DNA of 64,000 nt, taken from contig JAIYDI010000029.1 in the NCBI GenBank assembly GCA_027487555.1, positions 186,001 through 250,000 of the forward strand, in the 5' to 3' direction. Position numbers and translations under genes: made by a program. The notes under the pieces were generated by a model. That model had not been told where the DNA came from. It worked only from the letters and a program-made list of their open reading frames with translations, and made no database searches. Below are positions 1 to 64,000 of the stretch, piece after piece (position 1 is the stretch's first letter; the number at the start of each line of letters is the position of its first letter). Origin of the DNA: Hyphomicrobiales bacterium. Its GTDB lineage: Bacteria > Pseudomonadota > Alphaproteobacteria > Rhizobiales > Devosiaceae.

Positions 1-145
1 CAGCGGTCGTCAGTCGGCGTCATCTCCCAACGGATTGTCGTCCGGGAGGCGCCAACGCGACGCGGAACATAAAGGAAACCCCTTGGGAGTCAATGCGTTT
101 TGTCCGAGCGATGAAGGCGTGCGAGAAATCTCCCCACACATCAAG

Positions 146-1057
146 CTATTCCGAAGTCTTGCCCAGGTCCAACAGCAGGATTTCCGGCCAGCAACCGACG
201 CGGACGGGAACACCCGTAACCCCGAGCCCCTTCGAGACGATCAAGTGCCGTCCTTCGACTGCGAAGTGACCCGCGGGGAAACGCTTGGAACCGGACGACG
301 CCGAGACGGGGCGCCAGCCGAGAAGATCGATCTGCCCGCCATGGGTATGGCCGCTCAAACTGAGGCTCACCCGATCGTCGAGCTTTGAAAAGATATCGGG
401 TTCGTGCGCGAGGAGGATCACCGCGTCTTCCGCGGGAATTTGTCTCAGCGTCTTGTCGATATCATGAAGACCCTGCAGGCGTTTGCGTCCATAGGCGGCG
501 CCAGCGAGCAAGGCGAGCTGGTCCGCGAGACCAGCAACCCAGAACGCCTTGCCATCCTTGGTCAGGCGCTTCGAAGCATTGATCAGCACCGGAATGCCTG
601 CCGCCCGCAGCGCCTTCGCCATATGCGGCTCTATGGTGGGGTCTTTCTGGACGGCGCGGTCCGCCCAGTAGTCGTGATTGCCGAGTATCGCGAAGACGCC
701 GAGAGGCGCCGTTAGGGGGACAAGGCGCGCCGCCACCGCCTCCGGTTCGACATGAGCGGTCACAAAGCGGGTGGTGCCAAGATAGTCGCCCATCAGCACG
801 ATGATGTCTGCGCCCAATGCGTTGGTCTGCTCGACGATTGCGCTGATGCGATCGGCGGACATCCATGGGTCACAGGCATGGATATCAGCGATGACAGCAA
901 CTGAGAGCTTCAGGCCCTCCGGCCATCTCGGTGGAACGAGGCTGTAGCGGGTGACGCGCGGCCGACCGAGCACTTCGGTAAGTGCGTAAGCAGGGGCGGA
1001 AAGGGCGGTAAGCAGCAGCCAGCCGAAAGACTTCAGTATCGTTCGACGCCTGATCAA
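146..1057 (-). CDS. Metallophosphoesterase (YaeI-like), N-terminal signal/anchor
   Basis: VIADIHACDP, MGDYLG, ILGNHDYW and SGHTHGGQ metallophosphatase motifs. Confidence 0.9.
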   Translation of the reverse strand: MIRRRTILKSFGWLLLTALSAPAYALTEVLGRPRVTRYSLVPPRWPEGLKLSVAVIADIHACDPWMSADRISAIVEQTNALGADIIVLMGDYLGTTRFVTAHVEPEAVAARLVPLTAPLGVFAILGNHDYWADRAVQKDPTIEPHMAKALRAAGIPVLINASKRLTKDGKAFWVAGLADQLALLAGAAYGRKRLQGLHDIDKTLRQIPAEDAVILLAHEPDIFSKLDDRVSLSLSGHTHGGQIDLLGWRPVSASSGSKRFPAGHFAVEGRHLIVSKGLGVTGVPVRVGCWPEILLLDLGKTSE

Positions 1058-1122
1058 GTCTTGCCCTCCACAGTAACTCGACCTGATCGGGCGATTGTGG
1101 CGCAGCCAAGGTGAAGTCCGCC

Positions 1123-3159
1123 CTATATATCCAGGTCTTTGACGAAGGCGGCGTTTTCCTGAATAAAGTCGAAACGGGCCTCGGGCCGGTTGCCCATCAG
1201 GCGTTCGAAAGCAGACTTCGTGTCCTCGCGGTCCTGACGCACTTTCACCTGGAGAAGCGTGCGGGTCTTCTTGTCCATCGTGGTTTCGCGCAGGTGCTGA
1301 TACGGCATTTCGCCCAGGCCCTTGAAGCGGGTGATATCGGGCTTCTTGCTCTTGAACTCCGTTTCCAGCAGCCGGTCGCGCTGAAGCTCGTTCATCGCAT
1401 AAGCGACCTTGGGTCCCGCCGTCAGCCGGAACAGCGGCGGCATGGCGAGATAGAGATGGCCGCCATCAATAAGCCGCGGCATCTCTTGGAAGAAGAACGT
1501 CATCAGCAGCGACGCGATATGCGCGCCGTCGACATCGGCGTCTGTCATCAAGATGATCTTGTCGTAGCGCAGGTCGTCCTCGCTGTAACGGCTTCCGGTG
1601 CCGCAACCCAGCGCCTGGATGAGGTCTGCGATGGCTTGACTTGCCTGAATCTTGTCTCGTGATGCGCCAGCGACGTTGAGGATCTTGCCGCGCAGCGGAA
1701 GCACCGCCTGACTCGCGCGGTCGCGCGCCTGCTTGGCGCTGCCACCTGCCGAGTCGCCTTCAACGAGGAAGATTTCAGCGCCCTGGGCCGCCGATTGGGT
1801 GCAGTCGGCCAGCTTTCCCGGCAGCCGCAGCTTTCGGGTCGCCGATTGCCGGTCGATCTCCTTTTCCTTGCGGCGGCGGAGGCGTTCCTCGGCGCGCTCG
1901 ACCGCCCAGTCGAGCAGCTTGCCCGCCTGGTTGGGTGAGGCCGCCAGCCAATGGTCGAACGCATCGCGAAGGGCATTGTCTACAATGCGTGTCGCTTCTG
2001 CCGAAGAGAGCTTGTCCTTGGTCTGGCCAACGAATTCCGGTTCGCGGACGAAGACCGACAGCATTGCCGAGCACTGCACCAAAACGTCATCTGCTGTAAG
2101 GACCGCCGCGCGCTTGTTGCCGGTGAGCTCGGCATAGCTGCGCAAGCCGCGCAGCAGCGCCACGCGCAGGCCCTGTTCGTGGGTGCCGCCATCGCCTGTT
2201 GGGATAGTGTTGCAGTAGGAGTTGATGAAGCCGTCTCCCAGGCACCAGGCAATCGCCCATTCGACAGCGCCGTTGGTGCCGGGCTTGCCCACGATGCCCG
2301 AGAAGATCTCGTCGACGATGCGCGGTTCGCCTTCAATCCGGGCGGCGAGGAAGTCCTTGAGGCCGCCGGGGAAATGGAAGATCGCACTCGCTGGAACATC
2401 CTCCTTGGCGAGGCTTTCGTCACAGCTCCAGCGGATTTCCACGCCACCGAACAGATAGGCCTTCGAGCGCGTCATCTTGAACAGACGCTGTGGTGAGAAG
2501 CTAGCGCCTTCGCCAAAAATCTGCGCGTCAGGGTGGAAGCGGGTGGTCGTTCCGCGGCGGTTCTGCACCTTGCCGACGGTTTCCACACCGCCCAGCGGCT
2601 TGCCGCGCGAGAAGCGTTGGCGGTAGAGCACCTGCTCGCGCGCCACCTCGACCACCAGATCGTCGGAGAGCGCGTTCACAACCGACGCGCCAACGCCATG
2701 CAGCCCGCCCGAGGTCTCATAGGCCTTGGAGTCGAACTTCCCGCCGGCATGCAGCGTCGTCATGATGATTTCGAGTGTCGATCGGCCTGGGAACTTTGGG
2801 TGGTTCTCCACCGGGATGCCGCGGCCATTGTCGGTCACCGTCAGATAGCCGGTATCGCTCAGGTGCACTTCGATGCGGTTTGCGTGACCTGCTATGGCCT
2901 CGTCCATTGAGTTGTCGATCACCTCGGCGAACAGATGGTGCAGCGCATTGGCATCGGTGCCGCCGATATACATTCCCGGTCGACGCCGGACGGGCTCAAG
3001 GCCTTCGAGAACCTCGATGTCTGCGGCGGAGTAGGACGAGGGTGCAGTTGCTGACGGAGTTGCGGGCGGCGGTGTGTTTGCAACCGGTGCGGCTGGCGCG
3101 GCGCGGCGCGGCTGTGGCGCTTGGTCGGGTGTGCCGAACAGGTCTTCGATCGCAGCCAT
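1123..3159 (-). CDS. parE: DNA topoisomerase IV subunit B
   Basis: GHKL motifs EVIDNSMDEA, DNGRGIPV and GLHGVGASVVNALS; TOPRIM EGDSAGGSAKQ and DADVDGAHI; start chosen at 3159 because of GGAGG just upstream. Confidence 0.93.
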   Translation of the reverse strand: MAAIEDLFGTPDQAPQPRRAAPAAPVANTPPPATPSATAPSSYSAADIEVLEGLEPVRRRPGMYIGGTDANALHHLFAEVIDNSMDEAIAGHANRIEVHLSDTGYLTVTDNGRGIPVENHPKFPGRSTLEIIMTTLHAGGKFDSKAYETSGGLHGVGASVVNALSDDLVVEVAREQVLYRQRFSRGKPLGGVETVGKVQNRRGTTTRFHPDAQIFGEGASFSPQRLFKMTRSKAYLFGGVEIRWSCDESLAKEDVPASAIFHFPGGLKDFLAARIEGEPRIVDEIFSGIVGKPGTNGAVEWAIAWCLGDGFINSYCNTIPTGDGGTHEQGLRVALLRGLRSYAELTGNKRAAVLTADDVLVQCSAMLSVFVREPEFVGQTKDKLSSAEATRIVDNALRDAFDHWLAASPNQAGKLLDWAVERAEERLRRRKEKEIDRQSATRKLRLPGKLADCTQSAAQGAEIFLVEGDSAGGSAKQARDRASQAVLPLRGKILNVAGASRDKIQASQAIADLIQALGCGTGSRYSEDDLRYDKIILMTDADVDGAHIASLLMTFFFQEMPRLIDGGHLYLAMPPLFRLTAGPKVAYAMNELQRDRLLETEFKSKKPDITRFKGLGEMPYQHLRETTMDKKTRTLLQVKVRQDREDTKSAFERLMGNRPEARFDFIQENAAFVKDLDI

Positions 3160-3478
3160 GAAACCTCCGTCGGGTGCGCCGATTCGCACCACATCCAACC
3201 TAGCATGTCTGGGCTTTCTTCGGGTTTAGCCGGCATTAGCGAAGGAAAACAGGCGCTGTCAACGCAGTGAACGAAAAATGAACAGATTGCTCGTTCCTGG
3301 TTCATCGAGGCGGGTCGACAGTCGTTGACGCCACCTTGGCGCCACGCTTCCACCCGAAAGCTGCCACCGACTTGAACGCTGGTTGAATGCCCCAGTCTGC
3401 GTGCATTCACCGTGGGACCCTTATGCTCCTGTTTCGCTACCCGAACTGGCGGAACACCAAACAGCAAGGAGCCATCCG

Positions 3479-3949
3479 ATGTTCTCAACTGCAACCCTCA
3501 AGCGTGCCGGCCGCGCGCTGGTCATTGCCGCCGCTCTCGGCGCCACCGGACTTGCTACTGCGCCCGTGCAGGCGGCCTCGCAACCGTCGCTGAGTTTTCA
3601 GTTTGGCATCGGCAATGACGGCAGCATCATCACCTTCGGCAATGACCGCGCCCCCCGCGGGTCTGCCCCCATCAAGAAATGCCTGACCAATCGGCAGATC
3701 GAACGTGGCCTTGAGCGGCACGGTTTTGACGACGCCGATGTCATCCGCAACCTCTCGAAGACGCGTGTGCTGGTGCATGCGGAATGGGGCCGCTACGATT
3801 ACAATCTCAAGGTGAACCGTTGCTCCGGCAAGGTCTTTGACATTGAGAGGATCCGTCGTGCGCCGCGTCCGGACCACTTCTGGCCCGATCACGGATGGGA
3901 CAACCACAACCGCTTCAGATTCCAGTTCCGATACGAGTCACCAAACTAA
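3479..3949 (+). CDS. Small secreted protein, PepSY-like pattern, paralogue of the next gene
   Basis: Signal peptide MFSTATLKRAGRALVIAAALGATGLATAPVQA; C...VNRCSGKVFDIERIRR tail shared with the 4019 gene; SD AAGGAG. Confidence 0.7.
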   Translation: MFSTATLKRAGRALVIAAALGATGLATAPVQAASQPSLSFQFGIGNDGSIITFGNDRAPRGSAPIKKCLTNRQIERGLERHGFDDADVIRNLSKTRVLVHAEWGRYDYNLKVNRCSGKVFDIERIRRAPRPDHFWPDHGWDNHNRFRFQFRYESPN

Positions 3950-4018
3950 AGCCGATTTGGTTGGGCAGCCCATGCTCGTCCATTTGTGATCCATCATCGA
4001 CCTTTGTGGAGGCATCTG

Positions 4019-4333
4019 ATGAAAAGCGCACGTCTAGTTTCTGCAGCGCTTGCGGCGCTGATTGCCGGAACCGCAATGCCTGCCATGGCAGACACGCATA
4101 TGCGCTTCGGTCTCTGGCCTCATGGCTGGGCCCACAAGACCATCTGTATCGAACTCACGGATTATCAGATCCGCACGGCGATCAAGGCCAGGGGTTACGA
4201 CAATGTGTACCTGAATGTACGCAGTGACCGCCGCATACAAGTTCGCGCCACCCGCAATGGATGGGTATACCTGCTAAGTGTGAATACTTGCACCGGTTCT
4301 GTCGTCGATCGACACCGTCTGCGTCGCGGATAA
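4019..4333 (+). CDS. Small secreted protein, PepSY-like pattern, paralogue of the previous gene
   Basis: Signal peptide MKSARLVSAALAALIAGTAMPAMA; C...VNTCTGSVVDRHRLRR tail; SD GGAGG. Confidence 0.7.
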   Translation: MKSARLVSAALAALIAGTAMPAMADTHMRFGLWPHGWAHKTICIELTDYQIRTAIKARGYDNVYLNVRSDRRIQVRATRNGWVYLLSVNTCTGSVVDRHRLRRG

Positions 4334-4356
4334 CTGTAAATGCGGAAGTTAATTTG

Positions 4357-4392
4357 CCGCCCGGGGTTGCAAGACCTCGGGCGGTTCTTTTT
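4357..4392 (+). terminator. Rho-independent terminator
   Basis: CCGCCCG stem, CGGGCGG complement, then TTCTTTTT. Confidence 0.85.
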
Positions 4393-4490
4393 GGTGCGCC
4401 ACGTAAAGACTTCGTAAGGAGTTCCGAAAAGGTTTCTTAAGCCTGAGCCGCTAGGGTCTAGGCATACGGTTTCAAGTCTGGAGTAGCCGT

Positions 4491-4664
4491 ATGCGTACCA
4501 GTGTCGCCGATAGCGTTGTGTATCCTGGCGCTGTTCGCGCGGTACCACGTTCAAGCAGATGGCTGCAGGCCGGATTTAAGAGTTTTGCGTACCGGCTTGC
4601 CCATCTCGCTTTGCCACGCCCCGCGATCATAGCGGCTGTCGCGGCGCTGTTTTATCTCGCCTGA
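4491..4664 (+). CDS. Small 57-aa protein of unknown function with hydrophobic C-terminus
   Basis: ATG with GGAG 7 nt upstream; MRTSVADSVVYPGAVRAVPRSSRWLQAGFKSFAYRLAHLALPRPAIIAAVAALFYLA; not in supplied ORF track. Confidence 0.45.
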   Translation: MRTSVADSVVYPGAVRAVPRSSRWLQAGFKSFAYRLAHLALPRPAIIAAVAALFYLA

Positions 4665-4673
4665 CCCGAAGCC

Positions 4674-6029
4674 CTACGATTTCCGCTCTGGCGGCTCGGC
4701 GGAGCCGCGGGCGAATGCTTCCGCGAATATGGCCTCCACAGTATCCGGCGTCAGCCTTGGCGGAGGCATCTTGGGAAGCGGTTTGCCTGCGCGAGTCTGC
4801 GAAGAACGATCGGCGGCTTGCGCTCCTGAGCCCTGCTCGATTGCTGCGGCCGCTGCATTGTCAAGTTCCGCTTCGTTGGGCGCTGGCGGCTGAGCGATCG
4901 CAGGCTCCACGATCGCGCGCTTTTCCTCCAGTACAATCGGTCCGACCGGTTCAGCCAGAGCCGGAGTAGCAGCCGGGGCAGGTGCAGGAGCTTGAGCTGC
5001 TTTTGACGCTGGAGCCGGTTTAGACGCCGGAGCCGGCTGTCGTGTGGGGGGTGCTGTCTCGATCTCGGCAGCGGCGACAATCGACGGCATCGCAGCAGGC
5101 TCGATTGCTGCCTGTGCCGCTGCTGGCCGGTCGACTGCAGCCTCCGGCAACACAGCAGGACCCTCGAAAGGTACGGTGATTTCTGTAAAGGGGCGCCGTT
5201 GCTGTGGACGTGCGGGGCGCGCTGTGCCGTCCGTCTTTGGCAGCAAGGGCCGGAAGTTTGTCGGGGCCTTGCTCCCTTCACTGGAAGCGCGGGGCGCTGT
5301 CGACTTGAGCGGAGCAATTGAAACCGGCGCGGGGCGTGTGGCGGGGATGGCTGGCGCAGGGCGTTCAGGCGGCGTTTGTGCTTTGGCACGTGCGGCTGCG
5401 GGAAGCGGCCGTGGCGGCGGGGCAGGGCGCCGTATAGCGAGGGGCTCAGGCGCGGCCTGCTGGTCATCAGTCATTGCTTTTGCTGCTTCAGGGCCGACTG
5501 GAGGCGTTTCCACAGGCTCTGGTGTGTCCATGGCGGGCGCAGCAACTGGTGCGGCTGGCAGGGCGGGCGGAGGTGTCGTTCCAACCGGTGCGTCGATGCT
5601 CGGCACGAAAGCGTCGACCGCCATCGGCGCGGCAACCTTCGGCAGATCTGTCAGATCCAATACAAGCGTAGGCTCCCGGCTGGCGCGAACGTCCGCTGCT
5701 GCCGCCTCGGGAGGCAGGCCGAAGTCAGGCTCGTGACGGGGCGTTTCTTCAAATTGTGGCTCGATCATCCGCGCATTGTCACGCGCCGTGCCGCGTGGCG
5801 GTGCATGGTCAAGATCGCGCTCAAATGGGCTGGTATCGATATCCGCCAGCCGAATGGCCTGCGGAACCTGCGTGGGAACCGAGGGTCGAGCCCTTCGGGC
5901 CTCGCCTTGTCGGCGCTGCCGGGTGATAGCGCGCCTGTCGGCAATCGATACCGCAACAAGAGCCAGCATCGCCACTGCGAGACCGACACCGGTGCCGGCG
6001 AGAAACCAAAAAAGAGAATCACCGCTCAT
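4674..6029 (-). CDS. Membrane-anchored Ala/Pro-rich protein
   Basis: MSGDSLFWFLAGTGVGLAVAMLALVAVSIADRR N-terminal TM; long Pro/Ala low-complexity linker; ordered tail LTPDTVEAIFAEAFARG; upstream start of ORF is 6086. Confidence 0.6.
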   Translation of the reverse strand: MSGDSLFWFLAGTGVGLAVAMLALVAVSIADRRAITRQRRQGEARRARPSVPTQVPQAIRLADIDTSPFERDLDHAPPRGTARDNARMIEPQFEETPRHEPDFGLPPEAAAADVRASREPTLVLDLTDLPKVAAPMAVDAFVPSIDAPVGTTPPPALPAAPVAAPAMDTPEPVETPPVGPEAAKAMTDDQQAAPEPLAIRRPAPPPRPLPAAARAKAQTPPERPAPAIPATRPAPVSIAPLKSTAPRASSEGSKAPTNFRPLLPKTDGTARPARPQQRRPFTEITVPFEGPAVLPEAAVDRPAAAQAAIEPAAMPSIVAAAEIETAPPTRQPAPASKPAPASKAAQAPAPAPAATPALAEPVGPIVLEEKRAIVEPAIAQPPAPNEAELDNAAAAAIEQGSGAQAADRSSQTRAGKPLPKMPPPRLTPDTVEAIFAEAFARGSAEPPERKS

Positions 6030-6269
6030 ATAAAGTCCCGAAAAAAGCCGGTCATCGCGCTCGCGCGCCGCCCGCGTCTCGCGCAACCGATGAGAAACAG
6101 CTTCATTCGCCGCCGGCTCCGGGGCGCGGTTCCAGCGTCTAGGACTAAAGCGTATAGGGCCACAGCGGGTCTTTGGCTATCGGCCGCACGCACTCATGCG
6201 CAACTTGCTGCACTGGCGCGCTGCGACATTTGGAGTTAAGGTTATCTGGTTTTCAGTACCCGAGCGACG

Positions 6270-6347
6270 AGGAGGGGCCCGATGTACACGCGACCCCATC
6301 TGACTTTCGGACCTGAATGGGCCCTGCAGCAGACGTTGCAGGGCTGA
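6270..6347 (+). promoter_or_regulatory. Candidate leader uORF (21 aa) with strong SD upstream of the ABC-F gene
   Basis: AGGAGG at 6270-6275, ATG at 6282, TGA ending at 6347; MYTRPHLTFGPEWALQQTLQG; perfect 8-bp hairpin 6321-6344 inside its last codons. Confidence 0.4.
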
Positions 6348-6460
6348 CCGCAACGGTTCGGAACCATATTCCTTGAACGTCCGGTCTGCCCGTCACCGCC
6401 AGTCCTTTGGGCTGGTACTTGATTTGGCGCAACAGCGCCGCCTGTGACGAGATCCAAAAC

Positions 6461-7975
6461 ATGTCGCTGATTTCCCTCAGGGCCCTGAGCCTCACGCTGG
6501 GCAAACCCCTGTTCCAAAACCTCGATTTCACCCTGAATCCCCGGGACCGGGTTGGGCTCGTCGCCCAGAACGGTGCGGGCAAGACGTCGCTGATGCGCGT
6601 GCTTCTGGGCGAGCTCGACGCGACTTCCGGCGAGGTGACGCGTGCTCGCGGCCTGCGAGTGGCTTCAGTCCCGCAGGATGTTCCCGAGCGGTTGTTGGGC
6701 TTGGACATGCGGCAGGCGGTGCTCGATGGACTGCCGCCGTCGCGGCACGACACCGACATGTGGATGGCCGATGTTGCTCTCGATGCCTTCGCGGCGCCCT
6801 ATGACATGCGCGAACGGCAGGTCAAGGCGCTGAGCGGCGGCTGGCAGCGCCTGATGCTCATTGCACGCGCCATTGTCGACGAGCCAGATTTGTTGCTGCT
6901 CGACGAACCAACGAACCATCTCGATTTGGGAAAGATTCGCTTGCTGGAGGATTGGCTCACTGGCGAGGGGCGCAACCGCGCGCTGATCGCAGCCAGCCAT
7001 GATCGCGCTTTCCTTGCGCGGGTCACAACACGCACACTGTTTCTGCGGCCCGGCGCGAGCCGCGAGTTCCCGCTGCCCTACGCCGCCGCGCGCCTTGCCC
7101 TCGACGGGGACGACAAGGCGGTGGCGGTGCAGAACGAGCGGGACCTCAGAGAAGCCGACAAACTGCGGAAGCAGGCGGCCAAGCTCACCAATATCGGCAT
7201 CAACTCGGGCAGTGACCTGCTGACGGTCAAGGCCAAGCAGTTGAAGGATCGTGCCAGTCGGATAGAGGGCGCCGTGCGCGATATGCACAAGGAGCGTTCG
7301 GGCGAGATCAGGCTGGGCAATTCCGGCACCCACGCGCGGCTGATGCTGGCGCTCGAGAACCTGGTGGTCACGACGCCAACCAGGGACAGCCTCTTCAAGA
7401 TCGAGAAGCTGCATCTGTTCCAGGCAGACCGCCTGGTCCTTCTGGGGCCGAACGGAGCCGGCAAGACGCAACTGGTGAAGCTGATTGCGGGAGCAATCGG
7501 CGCCACCGAGGGCATCGCGGGCGTGCGCGTGGCCGGCTCGCTCAGGCTCGGCTATTCCGACCAGGAACTCAGCCAGTTGCCCCAAGCCAAGTCGCCATCG
7601 GAATTCATCTCGACCGCGTTCGACCTGCCGGACCAGCGGGTGACGAGCCTGCTCGCGGCGATCGGACTTCCCGTGGAGGCACAGACCCGGCCAATCGCGC
7701 GCATGAGCCCGGGCCAGAAGGCGAGGCTCGCCCTGCTGGGGCTCAGGCTGACCGAGCCGAACTTCTACCTTTTGGACGAGCCCACCAACCATGTGGATAT
7801 CGTCGGGCGCGAGACCCTGGAAGCCGAAATCCTCGCGCATGGCGCCACCGCAGTGGTGGTATCGCATGACCGGAGCTTCATTCGCGCTGTCGGCTCGCGT
7901 TTCTTTGAAATTCGCGGGCGGAAGCTGGTGGAAGTGGACAGCCCGGAGGCGTTCTTCGCCTCGGCGGTAGCCTGA
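6461..7975 (+). CDS. ABC-F family ATP-binding protein
   Basis: Two ABC domains (GAGKTSLMRV, LSGGWQRLMLIARAI, LLLDEPTNHLDL; GAGKTQLVKL, MSPGQKARLALL, LLDEPTNHVDI), no TM segments. Confidence 0.9.
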   Translation: MSLISLRALSLTLGKPLFQNLDFTLNPRDRVGLVAQNGAGKTSLMRVLLGELDATSGEVTRARGLRVASVPQDVPERLLGLDMRQAVLDGLPPSRHDTDMWMADVALDAFAAPYDMRERQVKALSGGWQRLMLIARAIVDEPDLLLLDEPTNHLDLGKIRLLEDWLTGEGRNRALIAASHDRAFLARVTTRTLFLRPGASREFPLPYAAARLALDGDDKAVAVQNERDLREADKLRKQAAKLTNIGINSGSDLLTVKAKQLKDRASRIEGAVRDMHKERSGEIRLGNSGTHARLMLALENLVVTTPTRDSLFKIEKLHLFQADRLVLLGPNGAGKTQLVKLIAGAIGATEGIAGVRVAGSLRLGYSDQELSQLPQAKSPSEFISTAFDLPDQRVTSLLAAIGLPVEAQTRPIARMSPGQKARLALLGLRLTEPNFYLLDEPTNHVDIVGRETLEAEILAHGATAVVVSHDRSFIRAVGSRFFEIRGRKLVEVDSPEAFFASAVA

Positions 7976-8002
7976 GCCGGCATGGGGCGCGCAGAGCGCC
8001 CC

Positions 8003-8530
8003 TTACGCCCCCATCTCCAACAATTGATCTGCAAGACGGTTGAACCCAGTTGCCACTGTCGTCGCAAAGCCGCGCTTCACATCGCCGTCGCGTTCGGCGA
8101 TAGTCTGGAACTGAACCAGAACCGAGACTTCGGTGTCGGGCCCGGCACCCGCAAGGCTGACTGTGGTGACCGTGCGCGGTGTTGGCAGCTCCGCGATGGG
8201 GCCTGCCCAACCTACGGGACAATCGCGATAGACGAACCGCTCGGGTGCGCGGATATCGAGGTAGATTGAGCTGAAAGTGAATGTCTTGCGGTCCGGGTAG
8301 GTCCACTCTGTGAGCCAGACACCGCCTGCCTGCAGGTCGACTGTGACGCGGATCGCAACGCCACGCGGCCCCCAAAAGCGGGCCAAGTGTGGGGGCTCCG
8401 TAAAGCAGCGCCAGATCAGTTGCCGTGGTGCGCGAAACACCCGCGAAATCCTGATGATGGGTTCGGAGTCCGGCGTTTCTACCATGGTGCCGGATGAGTC
8501 CGCCGGAAGGTGCGGAAGCGTGTGTGTCAT
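8003..8530 (-). CDS. SRPBCC/AHSA1-like domain protein
   Basis: ISRVFRAPRQLIWRCFTEPPHLARFWGPRG pattern. Confidence 0.85.
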   Translation of the reverse strand: MTHTLPHLPADSSGTMVETPDSEPIIRISRVFRAPRQLIWRCFTEPPHLARFWGPRGVAIRVTVDLQAGGVWLTEWTYPDRKTFTFSSIYLDIRAPERFVYRDCPVGWAGPIAELPTPRTVTTVSLAGAGPDTEVSVLVQFQTIAERDGDVKRGFATTVATGFNRLADQLLEMGA

Positions 8531-8538
8531 GCTTTCCC

Positions 8539-9438
8539 TCAGGTCCGGTTCTGGTCAATGAACGGCGAGACAAGTGCCGGCAAGGCAGGAGACATAAAGA
8601 TGTCGTAGTGGGTGGCGCCGGGGATAACCGCGAAACGGTTTCGGTTCATGCCGGAGCGATCCCAGCCGGCATCCTGCCTGCCGCCGCCGAGCAGCTCGAA
8701 CAAGTGGGCGGCCTTGGAGATGCGGATGCTGTCCCAATCGCCGACGACGACAAGGGTGGGGGCGGTGATGCTGGGGAGTTCGGCGGCCCAGTCGAAATCC
8801 TGGCCGACAAGCGCGGCGACCTCGCGGACCGCGGCCGGCCAGGTGTCGGCGCCGCCGGGGGCGACGGCGACATAGCCCTGGTACATGGGCGAACCCTTCA
8901 TGCCTTCGGCCGTGGCGTCCGGGTTGGCGGCGATGCCGAGCATGCCGTGCTGGTTGAAATCGTGCCAGTTGTCGAAGGCGTAGGCTGTCGAGATCAGCAC
9001 CAGATGCTCGACGACCTCGGGGTGGTCGATGGCGAGGCGGAGGGCGACGCCGCCGCCGAGCGAATAGCCCATGACGTCGGCCTTCTCAAAACCCAGGAAC
9101 TTGATCAGTTCGGCGATGTCGGTGGCCATGGCGGGAAACGTCATGGGGCGGCCGAGCGGGCCGGTGCCGCCATGCGCCTGGATGTCGACGCCGATCACCT
9201 GCCGACCCTTTGCAAGTTCCGGGAGGATCGGCGCGAACATGCCGATGGAGCCGAAGCCGCCATGGATGAGGATCAGCGGTTTGCCCTCGCCATAGACTTC
9301 GCAGTGGATGTTGACGCCGTTGACGGGGGCTAGGCCGGAGGTGCTGGGGGTGAGCATGGCGGGACTTTCGGCGAGAGCGGGGAGGGTTGTGGCGAGGGTC
9401 ACCAGAATGGCGGCGGCGAGCAAGTGTCTTCGGTGCAT
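8539..9438 (-). CDS. Secreted alpha/beta hydrolase
   Basis: Signal peptide MHRRHLLAAAILVTLATTLPALA; LILIHGGFGS; GYSLGGGVAL nucleophile elbow; catalytic GATHYD. Confidence 0.87.
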   Translation of the reverse strand: MHRRHLLAAAILVTLATTLPALAESPAMLTPSTSGLAPVNGVNIHCEVYGEGKPLILIHGGFGSIGMFAPILPELAKGRQVIGVDIQAHGGTGPLGRPMTFPAMATDIAELIKFLGFEKADVMGYSLGGGVALRLAIDHPEVVEHLVLISTAYAFDNWHDFNQHGMLGIAANPDATAEGMKGSPMYQGYVAVAPGGADTWPAAVREVAALVGQDFDWAAELPSITAPTLVVVGDWDSIRISKAAHLFELLGGGRQDAGWDRSGMNRNRFAVIPGATHYDIFMSPALPALVSPFIDQNRT

Positions 9439-9528
9439 CTGTTGATCCTTTCGGGCAGCCGATCGCGTGGCGCGGTTGGCGCGCAGCGAAACGGCAGTGT
9501 GAGTGAAGTCAGGCGGGCAGGGGGGTGA

Positions 9529-10017
9529 TCAGGTGAGCGCCTCCAGGTGGGCGGCGAGGCGGTCGTAGCTTTCGAGCGTGCCCTGGGCAAAGCCGCGGCG
9601 CATGGCGGCATCGCGCTGCTCGGGGGTTTCGAAGGCGGCCACCAGCGTGAGGGTTGTGACCCCGTTCGCTTCGGTGAAGGTCAGGGTGCGGACGAAACTG
9701 GGCGGCGGGTTGTTGCCCCAGACTTCGCCCTGCGGGGCGGCGTTGCGATAGACGATGCGGCCTGGCGGCTCGATCTCGAGGAAGGTGCTGTTCGTGGGGT
9801 ACTCGCGGCCATCGGGGCTACGCATGACGTGGTGCCAGTTGCCGCCGACGCGGAAATCGAGCTGGCAGACCGGGTTGGTAAAACCCTTCGGACCCCACCA
9901 TTGTGCGAGGTGGAACGGATCGGCGAACATTTTCCAGACCAGGGCGCGCGGCGCGGCGAACACCCGCGTGATGCTGAGGGTCGGTTCTGATGGTGAAAGT
10001 TCGACGAGCGGTTCCAT
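9529..10017 (-). CDS. SRPBCC/AHSA1-like domain protein
   Basis: ITRVFAAPRALVWKMFADPFHLAQWWGPKGF pattern. Confidence 0.87.
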   Translation of the reverse strand: MEPLVELSPSEPTLSITRVFAAPRALVWKMFADPFHLAQWWGPKGFTNPVCQLDFRVGGNWHHVMRSPDGREYPTNSTFLEIEPPGRIVYRNAAPQGEVWGNNPPPSFVRTLTFTEANGVTTLTLVAAFETPEQRDAAMRRGFAQGTLESYDRLAAHLEALT

Positions 10018-10029
10018 GGTCGATCCGGA

Positions 10030-10836
10030 TCAGGCGAAGAAGGTCTTGATGAGCGGCGCGATGGATGTCGGCTTGACCATGTGGTTCTCGCCTTCGAGCT
10101 CGCCATGACGGGCGTTGGGCAACGCGGCGGCGATGGCTTTCTGGGCGTTGCGCATCCAGGTCTCGCTCTTGGTCCCGCCGACTACCATGGCCGGCTGGGT
10201 AAGGCGCGACCAGCTGCCGGGGGCGATAGGCTTGCCGTACTGGAAGGGGCCGGTGAGGGCGGTGTCGTATGTCAGCGTCGGGGCAACGATCTTCATGGTC
10301 TTCCAGAACGGCATCAGCCGCATCATGAAGACGGCGAAGGCGGGGAGGCCGACGCCCTTGCGCATGAAGTGCACCAGCATGCCGGAGCGGTCGTCGGCCT
10401 TGGCGAGGCGCTCGATGGTTTCGACATAGCCGGCGGGCAGGCGGCGGGTGTCGTCGGTGATGAAGGGGGCCTCGTAGAGGAAGAGCCGCTTGATCGCCGG
10501 CGTGCGGTTGGCGGTTTCGAGCGCCAGCGCCGCGCCCGAGGAGATGCCATAGACGAACACCTCAGTGCCGGCGGCGGTAACCAGGGCCTGCAGGTCCTCG
10601 ATCTCGCGGTCGATGGCATAGGGTTTTGTGTCGCCGCTCTCGCCGCGCCCGCGCCGGTCGTAGGTATAGACGGTGAAGCGGTCCCTCAACGCTTCGGCGA
10701 GCGGACGGGCCGGGCCGGAGGCGCGGTAGCAGAGTGCGCCATCGACGAGGATGAGCGCTGGCCCGGCTCCGATGCGCTCGTAGGCGATATGGGTTCCGTC
10801 GGCGGATGTGCAGAACTCGGTCATGCTGGGTGTCAT
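10030..10836 (-). CDS. Alpha/beta hydrolase
   Basis: TYDRRGRGESGD, GISSGAALALE nucleophile elbow, C-terminal LEGENHMV. Confidence 0.85.
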   Translation of the reverse strand: MTPSMTEFCTSADGTHIAYERIGAGPALILVDGALCYRASGPARPLAEALRDRFTVYTYDRRGRGESGDTKPYAIDREIEDLQALVTAAGTEVFVYGISSGAALALETANRTPAIKRLFLYEAPFITDDTRRLPAGYVETIERLAKADDRSGMLVHFMRKGVGLPAFAVFMMRLMPFWKTMKIVAPTLTYDTALTGPFQYGKPIAPGSWSRLTQPAMVVGGTKSETWMRNAQKAIAAALPNARHGELEGENHMVKPTSIAPLIKTFFA

Positions 10837-10863
10837 CCTGTAACGTGGCAGAGCTTTCGGGCG

Positions 10864-11211
10864 TCAGGTCTTTGGCGCGTCCGGATCGGCAGCCTGCAAC
10901 TCGGCGAGATACGCGTCGAGCCGATCGAGGCTTTCGTCCCAGAATTGCCGGTAGGCATCAAGAAAGGTCGCGAGTTCCTTCATCGGCGCGGCTTCCAGCC
11001 GGCACGGGCGCCATTGCGCATCCTTTCCGCGGCTGACAAGGCCCGCCTGCTCGAGCACCTTGATGTGCTTGCTGACGGCAGCAAAGCTCATCTCGAAGGG
11101 CTCGGCCAGTTGCGTGACCGATGCCTCACCGGATGCAAGCCGAGCCAGTATGGCGCGCCGTGTTGGGTCTGCGAGGGCGGAAAGCGTGCCGCTGAGCGAG
11201 TCGGTCGCCAT
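10864..11211 (-). CDS. ArsR-family HTH transcriptional regulator
   Basis: LADPTRRAILARLASGEASVTQLAEPFEMSFAAVSKHIKVLEQAGLV winged helix. Confidence 0.9.
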   Translation of the reverse strand: MATDSLSGTLSALADPTRRAILARLASGEASVTQLAEPFEMSFAAVSKHIKVLEQAGLVSRGKDAQWRPCRLEAAPMKELATFLDAYRQFWDESLDRLDAYLAELQAADPDAPKT

Positions 11212-11230
11212 GACTATCCCAATCCGTATT

Positions 11231-11283
11231 CAACTGATGAGTTGAGTACATCAGCTGAACCTGATAGTCAACCGGTTGGTTGA
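11231..11283. promoter_or_regulatory. Candidate ArsR operator region
   Basis: CAACT-GATG-AGTTG inverted repeat (11231-11244) and palindrome CAACCGGTTG (11269-11278) just upstream of the arsR-like start. Confidence 0.5.
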
Positions 11284-11398
11284 ATACGAAGCTCGTCGAG
11301 CCGGCGTCACGAGCCGACCCGTTTGGCGCCAGGACGAAGCGTCGCTGAGCCGTCGTTTCGGAAAGACTCCGTAAAACGATCCGCTGCTATAGTGGCCG

Positions 11399-12100
11399 GT
11401 GTTGTGGGGCCCAGGGGGCACAGACTTGGTCGACGTGCAGAAGACGAAGCCAGCCAGCGAACTCGAGGGGCGTTTCATTGGCGACCTCTATGGCAGCTGT
11501 GTCTTTCCGAGCCGGACCAAGGATGAGGCTGTCGTACATGCGTTTCATGCCCGCAGCGTTTCAACACGGCAGGCGGTGGTGAGTGCGGATGTCGATGTGT
11601 CCCGCGGTGAGCCTGTGGCGCTGCGCTTCGATACACTCGGCATCAGGCACGGCGAGATCGAACGGGTGTTCAAGGGCGGCTTCGTCGTGCGGTTTCCAGA
11701 GGCCGAGGCGGTCGACGACACGCTCACCAAGAGCATTGACTGGCTGAAGCTCAAGAGCCGCGGCAAGATCGCCGAACGCCGGCGGCACAAACGTGTGTTA
11801 CCGCGCGAGGGCGCTGCCAAGCTGGTGCTCGGCACCGATCACATTGTCGGTTGTACCATCCAGGACATGTCGCAATCTGGCGCAGCTGTGCTTTGTGACG
11901 ACGTGCCTGCGATCGGCCGGCTCGTTGCAGTCGGTTCGGTCCCTGGACGTGTCGTTCGGCATTTCCCCGGCGGCTTTGGCATGCAGTTCGTCGAAATACA
12001 GTCGCTCGAGACTGTCGAGGCGTTGATGACATTGCGGAATGCGGCCGAAAAGAGCCTTGCGGCCCGCCGCCTAACCCAAACCGTGAAGCGGCTCGGCTGA
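11399..12100 (+). CDS. PilZ-domain protein (one canonical, one degenerate domain)
   Basis: RRHKR (RxxxR) and DMSQSG (DxSxxG) in the second half; related beta-rich first half without these motifs; start uncertain. Confidence 0.7.
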   Translation: MLWGPGGTDLVDVQKTKPASELEGRFIGDLYGSCVFPSRTKDEAVVHAFHARSVSTRQAVVSADVDVSRGEPVALRFDTLGIRHGEIERVFKGGFVVRFPEAEAVDDTLTKSIDWLKLKSRGKIAERRRHKRVLPREGAAKLVLGTDHIVGCTIQDMSQSGAAVLCDDVPAIGRLVAVGSVPGRVVRHFPGGFGMQFVEIQSLETVEALMTLRNAAEKSLAARRLTQTVKRLG

Positions 12101-12105
12101 ACGCC

Positions 12106-13137
12106 TCAGGCAGCCGCTTTCTTCGGCAGAACGCGCCGGATGGTCTTCCAAATTGGTTTGAGTACAAACTGCGTAAGCGGGATCAGCAGCGCGCCCAGTG
12201 TGATGCCGATGGTGAAATCTGCGAGAATCACCACCAGTTCCTCCGCCAGTGCCGCAATTGCTGGCAACGCGTCGCCAACCGCATGCGCCATACCTTCGAT
12301 AAAGTGCTCGATGCCTTCGAAGCCGAAACCGGCCAATCCGTGGACGACAATGCCGCCGCCGACCCATACCATCGCTGCCGTGCCGACAACCGAGAGTATC
12401 TGCATGACCCAGGGCATGGCTTTGAGAATGCCGCGCCCTGCCGCCCGTCCCAAGCCGGTGCGCGCGTTCTGCGCCAGGGCCAGGCCGAAATCGTCGGCTT
12501 TCACGATGATGGCAACCGCACCATACACAAGTAGCGTGATGCCTATGCCGACTACGGCGAGCACGGCAGCCTTCTCGGCAAAGGGCAGATCAGGCAGGGC
12601 GCCAAGGGCTATCGTCATGATTTCAGCCGAGAGGATGAAGTCTGTCTGGATCGCACCCGAAATTCGGGATTTCTCAAGGGCCTCGGGCGTTTCGGGCTCC
12701 TCTGTATCGTGTTCGAGCCCGTGCGCTTCGTGCGGCATCAGCCAGGCATAGACCTTCTCGGCCCCTTCGAAGCAGAGGTAGAGCCCGCCGAGCATCAACA
12801 GCGGTGAGACGAGCCACGGCGCAAAAAGGCTGAGCGCCAGCGCCGCCGGCAGCAGGATCAGCAGCTTGTTGCGAATAGAGCCGAGTGCGATCTTGCCGAC
12901 GATCGGGAGTTCGCGGTTGGCCGCGAAGCCAGCAATGTAGTTCGGCGTCACCGCAGTGTCGTCGATGACGGCGCCGGCCGCCTTCAGGCCGGCTTTCGCT
13001 GCCTGGCCCGCAACATCATCGATAGAGGCTGCGGCGACCTTCGCCAGTGCCGTCACATCGTCTAGAAGGCCGAGTAGTCCGATGCTCATGTAAGAATCTC
13101 GCGTGTTCGCCACCACAATGCCAGTGAGGTCGCACAA
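12106..13137 (-). CDS. DUF808/YedI-like membrane protein
   Basis: LLDDVTALAKVAAASIDDVAGQAAKAGLKAAGAVIDDTAVTPNYIAGFAANRELPIVGKIALGSIRNKLLILLPAAL. Confidence 0.85.
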   Translation of the reverse strand: MCDLTGIVVANTRDSYMSIGLLGLLDDVTALAKVAAASIDDVAGQAAKAGLKAAGAVIDDTAVTPNYIAGFAANRELPIVGKIALGSIRNKLLILLPAALALSLFAPWLVSPLLMLGGLYLCFEGAEKVYAWLMPHEAHGLEHDTEEPETPEALEKSRISGAIQTDFILSAEIMTIALGALPDLPFAEKAAVLAVVGIGITLLVYGAVAIIVKADDFGLALAQNARTGLGRAAGRGILKAMPWVMQILSVVGTAAMVWVGGGIVVHGLAGFGFEGIEHFIEGMAHAVGDALPAIAALAEELVVILADFTIGITLGALLIPLTQFVLKPIWKTIRRVLPKKAAA

Positions 13138-13206
13138 TGCAAACAGTGGTGGCTAGGTTCTTGCGCGATTGCGCAGTAAAGCAGCGCCGACAAACAGGAG
13201 TATGAC

Positions 13207-13875
13207 GTGCTGCCATGGGTTGAACTGGGCCGGGCCAAAGTGCCGGGCGGCGACGAGTTCCGGCTGATGCAGCGGGGCGACGAGTTCACCATATTCGCCG
13301 GCACTATCGGGCTGATGGGCAGCCGGCAATCCGGCTCGGAGGAGGTGATGGCCGATATCGCCTTTGCTCGCGTCGGCGGCAGGGCAAAGGCACGGGTGCT
13401 GATCGGCGGGCTCGGCATGGGATTCACCCTCAGGCGGGTGTTGGCAAAGTTCGGCGCCGATGCCGAAATCGTAGTGGCGGAACTGGTGCCCGAGATCGTC
13501 AGCTGGGCGCGCGGGCCACTGGCCGGCCTGCATGGCACAAGCCTCGACGATCCGCGCGTGACGCTGAAGCTGGGCGATGTCGGCAACGTCATGGCAGCGG
13601 ACGCGCAGAAGTTCGACGCCATCCTGCTCGATGTCGACAACGGCCCCGAGGGCCTGTCGCGGCCGGGCAATGACCGGCTCTATTCTGCCGGCGGTATTTC
13701 GGCAGCCAAGGCGGCGCTGCGGCCCGGCGGTATGGCGGCGATCTGGTCGGTGGCGCCCGATCCGAAATTCACCAAGCGGCTCGGCCAATCCGGCATGAAG
13801 GTGGAGGAGTTGAAGGCCCGCGCCCATGGCGGCAAGGGCGCGCGGCACGTCATCTGGGTGGCGACGCGGGGCTAA
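13207..13875 (+). CDS. Spermidine-synthase-like methyltransferase-fold protein
   Basis: LIGGLGMGFTLR, VVAELVPEIVSWARG, DAILLDVDNGPEG Rossmann motifs. Confidence 0.75.
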   Translation: MLPWVELGRAKVPGGDEFRLMQRGDEFTIFAGTIGLMGSRQSGSEEVMADIAFARVGGRAKARVLIGGLGMGFTLRRVLAKFGADAEIVVAELVPEIVSWARGPLAGLHGTSLDDPRVTLKLGDVGNVMAADAQKFDAILLDVDNGPEGLSRPGNDRLYSAGGISAAKAALRPGGMAAIWSVAPDPKFTKRLGQSGMKVEELKARAHGGKGARHVIWVATRG

Positions 13876-14538
13876 TCATTCCGCAGCAGTGGCTGGGGCT
13901 TCAAGTGACCGAACCAGATTGCGGGCAATTCGCTGGGTCGCCTTCCGTAGGTCCGGCGTCACCTGCGCGTCCAGATCGCCGTGGATCAGGCGGTTCCTCA
14001 GGTTGGCGGCTCTTCGCAGGATATCGGCTTCGTTTGGGCTCACATGCCCCTCGGAGGCGAGGAGTTCCACAACCCTCCCAGGAGACTGCGGTCGCCGCGT
14101 CTGGTCCGGAGAGAGAATTCGAGCAATAGCTTCGAGAACAGGCCAGAGCATCACAAACGCGCCGGGATCGCTTTCATTCATCCCCTCGATACTCGCCAGT
14201 GTGTCCCGCACCCTGCCTTTCGATGTAGGCACTAAGGTCGGTGGAGCTACGCCAGCGTACAAGACGTCCAGACGCCATCCACTCCTGCCCGCCAAGAGCG
14301 GCCTGACTGCCTCAATCTTTCTTTGGGCATCGGTTTGCCCCTTGTACAGAACCTCCACTAGGATGTTGTCTGACGAACTGCCAGGAGCGGCCAGCAAAAC
14401 TGCATCCGGCCGATAGCTTCCAAGGAACTCGGGGAGTTCCACACCGTGAGGGTTCTTGAGCAGGCGGTAGCCTTGCGAAGTCCACTTGGATGCGTAGCGC
14501 TCAAGTGCGTCATCTTCTTCGCGTGTCAACTCGGTCAT
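13876..14538 (-). CDS. REase-like N-terminal domain + HEPN-like C-terminal domain protein
   Basis: RPDAVLLAAPGSSSDNILVEVLYKG resembles a restriction-endonuclease-fold core; LRNRLIHGD matches the HEPN RX4-6H motif. Confidence 0.5.
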   Translation of the reverse strand: MTELTREEDDALERYASKWTSQGYRLLKNPHGVELPEFLGSYRPDAVLLAAPGSSSDNILVEVLYKGQTDAQRKIEAVRPLLAGRSGWRLDVLYAGVAPPTLVPTSKGRVRDTLASIEGMNESDPGAFVMLWPVLEAIARILSPDQTRRPQSPGRVVELLASEGHVSPNEADILRRAANLRNRLIHGDLDAQVTPDLRKATQRIARNLVRSLEAPATAAE

Positions 14539-14951
14539 AAACGAATGTCCTCCAGAGGCACCTCGTCCACCCTGATATAAACCGTTGGCTCCCCACTTAC
14601 CATGGCAGCAAGAAGAACAGGACTTGGATCGGCAAAGGTCACGACTGCCATCGGATGGATTCTCTGTGCAACTACCCGGTCAAAGAGTGCGTCGTCGACG
14701 ACAACGTTGGGTCGCAGGCCGTCAAGTATCGGCTTTATTCTGTTGTCCACATCGCCTTGAAGCGGTTCGGCAGGGAAGTAAAACACAGAGACTGCGAGCC
14801 TTGCTGCGTCAAAGGCCCAGCTTTCCGGCGGAATTGCCGCTCTGGCGGCTGCCCTTACACGATCTTGCCATTCCTTCTTTGACCTTGCGCTACCCTGAAG
14901 ACTTACCGGAATTCCAACAACGAAGAACTCCAGAGGCAAATCCGGCCACAT
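14535..14951 (-). CDS. RusA-like Holliday junction resolvase
   Basis: GDVDNRIKPILDGLRPNVVVDDALFDRVVAQRIHP matches the RusA acidic catalytic signature; overlaps downstream gene by ATGA. Confidence 0.75.
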   Translation of the reverse strand: MWPDLPLEFFVVGIPVSLQGSARSKKEWQDRVRAAARAAIPPESWAFDAARLAVSVFYFPAEPLQGDVDNRIKPILDGLRPNVVVDDALFDRVVAQRIHPMAVVTFADPSPVLLAAMVSGEPTVYIRVDEVPLEDIRL

Positions 14952-14995
14952 AGCAAACCCTCATATGCTCCGTCCACGCTAGTTGCGCTCATCAC

Positions 14996-15023
14996 AAAAA
15001 GAAAGGGCCCCATCGGGGCCCTT
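14996..15023 (-). terminator. Rho-independent terminator of glnA
   Basis: AAGGGCCCC-ATC-GGGGCCCTT with T-rich tract on the minus strand. Confidence 0.85.
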
Positions 15024-15049
15024 CCAATTCATGACAATCGATCCGGCGA

Positions 15050-16459
15050 CTAGGCCGAGTAGTACATTTCGTACTCGACCGGGTGCGGGGTGTGCTCGAA
15101 CTTGATGACTTCCGTCATCTTCAGCTCGATATAGCTGTCGATCTGGTCGTCGGTGAACACGCCGCCGGCCTTGAGGAAGTCGCGGTCCTTGTCGAGGTTC
15201 TCGAGCGCTTCGCGGAGCGAGCCGCAAACGGTCGGGATCATCTTCAGTTCTTCCTTCGGCAGCTCGTACAGATCCTTGTCCATCGGGTCGCCCGGGTGGA
15301 TCTTGTTCTTGATGCCGTCGAGGCCGGCCATCAGCATGGCGGCAAAGCCGAGATAGGGGTTCGCCAGCGGATCGGGGAAGCGCACTTCGACGCGCTTGGC
15401 CTTCGGCGACTGGCCGAAGGGGATACGGCAGGAGGCCGAGCGGTTGCGCGCCGAGTAGGCGAGCAGCACGGGGGCTTCGAAGCCGGGCACCAGACGCTTG
15501 TAGGAGTTTGTGGTCGGGTTGGTGAAGGCGTTGATGGCCTTGGCGTGCTTGATGATGCCGCCGATGTAGTAGAGCGCGTCCATCGACAGGCCGGCATACT
15601 GGTCACCAGCGAAGAGCGGCTTGCCGTCCTTCCAGATCGACTGGTGGCAGTGCATGCCCGAACCGTTATCGCCATAAACCGGCTTCGGCATGAAGGTCAC
15701 GGTCTTGCCGTAGGCCTGGGCGACCTGCTGGATCACGTACTTGTAGATCTGCACCGAGTCGGCTGCCTTGATGATCGGGCAGAACTTGATGCCGAGTTCG
15801 TGCTGGGCAGACGCCACTTCGTGGTGGTGCTTTTCGATCGGCACGCCCATGGCGCCCATGGCTGCGAGCATTTCGCCGCGCATGTCCTGGGCGGTATCCA
15901 GCGGCGGAACCGGGAAATAGCCCTTCTTCAGGCCGATATGGTGGCCGTTATTGCCGGATTCGTACTCGGTGTCGTTGTTGGTCGGCAGTTCCGAGTGGTC
16001 GACCGAGAACCCGACCTTGTAGGTGGTGTTCGAATAGCGGACGTCGTCGAAAATGAAGAATTCGGGCTCGGGGCCGAAATAGACGCTGTCGCCGATCCCG
16101 AGCTCCTTGACGTAGGCCTCGGCCTTCTTGGCTGTGGTGCGGGGGTCGCGCTCATAGGGCTGGTACGTCAGCGGGTCGAGCACGTCGCAATTGATGGCGA
16201 GGGTTGAGGCCGAAAAGAACGGATCCATATAGGCCGAATCCGGATCGGGCATCAGCACCATGTCGGACTCGTTGATGGCCTTCCAGCCGGCAATCGAGGA
16301 ACCGTCGAACATGGTGCCTTCTTCGAACAGGTCTTCGTCGACCATGGTCACGTCGAAAGTCACGTGCTGCAGCTTGCCGCGCATGTCGGTGAAGCGCAGA
16401 TCGACATACTTGATGTCCTCATCCTTGATCTTCTTGAGGATGTCGCTCGCAGTGGTCAT
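15050..16459 (-). CDS. glnA: Glutamine synthetase type I
   Basis: [41 protein letters not shown], adenylylation-region DKDLYELP; 469 aa. Confidence 0.97.
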
Positions 16460-16517
16460 TCAGTTCCCCTGTATAGGTCTCGGTTACTTAGGGCGGGCAG
16501 GACGCGCGGCTGGCGCC

Positions 16518-16856
<339 letters not shown>

Positions 16857-16898
16857 TCAGGCCTCCACTATGGCACCGGTCAGTGCCGAACCCTCGTA

Positions 16899-16914
16899 TG
16901 CAGGGGGCGTGCCA
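16899..16914 (-). promoter_or_regulatory. Sigma-54 promoter for glnB-glnA
   Basis: Minus strand TGGCACGCCCCCTGCA; GG-N10-GC spacing; one mismatch to TGGCACG-N4-TTGCA; 43 nt upstream of glnB start. Confidence 0.8.
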
Positions 16915-17020
16915 GCGCGCATTGGCGCGAAAAAACCGTTTGCAGCGAATGCGTTATCCAGCGAAACAAACACACCCTGATCAGCATGGCAACAGGGCGC
17001 AGTATGTTTTGTGGGCAAGT

Positions 17021-17037
17021 TGCACATTTTGTGAGCA
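17021..17037. promoter_or_regulatory. Candidate NtrC enhancer site
   Basis: TGCACA-TTTTG-TGAGCA, dyad resembling TGCACC-N5-GGTGCA, about 110-125 bp upstream of the sigma-54 promoter. Confidence 0.5.
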
Positions 17038-17097
17038 GGTCTGCGCCAAAGCGTTGGCAGGGTGGGTTTCCCTACGGCCAGATTGCCCGACAATCGC

Positions 17098-18132
17098 TCA
17101 GCGCACGTCCATTGCGTCGCTGCCGCCCGCTACGAACTCCATCGGCCAGACCTTGTGCACTATGCCCCTGGGATAGACGTCTGCGAAGGCTGGCATCGAC
17201 GCCAGCAGCGACTCTCCGAGGCCGACCCCAAGGTCGCGCAGTGACAGGCGGAAGCAACTCAGCCGGGGTGTAAGGAAGCTGGCCAGTGGGGATTCCCGAA
17301 AGCCGATGATAGCGAGGTCCTTGCCTGGCGCGAGGCCCTCCTCCTGGAGGCGCCGATATACGCCGACGGCCATGAATTCGTAAATGAGTATCAGCGCCGT
17401 AGGTCGATCGGGCAGGGTCAGCAGGTCGTGGGCGATGTGGTAGCCGCCCTGATCGGATGATGCGGCCCTGAGCACGAGCTGCGGATCGTATGCCAGACCG
17501 TGGCGCGCGAGTGCAGCCCGATAGGCATCATGAAAGACGAAACCAAGGTTGATGTCATTTCCCGGCATGCCGACGGCGATGCGTCGATGTCCCTTGGCGA
17601 CCAATCGATCCACCGACCGCAGCGCGTAGCCTTCGAAATCGAGGTCAAGCCAGGCATAGTCGTCGGGCATGGCCGACCGGCCCAGGGAAATGAACGGAAT
17701 CTGCGCCTTCTGCAGCAGTTCTATGCGCGGTTCCTTACGGTGGGTCGCTGAAATGATCAGGGCATCCGCGATGCGGCGCGCCACCATGCGCTGCAGATAC
17801 TGGTGCGGATCCTCGACGGTGGAGCAGGGGAGCACGATCAGGTCGAGATGATGGCGGGACAGCACGATCTGCACGCCATCGAACACGCCAAGGAAGAAAT
17901 TGTCGAGGTTGCCGGCGACGTCATTGCCGGACTCGATCATGAAGCCGACGGCATTGGTTGTACCCTGGCGCAGGCTTCGGCCCGACTGGTTTGGCACATA
18001 GCCGAGAGCCGCCGCTGCCTCTAGCACGCGACTGCGGGTCTCCGGGTTGACATCCGGCTTGCCATTCAGTGCGCGCGACACCGTCCCGATCGAGAGGTGC
18101 AGATGATCCGCCAATTCCCGGATTCCGGCCAT
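17098..18132 (-). CDS. LacI-family transcriptional regulator
   Basis: MAGIRELADHLHLSIGTVSRALNGKPDVNPETRSRVLEAAAALGYVPNQSGRSLR HTH and periplasmic-binding-like domain. Confidence 0.93.
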   Translation of the reverse strand: MAGIRELADHLHLSIGTVSRALNGKPDVNPETRSRVLEAAAALGYVPNQSGRSLRQGTTNAVGFMIESGNDVAGNLDNFFLGVFDGVQIVLSRHHLDLIVLPCSTVEDPHQYLQRMVARRIADALIISATHRKEPRIELLQKAQIPFISLGRSAMPDDYAWLDLDFEGYALRSVDRLVAKGHRRIAVGMPGNDINLGFVFHDAYRAALARHGLAYDPQLVLRAASSDQGGYHIAHDLLTLPDRPTALILIYEFMAVGVYRRLQEEGLAPGKDLAIIGFRESPLASFLTPRLSCFRLSLRDLGVGLGESLLASMPAFADVYPRGIVHKVWPMEFVAGGSDAMDVR

Positions 18133-18226
18133 GGTTCCCCCATAAGCGCTTCCCCACGCTACCAAGGGTCTACCTCAGGTGAGCGACTGGGCGCCATGTC
18201 AATTTAGATCAGGGCGTTGCATTGGC

Positions 18227-18292
18227 AAAAAACGTTTACGGAACGCTATTGACAGAAAACGGCACGGCACAATAGCCTCGTAAACGTTTTCG
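18227..18292 (+). promoter_or_regulatory. Promoter flanked by two LacI-type operators
   Basis: AAAACGTTTACG (18229-18240) and CGTAAACGTTTT (18279-18290), same 12-mer in opposite orientation; TTGACA -35 at 18249-18254. Confidence 0.75.
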
Positions 18293-18351
18293 GCAGCTAT
18301 GCTGACCTGTCGCAGAGCAGGCAGTTTCTGGCGTGTCGTGGAGGAGTTTTC

Positions 18352-19386
18352 ATGAGTTTTCGCGTCGTTCTGGCCGGGTGCGGAGCTATGTCCAAGGGCT
18401 GGCTCAAGGCCCTGCGCGATACGCCTGCCCTGCACGGGCAGGTGGAAATCGTTGGGCTCGTCGACTTGAACCCTGCAGCGGCCGAGGGGCTGCAGGCCGA
18501 GTTCGCGCTGTCGTCGGCGATCACCGGTACAGATTTAGGTGCCGTGCTCGATGCGACGAAGTCCGACATCGTGTTCGACGTCGTGATCCCCGGCGGACGG
18601 CATTCGGTGGTCAAGACAGCGCTTGCCCATGGCTGTCACGTGCTGAGTGAAAAGCCGATGGCAGCTAGCCTAGACGAGGCGCGCGATCTCGTCGCTGCCG
18701 CCAAGTCGGCCGGTCGCATCCACGCGATCGTGCAGAACCGCCGTTACAACGATGGCATAAGGCGCATAAGGGCTACGCTCGACAGCGGCATGCTCGGCAC
18801 GCTCAATGCCATTCATTGCGATTTCTTCGTAGGCGCGCATTTCGGCGGCTTCCGTGAAGACATGGACCACGTGCTGCTTGTCGACATGGCGATCCATACA
18901 CTCGACGCAGCGCGCTATCTCGCAGGGCGGCACCCAACCGCGGTCTATTGCCTCGAAGGCAACCCGCGCTCGTCATGGTACCGGCACGGTTCGGTTGCCA
19001 ACGCGATCTTCGAGTTTGGGCCCGAGCTGATCTTCACCTATCGCGGCTCATGGAGTGCCGAGGGCGCCAATACCAGTTGGGACAGCGACTGGCGCCTCGT
19101 CGGCTCGAAGGGCACGCTGCTCTGGGATGGGGAGGGCGGGTTCGAACTCAACCTCGTTGCTGGCAGCGAGGGATTCTTCCGCCCGCTGGAGCCGGCAGCG
19201 GTCGCGCAGCCGCATGACCAGCAACAGACGCTCGGCCATGCCAGTGTGCTTATCGAATTTCTCGATGCGCTCCGCACAGGGCGCGCACCGGAAACCGTCT
19301 CATCAGACAATTTCAAGAGTCTCGCCATGGTGTTCGCCGCGATCGAAAGCGCCGGCCGCCGCGAGCGCGTCGCCATCAGCCTCTAG
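18352..19386 (+). CDS. Gfo/Idh/MocA-family oxidoreductase
   Basis: VVLAGCGAMSKGWLKAL Rossmann start; GCHVLSEKPMAAS (EKP motif). Confidence 0.92.
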   Translation: MSFRVVLAGCGAMSKGWLKALRDTPALHGQVEIVGLVDLNPAAAEGLQAEFALSSAITGTDLGAVLDATKSDIVFDVVIPGGRHSVVKTALAHGCHVLSEKPMAASLDEARDLVAAAKSAGRIHAIVQNRRYNDGIRRIRATLDSGMLGTLNAIHCDFFVGAHFGGFREDMDHVLLVDMAIHTLDAARYLAGRHPTAVYCLEGNPRSSWYRHGSVANAIFEFGPELIFTYRGSWSAEGANTSWDSDWRLVGSKGTLLWDGEGGFELNLVAGSEGFFRPLEPAAVAQPHDQQQTLGHASVLIEFLDALRTGRAPETVSSDNFKSLAMVFAAIESAGRRERVAISL

Positions 19387-19397
19387 GAAGCCCGCAC

Positions 19398-20336
19398 GTG
19401 TCCAACCCGGCCAAATCCATTCGCATCGGCACCATGATCTCGGCTTCGTCCGGCAAGGCGCCGGAGAACATCGCCAAGATCGTCGGCCTCGGCTTCGAGA
19501 GCTTCGAGCCGTTCTTCTGGCAGACGACCAATGGTCAGGACCTTGCTGAACTCGGCAAGCGCTGCCGTGACGCGATCGGCGATCGCGACATCACCATGTC
19601 CACGCTCGGGATGTTCGGCAATCCGCTCGAGGAGCAGCCGATGGATCTCGAGACCTTCGCGGGGTGGGAGGCCTGCATCGACAATGCTCACCATTTCGGC
19701 GCGACCTGCGTTGCGGGATTCACCGGGCGGGTGCGGGGCAAGCCGCTGACCGACAGCCTGCCGCGCTACAAGCAAATTTGGAGCGAGCTGGGCAAGCGCG
19801 CCGCCGACAAGGGCATCAAGATCGCCTTCGAGAACTGTGCCATGGACGGCAACTGGGCCACCGGCGACTGGAACATCGCGCATAACCCGGATGCGTGGGA
19901 GCTGATCTTCAACGAGACCCCGGACGAGCATTTCGGCCTCGAATGGGAGCCCTGCCACCAGCTCGTCTACCTGATCGATCCGCTGCCGCAGATCCGCAAG
20001 TGGGCGCACAAGTTCTTCCACGTGCACGGCAAGGACGCGACTGTCCGCTGGGACGTGATCCGCGAGCACGGCATCTTCGGCAAGGAGAAGTTCGTGTTCA
20101 TGCGCACCCCGGGCTTCGGGGACAGCAACTGGACCGATGTGATCTCCGAGTTGCGTCTCGCCGGTTGGTCCGGCTCGATCGACATCGAGGGCTGGCACGA
20201 TCCGGTCTATCGCGACGCGCTCGAAATGACTGGGCAGGTCCGCGCGCTCAACTATCTCAAGCAGAGCCGAGGTGGCGACTTCATCGATTATGACTCGCTC
20301 TATGGCGGCGGCGATCCCTCGCTTGTGAAGAGCTGA
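19398..20336 (+). CDS. Sugar phosphate isomerase/epimerase-type TIM barrel
   Basis: IAFENCAMDGNW, EWEPCHQLV, FHVHGKDA, GWSGSIDIEGWHDP metal-site pattern. Confidence 0.85.
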   Translation: MSNPAKSIRIGTMISASSGKAPENIAKIVGLGFESFEPFFWQTTNGQDLAELGKRCRDAIGDRDITMSTLGMFGNPLEEQPMDLETFAGWEACIDNAHHFGATCVAGFTGRVRGKPLTDSLPRYKQIWSELGKRAADKGIKIAFENCAMDGNWATGDWNIAHNPDAWELIFNETPDEHFGLEWEPCHQLVYLIDPLPQIRKWAHKFFHVHGKDATVRWDVIREHGIFGKEKFVFMRTPGFGDSNWTDVISELRLAGWSGSIDIEGWHDPVYRDALEMTGQVRALNYLKQSRGGDFIDYDSLYGGGDPSLVKS

Positions 20337-20420
20337 TTTCCTGCCCTCGCCGTGTGGGTCGCGAACCGACGCCGGTGGTCTGGGACATAGAGATCGGTTC
20401 GCCTTTTTGGGAGGAAAGGT

Positions 20421-21686
20421 ATGATTAAACTCACGACTCTTGCGCTTGCGGCGGCTTCGACGCTTGCGCTTCTGGGCGGGATTGCACAGGCGCAAGACAA
20501 AACCTTCAACATCTGGTGGTTCGAAGGCGCCGACAGCGCGCAGGGCATCGCCTGGGCCAAGGCTCTCGACGAATTCAAGGCAGCGCATCCGGATGTAACG
20601 GTCAATTTCGAGCAGAAGACGTTTGCCCAGCTGCAGCAGTCGGGCAGCATGATCCTCAACTCGAACGAAGCGCCGGACGTCCTGCAGTATAACAAGGGCA
20701 ATGCCACCGCGGGTCTGGTGGCAAGCCAGGGGCTGCTGACCAATCTCGACGACTATGTTGTCAGCCAAGGCTGGGACAAGATCCTCAACGAAGGCGATTT
20801 CGTTCTCAGCCGGTATGACGAGAGGGGCATCTATGGCTCCGGCCCCGTGTGGGGCATTCCGGCGAATGGCGAATATGTCTCGGCCTTCTACAATATCGAC
20901 ATGTTCGAAAAGGCCGGCCTCATGGTTCCCACCTCGATAGAGGAGTGGGAAGCGGCCATGGACACGTTCCAGAAGCAGGGCGTGACACCACTGGCGCTCG
21001 GCGGAGTCGACACGAGCGGCCAGCACCTGCTTGCGTCGCTGGCCTATACGCAGGCAGACGATACCTGGATCCAGAACTATCAGGGCCTCAAGGAGCCGCT
21101 CGATGGCGCGCCCTTCCTCTATGCCGCCCAGAAGCTCGTCGACTGGGTCGGTAAGGGCTATATCAGCAAGGACTCCACGGGCATGAAGGACCCGGATGCC
21201 GCGCTGCTGTTCACCTCGGGCAAGGCGCCGATCTATGTGTCCGGCACCTGGAACCTGGGCGGCTTCTCAGCGACCATCAAGGACTTCAAATGGGGCCAGT
21301 TCATCATACCGACGCCCAAATACTCTGTCGGCTCGACCGGTAACCTCTGGGTGATCCCGACTGGTGCCAAGAACAAGGACCTTGCCGCAGAGTGGATCAG
21401 CCTGACCCTGTCGCCCAAGTATCAGACTGAAATGGCCAATGCCGGAGGCGTTGCCATTGCGGCAGATCCCGCAACGATCACCAACCCGGTGGGCAAGAAC
21501 GCCGTCGAGGTCTTCAAGCAGATTTCCGACAAGAACGGCCTCGGCTTCTACCCGGATTGGCCAGTGCCCGGCTTCTACGATGTGCTCAACCAGAAGGATA
21601 CGGGCCTGTTCCAGGGCTCGCTGACCGCCGAACAGTTCGTCGAGGAGATCAAGCAGGTCTATGACGACGCGCAGGCGAACCAATAA
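20421..21686 (+). CDS. Sugar ABC transporter substrate-binding protein
   Basis: Signal peptide; extracellular solute-binding family 1 pattern; precedes two permeases. Confidence 0.9.
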   Translation: MIKLTTLALAAASTLALLGGIAQAQDKTFNIWWFEGADSAQGIAWAKALDEFKAAHPDVTVNFEQKTFAQLQQSGSMILNSNEAPDVLQYNKGNATAGLVASQGLLTNLDDYVVSQGWDKILNEGDFVLSRYDERGIYGSGPVWGIPANGEYVSAFYNIDMFEKAGLMVPTSIEEWEAAMDTFQKQGVTPLALGGVDTSGQHLLASLAYTQADDTWIQNYQGLKEPLDGAPFLYAAQKLVDWVGKGYISKDSTGMKDPDAALLFTSGKAPIYVSGTWNLGGFSATIKDFKWGQFIIPTPKYSVGSTGNLWVIPTGAKNKDLAAEWISLTLSPKYQTEMANAGGVAIAADPATITNPVGKNAVEVFKQISDKNGLGFYPDWPVPGFYDVLNQKDTGLFQGSLTAEQFVEEIKQVYDDAQANQ

Positions 21687-21705
21687 GCGCCAGCGCTGAC
21701 ATCAT

Positions 21706-21738
21706 CCGGGTCGCCGCACGGGAGGTGTGGCGGCCCGG
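21706..21738 (+). other. Intercistronic hairpin after SBP gene
   Basis: CCGGGTCGCCGC / GTGGCGGCCCGG, 12-bp stem with two G-U pairs. Confidence 0.7.
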
Positions 21739-21756
21739 TCCAAAGAGGAGGGGACC

Positions 21757-22665
21757 ATGGCAGCGGCACTACCTGCCTTTCACAGCCGTCGCGGCTATTA
21801 TCTCTATCTATTGCCCGGTACGATCGGTCTGACGCTGATTGTGCTCATTCCGCAGATCGCGAACTTCGTGCTGAGCTTCACGGCATGGAAGGGTGTCGGT
21901 ACCCCGCGCTGGGTGGGCCTGCAGAACTATCAACGGTTGCTGACCGATGACCAGTTCTGGGGGTCGATGTGGAACACCCTGCTGTTCATGGTCTCCATGA
22001 CGCTGATCCCGGTCGTGATCGGGCTGATCCTCGCCTCGGTGCTCTTCGACTATATACGTGACCAATTCGGCGAGCGGCTTTCGAGCCTGTTCCGTGCCGG
22101 CTTCTATCTTCCGCAGATCCTCCCGGTGACTGCGGCGGGTGTGCTGTGGGGTTGGATTCTCAGTCCGATCGGTATCGTCAATTCCGTTCTCGAAGCCCTG
22201 GGCCTCGGTGCCCTGACGCAGAACTGGATCGGCGATGCATCCTTTGCATTGCCCGCCGTGTCGCTCATGATCGTCTGGATCCAGGTGGGGTATTGCCTCG
22301 TCGTGTTCATGGCCGGGCTGTCACGCATCGATCCGGCGCTTTACGAAGCCGCGCAACTCGATGGCGCCGGCTGGTGGCAGCGTTTCTTCTCGATCACAAT
22401 TCCGATGCTGGCCCCGGAGATCTTCGTGGTCGTTCTGACCACGCTGATCCATGCCCTCAAGGTGTTTGCGCCCATCTTCGTGCTCACCGTGGGCGGGCCG
22501 GACAATGCGACCATGGTACCGTCCTATCTCACGTACTACCACTTCTTCACAACGCAACGGGTCGGCTACGCCGCGGCGATCGCGACGGTGCAGATGATCC
22601 TGACTATGGGGCTTGCGGTGATCTTCCTGCGCTTCCAGGCGAGACAGTCAGAGGCGAGGGGCTGA
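21757..22665 (+). CDS. Sugar ABC transporter permease
   Basis: EAAQLDGAGWWQRFFSITIPMLAP EAA loop; SD AGAGGAGGGG. Confidence 0.92.
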   Translation: MAAALPAFHSRRGYYLYLLPGTIGLTLIVLIPQIANFVLSFTAWKGVGTPRWVGLQNYQRLLTDDQFWGSMWNTLLFMVSMTLIPVVIGLILASVLFDYIRDQFGERLSSLFRAGFYLPQILPVTAAGVLWGWILSPIGIVNSVLEALGLGALTQNWIGDASFALPAVSLMIVWIQVGYCLVVFMAGLSRIDPALYEAAQLDGAGWWQRFFSITIPMLAPEIFVVVLTTLIHALKVFAPIFVLTVGGPDNATMVPSYLTYYHFFTTQRVGYAAAIATVQMILTMGLAVIFLRFQARQSEARG

Positions 22666-22668
22666 TCC

Positions 22669-23562
22669 ATGGCAAACCAGGGTGTTGTCAAGAGTGCCGC
22701 CATGGGTGCGCCGAAACCTGTTTCGAGGCGCGGCCGCAAGCAAAGGGGAGCAGTCCGCTGGCTGGTTCTGGCGCTCATGCTGGCGCTGCTTGCACTGACA
22801 CTGTTTCCGTTCGTCCTCGCGCTCATCAATGCCGTGAAGACCGGGCCGGATTATGCGGCCAATGGGCCGCTCTCCATTCCAACCAGCATTCAGTTCGACG
22901 CTCTCGCGAAGTTCTGGGATATGGCGGATTATTCGCGCAAGCTGCTCAACAGCACGTTGATCAGCGCGGGCGTCTCGGTGCTGGCAGTGCTGCTCAGCCT
23001 GCTCAGCGCCTACGCACTGGGCATCGGCGAGGTGCGCGGGTCGAGCGTCATTCTCGCCATGCTGCTGCTCGGCACAATGGTGCCGCAGGAGTCGATCGTC
23101 TATCCGATCTACTATATGGCGAAAGCCGTCGGCCTCTACGACACGCAACTGGCAGTGATCATTGTCATTGCGGTGCTGCAGAGCGCGTTCGGCACCTATC
23201 TGCTCGCGTCGGTGATGAGCACTTTCCCGCGCGAGATCCTCGAGGCGGCGGAAATCGACGGCGCGTCGCGTTGGGAAATCCTGATCAATGTCGTCGTGCC
23301 GATCATGCGACCGACGCTGATGGTTCTGGGGACGTTCTTTTTCATCTGGACCTGGAATGAGTTCCTGATCCCTGTCGTGATGCTGGTTTCGAACGACAAC
23401 CAGACCGTGTCGGTGGCAATGGGCCTCACCCGCGGGCAGAACCTGTCGGATCCGATTTTGCAGGCGGCCGCCTCACTGCTTGGCATTGCGCCGACGGTGA
23501 TCTTCTTCTTGATCTTCCAGCGCACGCTCACGCGGGGAGTCGCCGCCGGCGCAGTCAAGTAG
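22669..23562 (+). CDS. Sugar ABC transporter permease
   Basis: EAAEIDGASRWEILINVVVPIMRP EAA loop. Confidence 0.92.
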   Translation: MANQGVVKSAAMGAPKPVSRRGRKQRGAVRWLVLALMLALLALTLFPFVLALINAVKTGPDYAANGPLSIPTSIQFDALAKFWDMADYSRKLLNSTLISAGVSVLAVLLSLLSAYALGIGEVRGSSVILAMLLLGTMVPQESIVYPIYYMAKAVGLYDTQLAVIIVIAVLQSAFGTYLLASVMSTFPREILEAAEIDGASRWEILINVVVPIMRPTLMVLGTFFFIWTWNEFLIPVVMLVSNDNQTVSVAMGLTRGQNLSDPILQAAASLLGIAPTVIFFLIFQRTLTRGVAAGAVK

Positions 23563-23586
23563 ACACCTCGACCGGCAGAGTTCGGC

Positions 23587-23715
23587 TCAAATGGTCCGTG
23601 CCCGGTCGCTGCGGTGCGGACCAGGGCCAAAGGCGATGGTGTCCAACACACTCACCAATCGGGGCAGGGTATTCGGCCGGTCGGCAAGCAGCTCGACGGT
23701 GATCCGCGGGTTCAT
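23587..23715 (-). pseudogene. Candidate truncated GNAT-like ORF (42 aa)
   Basis: MNPRITVELLADRPNTLPRLVSVLDTIAFGPGPHRSDRARTI; start overlaps the XRE gene stop (ATGA); beginning resembles GNAT N-termini. Confidence 0.35.
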
Positions 23716-24329
23716 TCGCTGAGCGGCGCGACAATCCGCGAGCAGACCCACAGAATGGTCGCGGCTGCGTCGCCGGTCGACACCACGGCATGACCCATGG
23801 TGCTGTCGAAATAGCAGCTATCGCCAGCCTCGAGCACCATCGGCGAATAGTGCTCGGTATTGAGCGTGATGCGCCCATCGAGCACGAAAATGAACTCCTC
23901 GCCCTCATGGCTGACGAGGTTAGGGAAGTCCTTCAGGTCGTTTGCCTTGATTGTAGCCAGCATCGGCACGAACTGCTTTCGCCTGACATCGGCGCAAAGC
24001 ATCTCATAGTCGTATTGGGCAATGGACTGGCGCACGCCCTGGCCATGCCGCGTCACGGTCAATCGCCCAGTGCTCTGGCGGCGCTGGCCAGCGAACAGGT
24101 CGGTGATGTCTATGCCCAGTCCGTCCGCCAACCGCTGCATCGTGTCATAGGTGGGCGACATCTGGCCGTTCTCGATCTTCGAGAGCGCCGAGGAGGAGAT
24201 ATCGCTACGTTTGCCCAGCTCGGACAGTGTGAGCCCGGCCTCCCGTCGCAACCGCCGCACGATAGTCGACAGCGGCTCGGTCGGCGACACTTGCGGGAGT
24301 TCAGGGCTTGCGCTGAGATCGGCCATCAC
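23712..24329 (-). CDS. XRE-family regulator with cupin domain
   Basis: LRREAGLTLSELGKRSDISSSALSKIENGQMSPTYDTMQRLADGL HTH; C-terminal cupin HEGEEFIFVLDG. Confidence 0.93.
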   Translation of the reverse strand: MMADLSASPELPQVSPTEPLSTIVRRLRREAGLTLSELGKRSDISSSALSKIENGQMSPTYDTMQRLADGLGIDITDLFAGQRRQSTGRLTVTRHGQGVRQSIAQYDYEMLCADVRRKQFVPMLATIKANDLKDFPNLVSHEGEEFIFVLDGRITLNTEHYSPMVLEAGDSCYFDSTMGHAVVSTGDAAATILWVCSRIVAPLSE

Positions 24330-24341
24330 ATCAATCCAGGT

Positions 24342-25547
24342 TCAGCCCGGCGAAGTGGCGGAACGTTTGTTCTGGTGCTGAAAATCGTCCGGAGCGCTGC
24401 GGCCCCATTCCGTTCCGGTTAGTGTCGAAATATCCGCAAGTAAAGCGTCGGAGACCCAAATGCCCAGCTCTTCCGAACGGGCACGGGCGGCATAGCGCCG
24501 ATCTCCCGGCAAGCGCGCGCCCTGCGCGGCTATGTCGGCGAACATCGCCTCTGCAGCTGCGCTCCCATCCACCGTTGCTCCAGTCGCGAAGCGCGCCAGA
24601 TCGAAGGCAATGACAATTTCGCCGTGCCGCGGAGCCAAGCCCTCGCCGCCGTCTTCTGCCAGCGCGTCCCGGCTCAGGAGGTCGCCAACGAGAGACGCCG
24701 CAAGAAGCTCGACCATTGCAGCCAATGCCGATCCCTTGTGGCCGCCAAAGGGCAGCATGGCGCCCGCCAGGATCGCCGCCGGATCGTTCGTCGCGTTGCC
24801 ATCCGCATCCAGGCCCCAGCCTGGAACTGCGGCCTTGCCCTCGCGACGGTGCAGTTCGATCTCGCCGCGGGCGATTTCGCTCGTCGCGAAATCGAAGACA
24901 AAGGGCGCGCGCCCGGGGCGCGGCCAGGAAAAGGCGATCGGGTTCGTGCCGAACACCGGGCGTGTGCCACCCGCCGGCGCCATCCAGGCATGGTTCGGCG
25001 TCATGGCCAGCGCCGAGAGACCTTCCCTCGCAAGGGGCTCCACCTCCGGCCAGAGTGCTGAGAGATGCAGACAGTTGCGGATGGCGAGCGCCGCAATCCC
25101 TTGGGATCGCGCTGCTTCGACCAGTATTGGCATGGCGAGATGGAAGGCGTAGGGCGCGAAGCTATCTGCGGCGTCGGCCAGAACGATACCCGGCGCCACA
25201 CGCCTTATCTTTGGCTCGTTACGGCCCCAGGTCGGCTTCTCGCGCATCGATCGGATCACGCCGAGCAAACGGTAGATCCCATGCGAAAAGCTCTCGTCAC
25301 GCTGCGCGTCAACCATCGCCTGCGCCACGATCTGCGCCTCTGCGGCGATCATCCCTTCCGCCCTCAGGCTCGCGCTGACCTGGCTCAGCAGATGATCATA
25401 GGAAAACAAGCTGCCGCCGTGAATTTCCGCGATCCCCGTCTGGTTTTGCTCAGCCCCGATCCATTCGCGGACTTGGCGAAAGGCCTGTCTGGCAACGCTT
25501 TTTGGGCACTTCGCCCACCCAGGCATACTAGGAATTTCATTCTCCAA
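24342..25547 (-). CDS. Ldh-family (malate/lactate dehydrogenase-like) oxidoreductase
   Basis: NCLHLSALWPEVEPLAREGLSALAMTPNHAWMAPAGGTRPVFGTNPIAFSWPRPGRAPFVFDFATSEIARGEI; true start probably downstream of the track start. Confidence 0.85.
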   Translation of the reverse strand: MENEIPSMPGWAKCPKSVARQAFRQVREWIGAEQNQTGIAEIHGGSLFSYDHLLSQVSASLRAEGMIAAEAQIVAQAMVDAQRDESFSHGIYRLLGVIRSMREKPTWGRNEPKIRRVAPGIVLADAADSFAPYAFHLAMPILVEAARSQGIAALAIRNCLHLSALWPEVEPLAREGLSALAMTPNHAWMAPAGGTRPVFGTNPIAFSWPRPGRAPFVFDFATSEIARGEIELHRREGKAAVPGWGLDADGNATNDPAAILAGAMLPFGGHKGSALAAMVELLAASLVGDLLSRDALAEDGGEGLAPRHGEIVIAFDLARFATGATVDGSAAAEAMFADIAAQGARLPGDRRYAARARSEELGIWVSDALLADISTLTGTEWGRSAPDDFQHQNKRSATSPG

Positions 25548-25578
25548 AAGAAAGAGAATTCACTATCGGAAAATTCCT
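25530..25578. promoter_or_regulatory. Nested inverted repeats in the Ldh/peptide-ABC divergent region
   Basis: AGGAATTT (25530-25537) / AAATTCCT (25571-25578); ATTCTC (25539-25544) / GAGAAT (25554-25559). Confidence 0.55.
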
Positions 25579-25697
25579 TTGTCTTGCTGCCGGTTTCCTG
25601 CTTAGCTGCGACCCGTGACAGTTGATGGATGCGTCAAGCAGGCGGCCAATTCCCGTGGTGCAACAGGGGAGTGGATCAGCCGGCGGACCAGAAAGGG

Positions 25698-27302
25698 ATG
25701 CAAATGAAAGGGCTTACGACCGCCTTGCTGGCTTCGGTGACGATGCTTGCATTGAGCTGCGCCACACCGGCCTTCGCCGAGCGTGTGCTCAGGCTAGACG
25801 AGGCGCCGATCGGGGAAATCGATCCGGCGAAGGGCACCGACTATGCGGATACGGTGCTATCAATCAACATCTATGACACGCTGGTCTACCCCAAGCAGGG
25901 TGGCCCGGGCGTGCAGCCGCTGCTGGCGACTGAGTGGTCCATCGACGGGCTGAACTACACGTTCAAGCTCAGGGATGGGGTGAAGTTCCATTCCGGCAAC
26001 CCGCTCACGGCGGAAGATGTCGTGTTCTCATACAACCGCCTGATGGCTTTGCAGCAGGGCTTCGCAAGCCTGTTCCAAGACCGCGTGGCCTCGGTCGAGG
26101 CGGTCGATCCGCTCACCGTGAAGTTCACGTTGAAAGAGGCTTACGCCCCGTTCCTCGCCGCGCTTGTCCGGCTGTCGGTCGTCGACAAGGCCCTGGTGAT
26201 GGCGAACCTTGCCGACGGGCCACACGGTGAGTTCAAGGACTATGGCAGCGCGTACCTCTCCGCAAATGATGCAGGGTCGGGCGCCTACAAGGTGACCGGG
26301 CAGAACCCGCAGTCAGAAACCACCATGGCGAAGTTCGACGGCTATTTCCTGCCGTTTGCCGAGAATGCCCCGGACACGGTGCGCTATCGCTACGGACTCG
26401 AAGCATCGACTGTCCGTCAGCTGATCTCCCGCGGCGAACATGACATTGCCGATCTCTGGCTGCCGCCGGAAGTGATTAAGGCGATGGTCGAGGAAGGCTC
26501 GGTGCATCTGGCGCTCGAGCCCGGCGCAACCGGCGAGTACATCAAGCTGAACACGCAGCGGGCGCCGCTCGACGACGTGCATTGCCGTCTCGCGCTCACC
26601 CACGCCTTCGACTATGAGACGTCGAACCAGCTGCTGAAGGTCAACGATGAGGCGGCCCTTGGTGTCTCGATGAATGGTGCCCTGCCTTCGGGCCTGCTGG
26701 GTCACAATCCGGCGGATCCGCCATTCGTCAAGGACATGGAGAAGGCAAAGGCCGAACTTGCGCAGTGCAAGTACAAGCCCGGCGACTACCCGCTGGATAT
26801 TGCGTGGATTGCCGAAGTGCCGGCCCGCGAACGCGTGGCGCTGCTCATGCAGGCGGCGTTCACAGAACTGGGCTTCACGGTAAATGTTACGCGTACGCCT
26901 TGGGCGCTGGTGTCCGAGCAGGTGACACAGCCACCGACAGCGCCACATGCGGTCGAAATCGCAGTCGCCGCCGTAACGCCTGATCCCGACTCGTTGCTCT
27001 TCAACATGTACTCGTCCACCGTTCCGCCCACCTGGATGTCGGCCGAGCACCTGAAGGATGACGAAGTCGACAAGCTGCTCATCGCTGGTCGTACCGAGAC
27101 GGACGAAGCCAAGCGCGGGGAGATCTACAGCCAGTTGAACAAGCGTCTGCGCGATCTGGCGCCCGCGATCTTCGCCTACGAGTTCACCGGTGTCTATGCG
27201 GTGCGCAATGGCGTGGAGGTGCACAACCTCAAGGACGCAACGACCCGCTACTCGCCCGCCAGCTTCTCGATGCTGTTCAAGGACATAAGCGTCAACGAGT
27301 GA
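25698..27302 (+). CDS. Peptide/nickel-type ABC transporter substrate-binding protein
   Basis: Signal peptide MKGLTTALLASVTMLALSCATPAFA; YTFKLRDGVKFHSGNPLTAEDVVFSYNRL family-5 SBP motif. Confidence 0.92.
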   Translation: MQMKGLTTALLASVTMLALSCATPAFAERVLRLDEAPIGEIDPAKGTDYADTVLSINIYDTLVYPKQGGPGVQPLLATEWSIDGLNYTFKLRDGVKFHSGNPLTAEDVVFSYNRLMALQQGFASLFQDRVASVEAVDPLTVKFTLKEAYAPFLAALVRLSVVDKALVMANLADGPHGEFKDYGSAYLSANDAGSGAYKVTGQNPQSETTMAKFDGYFLPFAENAPDTVRYRYGLEASTVRQLISRGEHDIADLWLPPEVIKAMVEEGSVHLALEPGATGEYIKLNTQRAPLDDVHCRLALTHAFDYETSNQLLKVNDEAALGVSMNGALPSGLLGHNPADPPFVKDMEKAKAELAQCKYKPGDYPLDIAWIAEVPARERVALLMQAAFTELGFTVNVTRTPWALVSEQVTQPPTAPHAVEIAVAAVTPDPDSLLFNMYSSTVPPTWMSAEHLKDDEVDKLLIAGRTETDEAKRGEIYSQLNKRLRDLAPAIFAYEFTGVYAVRNGVEVHNLKDATTRYSPASFSMLFKDISVNE

Positions 27303-27311
27303 CGCGATGCG

Positions 27312-27377
27312 GGCGGGGCCTCCGGCCCTGCCCATTTCCGCCGGCAGGCGAGGTTTGACCCGTCTCGCCATGCCGGC
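27312..27377 (+). other. Two intercistronic hairpins after SBP gene
   Basis: GGCGGGGCC/GGCCCTGCC and GCCGGCAGGCGAG/CTCGCCATGCCGGC. Confidence 0.65.
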
Positions 27378-27433
27378 GGCACCAGTTTCCTGTCCAGACC
27401 GCCGGGTTTCAGGGCGGCCCCGAGGATCCGTTC

Positions 27434-28468
27434 TTGCCGAAACTGTTGCTCACATTTCTGCGCCGCGTCGGTACCTCACTGATCGTGCTGTTCGGCGTAT
27501 CGATCCTGATCTTCGGGATCGCGCGCATAATGCCGGGTGATCCGGCCCGTATTGCGCTTGGTCCGAATGCGACGCAGCAGCAGGTTGAGGCGCTGCGCGA
27601 GGCGCGGCACCTCAACGATCCGATCCATGAGCAGTATTTCTACTTCGTCCGAGAACTCTTGCATGGTGACCTCGGCGTCTCGCTCTACACCAAGCGACCG
27701 GTAACCACTGATGTTGCTCAATTCTTGCCTTCGTCGCTGGAACTGGTCTTTGCCTCCGGCCTGCTTATGGTGGTGCTCGGTATTCCGCTGGGCCTTCTGA
27801 CGGCCCGCTACCAGGGGCGCTGGCCTGACCATGCCGGGCGGCTGATGAGCGTCATAGCGGTGTGTACTCCGGCCTTCGTCTGGGGCGTCATCCTGCAACT
27901 GCTGTTTGCCTATTTCGTGCCGATCTTCCCGATCGAAGGGCAGTTGAGCAGTGCGATGAAGCCGCCGCCGACTGTCACAGGCTTTCTGACCGTCGACTCC
28001 ATCCTTGCGGGCAACATGCCGACCTTGGCGAACGCGCTATATCATCTGGTGCTGCCGGCTCTCGCGCTGGCGCTCGCCGCCATCGGGCAGACGGCGCGGC
28101 TCACCCGCTCGAGCATGATCGAGATCTACCGCAAACCCTATGTCGAGATGTCGCGCGCCTATGGCTTCTCTGAGCGCAAGATCGCCACGCGCTATGCGTT
28201 CCGACCGGCACTGATCCCGACCCTGACAGTGCTTGGGCTCGATTTCGCGGCGCTGCTCGCCAACGCGTTTCTGGTCGAGCGGGTGTTCGGCTGGCCGGGG
28301 CTCTCGCGCTATGGCGTCGAGGTGATCCTGCGTAAGGATCTGGATGCCATAGTCGGCACGGTACTGATCATCGCTGCCTTGTTCCTCATCTGCAACCTGA
28401 TTGTGGATCTGCTCGTCTCGATCATCAACCCGCGCATCCGCCTCGCTGAAAAGAGGGCTGGCTCATGA
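27434..28468 (+). CDS. Peptide ABC transporter permease (DppB-like), TTG start
   Basis: MPKLLLTFLRRVGTSLIVLFGVSILIFGIARIMPGDPARIALG. Confidence 0.9.
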   Translation: MPKLLLTFLRRVGTSLIVLFGVSILIFGIARIMPGDPARIALGPNATQQQVEALREARHLNDPIHEQYFYFVRELLHGDLGVSLYTKRPVTTDVAQFLPSSLELVFASGLLMVVLGIPLGLLTARYQGRWPDHAGRLMSVIAVCTPAFVWGVILQLLFAYFVPIFPIEGQLSSAMKPPPTVTGFLTVDSILAGNMPTLANALYHLVLPALALALAAIGQTARLTRSSMIEIYRKPYVEMSRAYGFSERKIATRYAFRPALIPTLTVLGLDFAALLANAFLVERVFGWPGLSRYGVEVILRKDLDAIVGTVLIIAALFLICNLIVDLLVSIINPRIRLAEKRAGS

Positions 28469-29313
28469 GTGCGCGCCCACGCTCGGCGGCGCTGGAGAGC
28501 TTCCGTTCCAACCCCATCTCGCTGTTTGGCCTTGCGCTCGTCGCCTTCTGCGTGCTTGCGGCGATCTTTGCGCCATGGGTGACGCCGTATCCGACCCATG
28601 TCGGGCCGATCGGCGATTTCGCCGCGATCAACGCGGCTCCGTCGGCCAAGCACTGGTTCGGCACCGACACGATCGGGCGAGACATCTTCACCCGCGTCAT
28701 CTTTGGCTATCGGTTGTCGCTCACCATGGCGGTGCTGGTGCTGGCGATCTCGGTGCCGATCGGCGTCGTGCTCGGACTCGTCGCCGGGTATGTTGGCGGC
28801 TGGGTGGAATACGTCATCATGCGGCTCACCGATGTGTTCCTTGCTATTCCACCGCTCGTCCTTGCCATGTCGATCATGGGCTTCCTGCCGCCCACGCTGA
28901 CCAACGCGATGCTCGCCGTCACGGCGATGTGGTGGCCCTGGTACACCCGGCTTGTCTACAATGTCGTTCGTGCCGAGGCGCGCGAGGGCTATGTTCTGGC
29001 CGCCGAAGTTGTCGGTGCGTCCGTGCCTCACATCCTGTTCCGCGAGATACTGCCCAATTGCGTGCCGCCCGTGCTCACCAAGATCACGCTCGATATCGGC
29101 TTTGTGGTGCTGATGGTTGCGTCGCTGAGTTTCCTCGGCCTCGGTGTGCAGCCGCCGACGCCGGACCTCGGCTCGATGGTAGCCGACGGCGCCAAGTATA
29201 TGCCCGATGCGTGGTGGCTGACCATTTTTCCCGCCCTTTCGATCATGGTGCTGGTGCTGGGGTTCAATCTCCTCGGCGATGGGCTGCGCGAAGCCTTCGA
29301 CGCGGAGGTTTGA
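28465..29313 (+). CDS. Peptide ABC transporter permease (DppC-like)
   Basis: HWFGTDTIGRDIFTRVIFGYRLSL motif; overlaps upstream gene. Confidence 0.92.
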   Translation: MSARPRSAALESFRSNPISLFGLALVAFCVLAAIFAPWVTPYPTHVGPIGDFAAINAAPSAKHWFGTDTIGRDIFTRVIFGYRLSLTMAVLVLAISVPIGVVLGLVAGYVGGWVEYVIMRLTDVFLAIPPLVLAMSIMGFLPPTLTNAMLAVTAMWWPWYTRLVYNVVRAEAREGYVLAAEVVGASVPHILFREILPNCVPPVLTKITLDIGFVVLMVASLSFLGLGVQPPTPDLGSMVADGAKYMPDAWWLTIFPALSIMVLVLGFNLLGDGLREAFDAEV

Positions 29314-29314
29314 A

Positions 29315-30205
29315 ATGGCAGAAGAGAGCGTCCTCACTATCTCCGACCTCAGCCTCACCTTCGGCAAAGGCCGAGCAGCGAGCCAAGTGCTGAATAGCAT
29401 TTCCCTGCATGTGAAGCGCGGTGAGAAGGTTGCACTCGTTGGGGAAAGCGGTTCCGGCAAGTCCGTGACTGCGCGGCTCGCAATGGGCCTGCTGCAGTCG
29501 AACAAGACGACGATCAGTGGCCATATCGATGTTGCTGGGCTTGATGCCACGCAAGGTGGTGCGGCCATTGCGGCGGCTCGCGGTCGGCGTGTCACCATGA
29601 TCTTCCAGGATCCGACCTCGGCGCTCAATCCGGTGTTTCGGGTTGGTCGCATCTTCCGCGAGGTGCAGCGTACCGGCGACGAAAGCCTCACTCCAGCGGA
29701 AATGGATCGGCGGTCGGCCGAGGCGCTGAAGGCGGTGTCGATCCCGGATCCGGCGCGATGCCTGCAATCCTACCCGTTCCAGCTCTCGGGCGGCATGAAC
29801 CAGCGCGTCTTGATCGCCATGGCGCTGATCAACGATCCGTCGCTGCTGATCGCTGACGAGCCCGGTACCGCGCTCGATGTCACCGTACAGGCACAGACAC
29901 TAGCGCTGATGCACGACCTGACCCAGCGCAAGGGCACCGCCGTGCTTTTCATTTCGCACAATCTCGGCGTGGTTCGCGAGTTCGCCGACCGGGTATACGT
30001 CATCTATCGTGGCCGGATCGTCGAGCATGCTACGACGGCGCAGCTCTTTTCCGATCCGCGCCACCCCTATACGCGCGCGCTGTTGCAGGCGGTGCCGAAG
30101 ATCGTGAAGACCGGCCTGCCGGAACTGCCCGAGACGAGCCCTAGTTTCCTCGATCCGCTGATCGTGCATCCAGGCTGCGGCGAGCCCGGGACGGTGCCTG
30201 CATGA
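29315..30205 (+). CDS. Peptide ABC transporter ATP-binding protein (DppD-like)
   Basis: GESGSGKSVTARLAMGLL, LSGGMNQRVLIAMAL, ADEPGTALDVTVQAQ. Confidence 0.92.
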   Translation: MAEESVLTISDLSLTFGKGRAASQVLNSISLHVKRGEKVALVGESGSGKSVTARLAMGLLQSNKTTISGHIDVAGLDATQGGAAIAAARGRRVTMIFQDPTSALNPVFRVGRIFREVQRTGDESLTPAEMDRRSAEALKAVSIPDPARCLQSYPFQLSGGMNQRVLIAMALINDPSLLIADEPGTALDVTVQAQTLALMHDLTQRKGTAVLFISHNLGVVREFADRVYVIYRGRIVEHATTAQLFSDPRHPYTRALLQAVPKIVKTGLPELPETSPSFLDPLIVHPGCGEPGTVPA

Positions 30206-31020
30206 GCACGCTCCTCGATATCCAGGGCATCGGCAAGACTTTCGCATCAGACGGACACTCGGTCCGGGCGCTCGACGATGTCTCGCTCGAAGTGCGTCGT
30301 GGCGAGTGCCATGCCATAGTTGGCGAGTCCGGTTCGGGCAAATCGACGCTCGCCAATCTGATCCTTGGGATACTCGCCCCTAGCGAGGGCCGGATGGTGT
30401 TCGATGGCACTGAGCTGCCGGGCCGACGACTGGCCGAGCATCGCCGCCGCATCCAGCTGGTGCAACAAAACCCTTTGTCTTCGCTCAATCCGCGACGGAA
30501 GGTTGGCGCCTCGATCCGGCTTCCGCTCGATGTGCATAAGCTCGGCACACCGTCTGAACGCAAGTCGCGGGTCGAAAGCCTGTTGGTCGAAGTCGGGCTC
30601 GAGCCCGAGATGGCCCGGCGCTCGCCATCCTCGCTCTCCGGTGGACAACGGCAGCGCGTCGCGATTGCTCGCGCACTTGCCGCCGATCCGGACCTGATCG
30701 TGCTCGACGAGCCGACCTCGGCACTGGACGTGCTGGTGCAGGCGAGGGTGCTGGCGCTGCTCGACAAGCTGAGGCGCGAGCGTGGCCTCACCTATGTTTT
30801 CATCACCCACGACCTTGCGGTGGTGCGCGCACTGGCAGACCGGATCAGCGTCTTTGCGTCCGGCAAGCTCGTTGAGAGCGGAGCGGTCGACGATATCTTC
30901 GCCAATCCGAGGGCCAGCTTTACCCGCAACCTGATTTCGGCCGTACCGGTTGTCACCGAGGAAGAGGCGGCCTTGCGCGAACTCGCCCGACAGGGCGGCC
31001 TGCCGGGTCCAGGGCCATGA
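30202..31020 (+). CDS. Peptide ABC transporter ATP-binding protein (DppF-like)
   Basis: [44 protein letters not shown]. Confidence 0.92.
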   Translation: MSTLLDIQGIGKTFASDGHSVRALDDVSLEVRRGECHAIVGESGSGKSTLANLILGILAPSEGRMVFDGTELPGRRLAEHRRRIQLVQQNPLSSLNPRRKVGASIRLPLDVHKLGTPSERKSRVESLLVEVGLEPEMARRSPSSLSGGQRQRVAIARALAADPDLIVLDEPTSALDVLVQARVLALLDKLRRERGLTYVFITHDLAVVRALADRISVFASGKLVESGAVDDIFANPRASFTRNLISAVPVVTEEEAALRELARQGGLPGPGP

Positions 31021-31051
31021 CCACAAACATGACTATAGGGGAGACCTGAAC

Positions 31052-33130
31052 ATGGCTGCCAGCTTGCGTGTCGCGACCGATGTGGGCGGTACTTTCACCG
31101 ATCTCGTTACTTTCTCGATCGATGCCGATGGCAGGCAGGTGATCCGCACCGCCAAGGCCGATACGACGCCGCCCAATTTCGAAAGGGGCGTACTCGATGT
31201 CATGGCGAAGGCGGGTGTCGCGCCGAGCGATGTGGCGTTCTTCGCGCATGGAACGACCGTGGTCATCAACGCATTGACCGAGCGTCGGGGCGTCAAGACG
31301 GGGCTCGTTACCACGCGCGGTTTCCGCGATATCCTCGAGATCGCGCGTGGCAACCGCCCGGACTTCTTCAACCTGGCCTATGACAAACCCGAGCCTTTCG
31401 TGCCGCGCCATCTCCGCCTTGAGATCGGCGGGCGGATGACCTATCGCGGCCAGGAAAGCGAGGCGCTGGACCTCTCTGAACTCGATGCGATCATTGCCGG
31501 GTTCCGCGCGCATGGCGTTGAAGCCATTGCCGTGTGCCTGCTCCATGCCTATGCCAACCCTGCTCATGAGCAGGCCGTCGCCGAGCAGCTGCGGGTGTTG
31601 ATGCCCGAGGCGAGCGTGGTCGCCTCGCACCAGATCACCCGCGAATGGCGCGAGTACGAACGCACCAACACCACTGTGCTTTCAGCCTATGTGCAGCCCA
31701 TCGCAGAGGCCTATCTGAATGGGCTCAAGGATGCCATGGTCGCAGGCGGCTTTGCCGGTCAGCTCTATGTCATGCAGTCCAATTGTGGCGTCGACAGCCT
31801 CGAAGCCACCAGCCGTATCCCGATCACGATGGTCGAGTCCGGACCAGCCTCGGGCTTCTGGGGCGCCGCGGAACTGGGCCGGCTGATCGGTGAGCCCAAT
31901 GTGCTCGCACTCGATATCGGCGGTACGACGGCGAAGTGCTCGCTGATCGAGAACGCGCAGGTGCGCATCAAGACCGACTACTGGATCGAGCGCAGCCGCG
32001 AGACCTCCGGCTATCCCGTGATGGTGCCGGTGGTCGACCTGGTCGAGATCGGCAATGGCGGCGGGTCGATCGCGTGGGTCGATGAATATACCCGGCTGCA
32101 TGTCGGGCCGCGCTCGGCTGGCGCCATGCCCGGCCCTGCGTCCTACGGTCGTGGTGGCACCAAGGCGACGACGACGGACGCGAACCTTGCCCTGGGCCGC
32201 ATCGACCCCAACTATTTCTGTGGCGGCACGATCACTGCCGACATGACGGCGGTGAATACCTCGCTCGATGAGCTTGCCCAGAAGCTCGGCGTCGACCGCA
32301 TCGAGGCGGCGCGCGGCATCGTGCGGATCGCCAACAACAACATGGTCAACGCGTTGAAGCTGGTGTCGCTCAATCGCGGTTACGACCCGCGCGATTTCAC
32401 ACTCGTCGCATTCGGTGGTGGCGGCGCCATGCATGCCGTTGCGCTGGCCACTGAACTCGGCTGCCCGAAGGTCGTCATCCCGCGCGGCGCGTCGGTGTTT
32501 TCCGCCTGGGGCATGGTGATGAGCGATTTGCGGCGAGACTATTTCGTCACCCGGCTGATTGGTGGCGGCGAGACGGCGCCGGCCGAAATCTCCGCGCTGG
32601 TTGCGGAAGTCGCGGCGAATGCCCGCCAGCAATTCGCAGCCGAGAATGTCTCGGCCGACCAGCTAAAACTCGTGGCGCTGCTCAAATGCCGCTATCAAAA
32701 CCAGGAGCATTCGGTCGAAGTCGACGTGACCGTTGGATCCTTCGATGCGGCAGCGCATGCCGCGCTCACCGCGAAGTTTCATGACATGTACGAGCGCGAG
32801 TACACCTATCGGCTGGACGCGCCGGTGGAAGTGGTGGGGCTGCACATGGTAGCCTCCGCCGAAGTCGGCAAGCTGGAATTGGGAAAGCTGCCGGTTACCG
32901 GTGCCCTGCTTGCCTCAGCGGTCAAGGGGCGGCGGCAGGTCGACTACGCCACCGACGGGGTGCATGACGCCACAATCTACGACAGCGAAAAGCTGGAGCC
33001 CGGCATGAGCTTTACGGGCCCGGCGATCATCGAGGATCCGGGCACCACTATCGTCATCCACCCGGGCAATGCCGTGGCGATCGACCCCTATGGCAATACC
33101 ATCATCACGCTGCGCGCAGGGGAGAACTGA
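31052..33130 (+). CDS. Hydantoinase/oxoprolinase A family protein, copy 1
   Basis: VATDVGGTFTDLV, HGTTVVINALTERRGVKTGLVTTRGFRDILEIARGNRPDFFNL. Confidence 0.92.
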   Translation: MAASLRVATDVGGTFTDLVTFSIDADGRQVIRTAKADTTPPNFERGVLDVMAKAGVAPSDVAFFAHGTTVVINALTERRGVKTGLVTTRGFRDILEIARGNRPDFFNLAYDKPEPFVPRHLRLEIGGRMTYRGQESEALDLSELDAIIAGFRAHGVEAIAVCLLHAYANPAHEQAVAEQLRVLMPEASVVASHQITREWREYERTNTTVLSAYVQPIAEAYLNGLKDAMVAGGFAGQLYVMQSNCGVDSLEATSRIPITMVESGPASGFWGAAELGRLIGEPNVLALDIGGTTAKCSLIENAQVRIKTDYWIERSRETSGYPVMVPVVDLVEIGNGGGSIAWVDEYTRLHVGPRSAGAMPGPASYGRGGTKATTTDANLALGRIDPNYFCGGTITADMTAVNTSLDELAQKLGVDRIEAARGIVRIANNNMVNALKLVSLNRGYDPRDFTLVAFGGGGAMHAVALATELGCPKVVIPRGASVFSAWGMVMSDLRRDYFVTRLIGGGETAPAEISALVAEVAANARQQFAAENVSADQLKLVALLKCRYQNQEHSVEVDVTVGSFDAAAHAALTAKFHDMYEREYTYRLDAPVEVVGLHMVASAEVGKLELGKLPVTGALLASAVKGRRQVDYATDGVHDATIYDSEKLEPGMSFTGPAIIEDPGTTIVIHPGNAVAIDPYGNTIITLRAGEN

Positions 33131-33131
33131 G

Positions 33132-34790
33132 ATGGCTGCGATCCACGACCCAGTCACCTTCGAGATCATCCAGAATTCGCTTGCCGCCGTGTCGGACGAA
33201 ATGTTCGCCGCCATGCGCAAGACCGCGATGAGCGCCATCATCTACGAAGTGCTCGACATGGGCACTGGCATCACCGATGCCGTGGGCGAAATCGCTTCGT
33301 CGGGCGCCGGCATCCCGGCCTTTGTCGGCGTGCTCGACAAATCGGTGAAGGCCATCCTCAAGCGCCACCCGCTCGAGAGCATCAAACCGGGCGATCTCTT
33401 TGCCACCAATGATCCGTTCTACGGCGGCGTCACGCATCTGAACGACGTGATCCTCGCGATGCCGGTTTTCGCTGGCGACACGATCATCGCGTGGACGGCC
33501 AACATCGCGCACTGGAACGACATGGGCGGCATGGTGCCGGGTGGTATGTCAACCGATGCCTATGAGCTGTTCCAGGAAGGCCTGCGGCTGCCGGCGGTGA
33601 AGCTCATTTCCGAAGGCGTGCCGAACCAGGCGCTGATGGATGTGATGGTGGTCAACTCGCGCCTGCCGGATTTCCTCAAGGGCGACATGTGGGCCGGCAT
33701 AGCGGCGGCCCGCCTCGGCGATCGGCGGCTGAAGGAACTGGCGACGAAGTATGGGCGCGACACCTTCATCGCCGCCATGGCCAATTTCATGGATTACGGC
33801 GAGCAGCGTACGCTGGCTGGTCTGCGCGCATTGCCCAAAGGCACATATTCATTTGCCGAGGAGCAGGATGACGGACTGATCTACAAGGTCTCGATAGAGA
33901 TCACCGAGGACAAATTCATCGTCGACCTGACCGACAACCCGGACCAGGTGAAAGGCCCGACCAATGCCAGCGTCGACGGGGTGATGATCGCGGCGCAGAT
34001 GGCGCTGAAGGCGGTTACCGATCCGTCGCTCACCGCCAATGGCGGCACATTCCGGCCCATTGTGCTCAAGACACGGCACGGCTCGGTGTTCGACCCCAAG
34101 GAGCCGGCGGCGCACGGCTTCTACTACGAGGTCGAGATGCGGGTGTTCGACGTCATGCTGCGTTGCCTCGCGCAGGCCATGCCGGACCATATGGCGGCGG
34201 GGCATTTCGCCTCGATCTGCGGCACAGTGATCGGCGGACCGCATCCCGATACCGGGCGCTTCTTCACGATTGTCGAACCTCAGATGGGTGGTTGGGGCGC
34301 GCGCAAGGGCCGTGATGGCAACAGCGCTATCTTCTCGGGGTTCCACGGCGAGACCTTCAACTGCCCGGCTGAAATCGCGGAGGCGCGCTATGGGCTCGAT
34401 GTGCGGTGCCTCGAGCTCAACCCGCTGCCGGGCGGCGAGGGGCAGTGGCGCGGCGGACGCGGCATCAGGCTCGACTATGTGGCGCGTGCCGACAACAATT
34501 TCCTCACTGTTGGCTATTCGCGTGCCCGCATCCTGCCATGGGGCGTAGCCGGTGGCCGCGACGGTACCGGGAACTATGTGGAAGTGATCCGAACCTCGGG
34601 CGAGGTGACTAAGCACGCCTTTGCCACTGGTGTGGTGCTCAATACAGGCGATGTGGTGCGGGTGCAGACATCATGCGGCGCCGGCTACGGCCCGCCGTCA
34701 GAGCGCGCCCCGGAGTCCATCAGGGCCGATCTGCTGGACGGCTACCTTACGCCTGAACGTGCCGAGGAGGTCTACGGCTTCAAGCCGTAG
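33132..34790 (+). CDS. Hydantoinase B/oxoprolinase family protein, copy 1
   Basis: DPVTFEIIQNSLAAVSDEMFAAMRKTAMSAIIYEVLDMGTGITD. Confidence 0.92.
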   Translation: MAAIHDPVTFEIIQNSLAAVSDEMFAAMRKTAMSAIIYEVLDMGTGITDAVGEIASSGAGIPAFVGVLDKSVKAILKRHPLESIKPGDLFATNDPFYGGVTHLNDVILAMPVFAGDTIIAWTANIAHWNDMGGMVPGGMSTDAYELFQEGLRLPAVKLISEGVPNQALMDVMVVNSRLPDFLKGDMWAGIAAARLGDRRLKELATKYGRDTFIAAMANFMDYGEQRTLAGLRALPKGTYSFAEEQDDGLIYKVSIEITEDKFIVDLTDNPDQVKGPTNASVDGVMIAAQMALKAVTDPSLTANGGTFRPIVLKTRHGSVFDPKEPAAHGFYYEVEMRVFDVMLRCLAQAMPDHMAAGHFASICGTVIGGPHPDTGRFFTIVEPQMGGWGARKGRDGNSAIFSGFHGETFNCPAEIAEARYGLDVRCLELNPLPGGEGQWRGGRGIRLDYVARADNNFLTVGYSRARILPWGVAGGRDGTGNYVEVIRTSGEVTKHAFATGVVLNTGDVVRVQTSCGAGYGPPSERAPESIRADLLDGYLTPERAEEVYGFKP

Positions 34791-34863
34791 GTCAACGTAA
34801 CCGCTGGGGTGGGTCTGCTGCGTCATGCTGCTGGTCGCCTCGAAACACCAACAGGAGGCCAAA

Positions 34864-36891
34864 GTGGCAACCCGCATCGGCGTCGATATCGGCGGCACGT
34901 TCACCGATCTCGTCTACTATGTCGAAGAAACCGGCGAGACCTTCGAAGGCAAGGTGCCCACGGTGCCGCATGCGCCCGAAGAGGGCGTCGTGCATGCCGT
35001 CAAGGCACATGTGCCGCCCGAGGTGATCGAGAATGCAGCGTTCTTTCTGCATGGCACGACCGTTGGGCTCAACGCGCTGCTCGAGCGCCGTGGCTCGGTT
35101 GTCGGCCTCATCACTACCGAGGGCTTCCGTGATGTGCTCGAAATCCGTCGCGGTGACCGGGCGGAAATGTACAACCTGTTCTGGAAACAGCCGGAGCCGC
35201 TGGTGCCGCGCCACCGCCGCATCGGCGTGCCCGAGCGTGTCATGGCGACGGGCGAAGTCTACAAGCCGCTCGACGAAGACGCGGTGCGCGCGGCGCTGAA
35301 GCTGCAGGTCGCAGACAATGTCGACGCCATCGCCGTCTGCCTGCTCAACGCCTTTGCCAACCCGGCGCATGAATTGCGCATCGAGGCCATTCTCCGCGAA
35401 GAGGGCTATGCGGGCGGCATATCGCTAAGTCACCGGATTTCCGGCGAGTTTCGCGAGTACGAGCGCACCTCCACCACGGTGATCGACGCTTTCGTGCGCG
35501 GCCGCATGGCCAACTATCTGCAGCGGCTCGATGGACGGTTGCGCGAGCTTGGCTTCAAGGGCGCATCACTGATCACACGCTCTGGCTCGGGCTCGATGAC
35601 GTTCGCCGAGGCTGAGGCGCGGCCGTTCGAGACCATCATGTCGGGCCCGGTTGGCGGCGCCCATGGGGCATCCGAACTGGCCCAGGACCTCGGCATCGAC
35701 GCGCTGATCACGGCGGACGTCGGCGGTACCAGCTTCGATACCGCGCTGGTGCTGCATGGCGCGCCGCAGGTGCTTTACGAAGGGTCGATCGATGGCATGC
35801 CTGTGCAGACGCCGTGGGTGGATGTGCGTTCGATCGGCGCCGGTGGCGGTTCGATCGCGCATGTCGATCTGGGCGGGCTGATGCGCGTCGGTCCGCAATC
35901 GGCGGGTGCCGTGCCCGGGCCCGCGGCCTATCGCAAGGGTGGCACTGAGCCCACCATGACCGATGCTGCGCTCTATCTCGGCATGCTCGGGCCCGGCCGG
36001 CTCGCGTCCGGGATCGAACTCGATGTGGCGGCGGCGGAAGCGGCGCTGAAGCGCGTTGGCGAGAAGCTCGGGCAGGACGTCGAGGCGACCGCCATCGGGG
36101 TCATGCGTATCGCGGCTGCCGCCATGGGCGGAGCCATGCGCGAGGTGACGGTGGAGCAGGGGCTCGACCCGCGTGGCATGGTGCTGCTCCCGTTCGGTGG
36201 CGCTGGTCCGCTCATGGCAGCGCTGCTCGCCGACGAACTGCGCATGAACACAATCGTCGTGCCGCCCTTTGCCGGCAATTTCTCCGCCTGGGGCCTGCTT
36301 GGCGCCGACATGGTGCAGTCCTCCGCGCGGACCCGCGTGATGGATCTCGATGAGGCCGGTCTTGTCGCTTCTGGAGGCATCCTGGCGCAGTTGTTCAGCG
36401 AGATTTCGAGCCGAACCGATGCCCGCACCGATGGGGTGAAGAGCGCGAAGCTGGACCTGCGCTACAAGGGGCAGGAGCACACGCTTTCCGTAGATGTGCC
36501 GCTCGATGGCAAAGGCGCTTTCGCGCTTTCGGCCGAACAGGTGGCGGAACTGTTCATCGCTGCCTATCTCACCACCTTCGGCAGCCGCCTGCCGGCCAAG
36601 GTCGAGATCGTCGCGACGCGCGCAACATATCGCGTGCATCTGCCAAAGCGGCAGCAGAAGCATATCGTTACAACGGGTACGGGTACGGGTGCGGTGACCG
36701 AGACCATCAGCGCGTGGAGCTTCCTCAACAAGCGCCGCATGAGCTTTGACATCGTCGCACGCGAGGCGATCGGCACCGAACTGCGCGGCCCTGCCATCGT
36801 CACCGAAGCCACCTCCACCCTCTATGTGGATGACGGCTGGGTCGTCAGTAATGGCGGCCACGGCGAACTCGTCCTCAAGCGAAAGGTATGA
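34864..36891 (+). CDS. Hydantoinase/oxoprolinase A family protein, copy 2, GTG start
   Basis: RIGVDIGGTFTDLVYY, HGTTVGLNALLERRGSVVGLITTEGFRDVLEIRRGDRAEMYNL; SD AGGAGG. Confidence 0.92.
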   Translation: MATRIGVDIGGTFTDLVYYVEETGETFEGKVPTVPHAPEEGVVHAVKAHVPPEVIENAAFFLHGTTVGLNALLERRGSVVGLITTEGFRDVLEIRRGDRAEMYNLFWKQPEPLVPRHRRIGVPERVMATGEVYKPLDEDAVRAALKLQVADNVDAIAVCLLNAFANPAHELRIEAILREEGYAGGISLSHRISGEFREYERTSTTVIDAFVRGRMANYLQRLDGRLRELGFKGASLITRSGSGSMTFAEAEARPFETIMSGPVGGAHGASELAQDLGIDALITADVGGTSFDTALVLHGAPQVLYEGSIDGMPVQTPWVDVRSIGAGGGSIAHVDLGGLMRVGPQSAGAVPGPAAYRKGGTEPTMTDAALYLGMLGPGRLASGIELDVAAAEAALKRVGEKLGQDVEATAIGVMRIAAAAMGGAMREVTVEQGLDPRGMVLLPFGGAGPLMAALLADELRMNTIVVPPFAGNFSAWGLLGADMVQSSARTRVMDLDEAGLVASGGILAQLFSEISSRTDARTDGVKSAKLDLRYKGQEHTLSVDVPLDGKGAFALSAEQVAELFIAAYLTTFGSRLPAKVEIVATRATYRVHLPKRQQKHIVTTGTGTGAVTETISAWSFLNKRRMSFDIVAREAIGTELRGPAIVTEATSTLYVDDGWVVSNGGHGELVLKRKV

Positions 36892-38615
36892 ATGCCATGC
36901 TCAAGCACGATATCGTCGTCCACAAGGCAGGCAAGGCCAGCGCTGGCCCCGTCGCTGATGCCGACCCGATCACCACCGAGGTGGTGCGGCACGCGCTCAA
37001 CTCCGCTGCCAACCAGATGAAGCGGGCGTTGGTGCGCACGGCGTTCTCGCCGGTGATCTACGAAGTGCTGGATTTTGCCGTCGCAATCTATGACCGCGAC
37101 TTGCGGCTTCTCGCGCAGGCGCCGTCGCTGCCGATGTTCATGGGTACCCTCAACTTCTGCGTCGACGAGGCGGTGAAGGCCGTCGGCGGGGTCGACAATC
37201 TCCATGACGGCGACATCATCATCTATAACTGGCCCTACGGCACAGGCTCGCATCCGCAGGATCTGGCGGTTGTCATGCCGGCCTTCTCGAAGGGCGAACT
37301 CATCGGCTATTCCTGCATCAAGGGGCACTGGCTCGATATCGCCGGCAAGGACCCGTACTGCACCGATACGGTCGACGTGTACCAGGAAGGCACGATCTAT
37401 CCGGGCGTCAAGATCGTCAGCCGCGGTGTGATGAATGACGAAATCTACCGTATCATCCTTGCCAATTCGCGCGTGCCGAAGATGATCGCCGGCGATCTCA
37501 ACGCCGAGATCGTCGGAGTGCGCACCGGCAATGCCGCTTTCATCGAAGTCGTCGAGCGCTTCGGGCTCGAGGAGTTCACCAAGGCGGTCGAGCAGATGTT
37601 CGACCATGGCGAGCGCGTCGTGCGCTCGTATTTCGAGAAGATCCCCGATGGCCGCTATGTCGGGCAGGGCATGATGGACGACAACGGCATCGAGGGGAAG
37701 CTGATCCCTTTCGAAGTCGTCGTCGAGGTGTCCGGCGGCAATGTGCGGCTGGATTTTTCCAACTCGCCCGACCAGCAGGTGGGGCCGGTGAACTGCCCGG
37801 TGCCGTCGACCATTTCAACCAGTCGCGTCGCCATTTCCATGCTTGCCGGCATGGGCGAGGCGCCGAACGAAGGGCATTTCCGCGCGATCGAAGTGGTGAC
37901 CCGGCCGGGCACCATGTTCCACCCGCTGCCGCCCGCGCCGTGCTTCCTCTATGGCTGGCCCGCGCTGCAGGCAATCGAGGTGGTGTACAACGCCATCTCC
38001 AAGGCGGTGCCGACGGCCGTGCCGGCAATGAGCGGCGGCTGCATCGCATCGCTGGTGCATTGGGGTACGCGCGAAGCCACGGGTGAGCCCTGGGCCGATG
38101 GCGCGCCGCATCCGGTCGGGCAGGGCGCGTGGAAGGGCGGCGATGGCGGCACCATGCTGCATATCGCTGAATCCGCCACGCGTTTCTCGCCGGTCGAAGT
38201 GTGGGAATCGCGCAACCCGTGGGTCGTGGAGAAAATGGAACTTGCGACCGATTCCTGCGGTCCGGGCGAGTATCGCGGCGGTCCGGGCGTCGATTTCCAC
38301 TTCCGCATGCTTGAGGACACCTATGTGACGACCGCGGTCGAGCGGACCAAGACGCCGCCGTGGGGGCTCGAAGGCGGAGGTACCGGCCGGCCGAATGGTG
38401 CAGCAGTCATTACGCCCACAGGCGAGGTGATCGACAAGCCGAAGGCCACCCGACTATCGGCGCAGAAAGGCGGCCTCATCCGGCTCAATACTGGCGGCGG
38501 CGGTGGATATGGGGACCCGAAGCTCAGGTCGGTGGAAGCCGTGCAGAAAGACTTGAAGGCCGGCTACATCACCGAGGCTTTCGCGCGGGCACACTATCCG
38601 CAGGCATTCGAGTAG
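36888..38615 (+). CDS. Hydantoinase B/oxoprolinase family protein, copy 2
   Basis: DPITTEVVRHALNSAANQMKRALVRTAFSPVIYEVLDFAVAIYD; overlaps upstream gene by 4 nt. Confidence 0.92.
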   Translation: MNAMLKHDIVVHKAGKASAGPVADADPITTEVVRHALNSAANQMKRALVRTAFSPVIYEVLDFAVAIYDRDLRLLAQAPSLPMFMGTLNFCVDEAVKAVGGVDNLHDGDIIIYNWPYGTGSHPQDLAVVMPAFSKGELIGYSCIKGHWLDIAGKDPYCTDTVDVYQEGTIYPGVKIVSRGVMNDEIYRIILANSRVPKMIAGDLNAEIVGVRTGNAAFIEVVERFGLEEFTKAVEQMFDHGERVVRSYFEKIPDGRYVGQGMMDDNGIEGKLIPFEVVVEVSGGNVRLDFSNSPDQQVGPVNCPVPSTISTSRVAISMLAGMGEAPNEGHFRAIEVVTRPGTMFHPLPPAPCFLYGWPALQAIEVVYNAISKAVPTAVPAMSGGCIASLVHWGTREATGEPWADGAPHPVGQGAWKGGDGGTMLHIAESATRFSPVEVWESRNPWVVEKMELATDSCGPGEYRGGPGVDFHFRMLEDTYVTTAVERTKTPPWGLEGGGTGRPNGAAVITPTGEVIDKPKATRLSAQKGGLIRLNTGGGGGYGDPKLRSVEAVQKDLKAGYITEAFARAHYPQAFE

Positions 38616-38618
38616 ATC

Positions 38619-38640
38619 GGGGCCGCCTGCGAGCGGCCCC
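38619..38640. terminator. Candidate bidirectional hairpin at convergent gene ends
   Basis: GGGGCCGC-ctgcga-GCGGCCCC, perfect 8-bp stem, no U-tract. Confidence 0.55.
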
Positions 38641-38647
38641 GCCTTGA

Positions 38648-39577
38648 TCAGCTGTTCAACATCAGTTGGTAGCCCGCCGGAACGTGGCGGAAACCGTTGC
38701 CGGCAGCTTCGACAAAGCCAAGCGCTGGGAAGGGCAGGTGGTAGCCGATGAAGGGCACCTTGTCGGTGGCGAGCATGCCAAGCACCTTGCGCCGGGTAGC
38801 GGCTGCCGCCGGTTTATCGGCGTCGAAACGCACCTCCCAATCGGGGTTGGCGAGCGACCACACAGCGTGGTTGGCAAGATCCGCCGTGACGACAACGCGC
38901 TGGCCTGCGCTTTCGATGTTGTAGACGAAGTGCCCGGGCGTATGCCCGAATGCCGACATGGCCGTGACGCCAGAGACGGCCGCGCCACCATCGTCGAGGA
39001 AGGTGAAACGATCGGCGATGGGACGTATCACCTTGTCGTAATTCTCGTTTCCGGCGCCCGCCCAGTGATTGTTTTCGATCGCACCGGTCACATATCGCGC
39101 GTTCGGATACGTTAGCGCGCCCTCGTTGAGCAGGCCGCCGATATGGTCACCATGCATGTGGGTGATGACGACCACGTCGACCTGCTCGGCGCTGTAGCCG
39201 GCTGCGGTCAGCGCCGCCAGCGTGCCGGCTGCCGAGATCCCAGCGTCAAACAACACCAGTTCCTTCCCTGTGTTCACAAGGGTCGGGGTGAAAAAATTCT
39301 GCGATCGGTTTGCCGGTATAAACGCAGCAGCCGAGGCGGCGGCGAACTCTTCCGGTGTGACGTTGAGCCCGAAGGTCTTTTGCGGCTCCTCGTTGACACT
39401 GGTGCCGGCCTGCAGTGCCGTGATCTCGAATTCACCAAGCTTGAAACGGTAATGGATCGGGGTCGATGCGCCTTTCATTTCGGCAGCGGCCTGTGCCCGA
39501 GTTGTTCCCAACGCGCTGGCGATGGGCAGGACCGCGCCCATCATCAGGGTCGCGCGGCGTGAAAGCTGAAAAGGCAT
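38648..39577 (-). CDS. Exported MBL-fold metallohydrolase
   Basis: Tat-like SRRATLMMGAVLPIASALGTTRAQA; ITHMHGDHIGGL; FGHTPGHFVY. Confidence 0.9.
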   Translation of the reverse strand: MPFQLSRRATLMMGAVLPIASALGTTRAQAAAEMKGASTPIHYRFKLGEFEITALQAGTSVNEEPQKTFGLNVTPEEFAAASAAAFIPANRSQNFFTPTLVNTGKELVLFDAGISAAGTLAALTAAGYSAEQVDVVVITHMHGDHIGGLLNEGALTYPNARYVTGAIENNHWAGAGNENYDKVIRPIADRFTFLDDGGAAVSGVTAMSAFGHTPGHFVYNIESAGQRVVVTADLANHAVWSLANPDWEVRFDADKPAAAATRRKVLGMLATDKVPFIGYHLPFPALGFVEAAGNGFRHVPAGYQLMLNS

Positions 39578-39725
39578 GTCGTCCTCCATTGCATAACGTC
39601 CTTTACAAATACGCTGAGGCGTAGACGATGGCCCATCACGCCGCGATCACAGTCCGGTGGGCGGAGGAACCTGCGTACAGTTGTATCCTATGCTTCAATC
39701 GGCGCGGACAGGCGGCTAAGCTTGG

Positions 39726-40184
39726 ATGATGACTGCGCCCCGAATCCTCATCGATGCCGATGCTTGCCCGGTGAAGGAAGAGGTCACCCGGGTCGGCTCG
39801 CGCCATGGCATCGAGATGGTCTTCGTAGCGAATTCGGGCCTCAGACCATCGCGCGATCCGCTGATCCGTAACGTCTTGGTGCCGCCAGGCGCCGACGTCG
39901 CCGACGACTGGATCGCGGATGCTGCTCTCGCCTCCGACGTCGTCATCACCGCCGATATCCCCCTCGCCAGCCGCGCACTCGCCAAGTGCGCGACGGTACT
40001 TGGGCCCACCGGCCGGCCGTTCACCGAGGCCTCAATCGGCATGGCGCTCGCCATGCGCGAGCTGAACCAGCACCTGAGGGAAACCGGTGAAAGCCGCGGG
40101 CTCAATGCCGGTTTCACTGCCAAGGACCGCAGCCGGTTCCTGCAGGCGCTCGATGAAGCCGTGGTGCGGCTGAAGCGGGGTTAG
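39726..40184 (+). CDS. YaiI/YqxD-family (DUF188) protein
   Basis: [40 protein letters not shown]. Confidence 0.93.
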
Positions 40185-40624
40185 CCCCGCCGCTGCGCCA
40201 GATAGACATGGTCGCAGGCGAGCACGGTTTCGCCGCGCTGGTTGATGACCCGCACCTCTTCGATGATGCGGCCATAGTGCGGACGCTTCGGGTCTGGCTC
40301 CAACCCCGAGATGGTGAGTTCGGTGTGGATGGTGTCGCCGATGAAGACCGGTTTGGGGAAGCGCAGCCGCTCGAACCCGTAAGTGAAAGCGAGCGGATTG
40401 ATCTCGCTTGCCGTAAGCCCGATGCCGATGGCGAAGGTCATGGTGCCATGGGCGATGCGCTGGCCGAACTCGGTATTCTTCATGAACTCGGCGTCCATGT
40501 GATGCGGGAAGAAATCCCCCGTATGGCCCGCATGCACGACGAAATCGGTTTCGGTGATGGTGCGGCCCGAGGTTTTTCGCACCTCGCCCAACTGGTAGTC
40601 CTCGAAGTGGCGGGGCCGCTCCAT
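40181..40624 (-). CDS. MaoC-like hot-dog dehydratase
   Basis: [38 protein letters not shown]. Confidence 0.9.
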
Positions 40625-41739
40625 CAGAAGCTCTCCTCGTAGAGGCGATCGAGATCGGCGACGATCGCCGCGGGCGGCTCACCCGAACGCAGGCCGGCAT
40701 TGATCCGCTTGCTCGCCTTGTCCTGGAACGCCATGTAGCCGTGATGGCGCGGGCGGACATAGGCGCGCTCGAGCGTCAAGCGCGTGTCGCGGTAGAAACC
40801 GTGGACCGGTGCGTTGACCGCCTCCGACTCCCAGCTTGAGGCGTGGCCGGGCTGCCCGCCCGATTGCGCATAAAGCGAGGCCTGCACCGCTTCGGACGAA
40901 ACCCAATAGGCGTAGTCCATGGCCGCCGCGACATTCTTCGAGAATGCCGAAACGGCAATGCCGGTACCGCCCAGCGCGGAGCCGCGATGATCGGCAACCG
41001 GGATGTTGCCGAATTGCAGCCGTTTGGTGCGGAAGCCGTCGCGGGCATAGCTGACATAGCCATAGCCGAGCGGCATCAGGGCGAGGTCGCCGCTATCGGC
41101 TGCGAGCAGTTCCGAGGCCGCAATCGGGTCCATATCGAAGCATTTGGCGTCGATATGCGCTGTCACCGCGGCCAGCATTTCCAGCGCTTCAGCGCCGACC
41201 TTCGGATCGACGAAGCGACCGCGCTCGGTGTTGCACGGCGCGCCGAGGCTGGCGGTGAGGGTGAAGAAGCTCATCAGGCTGTGCGGCGGCAGCAGCGGCA
41301 GTACCACCTTTCCATCCACGGCCAGCGCCACCACTTCGCCCCACGACTTCGGCGGCGTCGCGAGCCGATCCGGACGCCAGCCCATCACTTGCGCAGCGGC
41401 ATCAATGGGGAAAGCCCATTGGTGGCCAGCATAATTGTAGCTCTCGTAGGACCGGCCAACCGTGCCCTTGGCGATGACGGCGCGGTCAGCATCACGGCCC
41501 GGCACATCGAGCGCGGCGAGGCAGTTCTGCGCGGTGACTTCGCCCACATGCGGATGGTCGATGACGATCAGGTCGTAGCGGCGTGCCAGGTCCTGCACCG
41601 GATAGGCCTCGAAGTCCTGAAGGCTGCGTTTCTCCCAGGTGATCTCCACTCCGCTGCGCTTCAGCCATTCGGCCGCGGTGGCGACCATGGGATCGTAGCC
41701 GCGTGGGTGGCTCCAGGTCATGCCGAGCAGTTTCGTCAC
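40624..41739 (-). CDS. Solute-binding-protein-like protein without signal peptide
   Basis: [50 protein letters not shown] fold pattern, no hydrophobic leader. Confidence 0.7.
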
Positions 41740-42896
41740 AGCCCGAACTCCTTGCGGATACTGTCGCTGTGCTCGCCGATCAGCGGCGCCGCACGGTTGG
41801 TGGAGGGGCGTACGCCATTGATGCGGAGCGGCGCGCGCGTCGTGCGAATGGTGACATCGTCATCGCGCGTCACGGTCTGCAGCATGTCTAGCGCCTTGAA
41901 GCCTTCGCTCGCCACCAGTTCATCCCAGGTCAGCACTTTGGCGCACCATATGTCCGCCGGCTCGAGGATGGCGAGCCAATGCGCTGTGGATTTGCCTGAT
42001 ACATGGGCCGCGATTATGCGCTTGATGGTGTCGCGCTCGGAGAACCAGCTTTTCGGCTTGTCGCTATAGGCGCCGAGTTCGCTGAGGCCGAACAGATCGG
42101 CGAGCTTGCCGATCGGGGTCATGGCGATGGCGAGCCAACCATCCGCCGTCTGGTAGACGCCATAGGGTGCCGAGAGATAGGCATGCGCGGAGCGGAATTC
42201 TGAGCGTCGCGGCAGGCGCTGGCCATCGTTGAGATATGCAGTCAGCGCCTCGAACTGGAAATCGACCAGCGCCTCGAGGAGGCTCGTTTCCACATGCGCG
42301 CCATGGCCGGAAATGCCGCGCCGCACGAGGCTCGCGAGTATGCCCTGGCACGCCGCCGCGCCCGCGAGCATATCGGCAACCGCGAGCCCGAAGGGCACCG
42401 GGCCCTGTCCGTCGTCGCCATTGAGCCACATCAGCCCGGCGCGCGCCTGTGCCAGCAAGTCCTGTCCCGGCCGCTCGACCCACGGCCCTTCGAGGCCATA
42501 GCCGGTAATCGAGGCATAGACGATGCGCGGGTTGAGCGCGCTCACCGCCTTGTAGTCGAGCCCGAGCCGCTCGATGACGCCGGGCCGGAAATTCTGCAGC
42601 ACCACATCGGCCTTGGTCAGCAGTTTCCTCAGCGCGGCGAGGTCGCTCGGGTTCTTCAGGTCGAGCGCGAGACTTTCCTTGGACCGGTTGATCGCGTGGA
42701 AGTTGGTGGAATCGCCACCGATCTCGGTATCCGTCAGGTATAGGCGTCGGCTCAAATCGCCGCCATCCGGCCGCTCGATCTTGATGACGCGCGCGCCCAG
42801 ATCCTGCAATCGCAGCGACGCGTAGGGGCCGGACAGGAACTGGCAGAGATCGATGACGATGAGGCCGGAAAGCGGCAGTTCTGGTTCTTCGGACAT
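41736..42896 (-). CDS. CaiB/BaiF-family CoA-transferase
   Basis: LSGLIVIDLCQFLSGPYASLRLQDLGARVIKIERPDGGD, RSKESLALDLKNP. Confidence 0.93.
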   Translation of the reverse strand: MSEEPELPLSGLIVIDLCQFLSGPYASLRLQDLGARVIKIERPDGGDLSRRLYLTDTEIGGDSTNFHAINRSKESLALDLKNPSDLAALRKLLTKADVVLQNFRPGVIERLGLDYKAVSALNPRIVYASITGYGLEGPWVERPGQDLLAQARAGLMWLNGDDGQGPVPFGLAVADMLAGAAACQGILASLVRRGISGHGAHVETSLLEALVDFQFEALTAYLNDGQRLPRRSEFRSAHAYLSAPYGVYQTADGWLAIAMTPIGKLADLFGLSELGAYSDKPKSWFSERDTIKRIIAAHVSGKSTAHWLAILEPADIWCAKVLTWDELVASEGFKALDMLQTVTRDDDVTIRTTRAPLRINGVRPSTNRAAPLIGEHSDSIRKEFGL

Positions 42897-43456
42897 CAGG
42901 CTTTCTCGGTCTTCCCCACCCAGTCGGCTGGGTTCCTGTATTTCACGGTCTGCAGGTGCTCGCAGTAGAGCACCAGTTCGCCTTCGCCCTTGAACACCTC
43001 GTAGCTCGCCCGGATCAGGCCGAGCCCGGCATATTTCGGCCGTTTCTCAAGGTTGGTGCGAATGGTGTAGATGGTGTCGCCGATGAACGTCGGCTTGATG
43101 AAGCGCAGCTTGTCGTAGCCATAGCTGAAGGCGTTGATGCAGTTGGTGGCGACGAGCCCCAGCCCCGCCGAAAACACGAAGGCACCGGCGACGAGCCGCT
43201 TGCCGAACTGGCCTTCGCTGGTGGCGAATATGTCATCGGCCACATAGGGATGCATGTCGGTGACGAGCGCGTTGAATTGCATCGACTCGCCCTCGGATAT
43301 CGTGCGTCGCAGCGAGCGGATTTTGTGCCCCACCTCGAAATCCTCGTAGAACCAGTTCTCGGCATTCCACACCGGCAGGCGGGCATGGTCCTCGGGCATG
43401 GTCTTCGGATGAGTGGAATGCACGCCGACGGTGGGCGCGAAGGGCGTGTCGCTCAT
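42896..43456 (-). CDS. MaoC-like hot-dog dehydratase
   Basis: [40 protein letters not shown]. Confidence 0.88.
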
Positions 43457-44532
43457 GGCGAGGTCCTTACCGGTGTCGCTGGACGTGCGGCGGACTCAAA
43501 GGCTGCCTCGGCCAGCGCCATGGTGTGCCAAGCATCTTCGACAGACGTGATGAGCCTGTCGTCCTCGCCGGCAGCAAAGCGCTGCAGATTGCTCATTGTG
43601 CCAATGAAGGCATGCGGGAACCACCTGCCCGTAAGCGGCACCTCTTTCCAATCGCCGCCCATGCGGGTGATCCAGAGTTCATCCGGCTCGCCTTCGGGAT
43701 AGTTGAGCAGCAGCCCGAGCTTGACCATCGCCGCGCCCTCGGTGCCCTCGAAGCGGAAGCTCGCATCCTGAAATTTCCGGCCGAAATCATGGTTGTGGTT
43801 GATCGAGAAGGTGACGCGCTGGTCGGCCGCGTAGTCGAGGATCGCGGTGGTGCGGGTCTGCGCGAGGTCGGTCGAGGGGTGGCCGAGGGTGCGCGCGTGC
43901 ACGCCCACCGGGTTGCCGAGCACGGCGCGGAGCGTATCGAGGTAGTGGATCGAGTGCACGGCGATTTCGACACGCGGCATGCCCTTAAGGAACGGGAACA
44001 GGTGCCAGGGTGTCACGAGGTTGAGATGCACCTCGACATCGACCAGCCGGCCGAGCCAGCCGCGCTCGAGCGCGTCAGCCACCGCCAGCATCATCGGCGA
44101 GAAGCGGAGCTGGAAGTTCACCGCGGCCTTCAGGCTCTTCTGCCGCGCGAGGTGCAAAATCGCTGTTGCTTCGGCGAGGTCGCGGCCCATCGGCTTCTGA
44201 AGCAGCACCGCAGCGCCATCCGGCAGCCTGGGCAGCACATCGAGATGCGCGCCGGGCGGCAAAGCGAGGTCGTAGACCGCGCCCGGGACCGCAATTGCTT
44301 CTTCCAGTGTCGCAAAGGCCTGCGTGTCCCAGCGCCCTGCGACCAACTGCGCTCGGGCCGCATCGAGATCGTAGACGCCTGCAACCGGCAGACCTGCCAG
44401 CCTATAGGCCGGCAAATGGGCATCGTTGATGATGCCACCCGCCCCGATGATCACGATCGGGCGCGGCGCATGCGGCGCCGGCCAACTCTGGCGGAGCGCC
44501 ATCACATCGATGGGGACGGGCTCAGTCGACAT
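43453..44532 (-). CDS. Gfo/Idh/MocA-family oxidoreductase
   Basis: [31 protein letters not shown] Rossmann; [14 protein letters not shown]; start set at 44532. Confidence 0.88.
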
Positions 44533-44851
44533 GGAACACTTCGGGCAGGTCGGCCCACCACTCACCATCCTTGCGGGTCTCGAGCGGCGCCTGCATCGGC
44601 ATGCACACAGCCCACCATTCCTGCGTCTTCGGGTCAGCCGCCATGGCCGCCATATCGGCGGCGTAGTCGGTGCCATGGTACTCGAAGTAGGCGAACAGCA
44701 GGTTTTCCGGCTGCTTGAGGAAAATCGAGTAGTTGCGGATATTGGAGTTGGCAATCTGCTTCAGCACCTCCGGCCAGACGGCCGCGTGGATGCGGGTATA
44801 TTCGGCGATGGCGTCGGGATGGAGCCCGATCACCGATCCGTAGCGCTTCAT
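44522..44851 (-). CDS. L-rhamnose mutarotase-like protein
   Basis: MKRYGSVIGLHPDAIAEYTRIHAAVWPEVLKQIANSNIRNYSIFL...YFEYHGTDY...TQEWW. Confidence 0.92.
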   Translation of the reverse strand: MKRYGSVIGLHPDAIAEYTRIHAAVWPEVLKQIANSNIRNYSIFLKQPENLLFAYFEYHGTDYAADMAAMAADPKTQEWWAVCMPMQAPLETRKDGEWWADLPEVFHVD

Positions 44852-45693
44852 GATGGTTTCCCCTCCAGCTTGTAGATGCGTTCGGCGTTGCTGTGGAACA
44901 GCTTCGCTTGTTCGTCGGTACTTGCGCCCGACACGATATCCCGGATTGCGACCACCCAGCGCGTCAGGTTGCCGGTTAGCGTCACCACCGGAAAATCCGA
45001 GCCCCATACGACGCGATCCCAGCCGAAGCTGTCGATGACGTGCTCGACAAAGGGGCGCAGGTCCGCAACTGTCCAGTCGGGCTTGGCATAGGCCGCTATG
45101 CCTGAGATCTTTGCGGCCACATTTGGCAGCTCCGCCAGCCGCTTGATGTCGGCGCGCCACGGGTCGAGTGCCTTGCCCGCGACATCCGGCACGCCGCAAT
45201 GATCGAGTACGAACTGCGTATCCGGGCACTTGGCGACAAGTTCGCGTCCGACCGGCAATTGCCGGGCCAGCACGCAGAGATCGAAGGGCAGGGCGGCCTT
45301 GCCCAGTAGTTGCATGTTCGCGACGAACGGCGCCGACTGGCTCAGTTCATCCGGCGAGGTGTGGAGGATGCGGCGGATACCCTTGAGGCCGTGGATGCTC
45401 CGTAGCCGCTCGAGATAGGCGGGGAAATCCGGGCTTTCCGGTCGCGCCGGGGCAATGGCGCCGACAATGCGCGGGTGCAGCCCAGCTACAAAGCGTGTCT
45501 CGGCCTCCATGTCAGGCTCGGCGACGTCCACTTCCATATGCAGCGCGGCTTCTATGCCGAGTGGGCCGGCTTCGGCGAAATAGTCCTCGGCTTTCCAGTC
45601 GCGGTCGAGCGGTGGGGCTGCCGCCAGCCAGGGGTAGGCGAAGCGGGATTTGTAGACGAGGTGCAGGTGGGTATCGACTATCCGCATCTTCAT
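44848..45693 (-). CDS. Amidohydrolase, sugar-lactonase type
   Basis: RIVDTHLHLV, FVLDHCGVPDV, DRVVWGSDFPVV. Confidence 0.9.
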   Translation of the reverse strand: MKMRIVDTHLHLVYKSRFAYPWLAAAPPLDRDWKAEDYFAEAGPLGIEAALHMEVDVAEPDMEAETRFVAGLHPRIVGAIAPARPESPDFPAYLERLRSIHGLKGIRRILHTSPDELSQSAPFVANMQLLGKAALPFDLCVLARQLPVGRELVAKCPDTQFVLDHCGVPDVAGKALDPWRADIKRLAELPNVAAKISGIAAYAKPDWTVADLRPFVEHVIDSFGWDRVVWGSDFPVVTLTGNLTRWVVAIRDIVSGASTDEQAKLFHSNAERIYKLEGKPS

Positions 45694-45700
45694 TTGCTCC

Positions 45701-46489
45701 TCACTTTGCCGCGACGCGATGGCGTTCGGAGACTTCGCGGCTGGCGCTGCGCAACAGGCCCAGCGCCGTATCGCGGTCCGGCGCATCGACCGCGTCGAGC
45801 CGCTGGGTATAGGGGCAGGTCAGCGCCGCGATGACCGTGCCCAAGGGTCCGAAGATCGGTACCGACAGGTTGGTGACGCCGGCGATCTGCAGGCTCTGCA
45901 TCGCCTCGCAGCCCTGTTCACGCACCTGGACGAGGCGGGTTTCGAGATCCGGCGTCAGCACTTCGGCGGCGCGTGTTACCGGGTCTTCAAGCATCAGTTC
46001 CCGTTCCTCCGGTGTCGCGTGAGCGAGGAATACGTGGCCCGAACCGGTGTTCACGAGGCTGATGCGCGAGCCCACCCGAATCGAAACGTTCCAGTACCCG
46101 GGCCCGTCGACCTGGGCGACGACGACGAGGATGTTACGATCATAGACGACCAGGTGCACGGCCTGCTGGGCGTCGCGGGCAAACGTCCGCAGCACCGGCA
46201 TTGACTGGTTCACCAGACGCCCAACAGGGGGCGTCATGTGCGCCAGTTCGAACAGCTTCAAGGTTAATTCATAGCGGTCGCCGTCGCGGCGCACGTAGTT
46301 GCGCCGCACCAGGCGGTCGAGCATCCGGTAGATCTCATTAGGCGTCCGATCCAGCGATTTCGCGATCTCTGCCTGGCTCAGGCCCTCGGAACTCGACGCT
46401 AAAAGCTCAAGAATATCCAAGCCTTTATCCAGCGCGGGTGCTCGATACTTATCGAGTTCGTCGACCTGGCTCACCCTCAGTCCTCCCAA
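45701..46489 (-). CDS. IclR-family transcriptional regulator
   Basis: LDKGLDILELLASSSEGLSQAEIAKSLDRTPNEIYRMLDRLVRRNYVRRDGD HTH. Confidence 0.93.
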   Translation of the reverse strand: MGGLRVSQVDELDKYRAPALDKGLDILELLASSSEGLSQAEIAKSLDRTPNEIYRMLDRLVRRNYVRRDGDRYELTLKLFELAHMTPPVGRLVNQSMPVLRTFARDAQQAVHLVVYDRNILVVVAQVDGPGYWNVSIRVGSRISLVNTGSGHVFLAHATPEERELMLEDPVTRAAEVLTPDLETRLVQVREQGCEAMQSLQIAGVTNLSVPIFGPLGTVIAALTCPYTQRLDAVDAPDRDTALGLLRSASREVSERHRVAAK

Positions 46490-46547
46490 AGCATGCTTAC
46501 CAACCCGTTGACGTGGGCTGCGTCGTCTGCTTACCTACGAATAGACT

Positions 46548-46591
46548 TTTCACATATGGATGATCAAGGGGCGTTTCGCTCTGATGTGAAA
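46548..46591. promoter_or_regulatory. Inverted repeat in IclR/ABC divergent region
   Basis: TTTCACAT (46548-46555) / ATGTGAAA (46584-46591), perfect 8-bp arms. Confidence 0.4.
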
Positions 46592-46614
46592 GGGATCTGA
46601 GGGAGGAAACCTGA

Positions 46615-47943
46615 ATGACGAAAAACCTGTGGCGGGCGCTGCTTGCGTCCAGCGCCCTCGTTCTGCTCGGCGGTGCCGCGCTGGCCGAGGATTTCGACTA
46701 TGGGAAGTTCGAGGGCTATACGCTGAAGGTGAAGCTGATCGGCGGCACCCAGTACGAGAAGCTCTACACACGCCTTCCGGAGTGGGAAAAACTCACTGGC
46801 GCGAAGGTCGAGATCGTCTCGTCGAAGAATCACTTCGAGCTCGACCGCGAGATCAAGCAGGACATCGCGTCCGGCTCGATTGCCTGGTGCGTGGGGTCCA
46901 ACCACACGAGCTTTGCACCTCAATATGGCGATCTCTACATCGATCTGAAGGAGTTCATTTCGCAGGGCGAGCTCGACAAATACGTCCCTGGTACGCTCGC
47001 CTCGGCCATGGTCGATGGCCGTCTCGTACAGCTGCCGCGCGTTACCGACGTGTCGAACCTCTACTACCGGAAGAGTCTCTATGAGGACCCGGCCAAGCAG
47101 GCCGCCTATAAGGAGAAGTTCGGCACCGATCTTGCGCCGCCGAAGACCTATGACGAGTGGAAGCAGCAGATCATCTTCTTTGCCGATCCTCCGAACCTCT
47201 ATGGCACGGCTTTCGCGGGCAAGGACGAAGGGCTCTCGGGCCGCTTCATGGAACTGCTGCGCGCCAATGGCGGCGACGTGTTCGATGAAAGCTGGAAGCC
47301 GATCTTCAATTCCGAGGCCGGCGTCGCCGCCGTGCAGTGGTTCAAGGACATCTACGATGCCAAAGCCGTACCCGCAGGCACGGTGAATTACACCTGGGAC
47401 GATATCGGGCAGGCCATGGCGGCCGGGCAGCTCGCGACTGACCTCGATTGGCCGGGCTTTGCCGGGTACTATTCCGATCCGGCATCCTCGAAGATCGCTG
47501 CTGAGCTTGGCTTCGCTACCGCTCCCGTCGGCTCGTCGGGCAAGCGCGGCGGCTGGTCCGGCTCGCACTCGTTCTCGGTCACTCAGGCTTGCGACAACAA
47601 GCCGGCTGCAGTGTCGCTCGCGGTGTTCCTCACCAATGATGAGAGCGCGATGATGGAAGCTCAGGCCGGCAATCTGCCGACCCGTTCCAAGACCTTCGAC
47701 GAGGTGAAGACCTGGTTCGTTGACAACGGCAAGCCGCAGATGGCCGAGATGTTCAACGCTTGGCAGGGCTCTCTCGCAGAGGCGCGCACGCCACCGCTGA
47801 TCGCGCAGTGGATCGAAGTGTCGAATGTCATCTGGCCTGCCGTGCAGGCCGCCATCGTCGGCGAGAAGACCGCGCAGGCCGCCCTCGACGACGCTGCCGC
47901 GCAAGCGACCATAATCATGCAGGATGCAGGCCTACTCAAGTAA
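46615..47943 (+). CDS. Sugar ABC transporter substrate-binding protein
   Basis: Signal peptide MTKNLWRALLASSALVLLGGAALA; family-1 SBP pattern. Confidence 0.92.
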   Translation: MTKNLWRALLASSALVLLGGAALAEDFDYGKFEGYTLKVKLIGGTQYEKLYTRLPEWEKLTGAKVEIVSSKNHFELDREIKQDIASGSIAWCVGSNHTSFAPQYGDLYIDLKEFISQGELDKYVPGTLASAMVDGRLVQLPRVTDVSNLYYRKSLYEDPAKQAAYKEKFGTDLAPPKTYDEWKQQIIFFADPPNLYGTAFAGKDEGLSGRFMELLRANGGDVFDESWKPIFNSEAGVAAVQWFKDIYDAKAVPAGTVNYTWDDIGQAMAAGQLATDLDWPGFAGYYSDPASSKIAAELGFATAPVGSSGKRGGWSGSHSFSVTQACDNKPAAVSLAVFLTNDESAMMEAQAGNLPTRSKTFDEVKTWFVDNGKPQMAEMFNAWQGSLAEARTPPLIAQWIEVSNVIWPAVQAAIVGEKTAQAALDDAAAQATIIMQDAGLLK

Positions 47944-47958
47944 GCCTAGCCCCCTCAT

Positions 47959-47996
47959 GCACGACGGCGGTCCGGCCATCCGGGCTGCCGCCGTGC
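47959..47996 (+). other. Intercistronic hairpin after SBP gene
   Basis: GCACGACGGCGGTCCGG-ccat-CCGGGCTGCCGCCGTGC, 17-position stem, one mismatch and two G-U pairs. Confidence 0.75.
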
Positions 47997-48038
47997 CGAG
48001 TTTTCGGCCGCCTCTGGCCGCTCACCACCCGGATTGCG

Positions 48039-48941
48039 ATGAACTTCCTACGCTTGCCCCGCGCCACGCCCTACCTGCTGCTGCTTCCGGCGATCGTTGT
48101 GATCCTTGGTGTGGTGCTGGTGCCGCTCGTCGTTTCATTCTGGACGAGCTTTACGCCCTACAATCTCACGAAGCCCGCGACGCTGTTCCAGTTCGTGGGC
48201 TTAAGAAACTACGAGCGCCTGCTCGGCAATGCCGATTTCTGGTGGGCCTTCGGTCGCACGATCCTGTTTATCACCATCGCGCTCAACCTCGAGATGGTGC
48301 TCGGCCTCGGGCTTGCGCTCCTGATCAACAAGGTCACCTGGGGCCAGCGGACGCTCCGCACCATCATGATGTTTCCCATGATGTTCTCGCCCATCCTCGT
48401 GGGCTTCCAGTTCAAATACCTGTTCAACGACGCAGTGGGCCTGGTGAACAACGCGCTGTTTGATCTCGGCATCATCCAGCAGCCTATTCCCTGGCTTGTC
48501 GATGGGTCGCTCGCCCCGCTCACCATCATCCTTGCGGAAGTCTGGATGTCGACTTCGGTCTTCGCGATCCTGCTGCTCGCCGGCCTGATGGCGCTCCCCA
48601 AGGAGCCGATCGAGGCCGCGAAGGTCGATGGCTGCAACCCGTGGCAGGTGTTCCGCCACATCACGCTGCCTTTCCTCATGCCCTTCGTCTACATCGCCAT
48701 GACCATTCGGTCGCTGGATGTGGCGCGCGCCTATGACATGGTCCGCATCATGACCAATGGCGGGCCCGCCGGACGCACAGAACTGCTTTGGACACTGATG
48801 ACCCGCACCGGCTACAACAACAGCCAAATGGGTATGGCCAACGCCATGGGCTACGTCTCGATCCTGACGTCCATCCTCTTCACCTACTATTTCTATCGCA
48901 AGCTGGTCTCGGCGCGCGCCTTCATGGGAGGCGCCCAGTGA
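48039..48941 (+). CDS. Sugar ABC transporter permease
   Basis: EAAKVDGCNPWQVFRHITLPFLMP EAA loop. Confidence 0.92.
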   Translation: MNFLRLPRATPYLLLLPAIVVILGVVLVPLVVSFWTSFTPYNLTKPATLFQFVGLRNYERLLGNADFWWAFGRTILFITIALNLEMVLGLGLALLINKVTWGQRTLRTIMMFPMMFSPILVGFQFKYLFNDAVGLVNNALFDLGIIQQPIPWLVDGSLAPLTIILAEVWMSTSVFAILLLAGLMALPKEPIEAAKVDGCNPWQVFRHITLPFLMPFVYIAMTIRSLDVARAYDMVRIMTNGGPAGRTELLWTLMTRTGYNNSQMGMANAMGYVSILTSILFTYYFYRKLVSARAFMGGAQ

Positions 48942-49798
48942 GCGCCGGATCGATCGAACGGCCCTGGCAGCGCTGGGCCATCCGCATCGGCGTGTTCATC
49001 GCCATGCTTATCCTCGTCTTGCCCGGTGCCTGGGTGGTGCTCACCGCTTTCCGGCCAAATATCGAAGTGCTGGCGCGGCCTGCCGTCTGGATTCCGCAGA
49101 ACCTGACGCTGCACAATTTCCTCGGCATATTCGGTCGGCTCGATACGCAGCAGGGCCTGCCGGTGGCCAACTACTTCATCAACTCCATGGTGATCTCGGT
49201 GACGTCTACCGTGGTTGCCATCGCGGTGGGGATGATGGGCGGCTATGCCTTTGCGCGATACCGCTTCCGCGGCAAGGCCGCGCTGTTCCTCGGTTTCATG
49301 CTGAGCCGCACCGTCCCGGGTGTGGCCCTGAGCCTGCCGCTTTTCATTCTGTGGTCGCGGCTCGGGCTTATCGACACCAGCGTCGGTCTGATCATAGTCT
49401 ATATGGCGGTGAACATTCCCTTCACCATCTGGCTGACAGACGGGTTCTTCCGGCAGATTCCGGTCGATCTTTCCGAGGCCGCGCAGATCGATGGCTGCAC
49501 GCGATGGCAGGCATTCTGGAAGGTCGAGTTCCCGCTTGCTCGTTCTGGCCTCGCATCTGCGGCCATCTTCGCTTTCCTCACCTCGTGGAACGAGTACGCA
49601 CTCGCCAGCCAGTTGACCCGCACCACGGCCAGCAAGACCATGCCGGTGGGGCTCATGGATTTCACCGCGCAGTTTACCGTGGACTGGACCGGCATGAGCG
49701 CCATGGCGGTGCTGATCATCGTGCCGGCGCTGGTGCTCACCTTCATCGTTCAGAAGCATCTGATCGCCGGGCTGACGTTCGGCGGAGTCAAGGGATAG
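48938..49798 (+). CDS. Sugar ABC transporter permease, GTG start
   Basis: [27 protein letters not shown] loop; GTGA overlap. Confidence 0.92.
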
Positions 49799-49802
49799 TC
49801 AA

Positions 49803-50885
49803 GTGGCCGAAGTTCGCCTCGAAAAGGTCGTCAAGCGCTATGGCAAGCTCGAGATCGTCCATGGCATCGACCTCGCCGTCGCCCATAACGAGTTCGTCGT
49901 GCTGGTTGGGCCGTCTGGATGTGGCAAGTCCACAACGCTTCGCATGATCGCCGGGCTCGAGGAGATCTCGGGCGGCACGATCCGCATCGGCGACCGGGTC
50001 GTGAATGAGCTGCCCCCGCGCTCGCGCAACATCTCCATGGTGTTCCAGTCCTACGCGCTCTATCCGCACATGAGTGTGCGCGAGAATCTCGGTTTCGGGC
50101 TCAAGATCGCAGGGCAGGGCGAGGACGAGATCAAGAAACGCGTCGATGAAGCCGCCGAGATCCTCGGCCTCGGCGAATTGCTCGACAGGCTGCCGCAGCA
50201 CCTGTCGGGCGGTCAGCGCCAGCGCGTCGCAATGGGTCGCGCGATCGTTAGGCACCCAGATGTGTTCTTGTTCGACGAGCCGCTCTCCAATCTCGATGCC
50301 AAACTGCGCGGACAAATGCGCGTCGAAATCAAGAAGCTCCACCAGCGGGTGAAGACCACGGTCATCTATGTCACTCACGACCAGGTCGAGGCGATGACGC
50401 TCGCCGACCGCATCGTCATCATGCGCGATGGTCATGTCGAGCAGGTCGGCACGCCGTCCGAGGTCTTCGAGCGCCCCGTCAATACTTTCGTCGCCGGGTT
50501 CATCGGCTCGCCGCCAATGAACCTGATCGAGGCTGTGGTGACCACCGGCAAGGCGCGCCTCGCCGATGGCATTGAGGTTCCCCTGCCGCCCGATGCGCGT
50601 GTCAGCGAAGGGTTACCCATCGTGCTTGGGTTCCGGCCAGAAAGCTTCGCGCCGCGCGGTCATTCTCTTCACGCAGACGCACGGGCGCTGAGCCTAAGCC
50701 GCACTGTTGTCATCGCCGAACCGCTCGGTACCGAAACCATCCTGTTCACTACACTTGGCGGCAAGGACGTCCAGGGCAAGATGCTTGCGCCGCGACCAGT
50801 TTCTCCTGGCGAACAGCTGGAATTCACCCTCGATCTCGATAGGTTGCATGTTTTCGACCATGCCTCGGGAGTGACACTCAGATGA
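49803..50885 (+). CDS. Sugar ABC transporter ATP-binding protein, UgpC/MalK type, GTG start
   Basis: [60 protein letters not shown]-terminal TOBE-like region. Confidence 0.95.
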
Positions 50886-51988
50886 GCCGTATCGAACGTG
50901 TCGAAGTGCTGATGGTGGACCTCAAGCCCAAGGTGAAACGGGTCGACGCCATCCAGTCCTTCGTCTCGCAGGAAACTCCAATCGTTCGGGTCACCGATAT
51001 CGATGGCGTCACAGGTACGGGCTACAGCTATACGATCGGCACCGGCGGTCATTCGGTGATCGAACTCCTGAAGCGCACGCTTGTCCCGGCGATCATCGGT
51101 CGCGAGGCGATGGAGATCGAGCGCATCTGGCGCGATCTGCTGTTTCTCACTCATGCCACGACGACCGGTGCCATCACGTCGATCGCGCTTGCCGCCATAG
51201 ACACCGCGCTGTGGGACCTGAAGGCGCGGAAGCTCGGCCTGCCGCTGCATATTCTCGCAGGAGGCGCGCAGGAGGAGATCCCGCTCTATACGACCGAAGG
51301 CGGCTGGCTTCACCTGTCCACCGAGGCACTGGTCGAGGATGCGCTGCGCGCCAAGGCTGATGGTTTCGGCGGCTGCAAGCTCAAGGTCGGCCGGCCCCTG
51401 CACGAGGATGTGGCGCGGATTTCCGCCGTGCGCGAGGCGGTGGGGCCGGGCTTCGAGATTTTCACCGATGCCAACCAGCGCTTCGCGGTCGACGAAGCGA
51501 TCCGCCGCGCGCGGGCCTACGAGAAGCTCGATATCGGCTGGTTCGAGGAGCCGCTGACCGCCGAGGATATCTCGGGGCATTCCCGGCTTGTCGCCAGTAC
51601 GTCGATCCCCATCGCCGTGGGTGAGAGCCTCTACAGCGCTATGCATTTCCGCGAATACCTTGAGCGGCATGCCTGCTCGGTCGTGCAGGTTGATGTCGGC
51701 CGCATCGGCGGCATCACGCCCTGGCTCAAGGTCGCGCATATGGCCGAGGCGTTCAATATCGCCGTATGTCCGCATTTCCTTATGGAACTGCATGTGGCGC
51801 TCTGCGCTGCGGTGCCGAATGCGCGCTGGGTCGAGTACATACCGCAACTCGATGAACTCACAGGCGACCGGATGCAGATCCGCAAAGGCCACGCCATTCC
51901 ATCGCCAAAACCGGGGCTCGGTATCGACTGGGATTTCGACGCTATCGCGGCGATGACAGTGGCGGGGTCGCAATCGATACATCTCTGA
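50882..51988 (+). CDS. Mandelate racemase/enolase-superfamily protein, probable sugar-acid dehydratase
   Basis: [38 protein letters not shown]. Confidence 0.9.
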
Positions 51989-52067
51989 CATATGCGCGTC
52001 ACCGGGGCTTCATCGGCACCGGCTAGGAGGCGGCAATCCAGCCCGCCAACTCAGCCGAGAGCCTGCC

Positions 52068-52874
52068 ATGACCCTGAAGTTCCTTGTGATGAGCGACCTG
52101 CACCTGATGCCGCCGGGCGAGACATCGATGACGCTCGATACCGGCGCGCGGCTCGAGCAGGCGGTAGAAAGTGTGATGGCGCGCTATTCTGATTTTGATT
52201 TCTGCATTCTCGCCGGCGACCTCGCGGATCGCGGGCAGGCCGCGGCCTATGAGCGGCTGCAGGCAATCATAAAGCGCATGCCGATCCCGACCTACATCAC
52301 GCTCGGCAATCATGACGACCGCCCCACCTTCCTCCAGGTTTTCGGCGTGGACTTTGCCCATGCCGAAACCGGCAAGGTCGACAAAGCCTTCGATCACGAG
52401 GGCTACCGGATCATCATGCTCGATTCGTCGGAGCCCGGCCGCGTCGATGGCGCTTTGTCGCCGGCGCAGATCGATTGGCTGCGCGCCTGCCTGATGGAAG
52501 CCCTCGATCGGCCTGTGATCGTTGTCCTCCACCACAACGCCAATGCCCTGCACATTTCGTCTGACAGTATCCGCATGCTCGAGCCCGATGCGTTTATCGC
52601 GGCGCTTAAGACGCATCCGGATGTGCGGCAGGTTATTGCCGGACACGTGCACCTCACCTCGACGGCGTTCTGGCGAGGCCTCAGCTTCACGACGCTGGCA
52701 GGCGGCCATTATTCCGTGGGCTTCAATGTCGATCAGCCTGAGCGCCCGTTCCGCCGCACTACTGGCCCGGGCCAGATGGCTGTGGTCGTCGGCACCGAGG
52801 AGCGGACGACCGTGCTTTTCGAGGATTTCATCGACGGCAATGACGAGATCGTATTGGCCCACGCCGCCGAGTAA
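52068..52874 (+). CDS. Metallophosphoesterase, CpdA-like
   Basis: VMSDLHLMPPG, ILAGDLADRG, LGNHDDR, VIAGHVHL. Confidence 0.88.
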   Translation: MTLKFLVMSDLHLMPPGETSMTLDTGARLEQAVESVMARYSDFDFCILAGDLADRGQAAAYERLQAIIKRMPIPTYITLGNHDDRPTFLQVFGVDFAHAETGKVDKAFDHEGYRIIMLDSSEPGRVDGALSPAQIDWLRACLMEALDRPVIVVLHHNANALHISSDSIRMLEPDAFIAALKTHPDVRQVIAGHVHLTSTAFWRGLSFTTLAGGHYSVGFNVDQPERPFRRTTGPGQMAVVVGTEERTTVLFEDFIDGNDEIVLAHAAE

Positions 52875-52921
52875 AGCGCAGCAGACAGCTTTGAGGTTGT
52901 CCATCCGGCCAAGATAGAGAA

Positions 52922-52960
52922 AGGCCTCGGTCTGCCTGTGTCTGGCAGGAGCCGAGGCCT
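52922..52960. terminator. Long bipartite hairpin between convergent genes
   Basis: AGGCCTCGG...CCGAGGCCT (9 bp) enclosing CTGCC...GGCAG. Confidence 0.55.
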
Positions 52961-53054
52961 CGCTACGCCATCAGTCCAGATGCTTGGCGGCACCGGTCGC
53001 GCTTCGGAAAGGGGCCCGCCCTCACGGGTCCAGTCCCGGAGGCGCTCCCTCACA

Positions 53055-53297
53055 TCAGTGCGCTGTCTTCAGCGCTCTGGCGATGGCATCCTTGATGGCG
53101 AGACGCTGCTTCCGCAGAGCGGTCTCCGCCTCGTCGGTGATGGCATCCAGCCGTGTTTCGGCGCGGTGCACCTTGTCGTTCACCGCGTCATATTCGACGA
53201 GCAGTTCAGCAAACCTGACATCCTTGGCCTTCAGCGCATGGATGGCGTCGAGATCGCTCGGGAATTCCTCGTGCAGGGTGTGGGGCGTATTGGACAT
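53055..53297 (-). CDS. YdcH/DUF465-family protein
   Basis: LHEEFPSDLDAIHALKAKDVRFAELLVEYDAVNDKVHRAE. Confidence 0.85.
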   Translation of the reverse strand: MSNTPHTLHEEFPSDLDAIHALKAKDVRFAELLVEYDAVNDKVHRAETRLDAITDEAETALRKQRLAIKDAIARALKTAH

Positions 53298-53391
53298 GTC
53301 GCGCTCCTGTTCGCTTGATGAACCCAGCATGGCCCGGCTCGCTGGCGCGTGCCTTGATCGGGATCAAGCGGGCGTGCCGCTCGGGCAGGGG

Positions 53392-54795
53392 TCAGGACAG
53401 ATGCAAGTCGACAAAGCCGAGAATGGTTCCAGTCTCGGTGGGGCGCGATGTATCCACCCGCAACACCGGCCCAAGCGACATCGGCTCGGCGCGCGCCGCT
53501 AGGATCGCTAGCTCTTCGGCATATTCGGCGCCGGGATGGCCGGGCAGCCGCTCTCCGGAGCGGTCGCGGTAGCGACGTGCGATCAGCTCTGGCGAGGCGC
53601 TGCACCATATCTCGACGATTTCCGTCACGCCGCCCTTCTTTATCAGTTCGAGCAGAAGCTCTTTCGGCTGGAAGCCGAACCAGGCGTCCACAACGAATGT
53701 CGATCCCGCAGGCGCCGAGCCCATCACATCGAAGATAGCGCGATAGCTGGCCCGCCCGAGCACGCGGTTGAAGGGGCGGTCCACCGTCCCGATTTCCGCG
53801 AGGAACGGGTTCTTGATTGTATCGAGTGCGAGCAGAGGCCAGCGCTTCATGGCCGATATCAGCGCGGCGACAGTGCTCTTGCCGCTCGCCGGCACCCCAT
53901 TGACCATCACGATCCGATTGCCGCGCGGGCGAGTGCGCAGCGCAGCCAGTCCTGCGCCGATCACGCCTGCCGCATCGCCGAGAGTCGCGGCAACAACCGG
54001 GCACTCATACCAGGTTTCCCCTTTCGGCAGCAGCGAAAGTGCCTCCGCCGCCTCGCGGCCAAGCCCACCACCGAGAATGACCCGATCCGGGTCGAGGGTC
54101 GCGACGAGCGTGTCGACGGCGCGTTGCAGAGGCCGTGCCCAGTCCGAAAGCACGGCGCGCGCCGTGGCATCGCCGGCCTGGGCCCGGCCGATCAAGTGCT
54201 CCGCGCGGGTCCCGGTCGGGAAGCCGTAATGCGCTATATGCCCGCCCAATGCCGTGCCCGAACTCAGCGTCTCAACGCAGCCACGTCCTCCGCAGAGGCA
54301 TTGCGGGCCCTCGGGATCGACCACCACGTGACCCAGTTGCCCTGCGGTGGCCCGTCCGCGCAGCACCTTGCCATCCATCATGATGCCACCGCCAATGCCG
54401 GTACCGATGGTGAGCAGCACGAGGTTCCCGGCGCCTTTGCCGGCCCCGATTGCCGCTTCCGCGGTGAGCGCCATGCTGGCATCGTTGTCGAGAACGACCT
54501 TCCGGCCGGTCCGCGCGGTGATGGCCTCCGCCACATCACGCCCTGACAGATCCACATACCCGCCGGAGAGCACGCGATTGGCCGCTGTATCGACTCGACC
54601 CGGCACACCTATGCCGATAGCCGCCACGCCGGGTGCATCTACTAGATCGACAAGCGCGATCAGCCGCGTAATGACGGCATCGGGGTCAGAACTGCTCGCC
54701 TCACGGGCCTCGGCCTCGACCACTCCGGTCGTCGAAATGCGTGCGGCTCGAAGATGCGTGCCGCCAATATCAATTCCGATTGCCGTGCGCACCAT
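53392..54795 (-). CDS. ROK-family sugar kinase fused to a P-loop kinase domain
   Basis: ROK: AIGIDIGGTHLRAARI, TIGTGIGGG, GHVVVDPEGPQCLCGGRGCVET; then VNGVPASGKST Walker A, LALDTIKNPF and CSASPELIARRYRDR. Confidence 0.85.
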   Translation of the reverse strand: MVRTAIGIDIGGTHLRAARISTTGVVEAEAREASSSDPDAVITRLIALVDLVDAPGVAAIGIGVPGRVDTAANRVLSGGYVDLSGRDVAEAITARTGRKVVLDNDASMALTAEAAIGAGKGAGNLVLLTIGTGIGGGIMMDGKVLRGRATAGQLGHVVVDPEGPQCLCGGRGCVETLSSGTALGGHIAHYGFPTGTRAEHLIGRAQAGDATARAVLSDWARPLQRAVDTLVATLDPDRVILGGGLGREAAEALSLLPKGETWYECPVVAATLGDAAGVIGAGLAALRTRPRGNRIVMVNGVPASGKSTVAALISAMKRWPLLALDTIKNPFLAEIGTVDRPFNRVLGRASYRAIFDVMGSAPAGSTFVVDAWFGFQPKELLLELIKKGGVTEIVEIWCSASPELIARRYRDRSGERLPGHPGAEYAEELAILAARAEPMSLGPVLRVDTSRPTETGTILGFVDLHLS

Positions 54796-54799
54796 CGCC

Positions 54800-55714
54800 T
54801 CAGGCGGCGGCTGCTGCGGTACTGCGATGGCGCGCGATAACCGCCTGGATCTCACGCAGCCGGGGTACAGCCAGCGTTTCGAGCTTCTGGCGCGTCACGG
54901 TGCGGTCGAGCGAGATACAATCCTTCCACAGCGCGCGGCCGGCGATGACGCCCGATGCACCGTTGGCCATCGCAATATCGACCTGCGCAAGAAATGTTTC
55001 GTGGTTCACGCCGGCAGAGAGGACGGCCCAAGGCACGCTGCCCGAGATACGAGTGACTTCGGCGCAGGCCTCCGCCGAGCCGGGGAAGGGAATCTTCAGT
55101 ACTTTGGAGCCATGGTCGAGACATATCTGCGAGCCGCCGACGATGAGCTCACCCTGCTTTGCCTTGTAGGCGTCGTCGCTTTCCCCCTCGAGCTGGTAGG
55201 TCAGGAACTCGACGACCAGTAGCAGGTCCTCCCGGCCAAAATCCGTGACAACGTCGTCGAGGATGCGGAGGTTGTGCGCATTCGCAGCAGGCGTGTCCGA
55301 ACGCAGATAAATCATGATCTTGCCGCCGGTTGCGCCAAGCTTCCGCACCCTGCGCGCCGTGATGCCATCGACCAGCTTCGACAAGCGGTAACCTTCAGGT
55401 GACGTATCCCATCCGGAGGCATCAAGTCCGATCAGCAATGCGGTGTGCCGGTCGAGCACGCCATGGTCGACCAGTTGCGGCACCGCACAGATCGGGTCGA
55501 CGAGAACGCAGGAGGCCTTTGAGGCAAGATATCGGGTGATATCGGCCTTGGTATTGCCGAGCACATCGTTGCTGATCTGCTTCTGGACCTCGGGATCGGC
55601 GGAGAGCAAGGTGCGCATGCCGCCGCGCTGGTCGCAGGCGATCACCATCATCGCGCCGTCGTCGGCGCAGATCTGCTGGTAGCCGCGCCGCTCGGCCGTG
55701 GTCATGGCAGTCAT
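54800..55714 (-). CDS. LacD-type class I ketose-bisphosphate aldolase
   Basis: MMVIACDQRGGMRTLL, VDPICAVPQLVDHGVL, GATGGKIMIYLRSD, KVLKIPFPGS. Confidence 0.8.
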   Translation of the reverse strand: MTAMTTAERRGYQQICADDGAMMVIACDQRGGMRTLLSADPEVQKQISNDVLGNTKADITRYLASKASCVLVDPICAVPQLVDHGVLDRHTALLIGLDASGWDTSPEGYRLSKLVDGITARRVRKLGATGGKIMIYLRSDTPAANAHNLRILDDVVTDFGREDLLLVVEFLTYQLEGESDDAYKAKQGELIVGGSQICLDHGSKVLKIPFPGSAEACAEVTRISGSVPWAVLSAGVNHETFLAQVDIAMANGASGVIAGRALWKDCISLDRTVTRQKLETLAVPRLREIQAVIARHRSTAAAAA

Positions 55715-55741
55715 GGTGTTCTCCCATCGCGATCGCCGGCG

Positions 55742-56758
55742 TTGCCAAGGCAGGGGCGCCGCGTGCTAAGTTCTATCTGCTGCTCGCTGTATCATGTTGC
55801 AGAAAGGAATTTCAAGCTGTCGCTTCCGTTGTCGTCCGATCGGGCCGCCACCCGGGCTTTGCTGCATAGTGTCGCCAAGATGCACTACGAGGCCGATCTC
55901 AGCCAGGTCGATATCGCCAAGCGAATCGGCGTGTCGACGGCGACCGTGTCACGACTTTTACAGCGGGCTCGTGCCGAAGGCATCGTGCGCATCGAGATCG
56001 CTGACCTGGTCTCCTCTGACGATCTCGCGACACAGTTGACGGAGCGCCTTGGACTGAAACGCGCTGCCGTGGTTGAGGCGCCGGTCAATACTGCCCTGTC
56101 CGCACTTGCCGCTCCCGCGGGTACAATGCTGCTCGAGGCGGGGCTGCGCGCCGGGTCGGTGTTGGCGCTCGGGTGGGGCAGGGCCATCGCTGCGGTCGTC
56201 GCGGCAGGATTGCCAGCCATTCCGGGTGTGATAACCGTCCCTGCGACCGGTGGGATGCAGCAGCATGCGCCGCACTTCCAGGTCAACGAGTTTGTCCGGC
56301 GCGCCGCCGAGCAGACGGGCGGTACGCCGCATTTCGTCCACGCCCCATACCTGCCCTCAGCGCAGACACGGGACGCGTTTCTATCTGATGCGGCCATCGC
56401 AGACAGCGTTGCACTATGGGACAGGATCGACGTGGCGATAGTTGGCGTCGGTCTGCCGCATGCTGTCAATTCGCCTGAGGCCAGCGCCGCCACCCCAGAC
56501 GAGCAGGCGCTGCATGATGCGGCTGGCGACGTGATCCGGCACTATTTCGATGCAAATGGATGTCTCATCGAGTGGGAAGGCGAAAGCCGAATGATCGCGG
56601 TGTCCCCCGCGCAGCTCCGCCGCGTGCCGCTGGTCATCGGCGTGGCGGTTGGCGCCAACAAGGCCGCCGCCATCCTTGGCGCAGTGCGTGCCGGGTTCAT
56701 CAGCGCGCTCGTCACCGACATTCGAACGGCGGAAGCTGTGCTGGCTGCGGCGACATAG
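55742..56758 (+). CDS. SorC/DeoR-type sugar-binding transcriptional regulator
   Basis: VAKMHYEADLSQVDIAKRIGVSTATVSRLLQRARAEGIVRIEI; true start probably downstream of track start. Confidence 0.9.
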   Translation: MPRQGRRVLSSICCSLYHVAERNFKLSLPLSSDRAATRALLHSVAKMHYEADLSQVDIAKRIGVSTATVSRLLQRARAEGIVRIEIADLVSSDDLATQLTERLGLKRAAVVEAPVNTALSALAAPAGTMLLEAGLRAGSVLALGWGRAIAAVVAAGLPAIPGVITVPATGGMQQHAPHFQVNEFVRRAAEQTGGTPHFVHAPYLPSAQTRDAFLSDAAIADSVALWDRIDVAIVGVGLPHAVNSPEASAATPDEQALHDAAGDVIRHYFDANGCLIEWEGESRMIAVSPAQLRRVPLVIGVAVGANKAAAILGAVRAGFISALVTDIRTAEAVLAAAT

Positions 56759-57056
56759 TTCTGAGCATTGGCAGTGCCAAAGTTTCAGTGCGTAAAGTTT
56801 CTGCTTATCGCGCTTTAAGCGATTGACACTCTTTATGGGCGGGCGCCATTCTCCATCCTGGGTGATGCAGGGACAAACCTTGCGCGTCCATCGCGGCGTA
56901 TGTTGCCGCGACAGGGAGTAGTGGGACTTCGAGACAAACGGCTTTGCCGGGCACCCGTTCTCGGGACGGTTTTTCTCGCCCTTCAGCCTGACGAAATGTC
57001 TTGCAGTAACAATTTGCACTTGACGGCATCGCGTCGTCCGCAGAATGATACGTTAA

Positions 57057-57078
57057 CTGAGCAAACAAATTCGCTCAG
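57057..57078. promoter_or_regulatory. Candidate SorC-type operator
   Basis: CTGAGC-AAACAAATTC-GCTCAG inverted repeat upstream of SBP gene. Confidence 0.55.
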
Positions 57079-57110
57079 CTGAGACTTCAGCGCTCAACAG
57101 GGAGGACACC

Positions 57111-58106
57111 ATGGAGCGTCGTTCAGTATTCAAGGCTATGGCCGCAACCGGCCTTGCCGCAGCAGTCGGCGTGGCGGTGGGCGGTGTGGCCCGCGCGCAG
57201 GACAAGAAGTATACCATCGCCCTGATCCCCGGCCTCACCACCGATGCCTTCTACATCACCATGCGCAAGGGCGCGCAGGCTGCTGCCGACGCGCTCGGCG
57301 TAGAACTGGTGTTCCAGGGCGCACCGGACTTCAACCCCGTGACCCAGGTGCCGGTGCTCGATGCGGTGATCGCACGTGCGCCATCCGCCATCCTTATCGC
57401 GCCCACCGACAAGACCCAGTTGGTCGAGCCGCTGCGCAAGGCGAATGATGCCGGTATCCCGGTCATCACCGTCGACACGTTCATCGGCACCGGCAAGTAC
57501 CAGACCGGCGCAGGCGATGCGGATTTCCCGCTGTCCTACGTCGCATCCGACAACGTGCTGGGTGGCCGCATGGCTGCACGCGCGCTCGCCAACGCTATTG
57601 GCGGCAAGGGCAAGGTTTACGTCTCGAACGTAAAGCCGGGCATCTCCACCACCGATCAGCGCGAAGAAGGCTTCAAGGCGGAAATCGCCGAGAACTTCAA
57701 GGATATCGAAGTGCTGGAAACCCAGTACAATGACAACGACGCCAACAAGGCCGCGAGCCAGCTGCAGGCGGTGTTCGCCCGCAATGCCGACCTCAAGGGC
57801 GTGTTCGGGGCCAACCTGTTCTCCGCTCTGGGTGCCGGTAACGGTGTGCAGCAGGCCGGCCAGACGGGCGCGATCAAGGTCGTCGCCTTCGATGCTCCCA
57901 CCTCGATCGTTGACAACATCAACACTGGTCTTGTCGACGTTGCCATCGCGCAGCACCCGGCCGAAATCGGCTATTTCGGCCTCGTGTCGGCCTATGCCCA
58001 CCTGACCGGGCAGTCGATCCCCGTCTCCATCGGTACCGGCTTCACGATCATCGACAAGGCGAACGTCTCTGATCCAAACGTCGCTCGCTACATCTACTCC
58101 GACTGA
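57111..58106 (+). CDS. Sugar ABC transporter substrate-binding protein, RbsB-like
   Basis: Tat-like MERRSVFKAMAATGLAAAVGVAVGGVARA; TIALIPGLTTDAFYITMRKGAQAAADAL; family 2 SBP. Confidence 0.92.
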   Translation: MERRSVFKAMAATGLAAAVGVAVGGVARAQDKKYTIALIPGLTTDAFYITMRKGAQAAADALGVELVFQGAPDFNPVTQVPVLDAVIARAPSAILIAPTDKTQLVEPLRKANDAGIPVITVDTFIGTGKYQTGAGDADFPLSYVASDNVLGGRMAARALANAIGGKGKVYVSNVKPGISTTDQREEGFKAEIAENFKDIEVLETQYNDNDANKAASQLQAVFARNADLKGVFGANLFSALGAGNGVQQAGQTGAIKVVAFDAPTSIVDNINTGLVDVAIAQHPAEIGYFGLVSAYAHLTGQSIPVSIGTGFTIIDKANVSDPNVARYIYSD

Positions 58107-58112
58107 CCTCCT

Positions 58113-58139
58113 GCCCTCCCGGTCCAGTGTCGGGAGGGC
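58113..58139 (+). other. Intercistronic hairpin after SBP gene
   Basis: GCCCTCCCG-gtccagtgt-CGGGAGGGC followed by GTCTTTCTT. Confidence 0.75.
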
Positions 58140-58282
58140 GTCTTTCTTGCACGCTGCATTGCATCGGGCACCGCGCTGCTGGCCGAGTTTGGCGTGGGCG
58201 CTGTCGGCCTGTTGGGCGGCCTTAGGTATATTCGGGGCCGGGGTTCGGCGCCGCGGAACGGACTGCCGCTCCAGGTGGATAG

Positions 58283-59344
58283 ATGACATCAGTTTCAACG
58301 CCGTCCGGTACGGCTTCGCACAAGGCGCCGCAGGCTGACCACGCAGCGCAGACAAAATCGCTGCTGCAGCGCATCGCCGATCTCAGGGCGTGGCTGTTCC
58401 TTGCCGCGCTGATCGCGGTCTTCGAGATCTGGGCGCGCGCCTCCTTTGGCGGAACGTTCATCCTCAACAGCTTCAACGTCCAATCAATCGCGATTTTCGC
58501 TGTGGCGCCGCTGTTGCTCGCCACCGGCCAGACCTTCGTGATCATATCGGGCGGCATCGATTTGTCGCTTGGCTTTATCATGGGCCTGGCAGCGGTGGTT
58601 TCCGCCCACACGATCAATGCGCTGACGCCTACGCTCGGGCTCGAGTTCGGAGTGCTCGGTGGCTTTCTCGTCGGCGTGCTCGTCGCGGGGGTGCCGGGTA
58701 TCATCAATGGCCTGCTGGTGTCGCGGCTGAAGGTTCCGCCCTTTATCGGTACGCTGGGGATGTTCGGCGTGGCGCGCGGGGTAGCGTTCCTGCTCGCGGG
58801 CGGCACAACTGTCCCGGTGTCGAACAGCTTCTTTGCAGCCATTGGCAACGGACGCTTCTACGGCATCCCCTACATCGTCATCATCGCGGCGATCTTCGTC
58901 GTGATCATGCATTACCTTCTGAGCCAGACGCGCTTCGGGCAGCACAATTACGCCATTGGCGCCAATGTTCAGGCGGCTCGCCGCGCCGGTATCGACATCA
59001 AGAGCCACCTGTTGAAGCTGTATATTCTCTCGGCGGCCTGTGCGGGTCTGGGCGGCGTGCTCTATTCGGCCCGGTTCAATGCCGGCGCAGCGCAAGCGGG
59101 CGAGCCGCTGCTGCTTGACTGTGTTGCGGCTGTAGTGATCGGCGGCGCCAGCCTGTTCGGTGGCTCGGGCACTATCTTTGGTACCGTCGCAGGGGCGCTC
59201 GTCATCGCCGTCATCCAGTACGGTCTCGTCTTCGTGAATGTCGAACCGTTCTGGCAATTCATCAGCGTCGGCGTCGTCATCATCATTTCCGTGCTCATCG
59301 ACCAGGCCCAACGCCGGTTCAGCGGAGGCCGCCAGGATGAATAA
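58283..59344 (+). CDS. Sugar ABC transporter permease, RbsC-like
   Basis: TFVIISGGIDLSLGFIMGLAAVVSA, GLGGVLYSARFNAGAA, IGGASLFGGSGTI. Confidence 0.93.
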   Translation: MTSVSTPSGTASHKAPQADHAAQTKSLLQRIADLRAWLFLAALIAVFEIWARASFGGTFILNSFNVQSIAIFAVAPLLLATGQTFVIISGGIDLSLGFIMGLAAVVSAHTINALTPTLGLEFGVLGGFLVGVLVAGVPGIINGLLVSRLKVPPFIGTLGMFGVARGVAFLLAGGTTVPVSNSFFAAIGNGRFYGIPYIVIIAAIFVVIMHYLLSQTRFGQHNYAIGANVQAARRAGIDIKSHLLKLYILSAACAGLGGVLYSARFNAGAAQAGEPLLLDCVAAVVIGGASLFGGSGTIFGTVAGALVIAVIQYGLVFVNVEPFWQFISVGVVIIISVLIDQAQRRFSGGRQDE

Positions 59345-60086
59345 CTCCGTTCAGCCGCTCCTCGAAGTCAGCAATCTTTCCAAGCATTTCGGGGCTATCC
59401 GGGCGCTCGACGATTTCTCCATGCGTATCAATCCCGGGGAGGTTGTCGCGCTTGCGGGGGACAATGGCGCGGGCAAGACGACGCTGATCAAGACCATATC
59501 AGGCGTCTTCCGACCAACGGCCGGCGAGATCAAGCTCAAGGGCCAGCCGGTCGATTTCCAGACGCCGCAGGAGGCGCGCGACAAGGGGATCGAGACGATC
59601 TACCAGGATCTTGCGCTGGCCGATAACCTCACCATCGGCGCCAATATCTTCCTAGGGCGTGAGCCGATGAAGAAGGCCTTCGGATTCCTGCCGGTGCTGG
59701 ACCGCAAGAAGATGGCGGACGCCGCACGCGATACAATGGCCCTCCTGGATTTCCATGTGTCCCGCCTTGAGGCCCCGGTGAGCAATTTCTCGGGCGGCCA
59801 GCGGCAGGCGGTAGCCATCGGCCGGGCGGTGTACTGGGATGCGCAGATCCTCATCATGGACGAACCGACCGCCGCCCTGGGTGTTCCCGAGCAACGCAAA
59901 GTCATCCAGCTCATCCATCAGTTGAAGGCACAGGGCCGCGGCATCATTTTCATCTCGCACAATCTGCAGGATATTTTTGCAGTGTCCGACCGCATCATCG
60001 TGCTCAGGCGCGGCGTCACGGCAGGCGAGCGGAAGATTTCCGAGACCACGCATGACGAAGTCGTCAAGCTGATGGTGGGCGGCTGA
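59337..60086 (+). CDS. Sugar ABC transporter ATP-binding protein, single NBD
   Basis: GDNGAGKTTLIKTISG, FSGGQRQAVAIGRAV, IMDEPTAALG. Confidence 0.93.
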   Translation: MNNSVQPLLEVSNLSKHFGAIRALDDFSMRINPGEVVALAGDNGAGKTTLIKTISGVFRPTAGEIKLKGQPVDFQTPQEARDKGIETIYQDLALADNLTIGANIFLGREPMKKAFGFLPVLDRKKMADAARDTMALLDFHVSRLEAPVSNFSGGQRQAVAIGRAVYWDAQILIMDEPTAALGVPEQRKVIQLIHQLKAQGRGIIFISHNLQDIFAVSDRIIVLRRGVTAGERKISETTHDEVVKLMVGG

Positions 60087-60113
60087 CCTTGCTGAGGCCA
60101 GGCCCTTCGGGAG

Positions 60114-60136
60114 GGGCGGCGTACCGTTCGCCGCCC
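60114..60136. terminator. Hairpin between convergent genes
   Basis: GGGCGGCG-taccgtt-CGCCGCCC perfect 8-bp stem, no U-tract. Confidence 0.55.
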
Positions 60137-61243
60137 TCAGGCCGAGGCGCGCAGAACCAGGTCGCCGTTGAGCAGCACATGGCGCGATGGCGCTGCCTCC
60201 TGGGCGTCGGCAGCCTCGATCCGCTCGAACAGCATTTCCATCGCCAGCCGCGCCATTTCCGGGGTGTTCTGCTGCACTGTGGTCAGCGGTGGCCAGATGT
60301 ACTCGGAAAAGGGCTGGTTATCGTGTCCAGCAACCCGCAGTTCGCAATCCGGCGTGATGCCGATACGGCGGCCCGCCTGCTGAAGCGCCGCCAGCACGCC
60401 GAACGCGACGCGATCGTTGCCGCAAAGGACGATCCGGGTGGGGAAGCCGCCTTCGCGCAGCAGCCGGTTGGTTTCGTCAAAGGCGTAGCGCTCAAAATCC
60501 CAGGTGGTCGAACGCTGGAGCGGAACCAGTACTGGTTCGAGCCCGCGACGCCGCATTGTCGCGATATAGGCCTCACGCCGCTCGGTGGTGTTCGAGTTCA
60601 CGCCGGGCATGTCGAAGTAGCAGGGCCGGTCGCCGAAGCGTGTGAGGTAGTCGGTGATCAACGCGATCGACTGCGCGTTGTTTGTGCCGACGAACGCCTC
60701 CTCGGCGTCGAAGGGCGCGTCGACAAAGACCACTGGATTCGCCCGTGCAATGGCCTTGATCCGGTCGCGGTGCGGGGCGTCGCCGCCCACCGGCACCATG
60801 ATCACGCCTGCTGCATTGAGCGAGGTCAGCGTTTCGATGGCCTCGGCTTCGAGCTCCGCCTTGCCGTCCGAAGAAAACACGAAGGGCAGGTAACCGGCAC
60901 TCGTTGCCTCGAGTTCCAGCCGACGGCGCAGGCCCATGTAGAACGGGTCCATCGAGTTCGGGAAGATCAGCCCGATGATCTTGGCGCGACGCCGGTTGAG
61001 GTTTACCGCGAAGAGGTTCGGGCGGAACCCGGTTTCCTTGAGGCCGACCTCGATCTTTTCGCGGACCCGCGGGCGCACCGAGCCTGGGTCCTGGAAGAAT
61101 TTCGAAACAGTCGGGCGCGACAGGCCCACAGCCTCGGCAAACTGCTCCATGGTGCGCACAGGCTTTCGGGTCATGCGGGTCGCGGGCTCCGGTCGTGGGA
61201 AAGCTGGGGTAGGGCGCGTGCTGTCGTCAAAAGCCATCGACAC
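60137..61243 (-). CDS. LacI-family transcriptional regulator
   Basis: RTMEQFAEAVGLSRPTVSKFFQDPGSVRPRVREKIEVGLKETGFRPN HTH; start uncertain (61174 possible). Confidence 0.93.
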   Translation of the reverse strand: MSMAFDDSTRPTPAFPRPEPATRMTRKPVRTMEQFAEAVGLSRPTVSKFFQDPGSVRPRVREKIEVGLKETGFRPNLFAVNLNRRRAKIIGLIFPNSMDPFYMGLRRRLELEATSAGYLPFVFSSDGKAELEAEAIETLTSLNAAGVIMVPVGGDAPHRDRIKAIARANPVVFVDAPFDAEEAFVGTNNAQSIALITDYLTRFGDRPCYFDMPGVNSNTTERREAYIATMRRRGLEPVLVPLQRSTTWDFERYAFDETNRLLREGGFPTRIVLCGNDRVAFGVLAALQQAGRRIGITPDCELRVAGHDNQPFSEYIWPPLTTVQQNTPEMARLAMEMLFERIEAADAQEAAPSRHVLLNGDLVLRASA

Positions 61244-61249
61244 ATGTGC

Positions 61250-61291
61250 TTGTCAAACGCTTCCTTGCTGCATGTAAACAAAATGCTTTAC
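61250..61291 (+). promoter_or_regulatory. Promoter with overlapping inverted repeat for the PfkB-GatZ operon
   Basis: TTGTCA (61250-61255), 17-bp spacer, TGTAAA (61273-61278); GTAAA-N8-TTTAC (61274-61291) overlaps -10. Confidence 0.5.
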
Positions 61292-61311
61292 CCGAGCGAG
61301 ATTTGTAAGGG

Positions 61312-62268
61312 GTGAATATGGCTGCCACAATCGGCTCAATGGGCGAGCTTCTTGTTGAGTTCGTATGCCTCAAGCAAGGCACGCACCACATCGTTGCCGC
61401 CACCTATGAAGGTCCGTTCCCAAGTGGTGCGCCGGCCATTTTCATCGATCAGGCGTCGCGGGTCGGAGCAAGTACGATCTTTCTGGGTGCTGTCGGTGAG
61501 GATGCCTTTGGCGAAGTACTGAAGCGGCGCCTTTCAAAGGTGGGGGTCGATATGGGCCTCGTTGCCACGATAGAGGGTGTACCGACCGGCTCGGCCTTTG
61601 TTGGCTACAGTCCCGATGGAACGCGCGATTTCGTTTTCAACATCGCGCATTCCGCTGCGGCGCGGTTCCCGACCGGCCCCGACGTGGTCGATAGGCTGAG
61701 GGCGTCGAGCCTTCGTGTCTTCCACATTTCCGGCTCGACCCTCGGCAATAGGGATATGGCGCGCGCCGCCCTCGATATCTGCCGGGCGCTGCATGCGTCC
61801 GGCGTCGCGATTTCCTTCGACCCCAATATCCGCAAGGAGCTGATGGGCGAACAGGGCTACATGGATATCGTGCGGTCCCTCACGGGTCTCGCGCGCTATT
61901 TCCTGCCCAGCGCCGAAGATGCCGAGGTGCTGTTCCCCGGCGAGGGGTTCGAGAGCTTCGCGCGACGCCTCCGCGCCGCTGGTGCCGAACATGTGGTGCT
62001 GAAGCGCGGCGCGCTTGGCTGCATGGCACTTGCGCCGGATGGCAAGGTCGTGTCCCTGCCTGCCCACGCGGTCGACGTGATCGACCCGACCGGCGCGGGC
62101 GACTGCTTCTGTGGAACCTTTGTCGCGCTCGTCACGAAGGGCCGAAGCATGGAGGACGCGCTGCGGCTCGCCAATGCGGCCGGTGCCCTTGCGGTTACGC
62201 GTCGCGGGCCGATGGAGGGCAATTCGACGCTGGCAGAGATTGCCGTTTTCCTCGGCGGTGCAGGGTGA
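61312..62268 (+). CDS. PfkB-family carbohydrate kinase
   Basis: FLGAVGEDAFGEVL, VDVIDPTGAGDCFCGTFV (DTGAGD-like signature). Confidence 0.93.
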   Translation: MNMAATIGSMGELLVEFVCLKQGTHHIVAATYEGPFPSGAPAIFIDQASRVGASTIFLGAVGEDAFGEVLKRRLSKVGVDMGLVATIEGVPTGSAFVGYSPDGTRDFVFNIAHSAAARFPTGPDVVDRLRASSLRVFHISGSTLGNRDMARAALDICRALHASGVAISFDPNIRKELMGEQGYMDIVRSLTGLARYFLPSAEDAEVLFPGEGFESFARRLRAAGAEHVVLKRGALGCMALAPDGKVVSLPAHAVDVIDPTGAGDCFCGTFVALVTKGRSMEDALRLANAAGALAVTRRGPMEGNSTLAEIAVFLGGAG

Positions 62269-63515
62269 GCGAGGTTCTCGGACAGATTGTCGCCGCCAAC
62301 CGCCAAGGCGCGCCGGTCGGCATTCCCTCCTGGTGCACGGCCCATCCGGAGACACTCTTGGCGATCTTTTCCGCCTATCGCGGCGATCAAGGGCCGATCC
62401 TCGTCGAGGCGACCTGCAATCAGGTCAACCAGGTTGGCGGCTATACCGGCATGACGCCTGCCGGCTTTCGTGCCTTCGTCACCGATCTTGCCCAGCGCGC
62501 CGGAATCGAGCCCGGCCGCCTCATCCTAGGGGGCGATCATCTCGGGCCAAATCCGTGGCGCAAGGAACCTGCTGAGATTGCTATGGCAAAGGCCTGCTCC
62601 CTTGTCGCCGCCTATGTAGGCGCCGGGTTCAGGAAGATTCATCTCGACGCGTCGATGGCCTGCGCCGATGACGGTGTGCTTTCAGAGGAAACCATCGCCG
62701 ACCGTGCCGCCGAACTCTGCGCGGTCGCTGAACAAGCCGCACCGGGCCAGCCGCTCTATGTCATTGGCACGGAGGTGCCAATCCCCGGTGGCGAGACAGC
62801 GGTACTCGACCACCTCGCTGTCACCACCCCGGAGGCGGTACAACGCACTTTCGCCCTGCACGAGTCCGCCTTCCGCATCGCCGGTGTCGCGGCAGCGCTC
62901 GACCGCGTCATTGGCATGGTGGTGCAGCCGGGCGTCGATTTCGGTAATGATCAGGTCTTTGCGTTCTCCTCCGACAGGGCAAGGCACCTTGCGGCTACGG
63001 TTCCCCTCTTGCCTGGTTTCGCCTTCGAGGCACATTCCACCGACTACCAATCCGCAGCCGGGCTCAGCGGTCTCGTCGCCGCGCATTTCCCCATACTCAA
63101 GGTCGGGCCGGAACTCACCTTCGCTTATCGGCAGGCAGTTGTCGCGCTTGCCCATATAGAAGCGGCCGTGGCGCCACCGGAGCCGTCGCGGCTCATCGAC
63201 ATTATCGAGGCCGAGATGCTGGCCTCTCCCGGCGATTGGCGCGCCTATGTCGCTCCAGGTCCGCGCGAGGCCGCGATGCGGCTTTATGGCCTCTCCGACC
63301 GGGTCCGCTACTATTGGCCTAGGCCGGCGATCCAGGCGGCGCTGGCGAAGCTGCGCGCCAATCTCGTCGCCCATCCGCCCGAGCCCGGCCTTGTGGCGCA
63401 ATATCTCGGCACGCTGGTCGACGCGTCCGTTCCGCCAGCTGAACTCATGGACCGGGCCATCGATGCCAATGTCGGCGCCGTGATCGCCAAGTACCGCGCC
63501 GCCACAGGCAGCTGA
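62265..63515 (+). CDS. GatZ/KbaZ-family protein
   Basis: GIPSWCTAHPETLLAIF, VEATCNQVNQVGGYTGMTPAGFRAFV, LGGDHLGPNPWRKEPAEIAM. Confidence 0.93.
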   Translation: MSEVLGQIVAANRQGAPVGIPSWCTAHPETLLAIFSAYRGDQGPILVEATCNQVNQVGGYTGMTPAGFRAFVTDLAQRAGIEPGRLILGGDHLGPNPWRKEPAEIAMAKACSLVAAYVGAGFRKIHLDASMACADDGVLSEETIADRAAELCAVAEQAAPGQPLYVIGTEVPIPGGETAVLDHLAVTTPEAVQRTFALHESAFRIAGVAAALDRVIGMVVQPGVDFGNDQVFAFSSDRARHLAATVPLLPGFAFEAHSTDYQSAAGLSGLVAAHFPILKVGPELTFAYRQAVVALAHIEAAVAPPEPSRLIDIIEAEMLASPGDWRAYVAPGPREAAMRLYGLSDRVRYYWPRPAIQAALAKLRANLVAHPPEPGLVAQYLGTLVDASVPPAELMDRAIDANVGAVIAKYRAATGS

Positions 63516-64000
63516 TCAGGTGTGGAGGTCGATATTGGTGAGGTCGAACTCTTCGTGATGCGCCATGGCTGCCGCCCCGATGGCGCATTCGAACGGCCCG
63601 ATCCGCGAAATCGTCAGCCGGGGCATTGGCATGCCGGGCACGATCTGCTCGGCCAAGGGCCCGGCGATCCGGTCGACGATCGGGTCGAGTAGCGGCAGCA
63701 TGGCGCCACCGATGACGATGGCATCGGGGTTGAACAAATTGGTCAGGTCGACGAGGCCGCGCAGCAGATAACTGGATAGCTCCGCGATGGCCGCCGTGGC
63801 TTCGCGATCCCCCGCCGCCAGCCGCTCCGCTACCGCGTTCGGCAGGTCGATCGACACATCGCGCTCCACCACGTCCTTGTGCGTGGCGTAGCGCTGCAGC
63901 GCCCGCAAGTTGACGAAGGTTTCAAGGCAGCCGCGCCGCCCGCAGCTGCAGAGCGGACCGTCTTCGGCAACCCGGAGGTGACCAATTTCGGCGCCAAGCC
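63516..64000 (-). CDS. ROK-family protein (partial, runs off window)
   Basis: LGAEIGHLRVAEDGPLCSCGRRGCLETFVNLRALQ then NLFNPDAIVIGGAM. Confidence 0.85.
   Translation of the reverse strand, partial: LGAEIGHLRVAEDGPLCSCGRRGCLETFVNLRALQRYATHKDVVERDVSIDLPNAVAERLAAGDREATAAIAELSSYLLRGLVDLTNLFNPDAIVIGGAMLPLLDPIVDRIAGPLAEQIVPGMPMPRLTISRIGPFECAIGAAAMAHHEEFDLTNIDLHT

Follow-up and report, generated by a model that had tools for sequence, protein, structure and literature searches.

Two minus-strand genes in the window (the whole 64,000-nucleotide stretch of Hyphomicrobiales DNA that was analysed) form a real, mobile and near-obligate two-gene module, which carries two conserved nuclease active sites and a third that is often degenerate. 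The upstream gene encodes a RusA-type protein and the downstream gene a fusion of an AHJR (Hjc)-like REase domain with a HepT-like HEPN domain (Table 1). A preliminary description of this DNA had taken the pair for a candidate defence or toxin islet. As a whole that reading is partly supported: the module, its three domains, its islet nature and its recurrence are supported, and abortive infection is a role that we infer.

Table 1. Positions in the window of the gene pair and associated features
Feature	Position	Strand	Details and basis
RusA-family resolvase gene	14535..14951	-	138 aa; PF05866, phrog_34, AF2/Foldseek, motif columns
AHJR(Hjc)-like REase domain + HepT-like HEPN fusion gene	13876..14538	-	220 aa; PF18743, PF01934, AF2/Foldseek
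ATGA, RusA stop overlapping REase-HEPN start	14535..14538	-	sequence
HEPN R-x4-H catalytic motif (RNRLIH, R181-H186)	13981..13998	-	translation
Insertion (islet) extent relative to congeners	13867..14995	.	blastn to L023, L025 + composition
glnA intrinsic terminator-like hairpin between glnA and pair	15001..15025	-	

The gene pair is an islet between housekeeping genes

The coordinates and the ATGA overlap given in the preliminary description are confirmed by the sequence, and the two genes are arranged as if translationally coupled. A sigma-70 promoter scan of positions 13700-15200 found no site. The pair lies, as had been described, between a spermidine-synthase-like gene and the terminator-like hairpin of glnA, and its flanking genes are of housekeeping rather than phage type; the neighbours in the window are AHSA1, hydrolase, ArsR, PilZ, DUF808, the spermidine-synthase-like gene, glnA, P-II, LacI and Gfo/Idh genes.

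The proposed islet is borne out by comparison with two congeners (L023 and L025), where blastn places the spermidine-synthase-like gene directly beside glnA. The gap between the homologous flanks is about 61 bp in L023 and about 8 bp in L025, compared with 1.13 kb in the window, and the pair is thus a clean insertion of ~1.13 kb. The GC content of the islet is 57.6%, against 62.8% for the window, and GC3 of its two genes is 0.53 and 0.63, against 0.68-0.87 in the six neighbouring genes that were measured. The REase-HEPN protein is also absent from all 18 other genomes of the genus that were searched. Because the islet is missing from congeners and has lower GC and GC3, it bears signs of recent acquisition.

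The upstream protein is a predicted RusA-family resolvase

The 138-residue protein matches the Pfam family PF05866 (RusA) with an E-value of 3e-5 and 25.1 bits, above the curated cut-off of 22.8, and the RusA-like phrog_34 with an E-value of 2e-6. Its AF2 model (pLDDT 82.6) has the fold of Escherichia coli RusA (PDB code 1q8r; Foldseek probability 1.00, E 5e-5, TM 0.71 by target length). The active site of E. coli RusA consists of an Asp triad (D70, D72, and D91) together with the lysine K76, and the motif residues D67, D69, N70, K73, and D87 are all present in the window protein, as is the acidic signature to which the preliminary description had drawn attention. The protein is therefore, by sequence and model, a predicted resolvase of the RusA family with an intact-looking active site. 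It has the fold and the active-site Asp residues in common with RusA of lambdoid phages and prophages, but belongs to a separate subfamily, for which strong matches were obtained here only beside REase-HEPN genes.

The downstream protein fuses an Hjc-like domain to a HepT-like HEPN domain

In the 220-residue protein, residues 5-104 match the AHJR-like REase family PF18743 (E 9e-13; 48.2 bits, cut-off 26.1), and residues 136-187 match the HepT-like family PF01934 above the curated cut-off (E 6e-6); the HEPN domain as a whole spans residues ~125-213. The AF2 model, computed from a 17-row alignment (pLDDT 89.6, pTM 0.57), shows an N-terminal alpha-beta-beta-beta-alpha-beta core and a C-terminal helical bundle, i.e., an REase-type core joined to a HepT-type HEPN domain. 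Foldseek matches the model to HepT of HepT-MntA (PDB codes 5yep and 6m6w; probability 1.00), at an E-value of about 0.004 because no more than half of the protein aligns. The REase half is not prominent among the Foldseek matches, and a profile search gave weak matches to the archaeal Hjc structures 2eo0 (E 0.009), 4tkd and 1hh1 (E 0.2-0.4); assignment as Hjc-like therefore rests mainly on Pfam.

The R-x4-6-H motif recognised in the preliminary description is present and can be specified as R-x4-H, formed by R181 and H186. For the REase-like core, the quoted motif is there and lies in a PF18743 domain, but its EVLYKG segment does not supply the canonical E-x-K lysine. The window copy keeps D45 and E62 and has a leucine in place of the lysine (EVL, where most close relatives read IEVK), so the PD...(D/E)xK catalytic set is incomplete. 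It is possible that the shifted lysine in EVLYK could serve instead. The assignment of this domain, made from sequence, is one of fold and not of nuclease activity. Against the PADLOC defence models, the fusion protein gave only weak matches (E 0.004 and 0.026) and the RusA protein none, and the NCBIfam HepT toxin equivalog cut-off was not reached by the fusion protein (25 bits, compared with 60).

The pair recurs across alphaproteobacterial families

Relatives were sought by the REase-HEPN protein alone, in the bacterial family, the class, the phylum (by PF18743), plasmids, and genomes of named species. With the single window protein as query, genome contigs gave no match, because the family is too divergent, whereas an alignment of close relatives succeeded. 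After removal of duplicates, 34 distinct full-length REase-HEPN proteins were retained, with identities of about 30% reflecting strong divergence within the family. In 33 of the 34, the directly adjoining upstream gene, in the same orientation, is RusA, and in 30 of these 33 pairs, depending on the start chosen, the genes overlap by 4 or 1 bases (31 with the Azospirillum annotation). The recurrence in unrelated loci that the preliminary description had proposed to survey is thus found, far outside close relatives. Together with the modelled REase-type and HEPN folds, this goes against both outcomes that the preliminary description had named as refuting it.

The association is also seen in a sample not chosen by the pair: among 399 genomes of the phylum, all six PF18743 matches have the RusA gene. 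In the reverse direction, a profile of the RusA subfamily matches strongly in five of 240 genomes of the class, all at REase-HEPN loci, one of them a broken copy. Within the bacterial family, matches came from four more of 136 genomes, and the protein matched in one of these (L005) is a different HEPN protein. The pair occurs across many alphaproteobacterial families and on several plasmids, with hosts that include Rhizobium, Agrobacterium (on a Ti plasmid), Bosea, Methylobacterium, Afifella, Azospirillum, Humitalea, Caulobacter vibrioides, metagenome-assembled genomes of Devosia and Bauldia, and, from a different class, a single genome (L041, divergent). The sole unpaired full-length case (L019, 1498-2145, minus strand) is a very divergent REase-HEPN protein with a degenerate REase motif. 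Searches of phage records found no relative and viral contigs gave no confirmed one, which neither supports nor excludes a role in defence.

L005, L020 and L021 match over the HEPN part only; they are other HEPN proteins and were left out of the count of REase-HEPN proteins. In L005 (1459-2580, minus strand), from a genome of the same family, the HEPN C-terminal domain is attached to a different and longer N-terminal region. In L018 (G317:C1, about 3064387-3065125) the module is broken, and what is left of RusA and of REase-HEPN lies side by side in different reading frames. The well-known C. vibrioides genome that served as control has a match above the PF18743 cut-off, and a named strain of the species (L046) has the full pair.

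Active-site conservation differs between the three domains

All 34 REase-HEPN proteins keep the Arg and His of the HEPN motif. The Asp residues and the Asn of RusA are likewise invariant in all 33 copies, with the Lys kept in 32. In the REase domain the Asp is invariant, Glu is kept in 28/34, and Lys in 18/34. Chance can be excluded, since the same pair, its catalytic residues invariant, is found at 33 loci. The pattern suggests that catalysis by RusA and HEPN is constrained and that catalysis by the REase domain often is not. Loss of the E-x-K motif requires at least seven changes on a quick tree with weakly supported deep branches, and only two are forced by the well-supported branches. The distance matrices of the RusA and REase-HEPN proteins correlate (r = 0.89, 0/2000 permutations), a correlation to which shared ancestry contributes as a confounder.

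These data bear on whether the Hjc-like REase and RusA might restrict invading DNA by direct cleavage, with HEPN as a mere dimerisation scaffold. An intact E-x-K in 18 of the 34 copies would fit such an activity, but the motif is lost in the other 16, including the window copy, while the HEPN Arg and His are never lost, and neither the window nor any of the annotated loci that were examined showed a methyltransferase partner. We consider this explanation very improbable, and restriction-modification was rejected as the main reading on the same two grounds.

Some copies lie among defence genes

In Rhizobium sp. PDO1-076 (L047), a CBASS cyclase with its 2TM effector and a PD-T7-1-like gene lie on one side of the pair, and the opposite side has a REase_II-like gene and GajA; positions 3822-12593 of this locus make up a compact defence island that contains the pair. 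AbiEi-AbiEii precede the pair in Rhizobium sp. T136 (L008), PD-Lambda-2 B/C and GajB-like genes are near it in R. gallicum (L009), and so are a type IV-like REase in R. phaseoli and a dCTPase in Rhizobium sp. Root482 (L055). For some Rhizobiaceae, such surroundings support a role in conflict, with the individual cases serving as illustration and not as a measure of enrichment. The majority of copies are islets on their own and not parts of defence islands. The neighbours are ordinary in most other hosts, and many copies, among them those of Methylobacterium, Azospirillum, Bosea, and the window itself, have such neighbours. Matches to ZorB in L045 and CARF-ADA in L046 are probably a housekeeping MotB-like protein and an adenosine deaminase, respectively, and were not counted as defence genes. 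In three Rhizobiaceae loci (L006, L007, and L047) a convergent gene of ~645 codons lies directly downstream of the pair. It is annotated as an ATP-binding protein in L006, matches a type II REase weakly in L047, and is possibly a further element or a shared island gene.

One Ti-plasmid copy adjoins genes for ImuA, a Y-family polymerase, and LigD. This setting, and the fact that a single unit combines two unrelated Holliday-junction-resolvase folds, would suit an accessory of DNA repair or recombination. RusA would then resolve junctions, and the Hjc-HEPN protein would clear RNA from R-loops or DNA-RNA hybrids at the same structures. Patchy islets (4/136 genomes of the bacterial family) and identities of about 30% are atypical of repair genes, however, and several loci of the pair lie among defence genes, so that a repair function appears distinctly unlikely.

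Comparison with HepT-MntA and known HEPN fusions

As for HepT-MntA (HEPN-MNT, a type VII toxin-antitoxin system), the pair is a two-gene module with a HepT-like HEPN fold and an R-x4-H RNase motif. In HepT-MntA, the tyrosine of the toxin's RX4HXY motif is AMPylated (PMC7641770). This tyrosine is missing in all 34 copies, where the residue two positions after the His is D, A, Q, G, V, S, F, or T. Furthermore, the partner is RusA instead of an MNT nucleotidyltransferase, with no MNT gene in the window or among the neighbours of the pair, and the HEPN domain is one half of a fusion with an Hjc-like REase. Identity with HepT-MntA was rejected because both the tyrosine and the MNT gene are missing.

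A toxin-antitoxin system of another kind could be envisaged, with the HEPN RNase as toxin and RusA as antitoxin. RusA would act either through binding or through an enzymatic activity for which its active site is needed, and the pair would serve maintenance of the islet or plasmid and not phage sensing. A small upstream gene that overlaps a HEPN toxin-like gene is classic toxin-antitoxin anatomy, the HepT fold is known from toxins, and the pair is located on islets and plasmids. On the other hand, the resolvase catalytic Asp residues retained in 33/33 copies of RusA would be odd in a simple binding antitoxin, and the tyrosine that MntA AMPylates is absent. We know of no precedent for RusA as an antitoxin, and overall we regard this arrangement as unlikely.

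The domain fusion itself is not new. Table 1 of Anantharaman et al. 2013 (PMC3710099) lists DUF86-type HEPN domains as "occasionally fused to" an archaeal Holliday junction resolvase-like REase, an architecture (PF18743 + PF01934) that, as tabulated there, is identical to that of the downstream gene. In contrast, a RusA partner and a near-obligate overlap were not found in the main text of that paper, and in the open-access full texts searched no paper describing a HEPN-RusA pair was found. The AHJR-HEPN fusion is thus already known since 2013, and its obligate RusA partner is without a report found in open papers.

Proposed function

We give about even chances to the pair being a mobile two-gene conflict module, most likely directed against phages or plasmids and of an abortive type; the abortive-infection reading is our best guess from the sequences. 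A more specific version, which we put forward tentatively, is a self-contained system of immune or toxin type, not described before, whose RusA and degenerate Hjc-like domain would jointly detect the branched DNA of an invader and thereby activate the fused HEPN RNase. In the mechanism that we propose for the conflict module, RusA, aided by the Hjc-like domain, would bind or cut branched DNA, for example recombination or replication intermediates of the invading element. Because the catalytic lysine is often missing, the Hjc-like domain would probably act mainly as a platform for binding DNA or RusA. As about half of the family has a catalytically eroded REase domain, "DNA-sensing" is a guess from the fold and not a result. 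Engagement or disturbance of the RusA/Hjc complex would then release the HEPN RNase, which would cleave host or phage RNA and stop growth.

PrrC is a HEPN anticodon nuclease that is held by a type I restriction enzyme as a back-up to the DNA-acting complex. The logic proposed for the conflict module would resemble that of PrrC and EcoprrI, in that a HEPN RNase is tied to a DNA-acting nuclease complex, but the pair has neither an ABC ATPase nor Hsd subunits, and the DNA-acting parts are non-homologous.

At about 1.1 kb the pair is small and genetically portable, and it occurs in tractable species, C. vibrioides and Rhizobium among them, so that it can be tested directly. If the proposed mechanism is true, two unrelated Holliday-junction-resolvase folds would be linked to an RNase effector, and DNA branch structure would be the sensing principle, which to our knowledge has no counterpart among characterised defence systems. 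It would also give a subfamily of RusA a role outside phages, and HepT-type RNases a second regulatory solution besides AMPylation by MntA.
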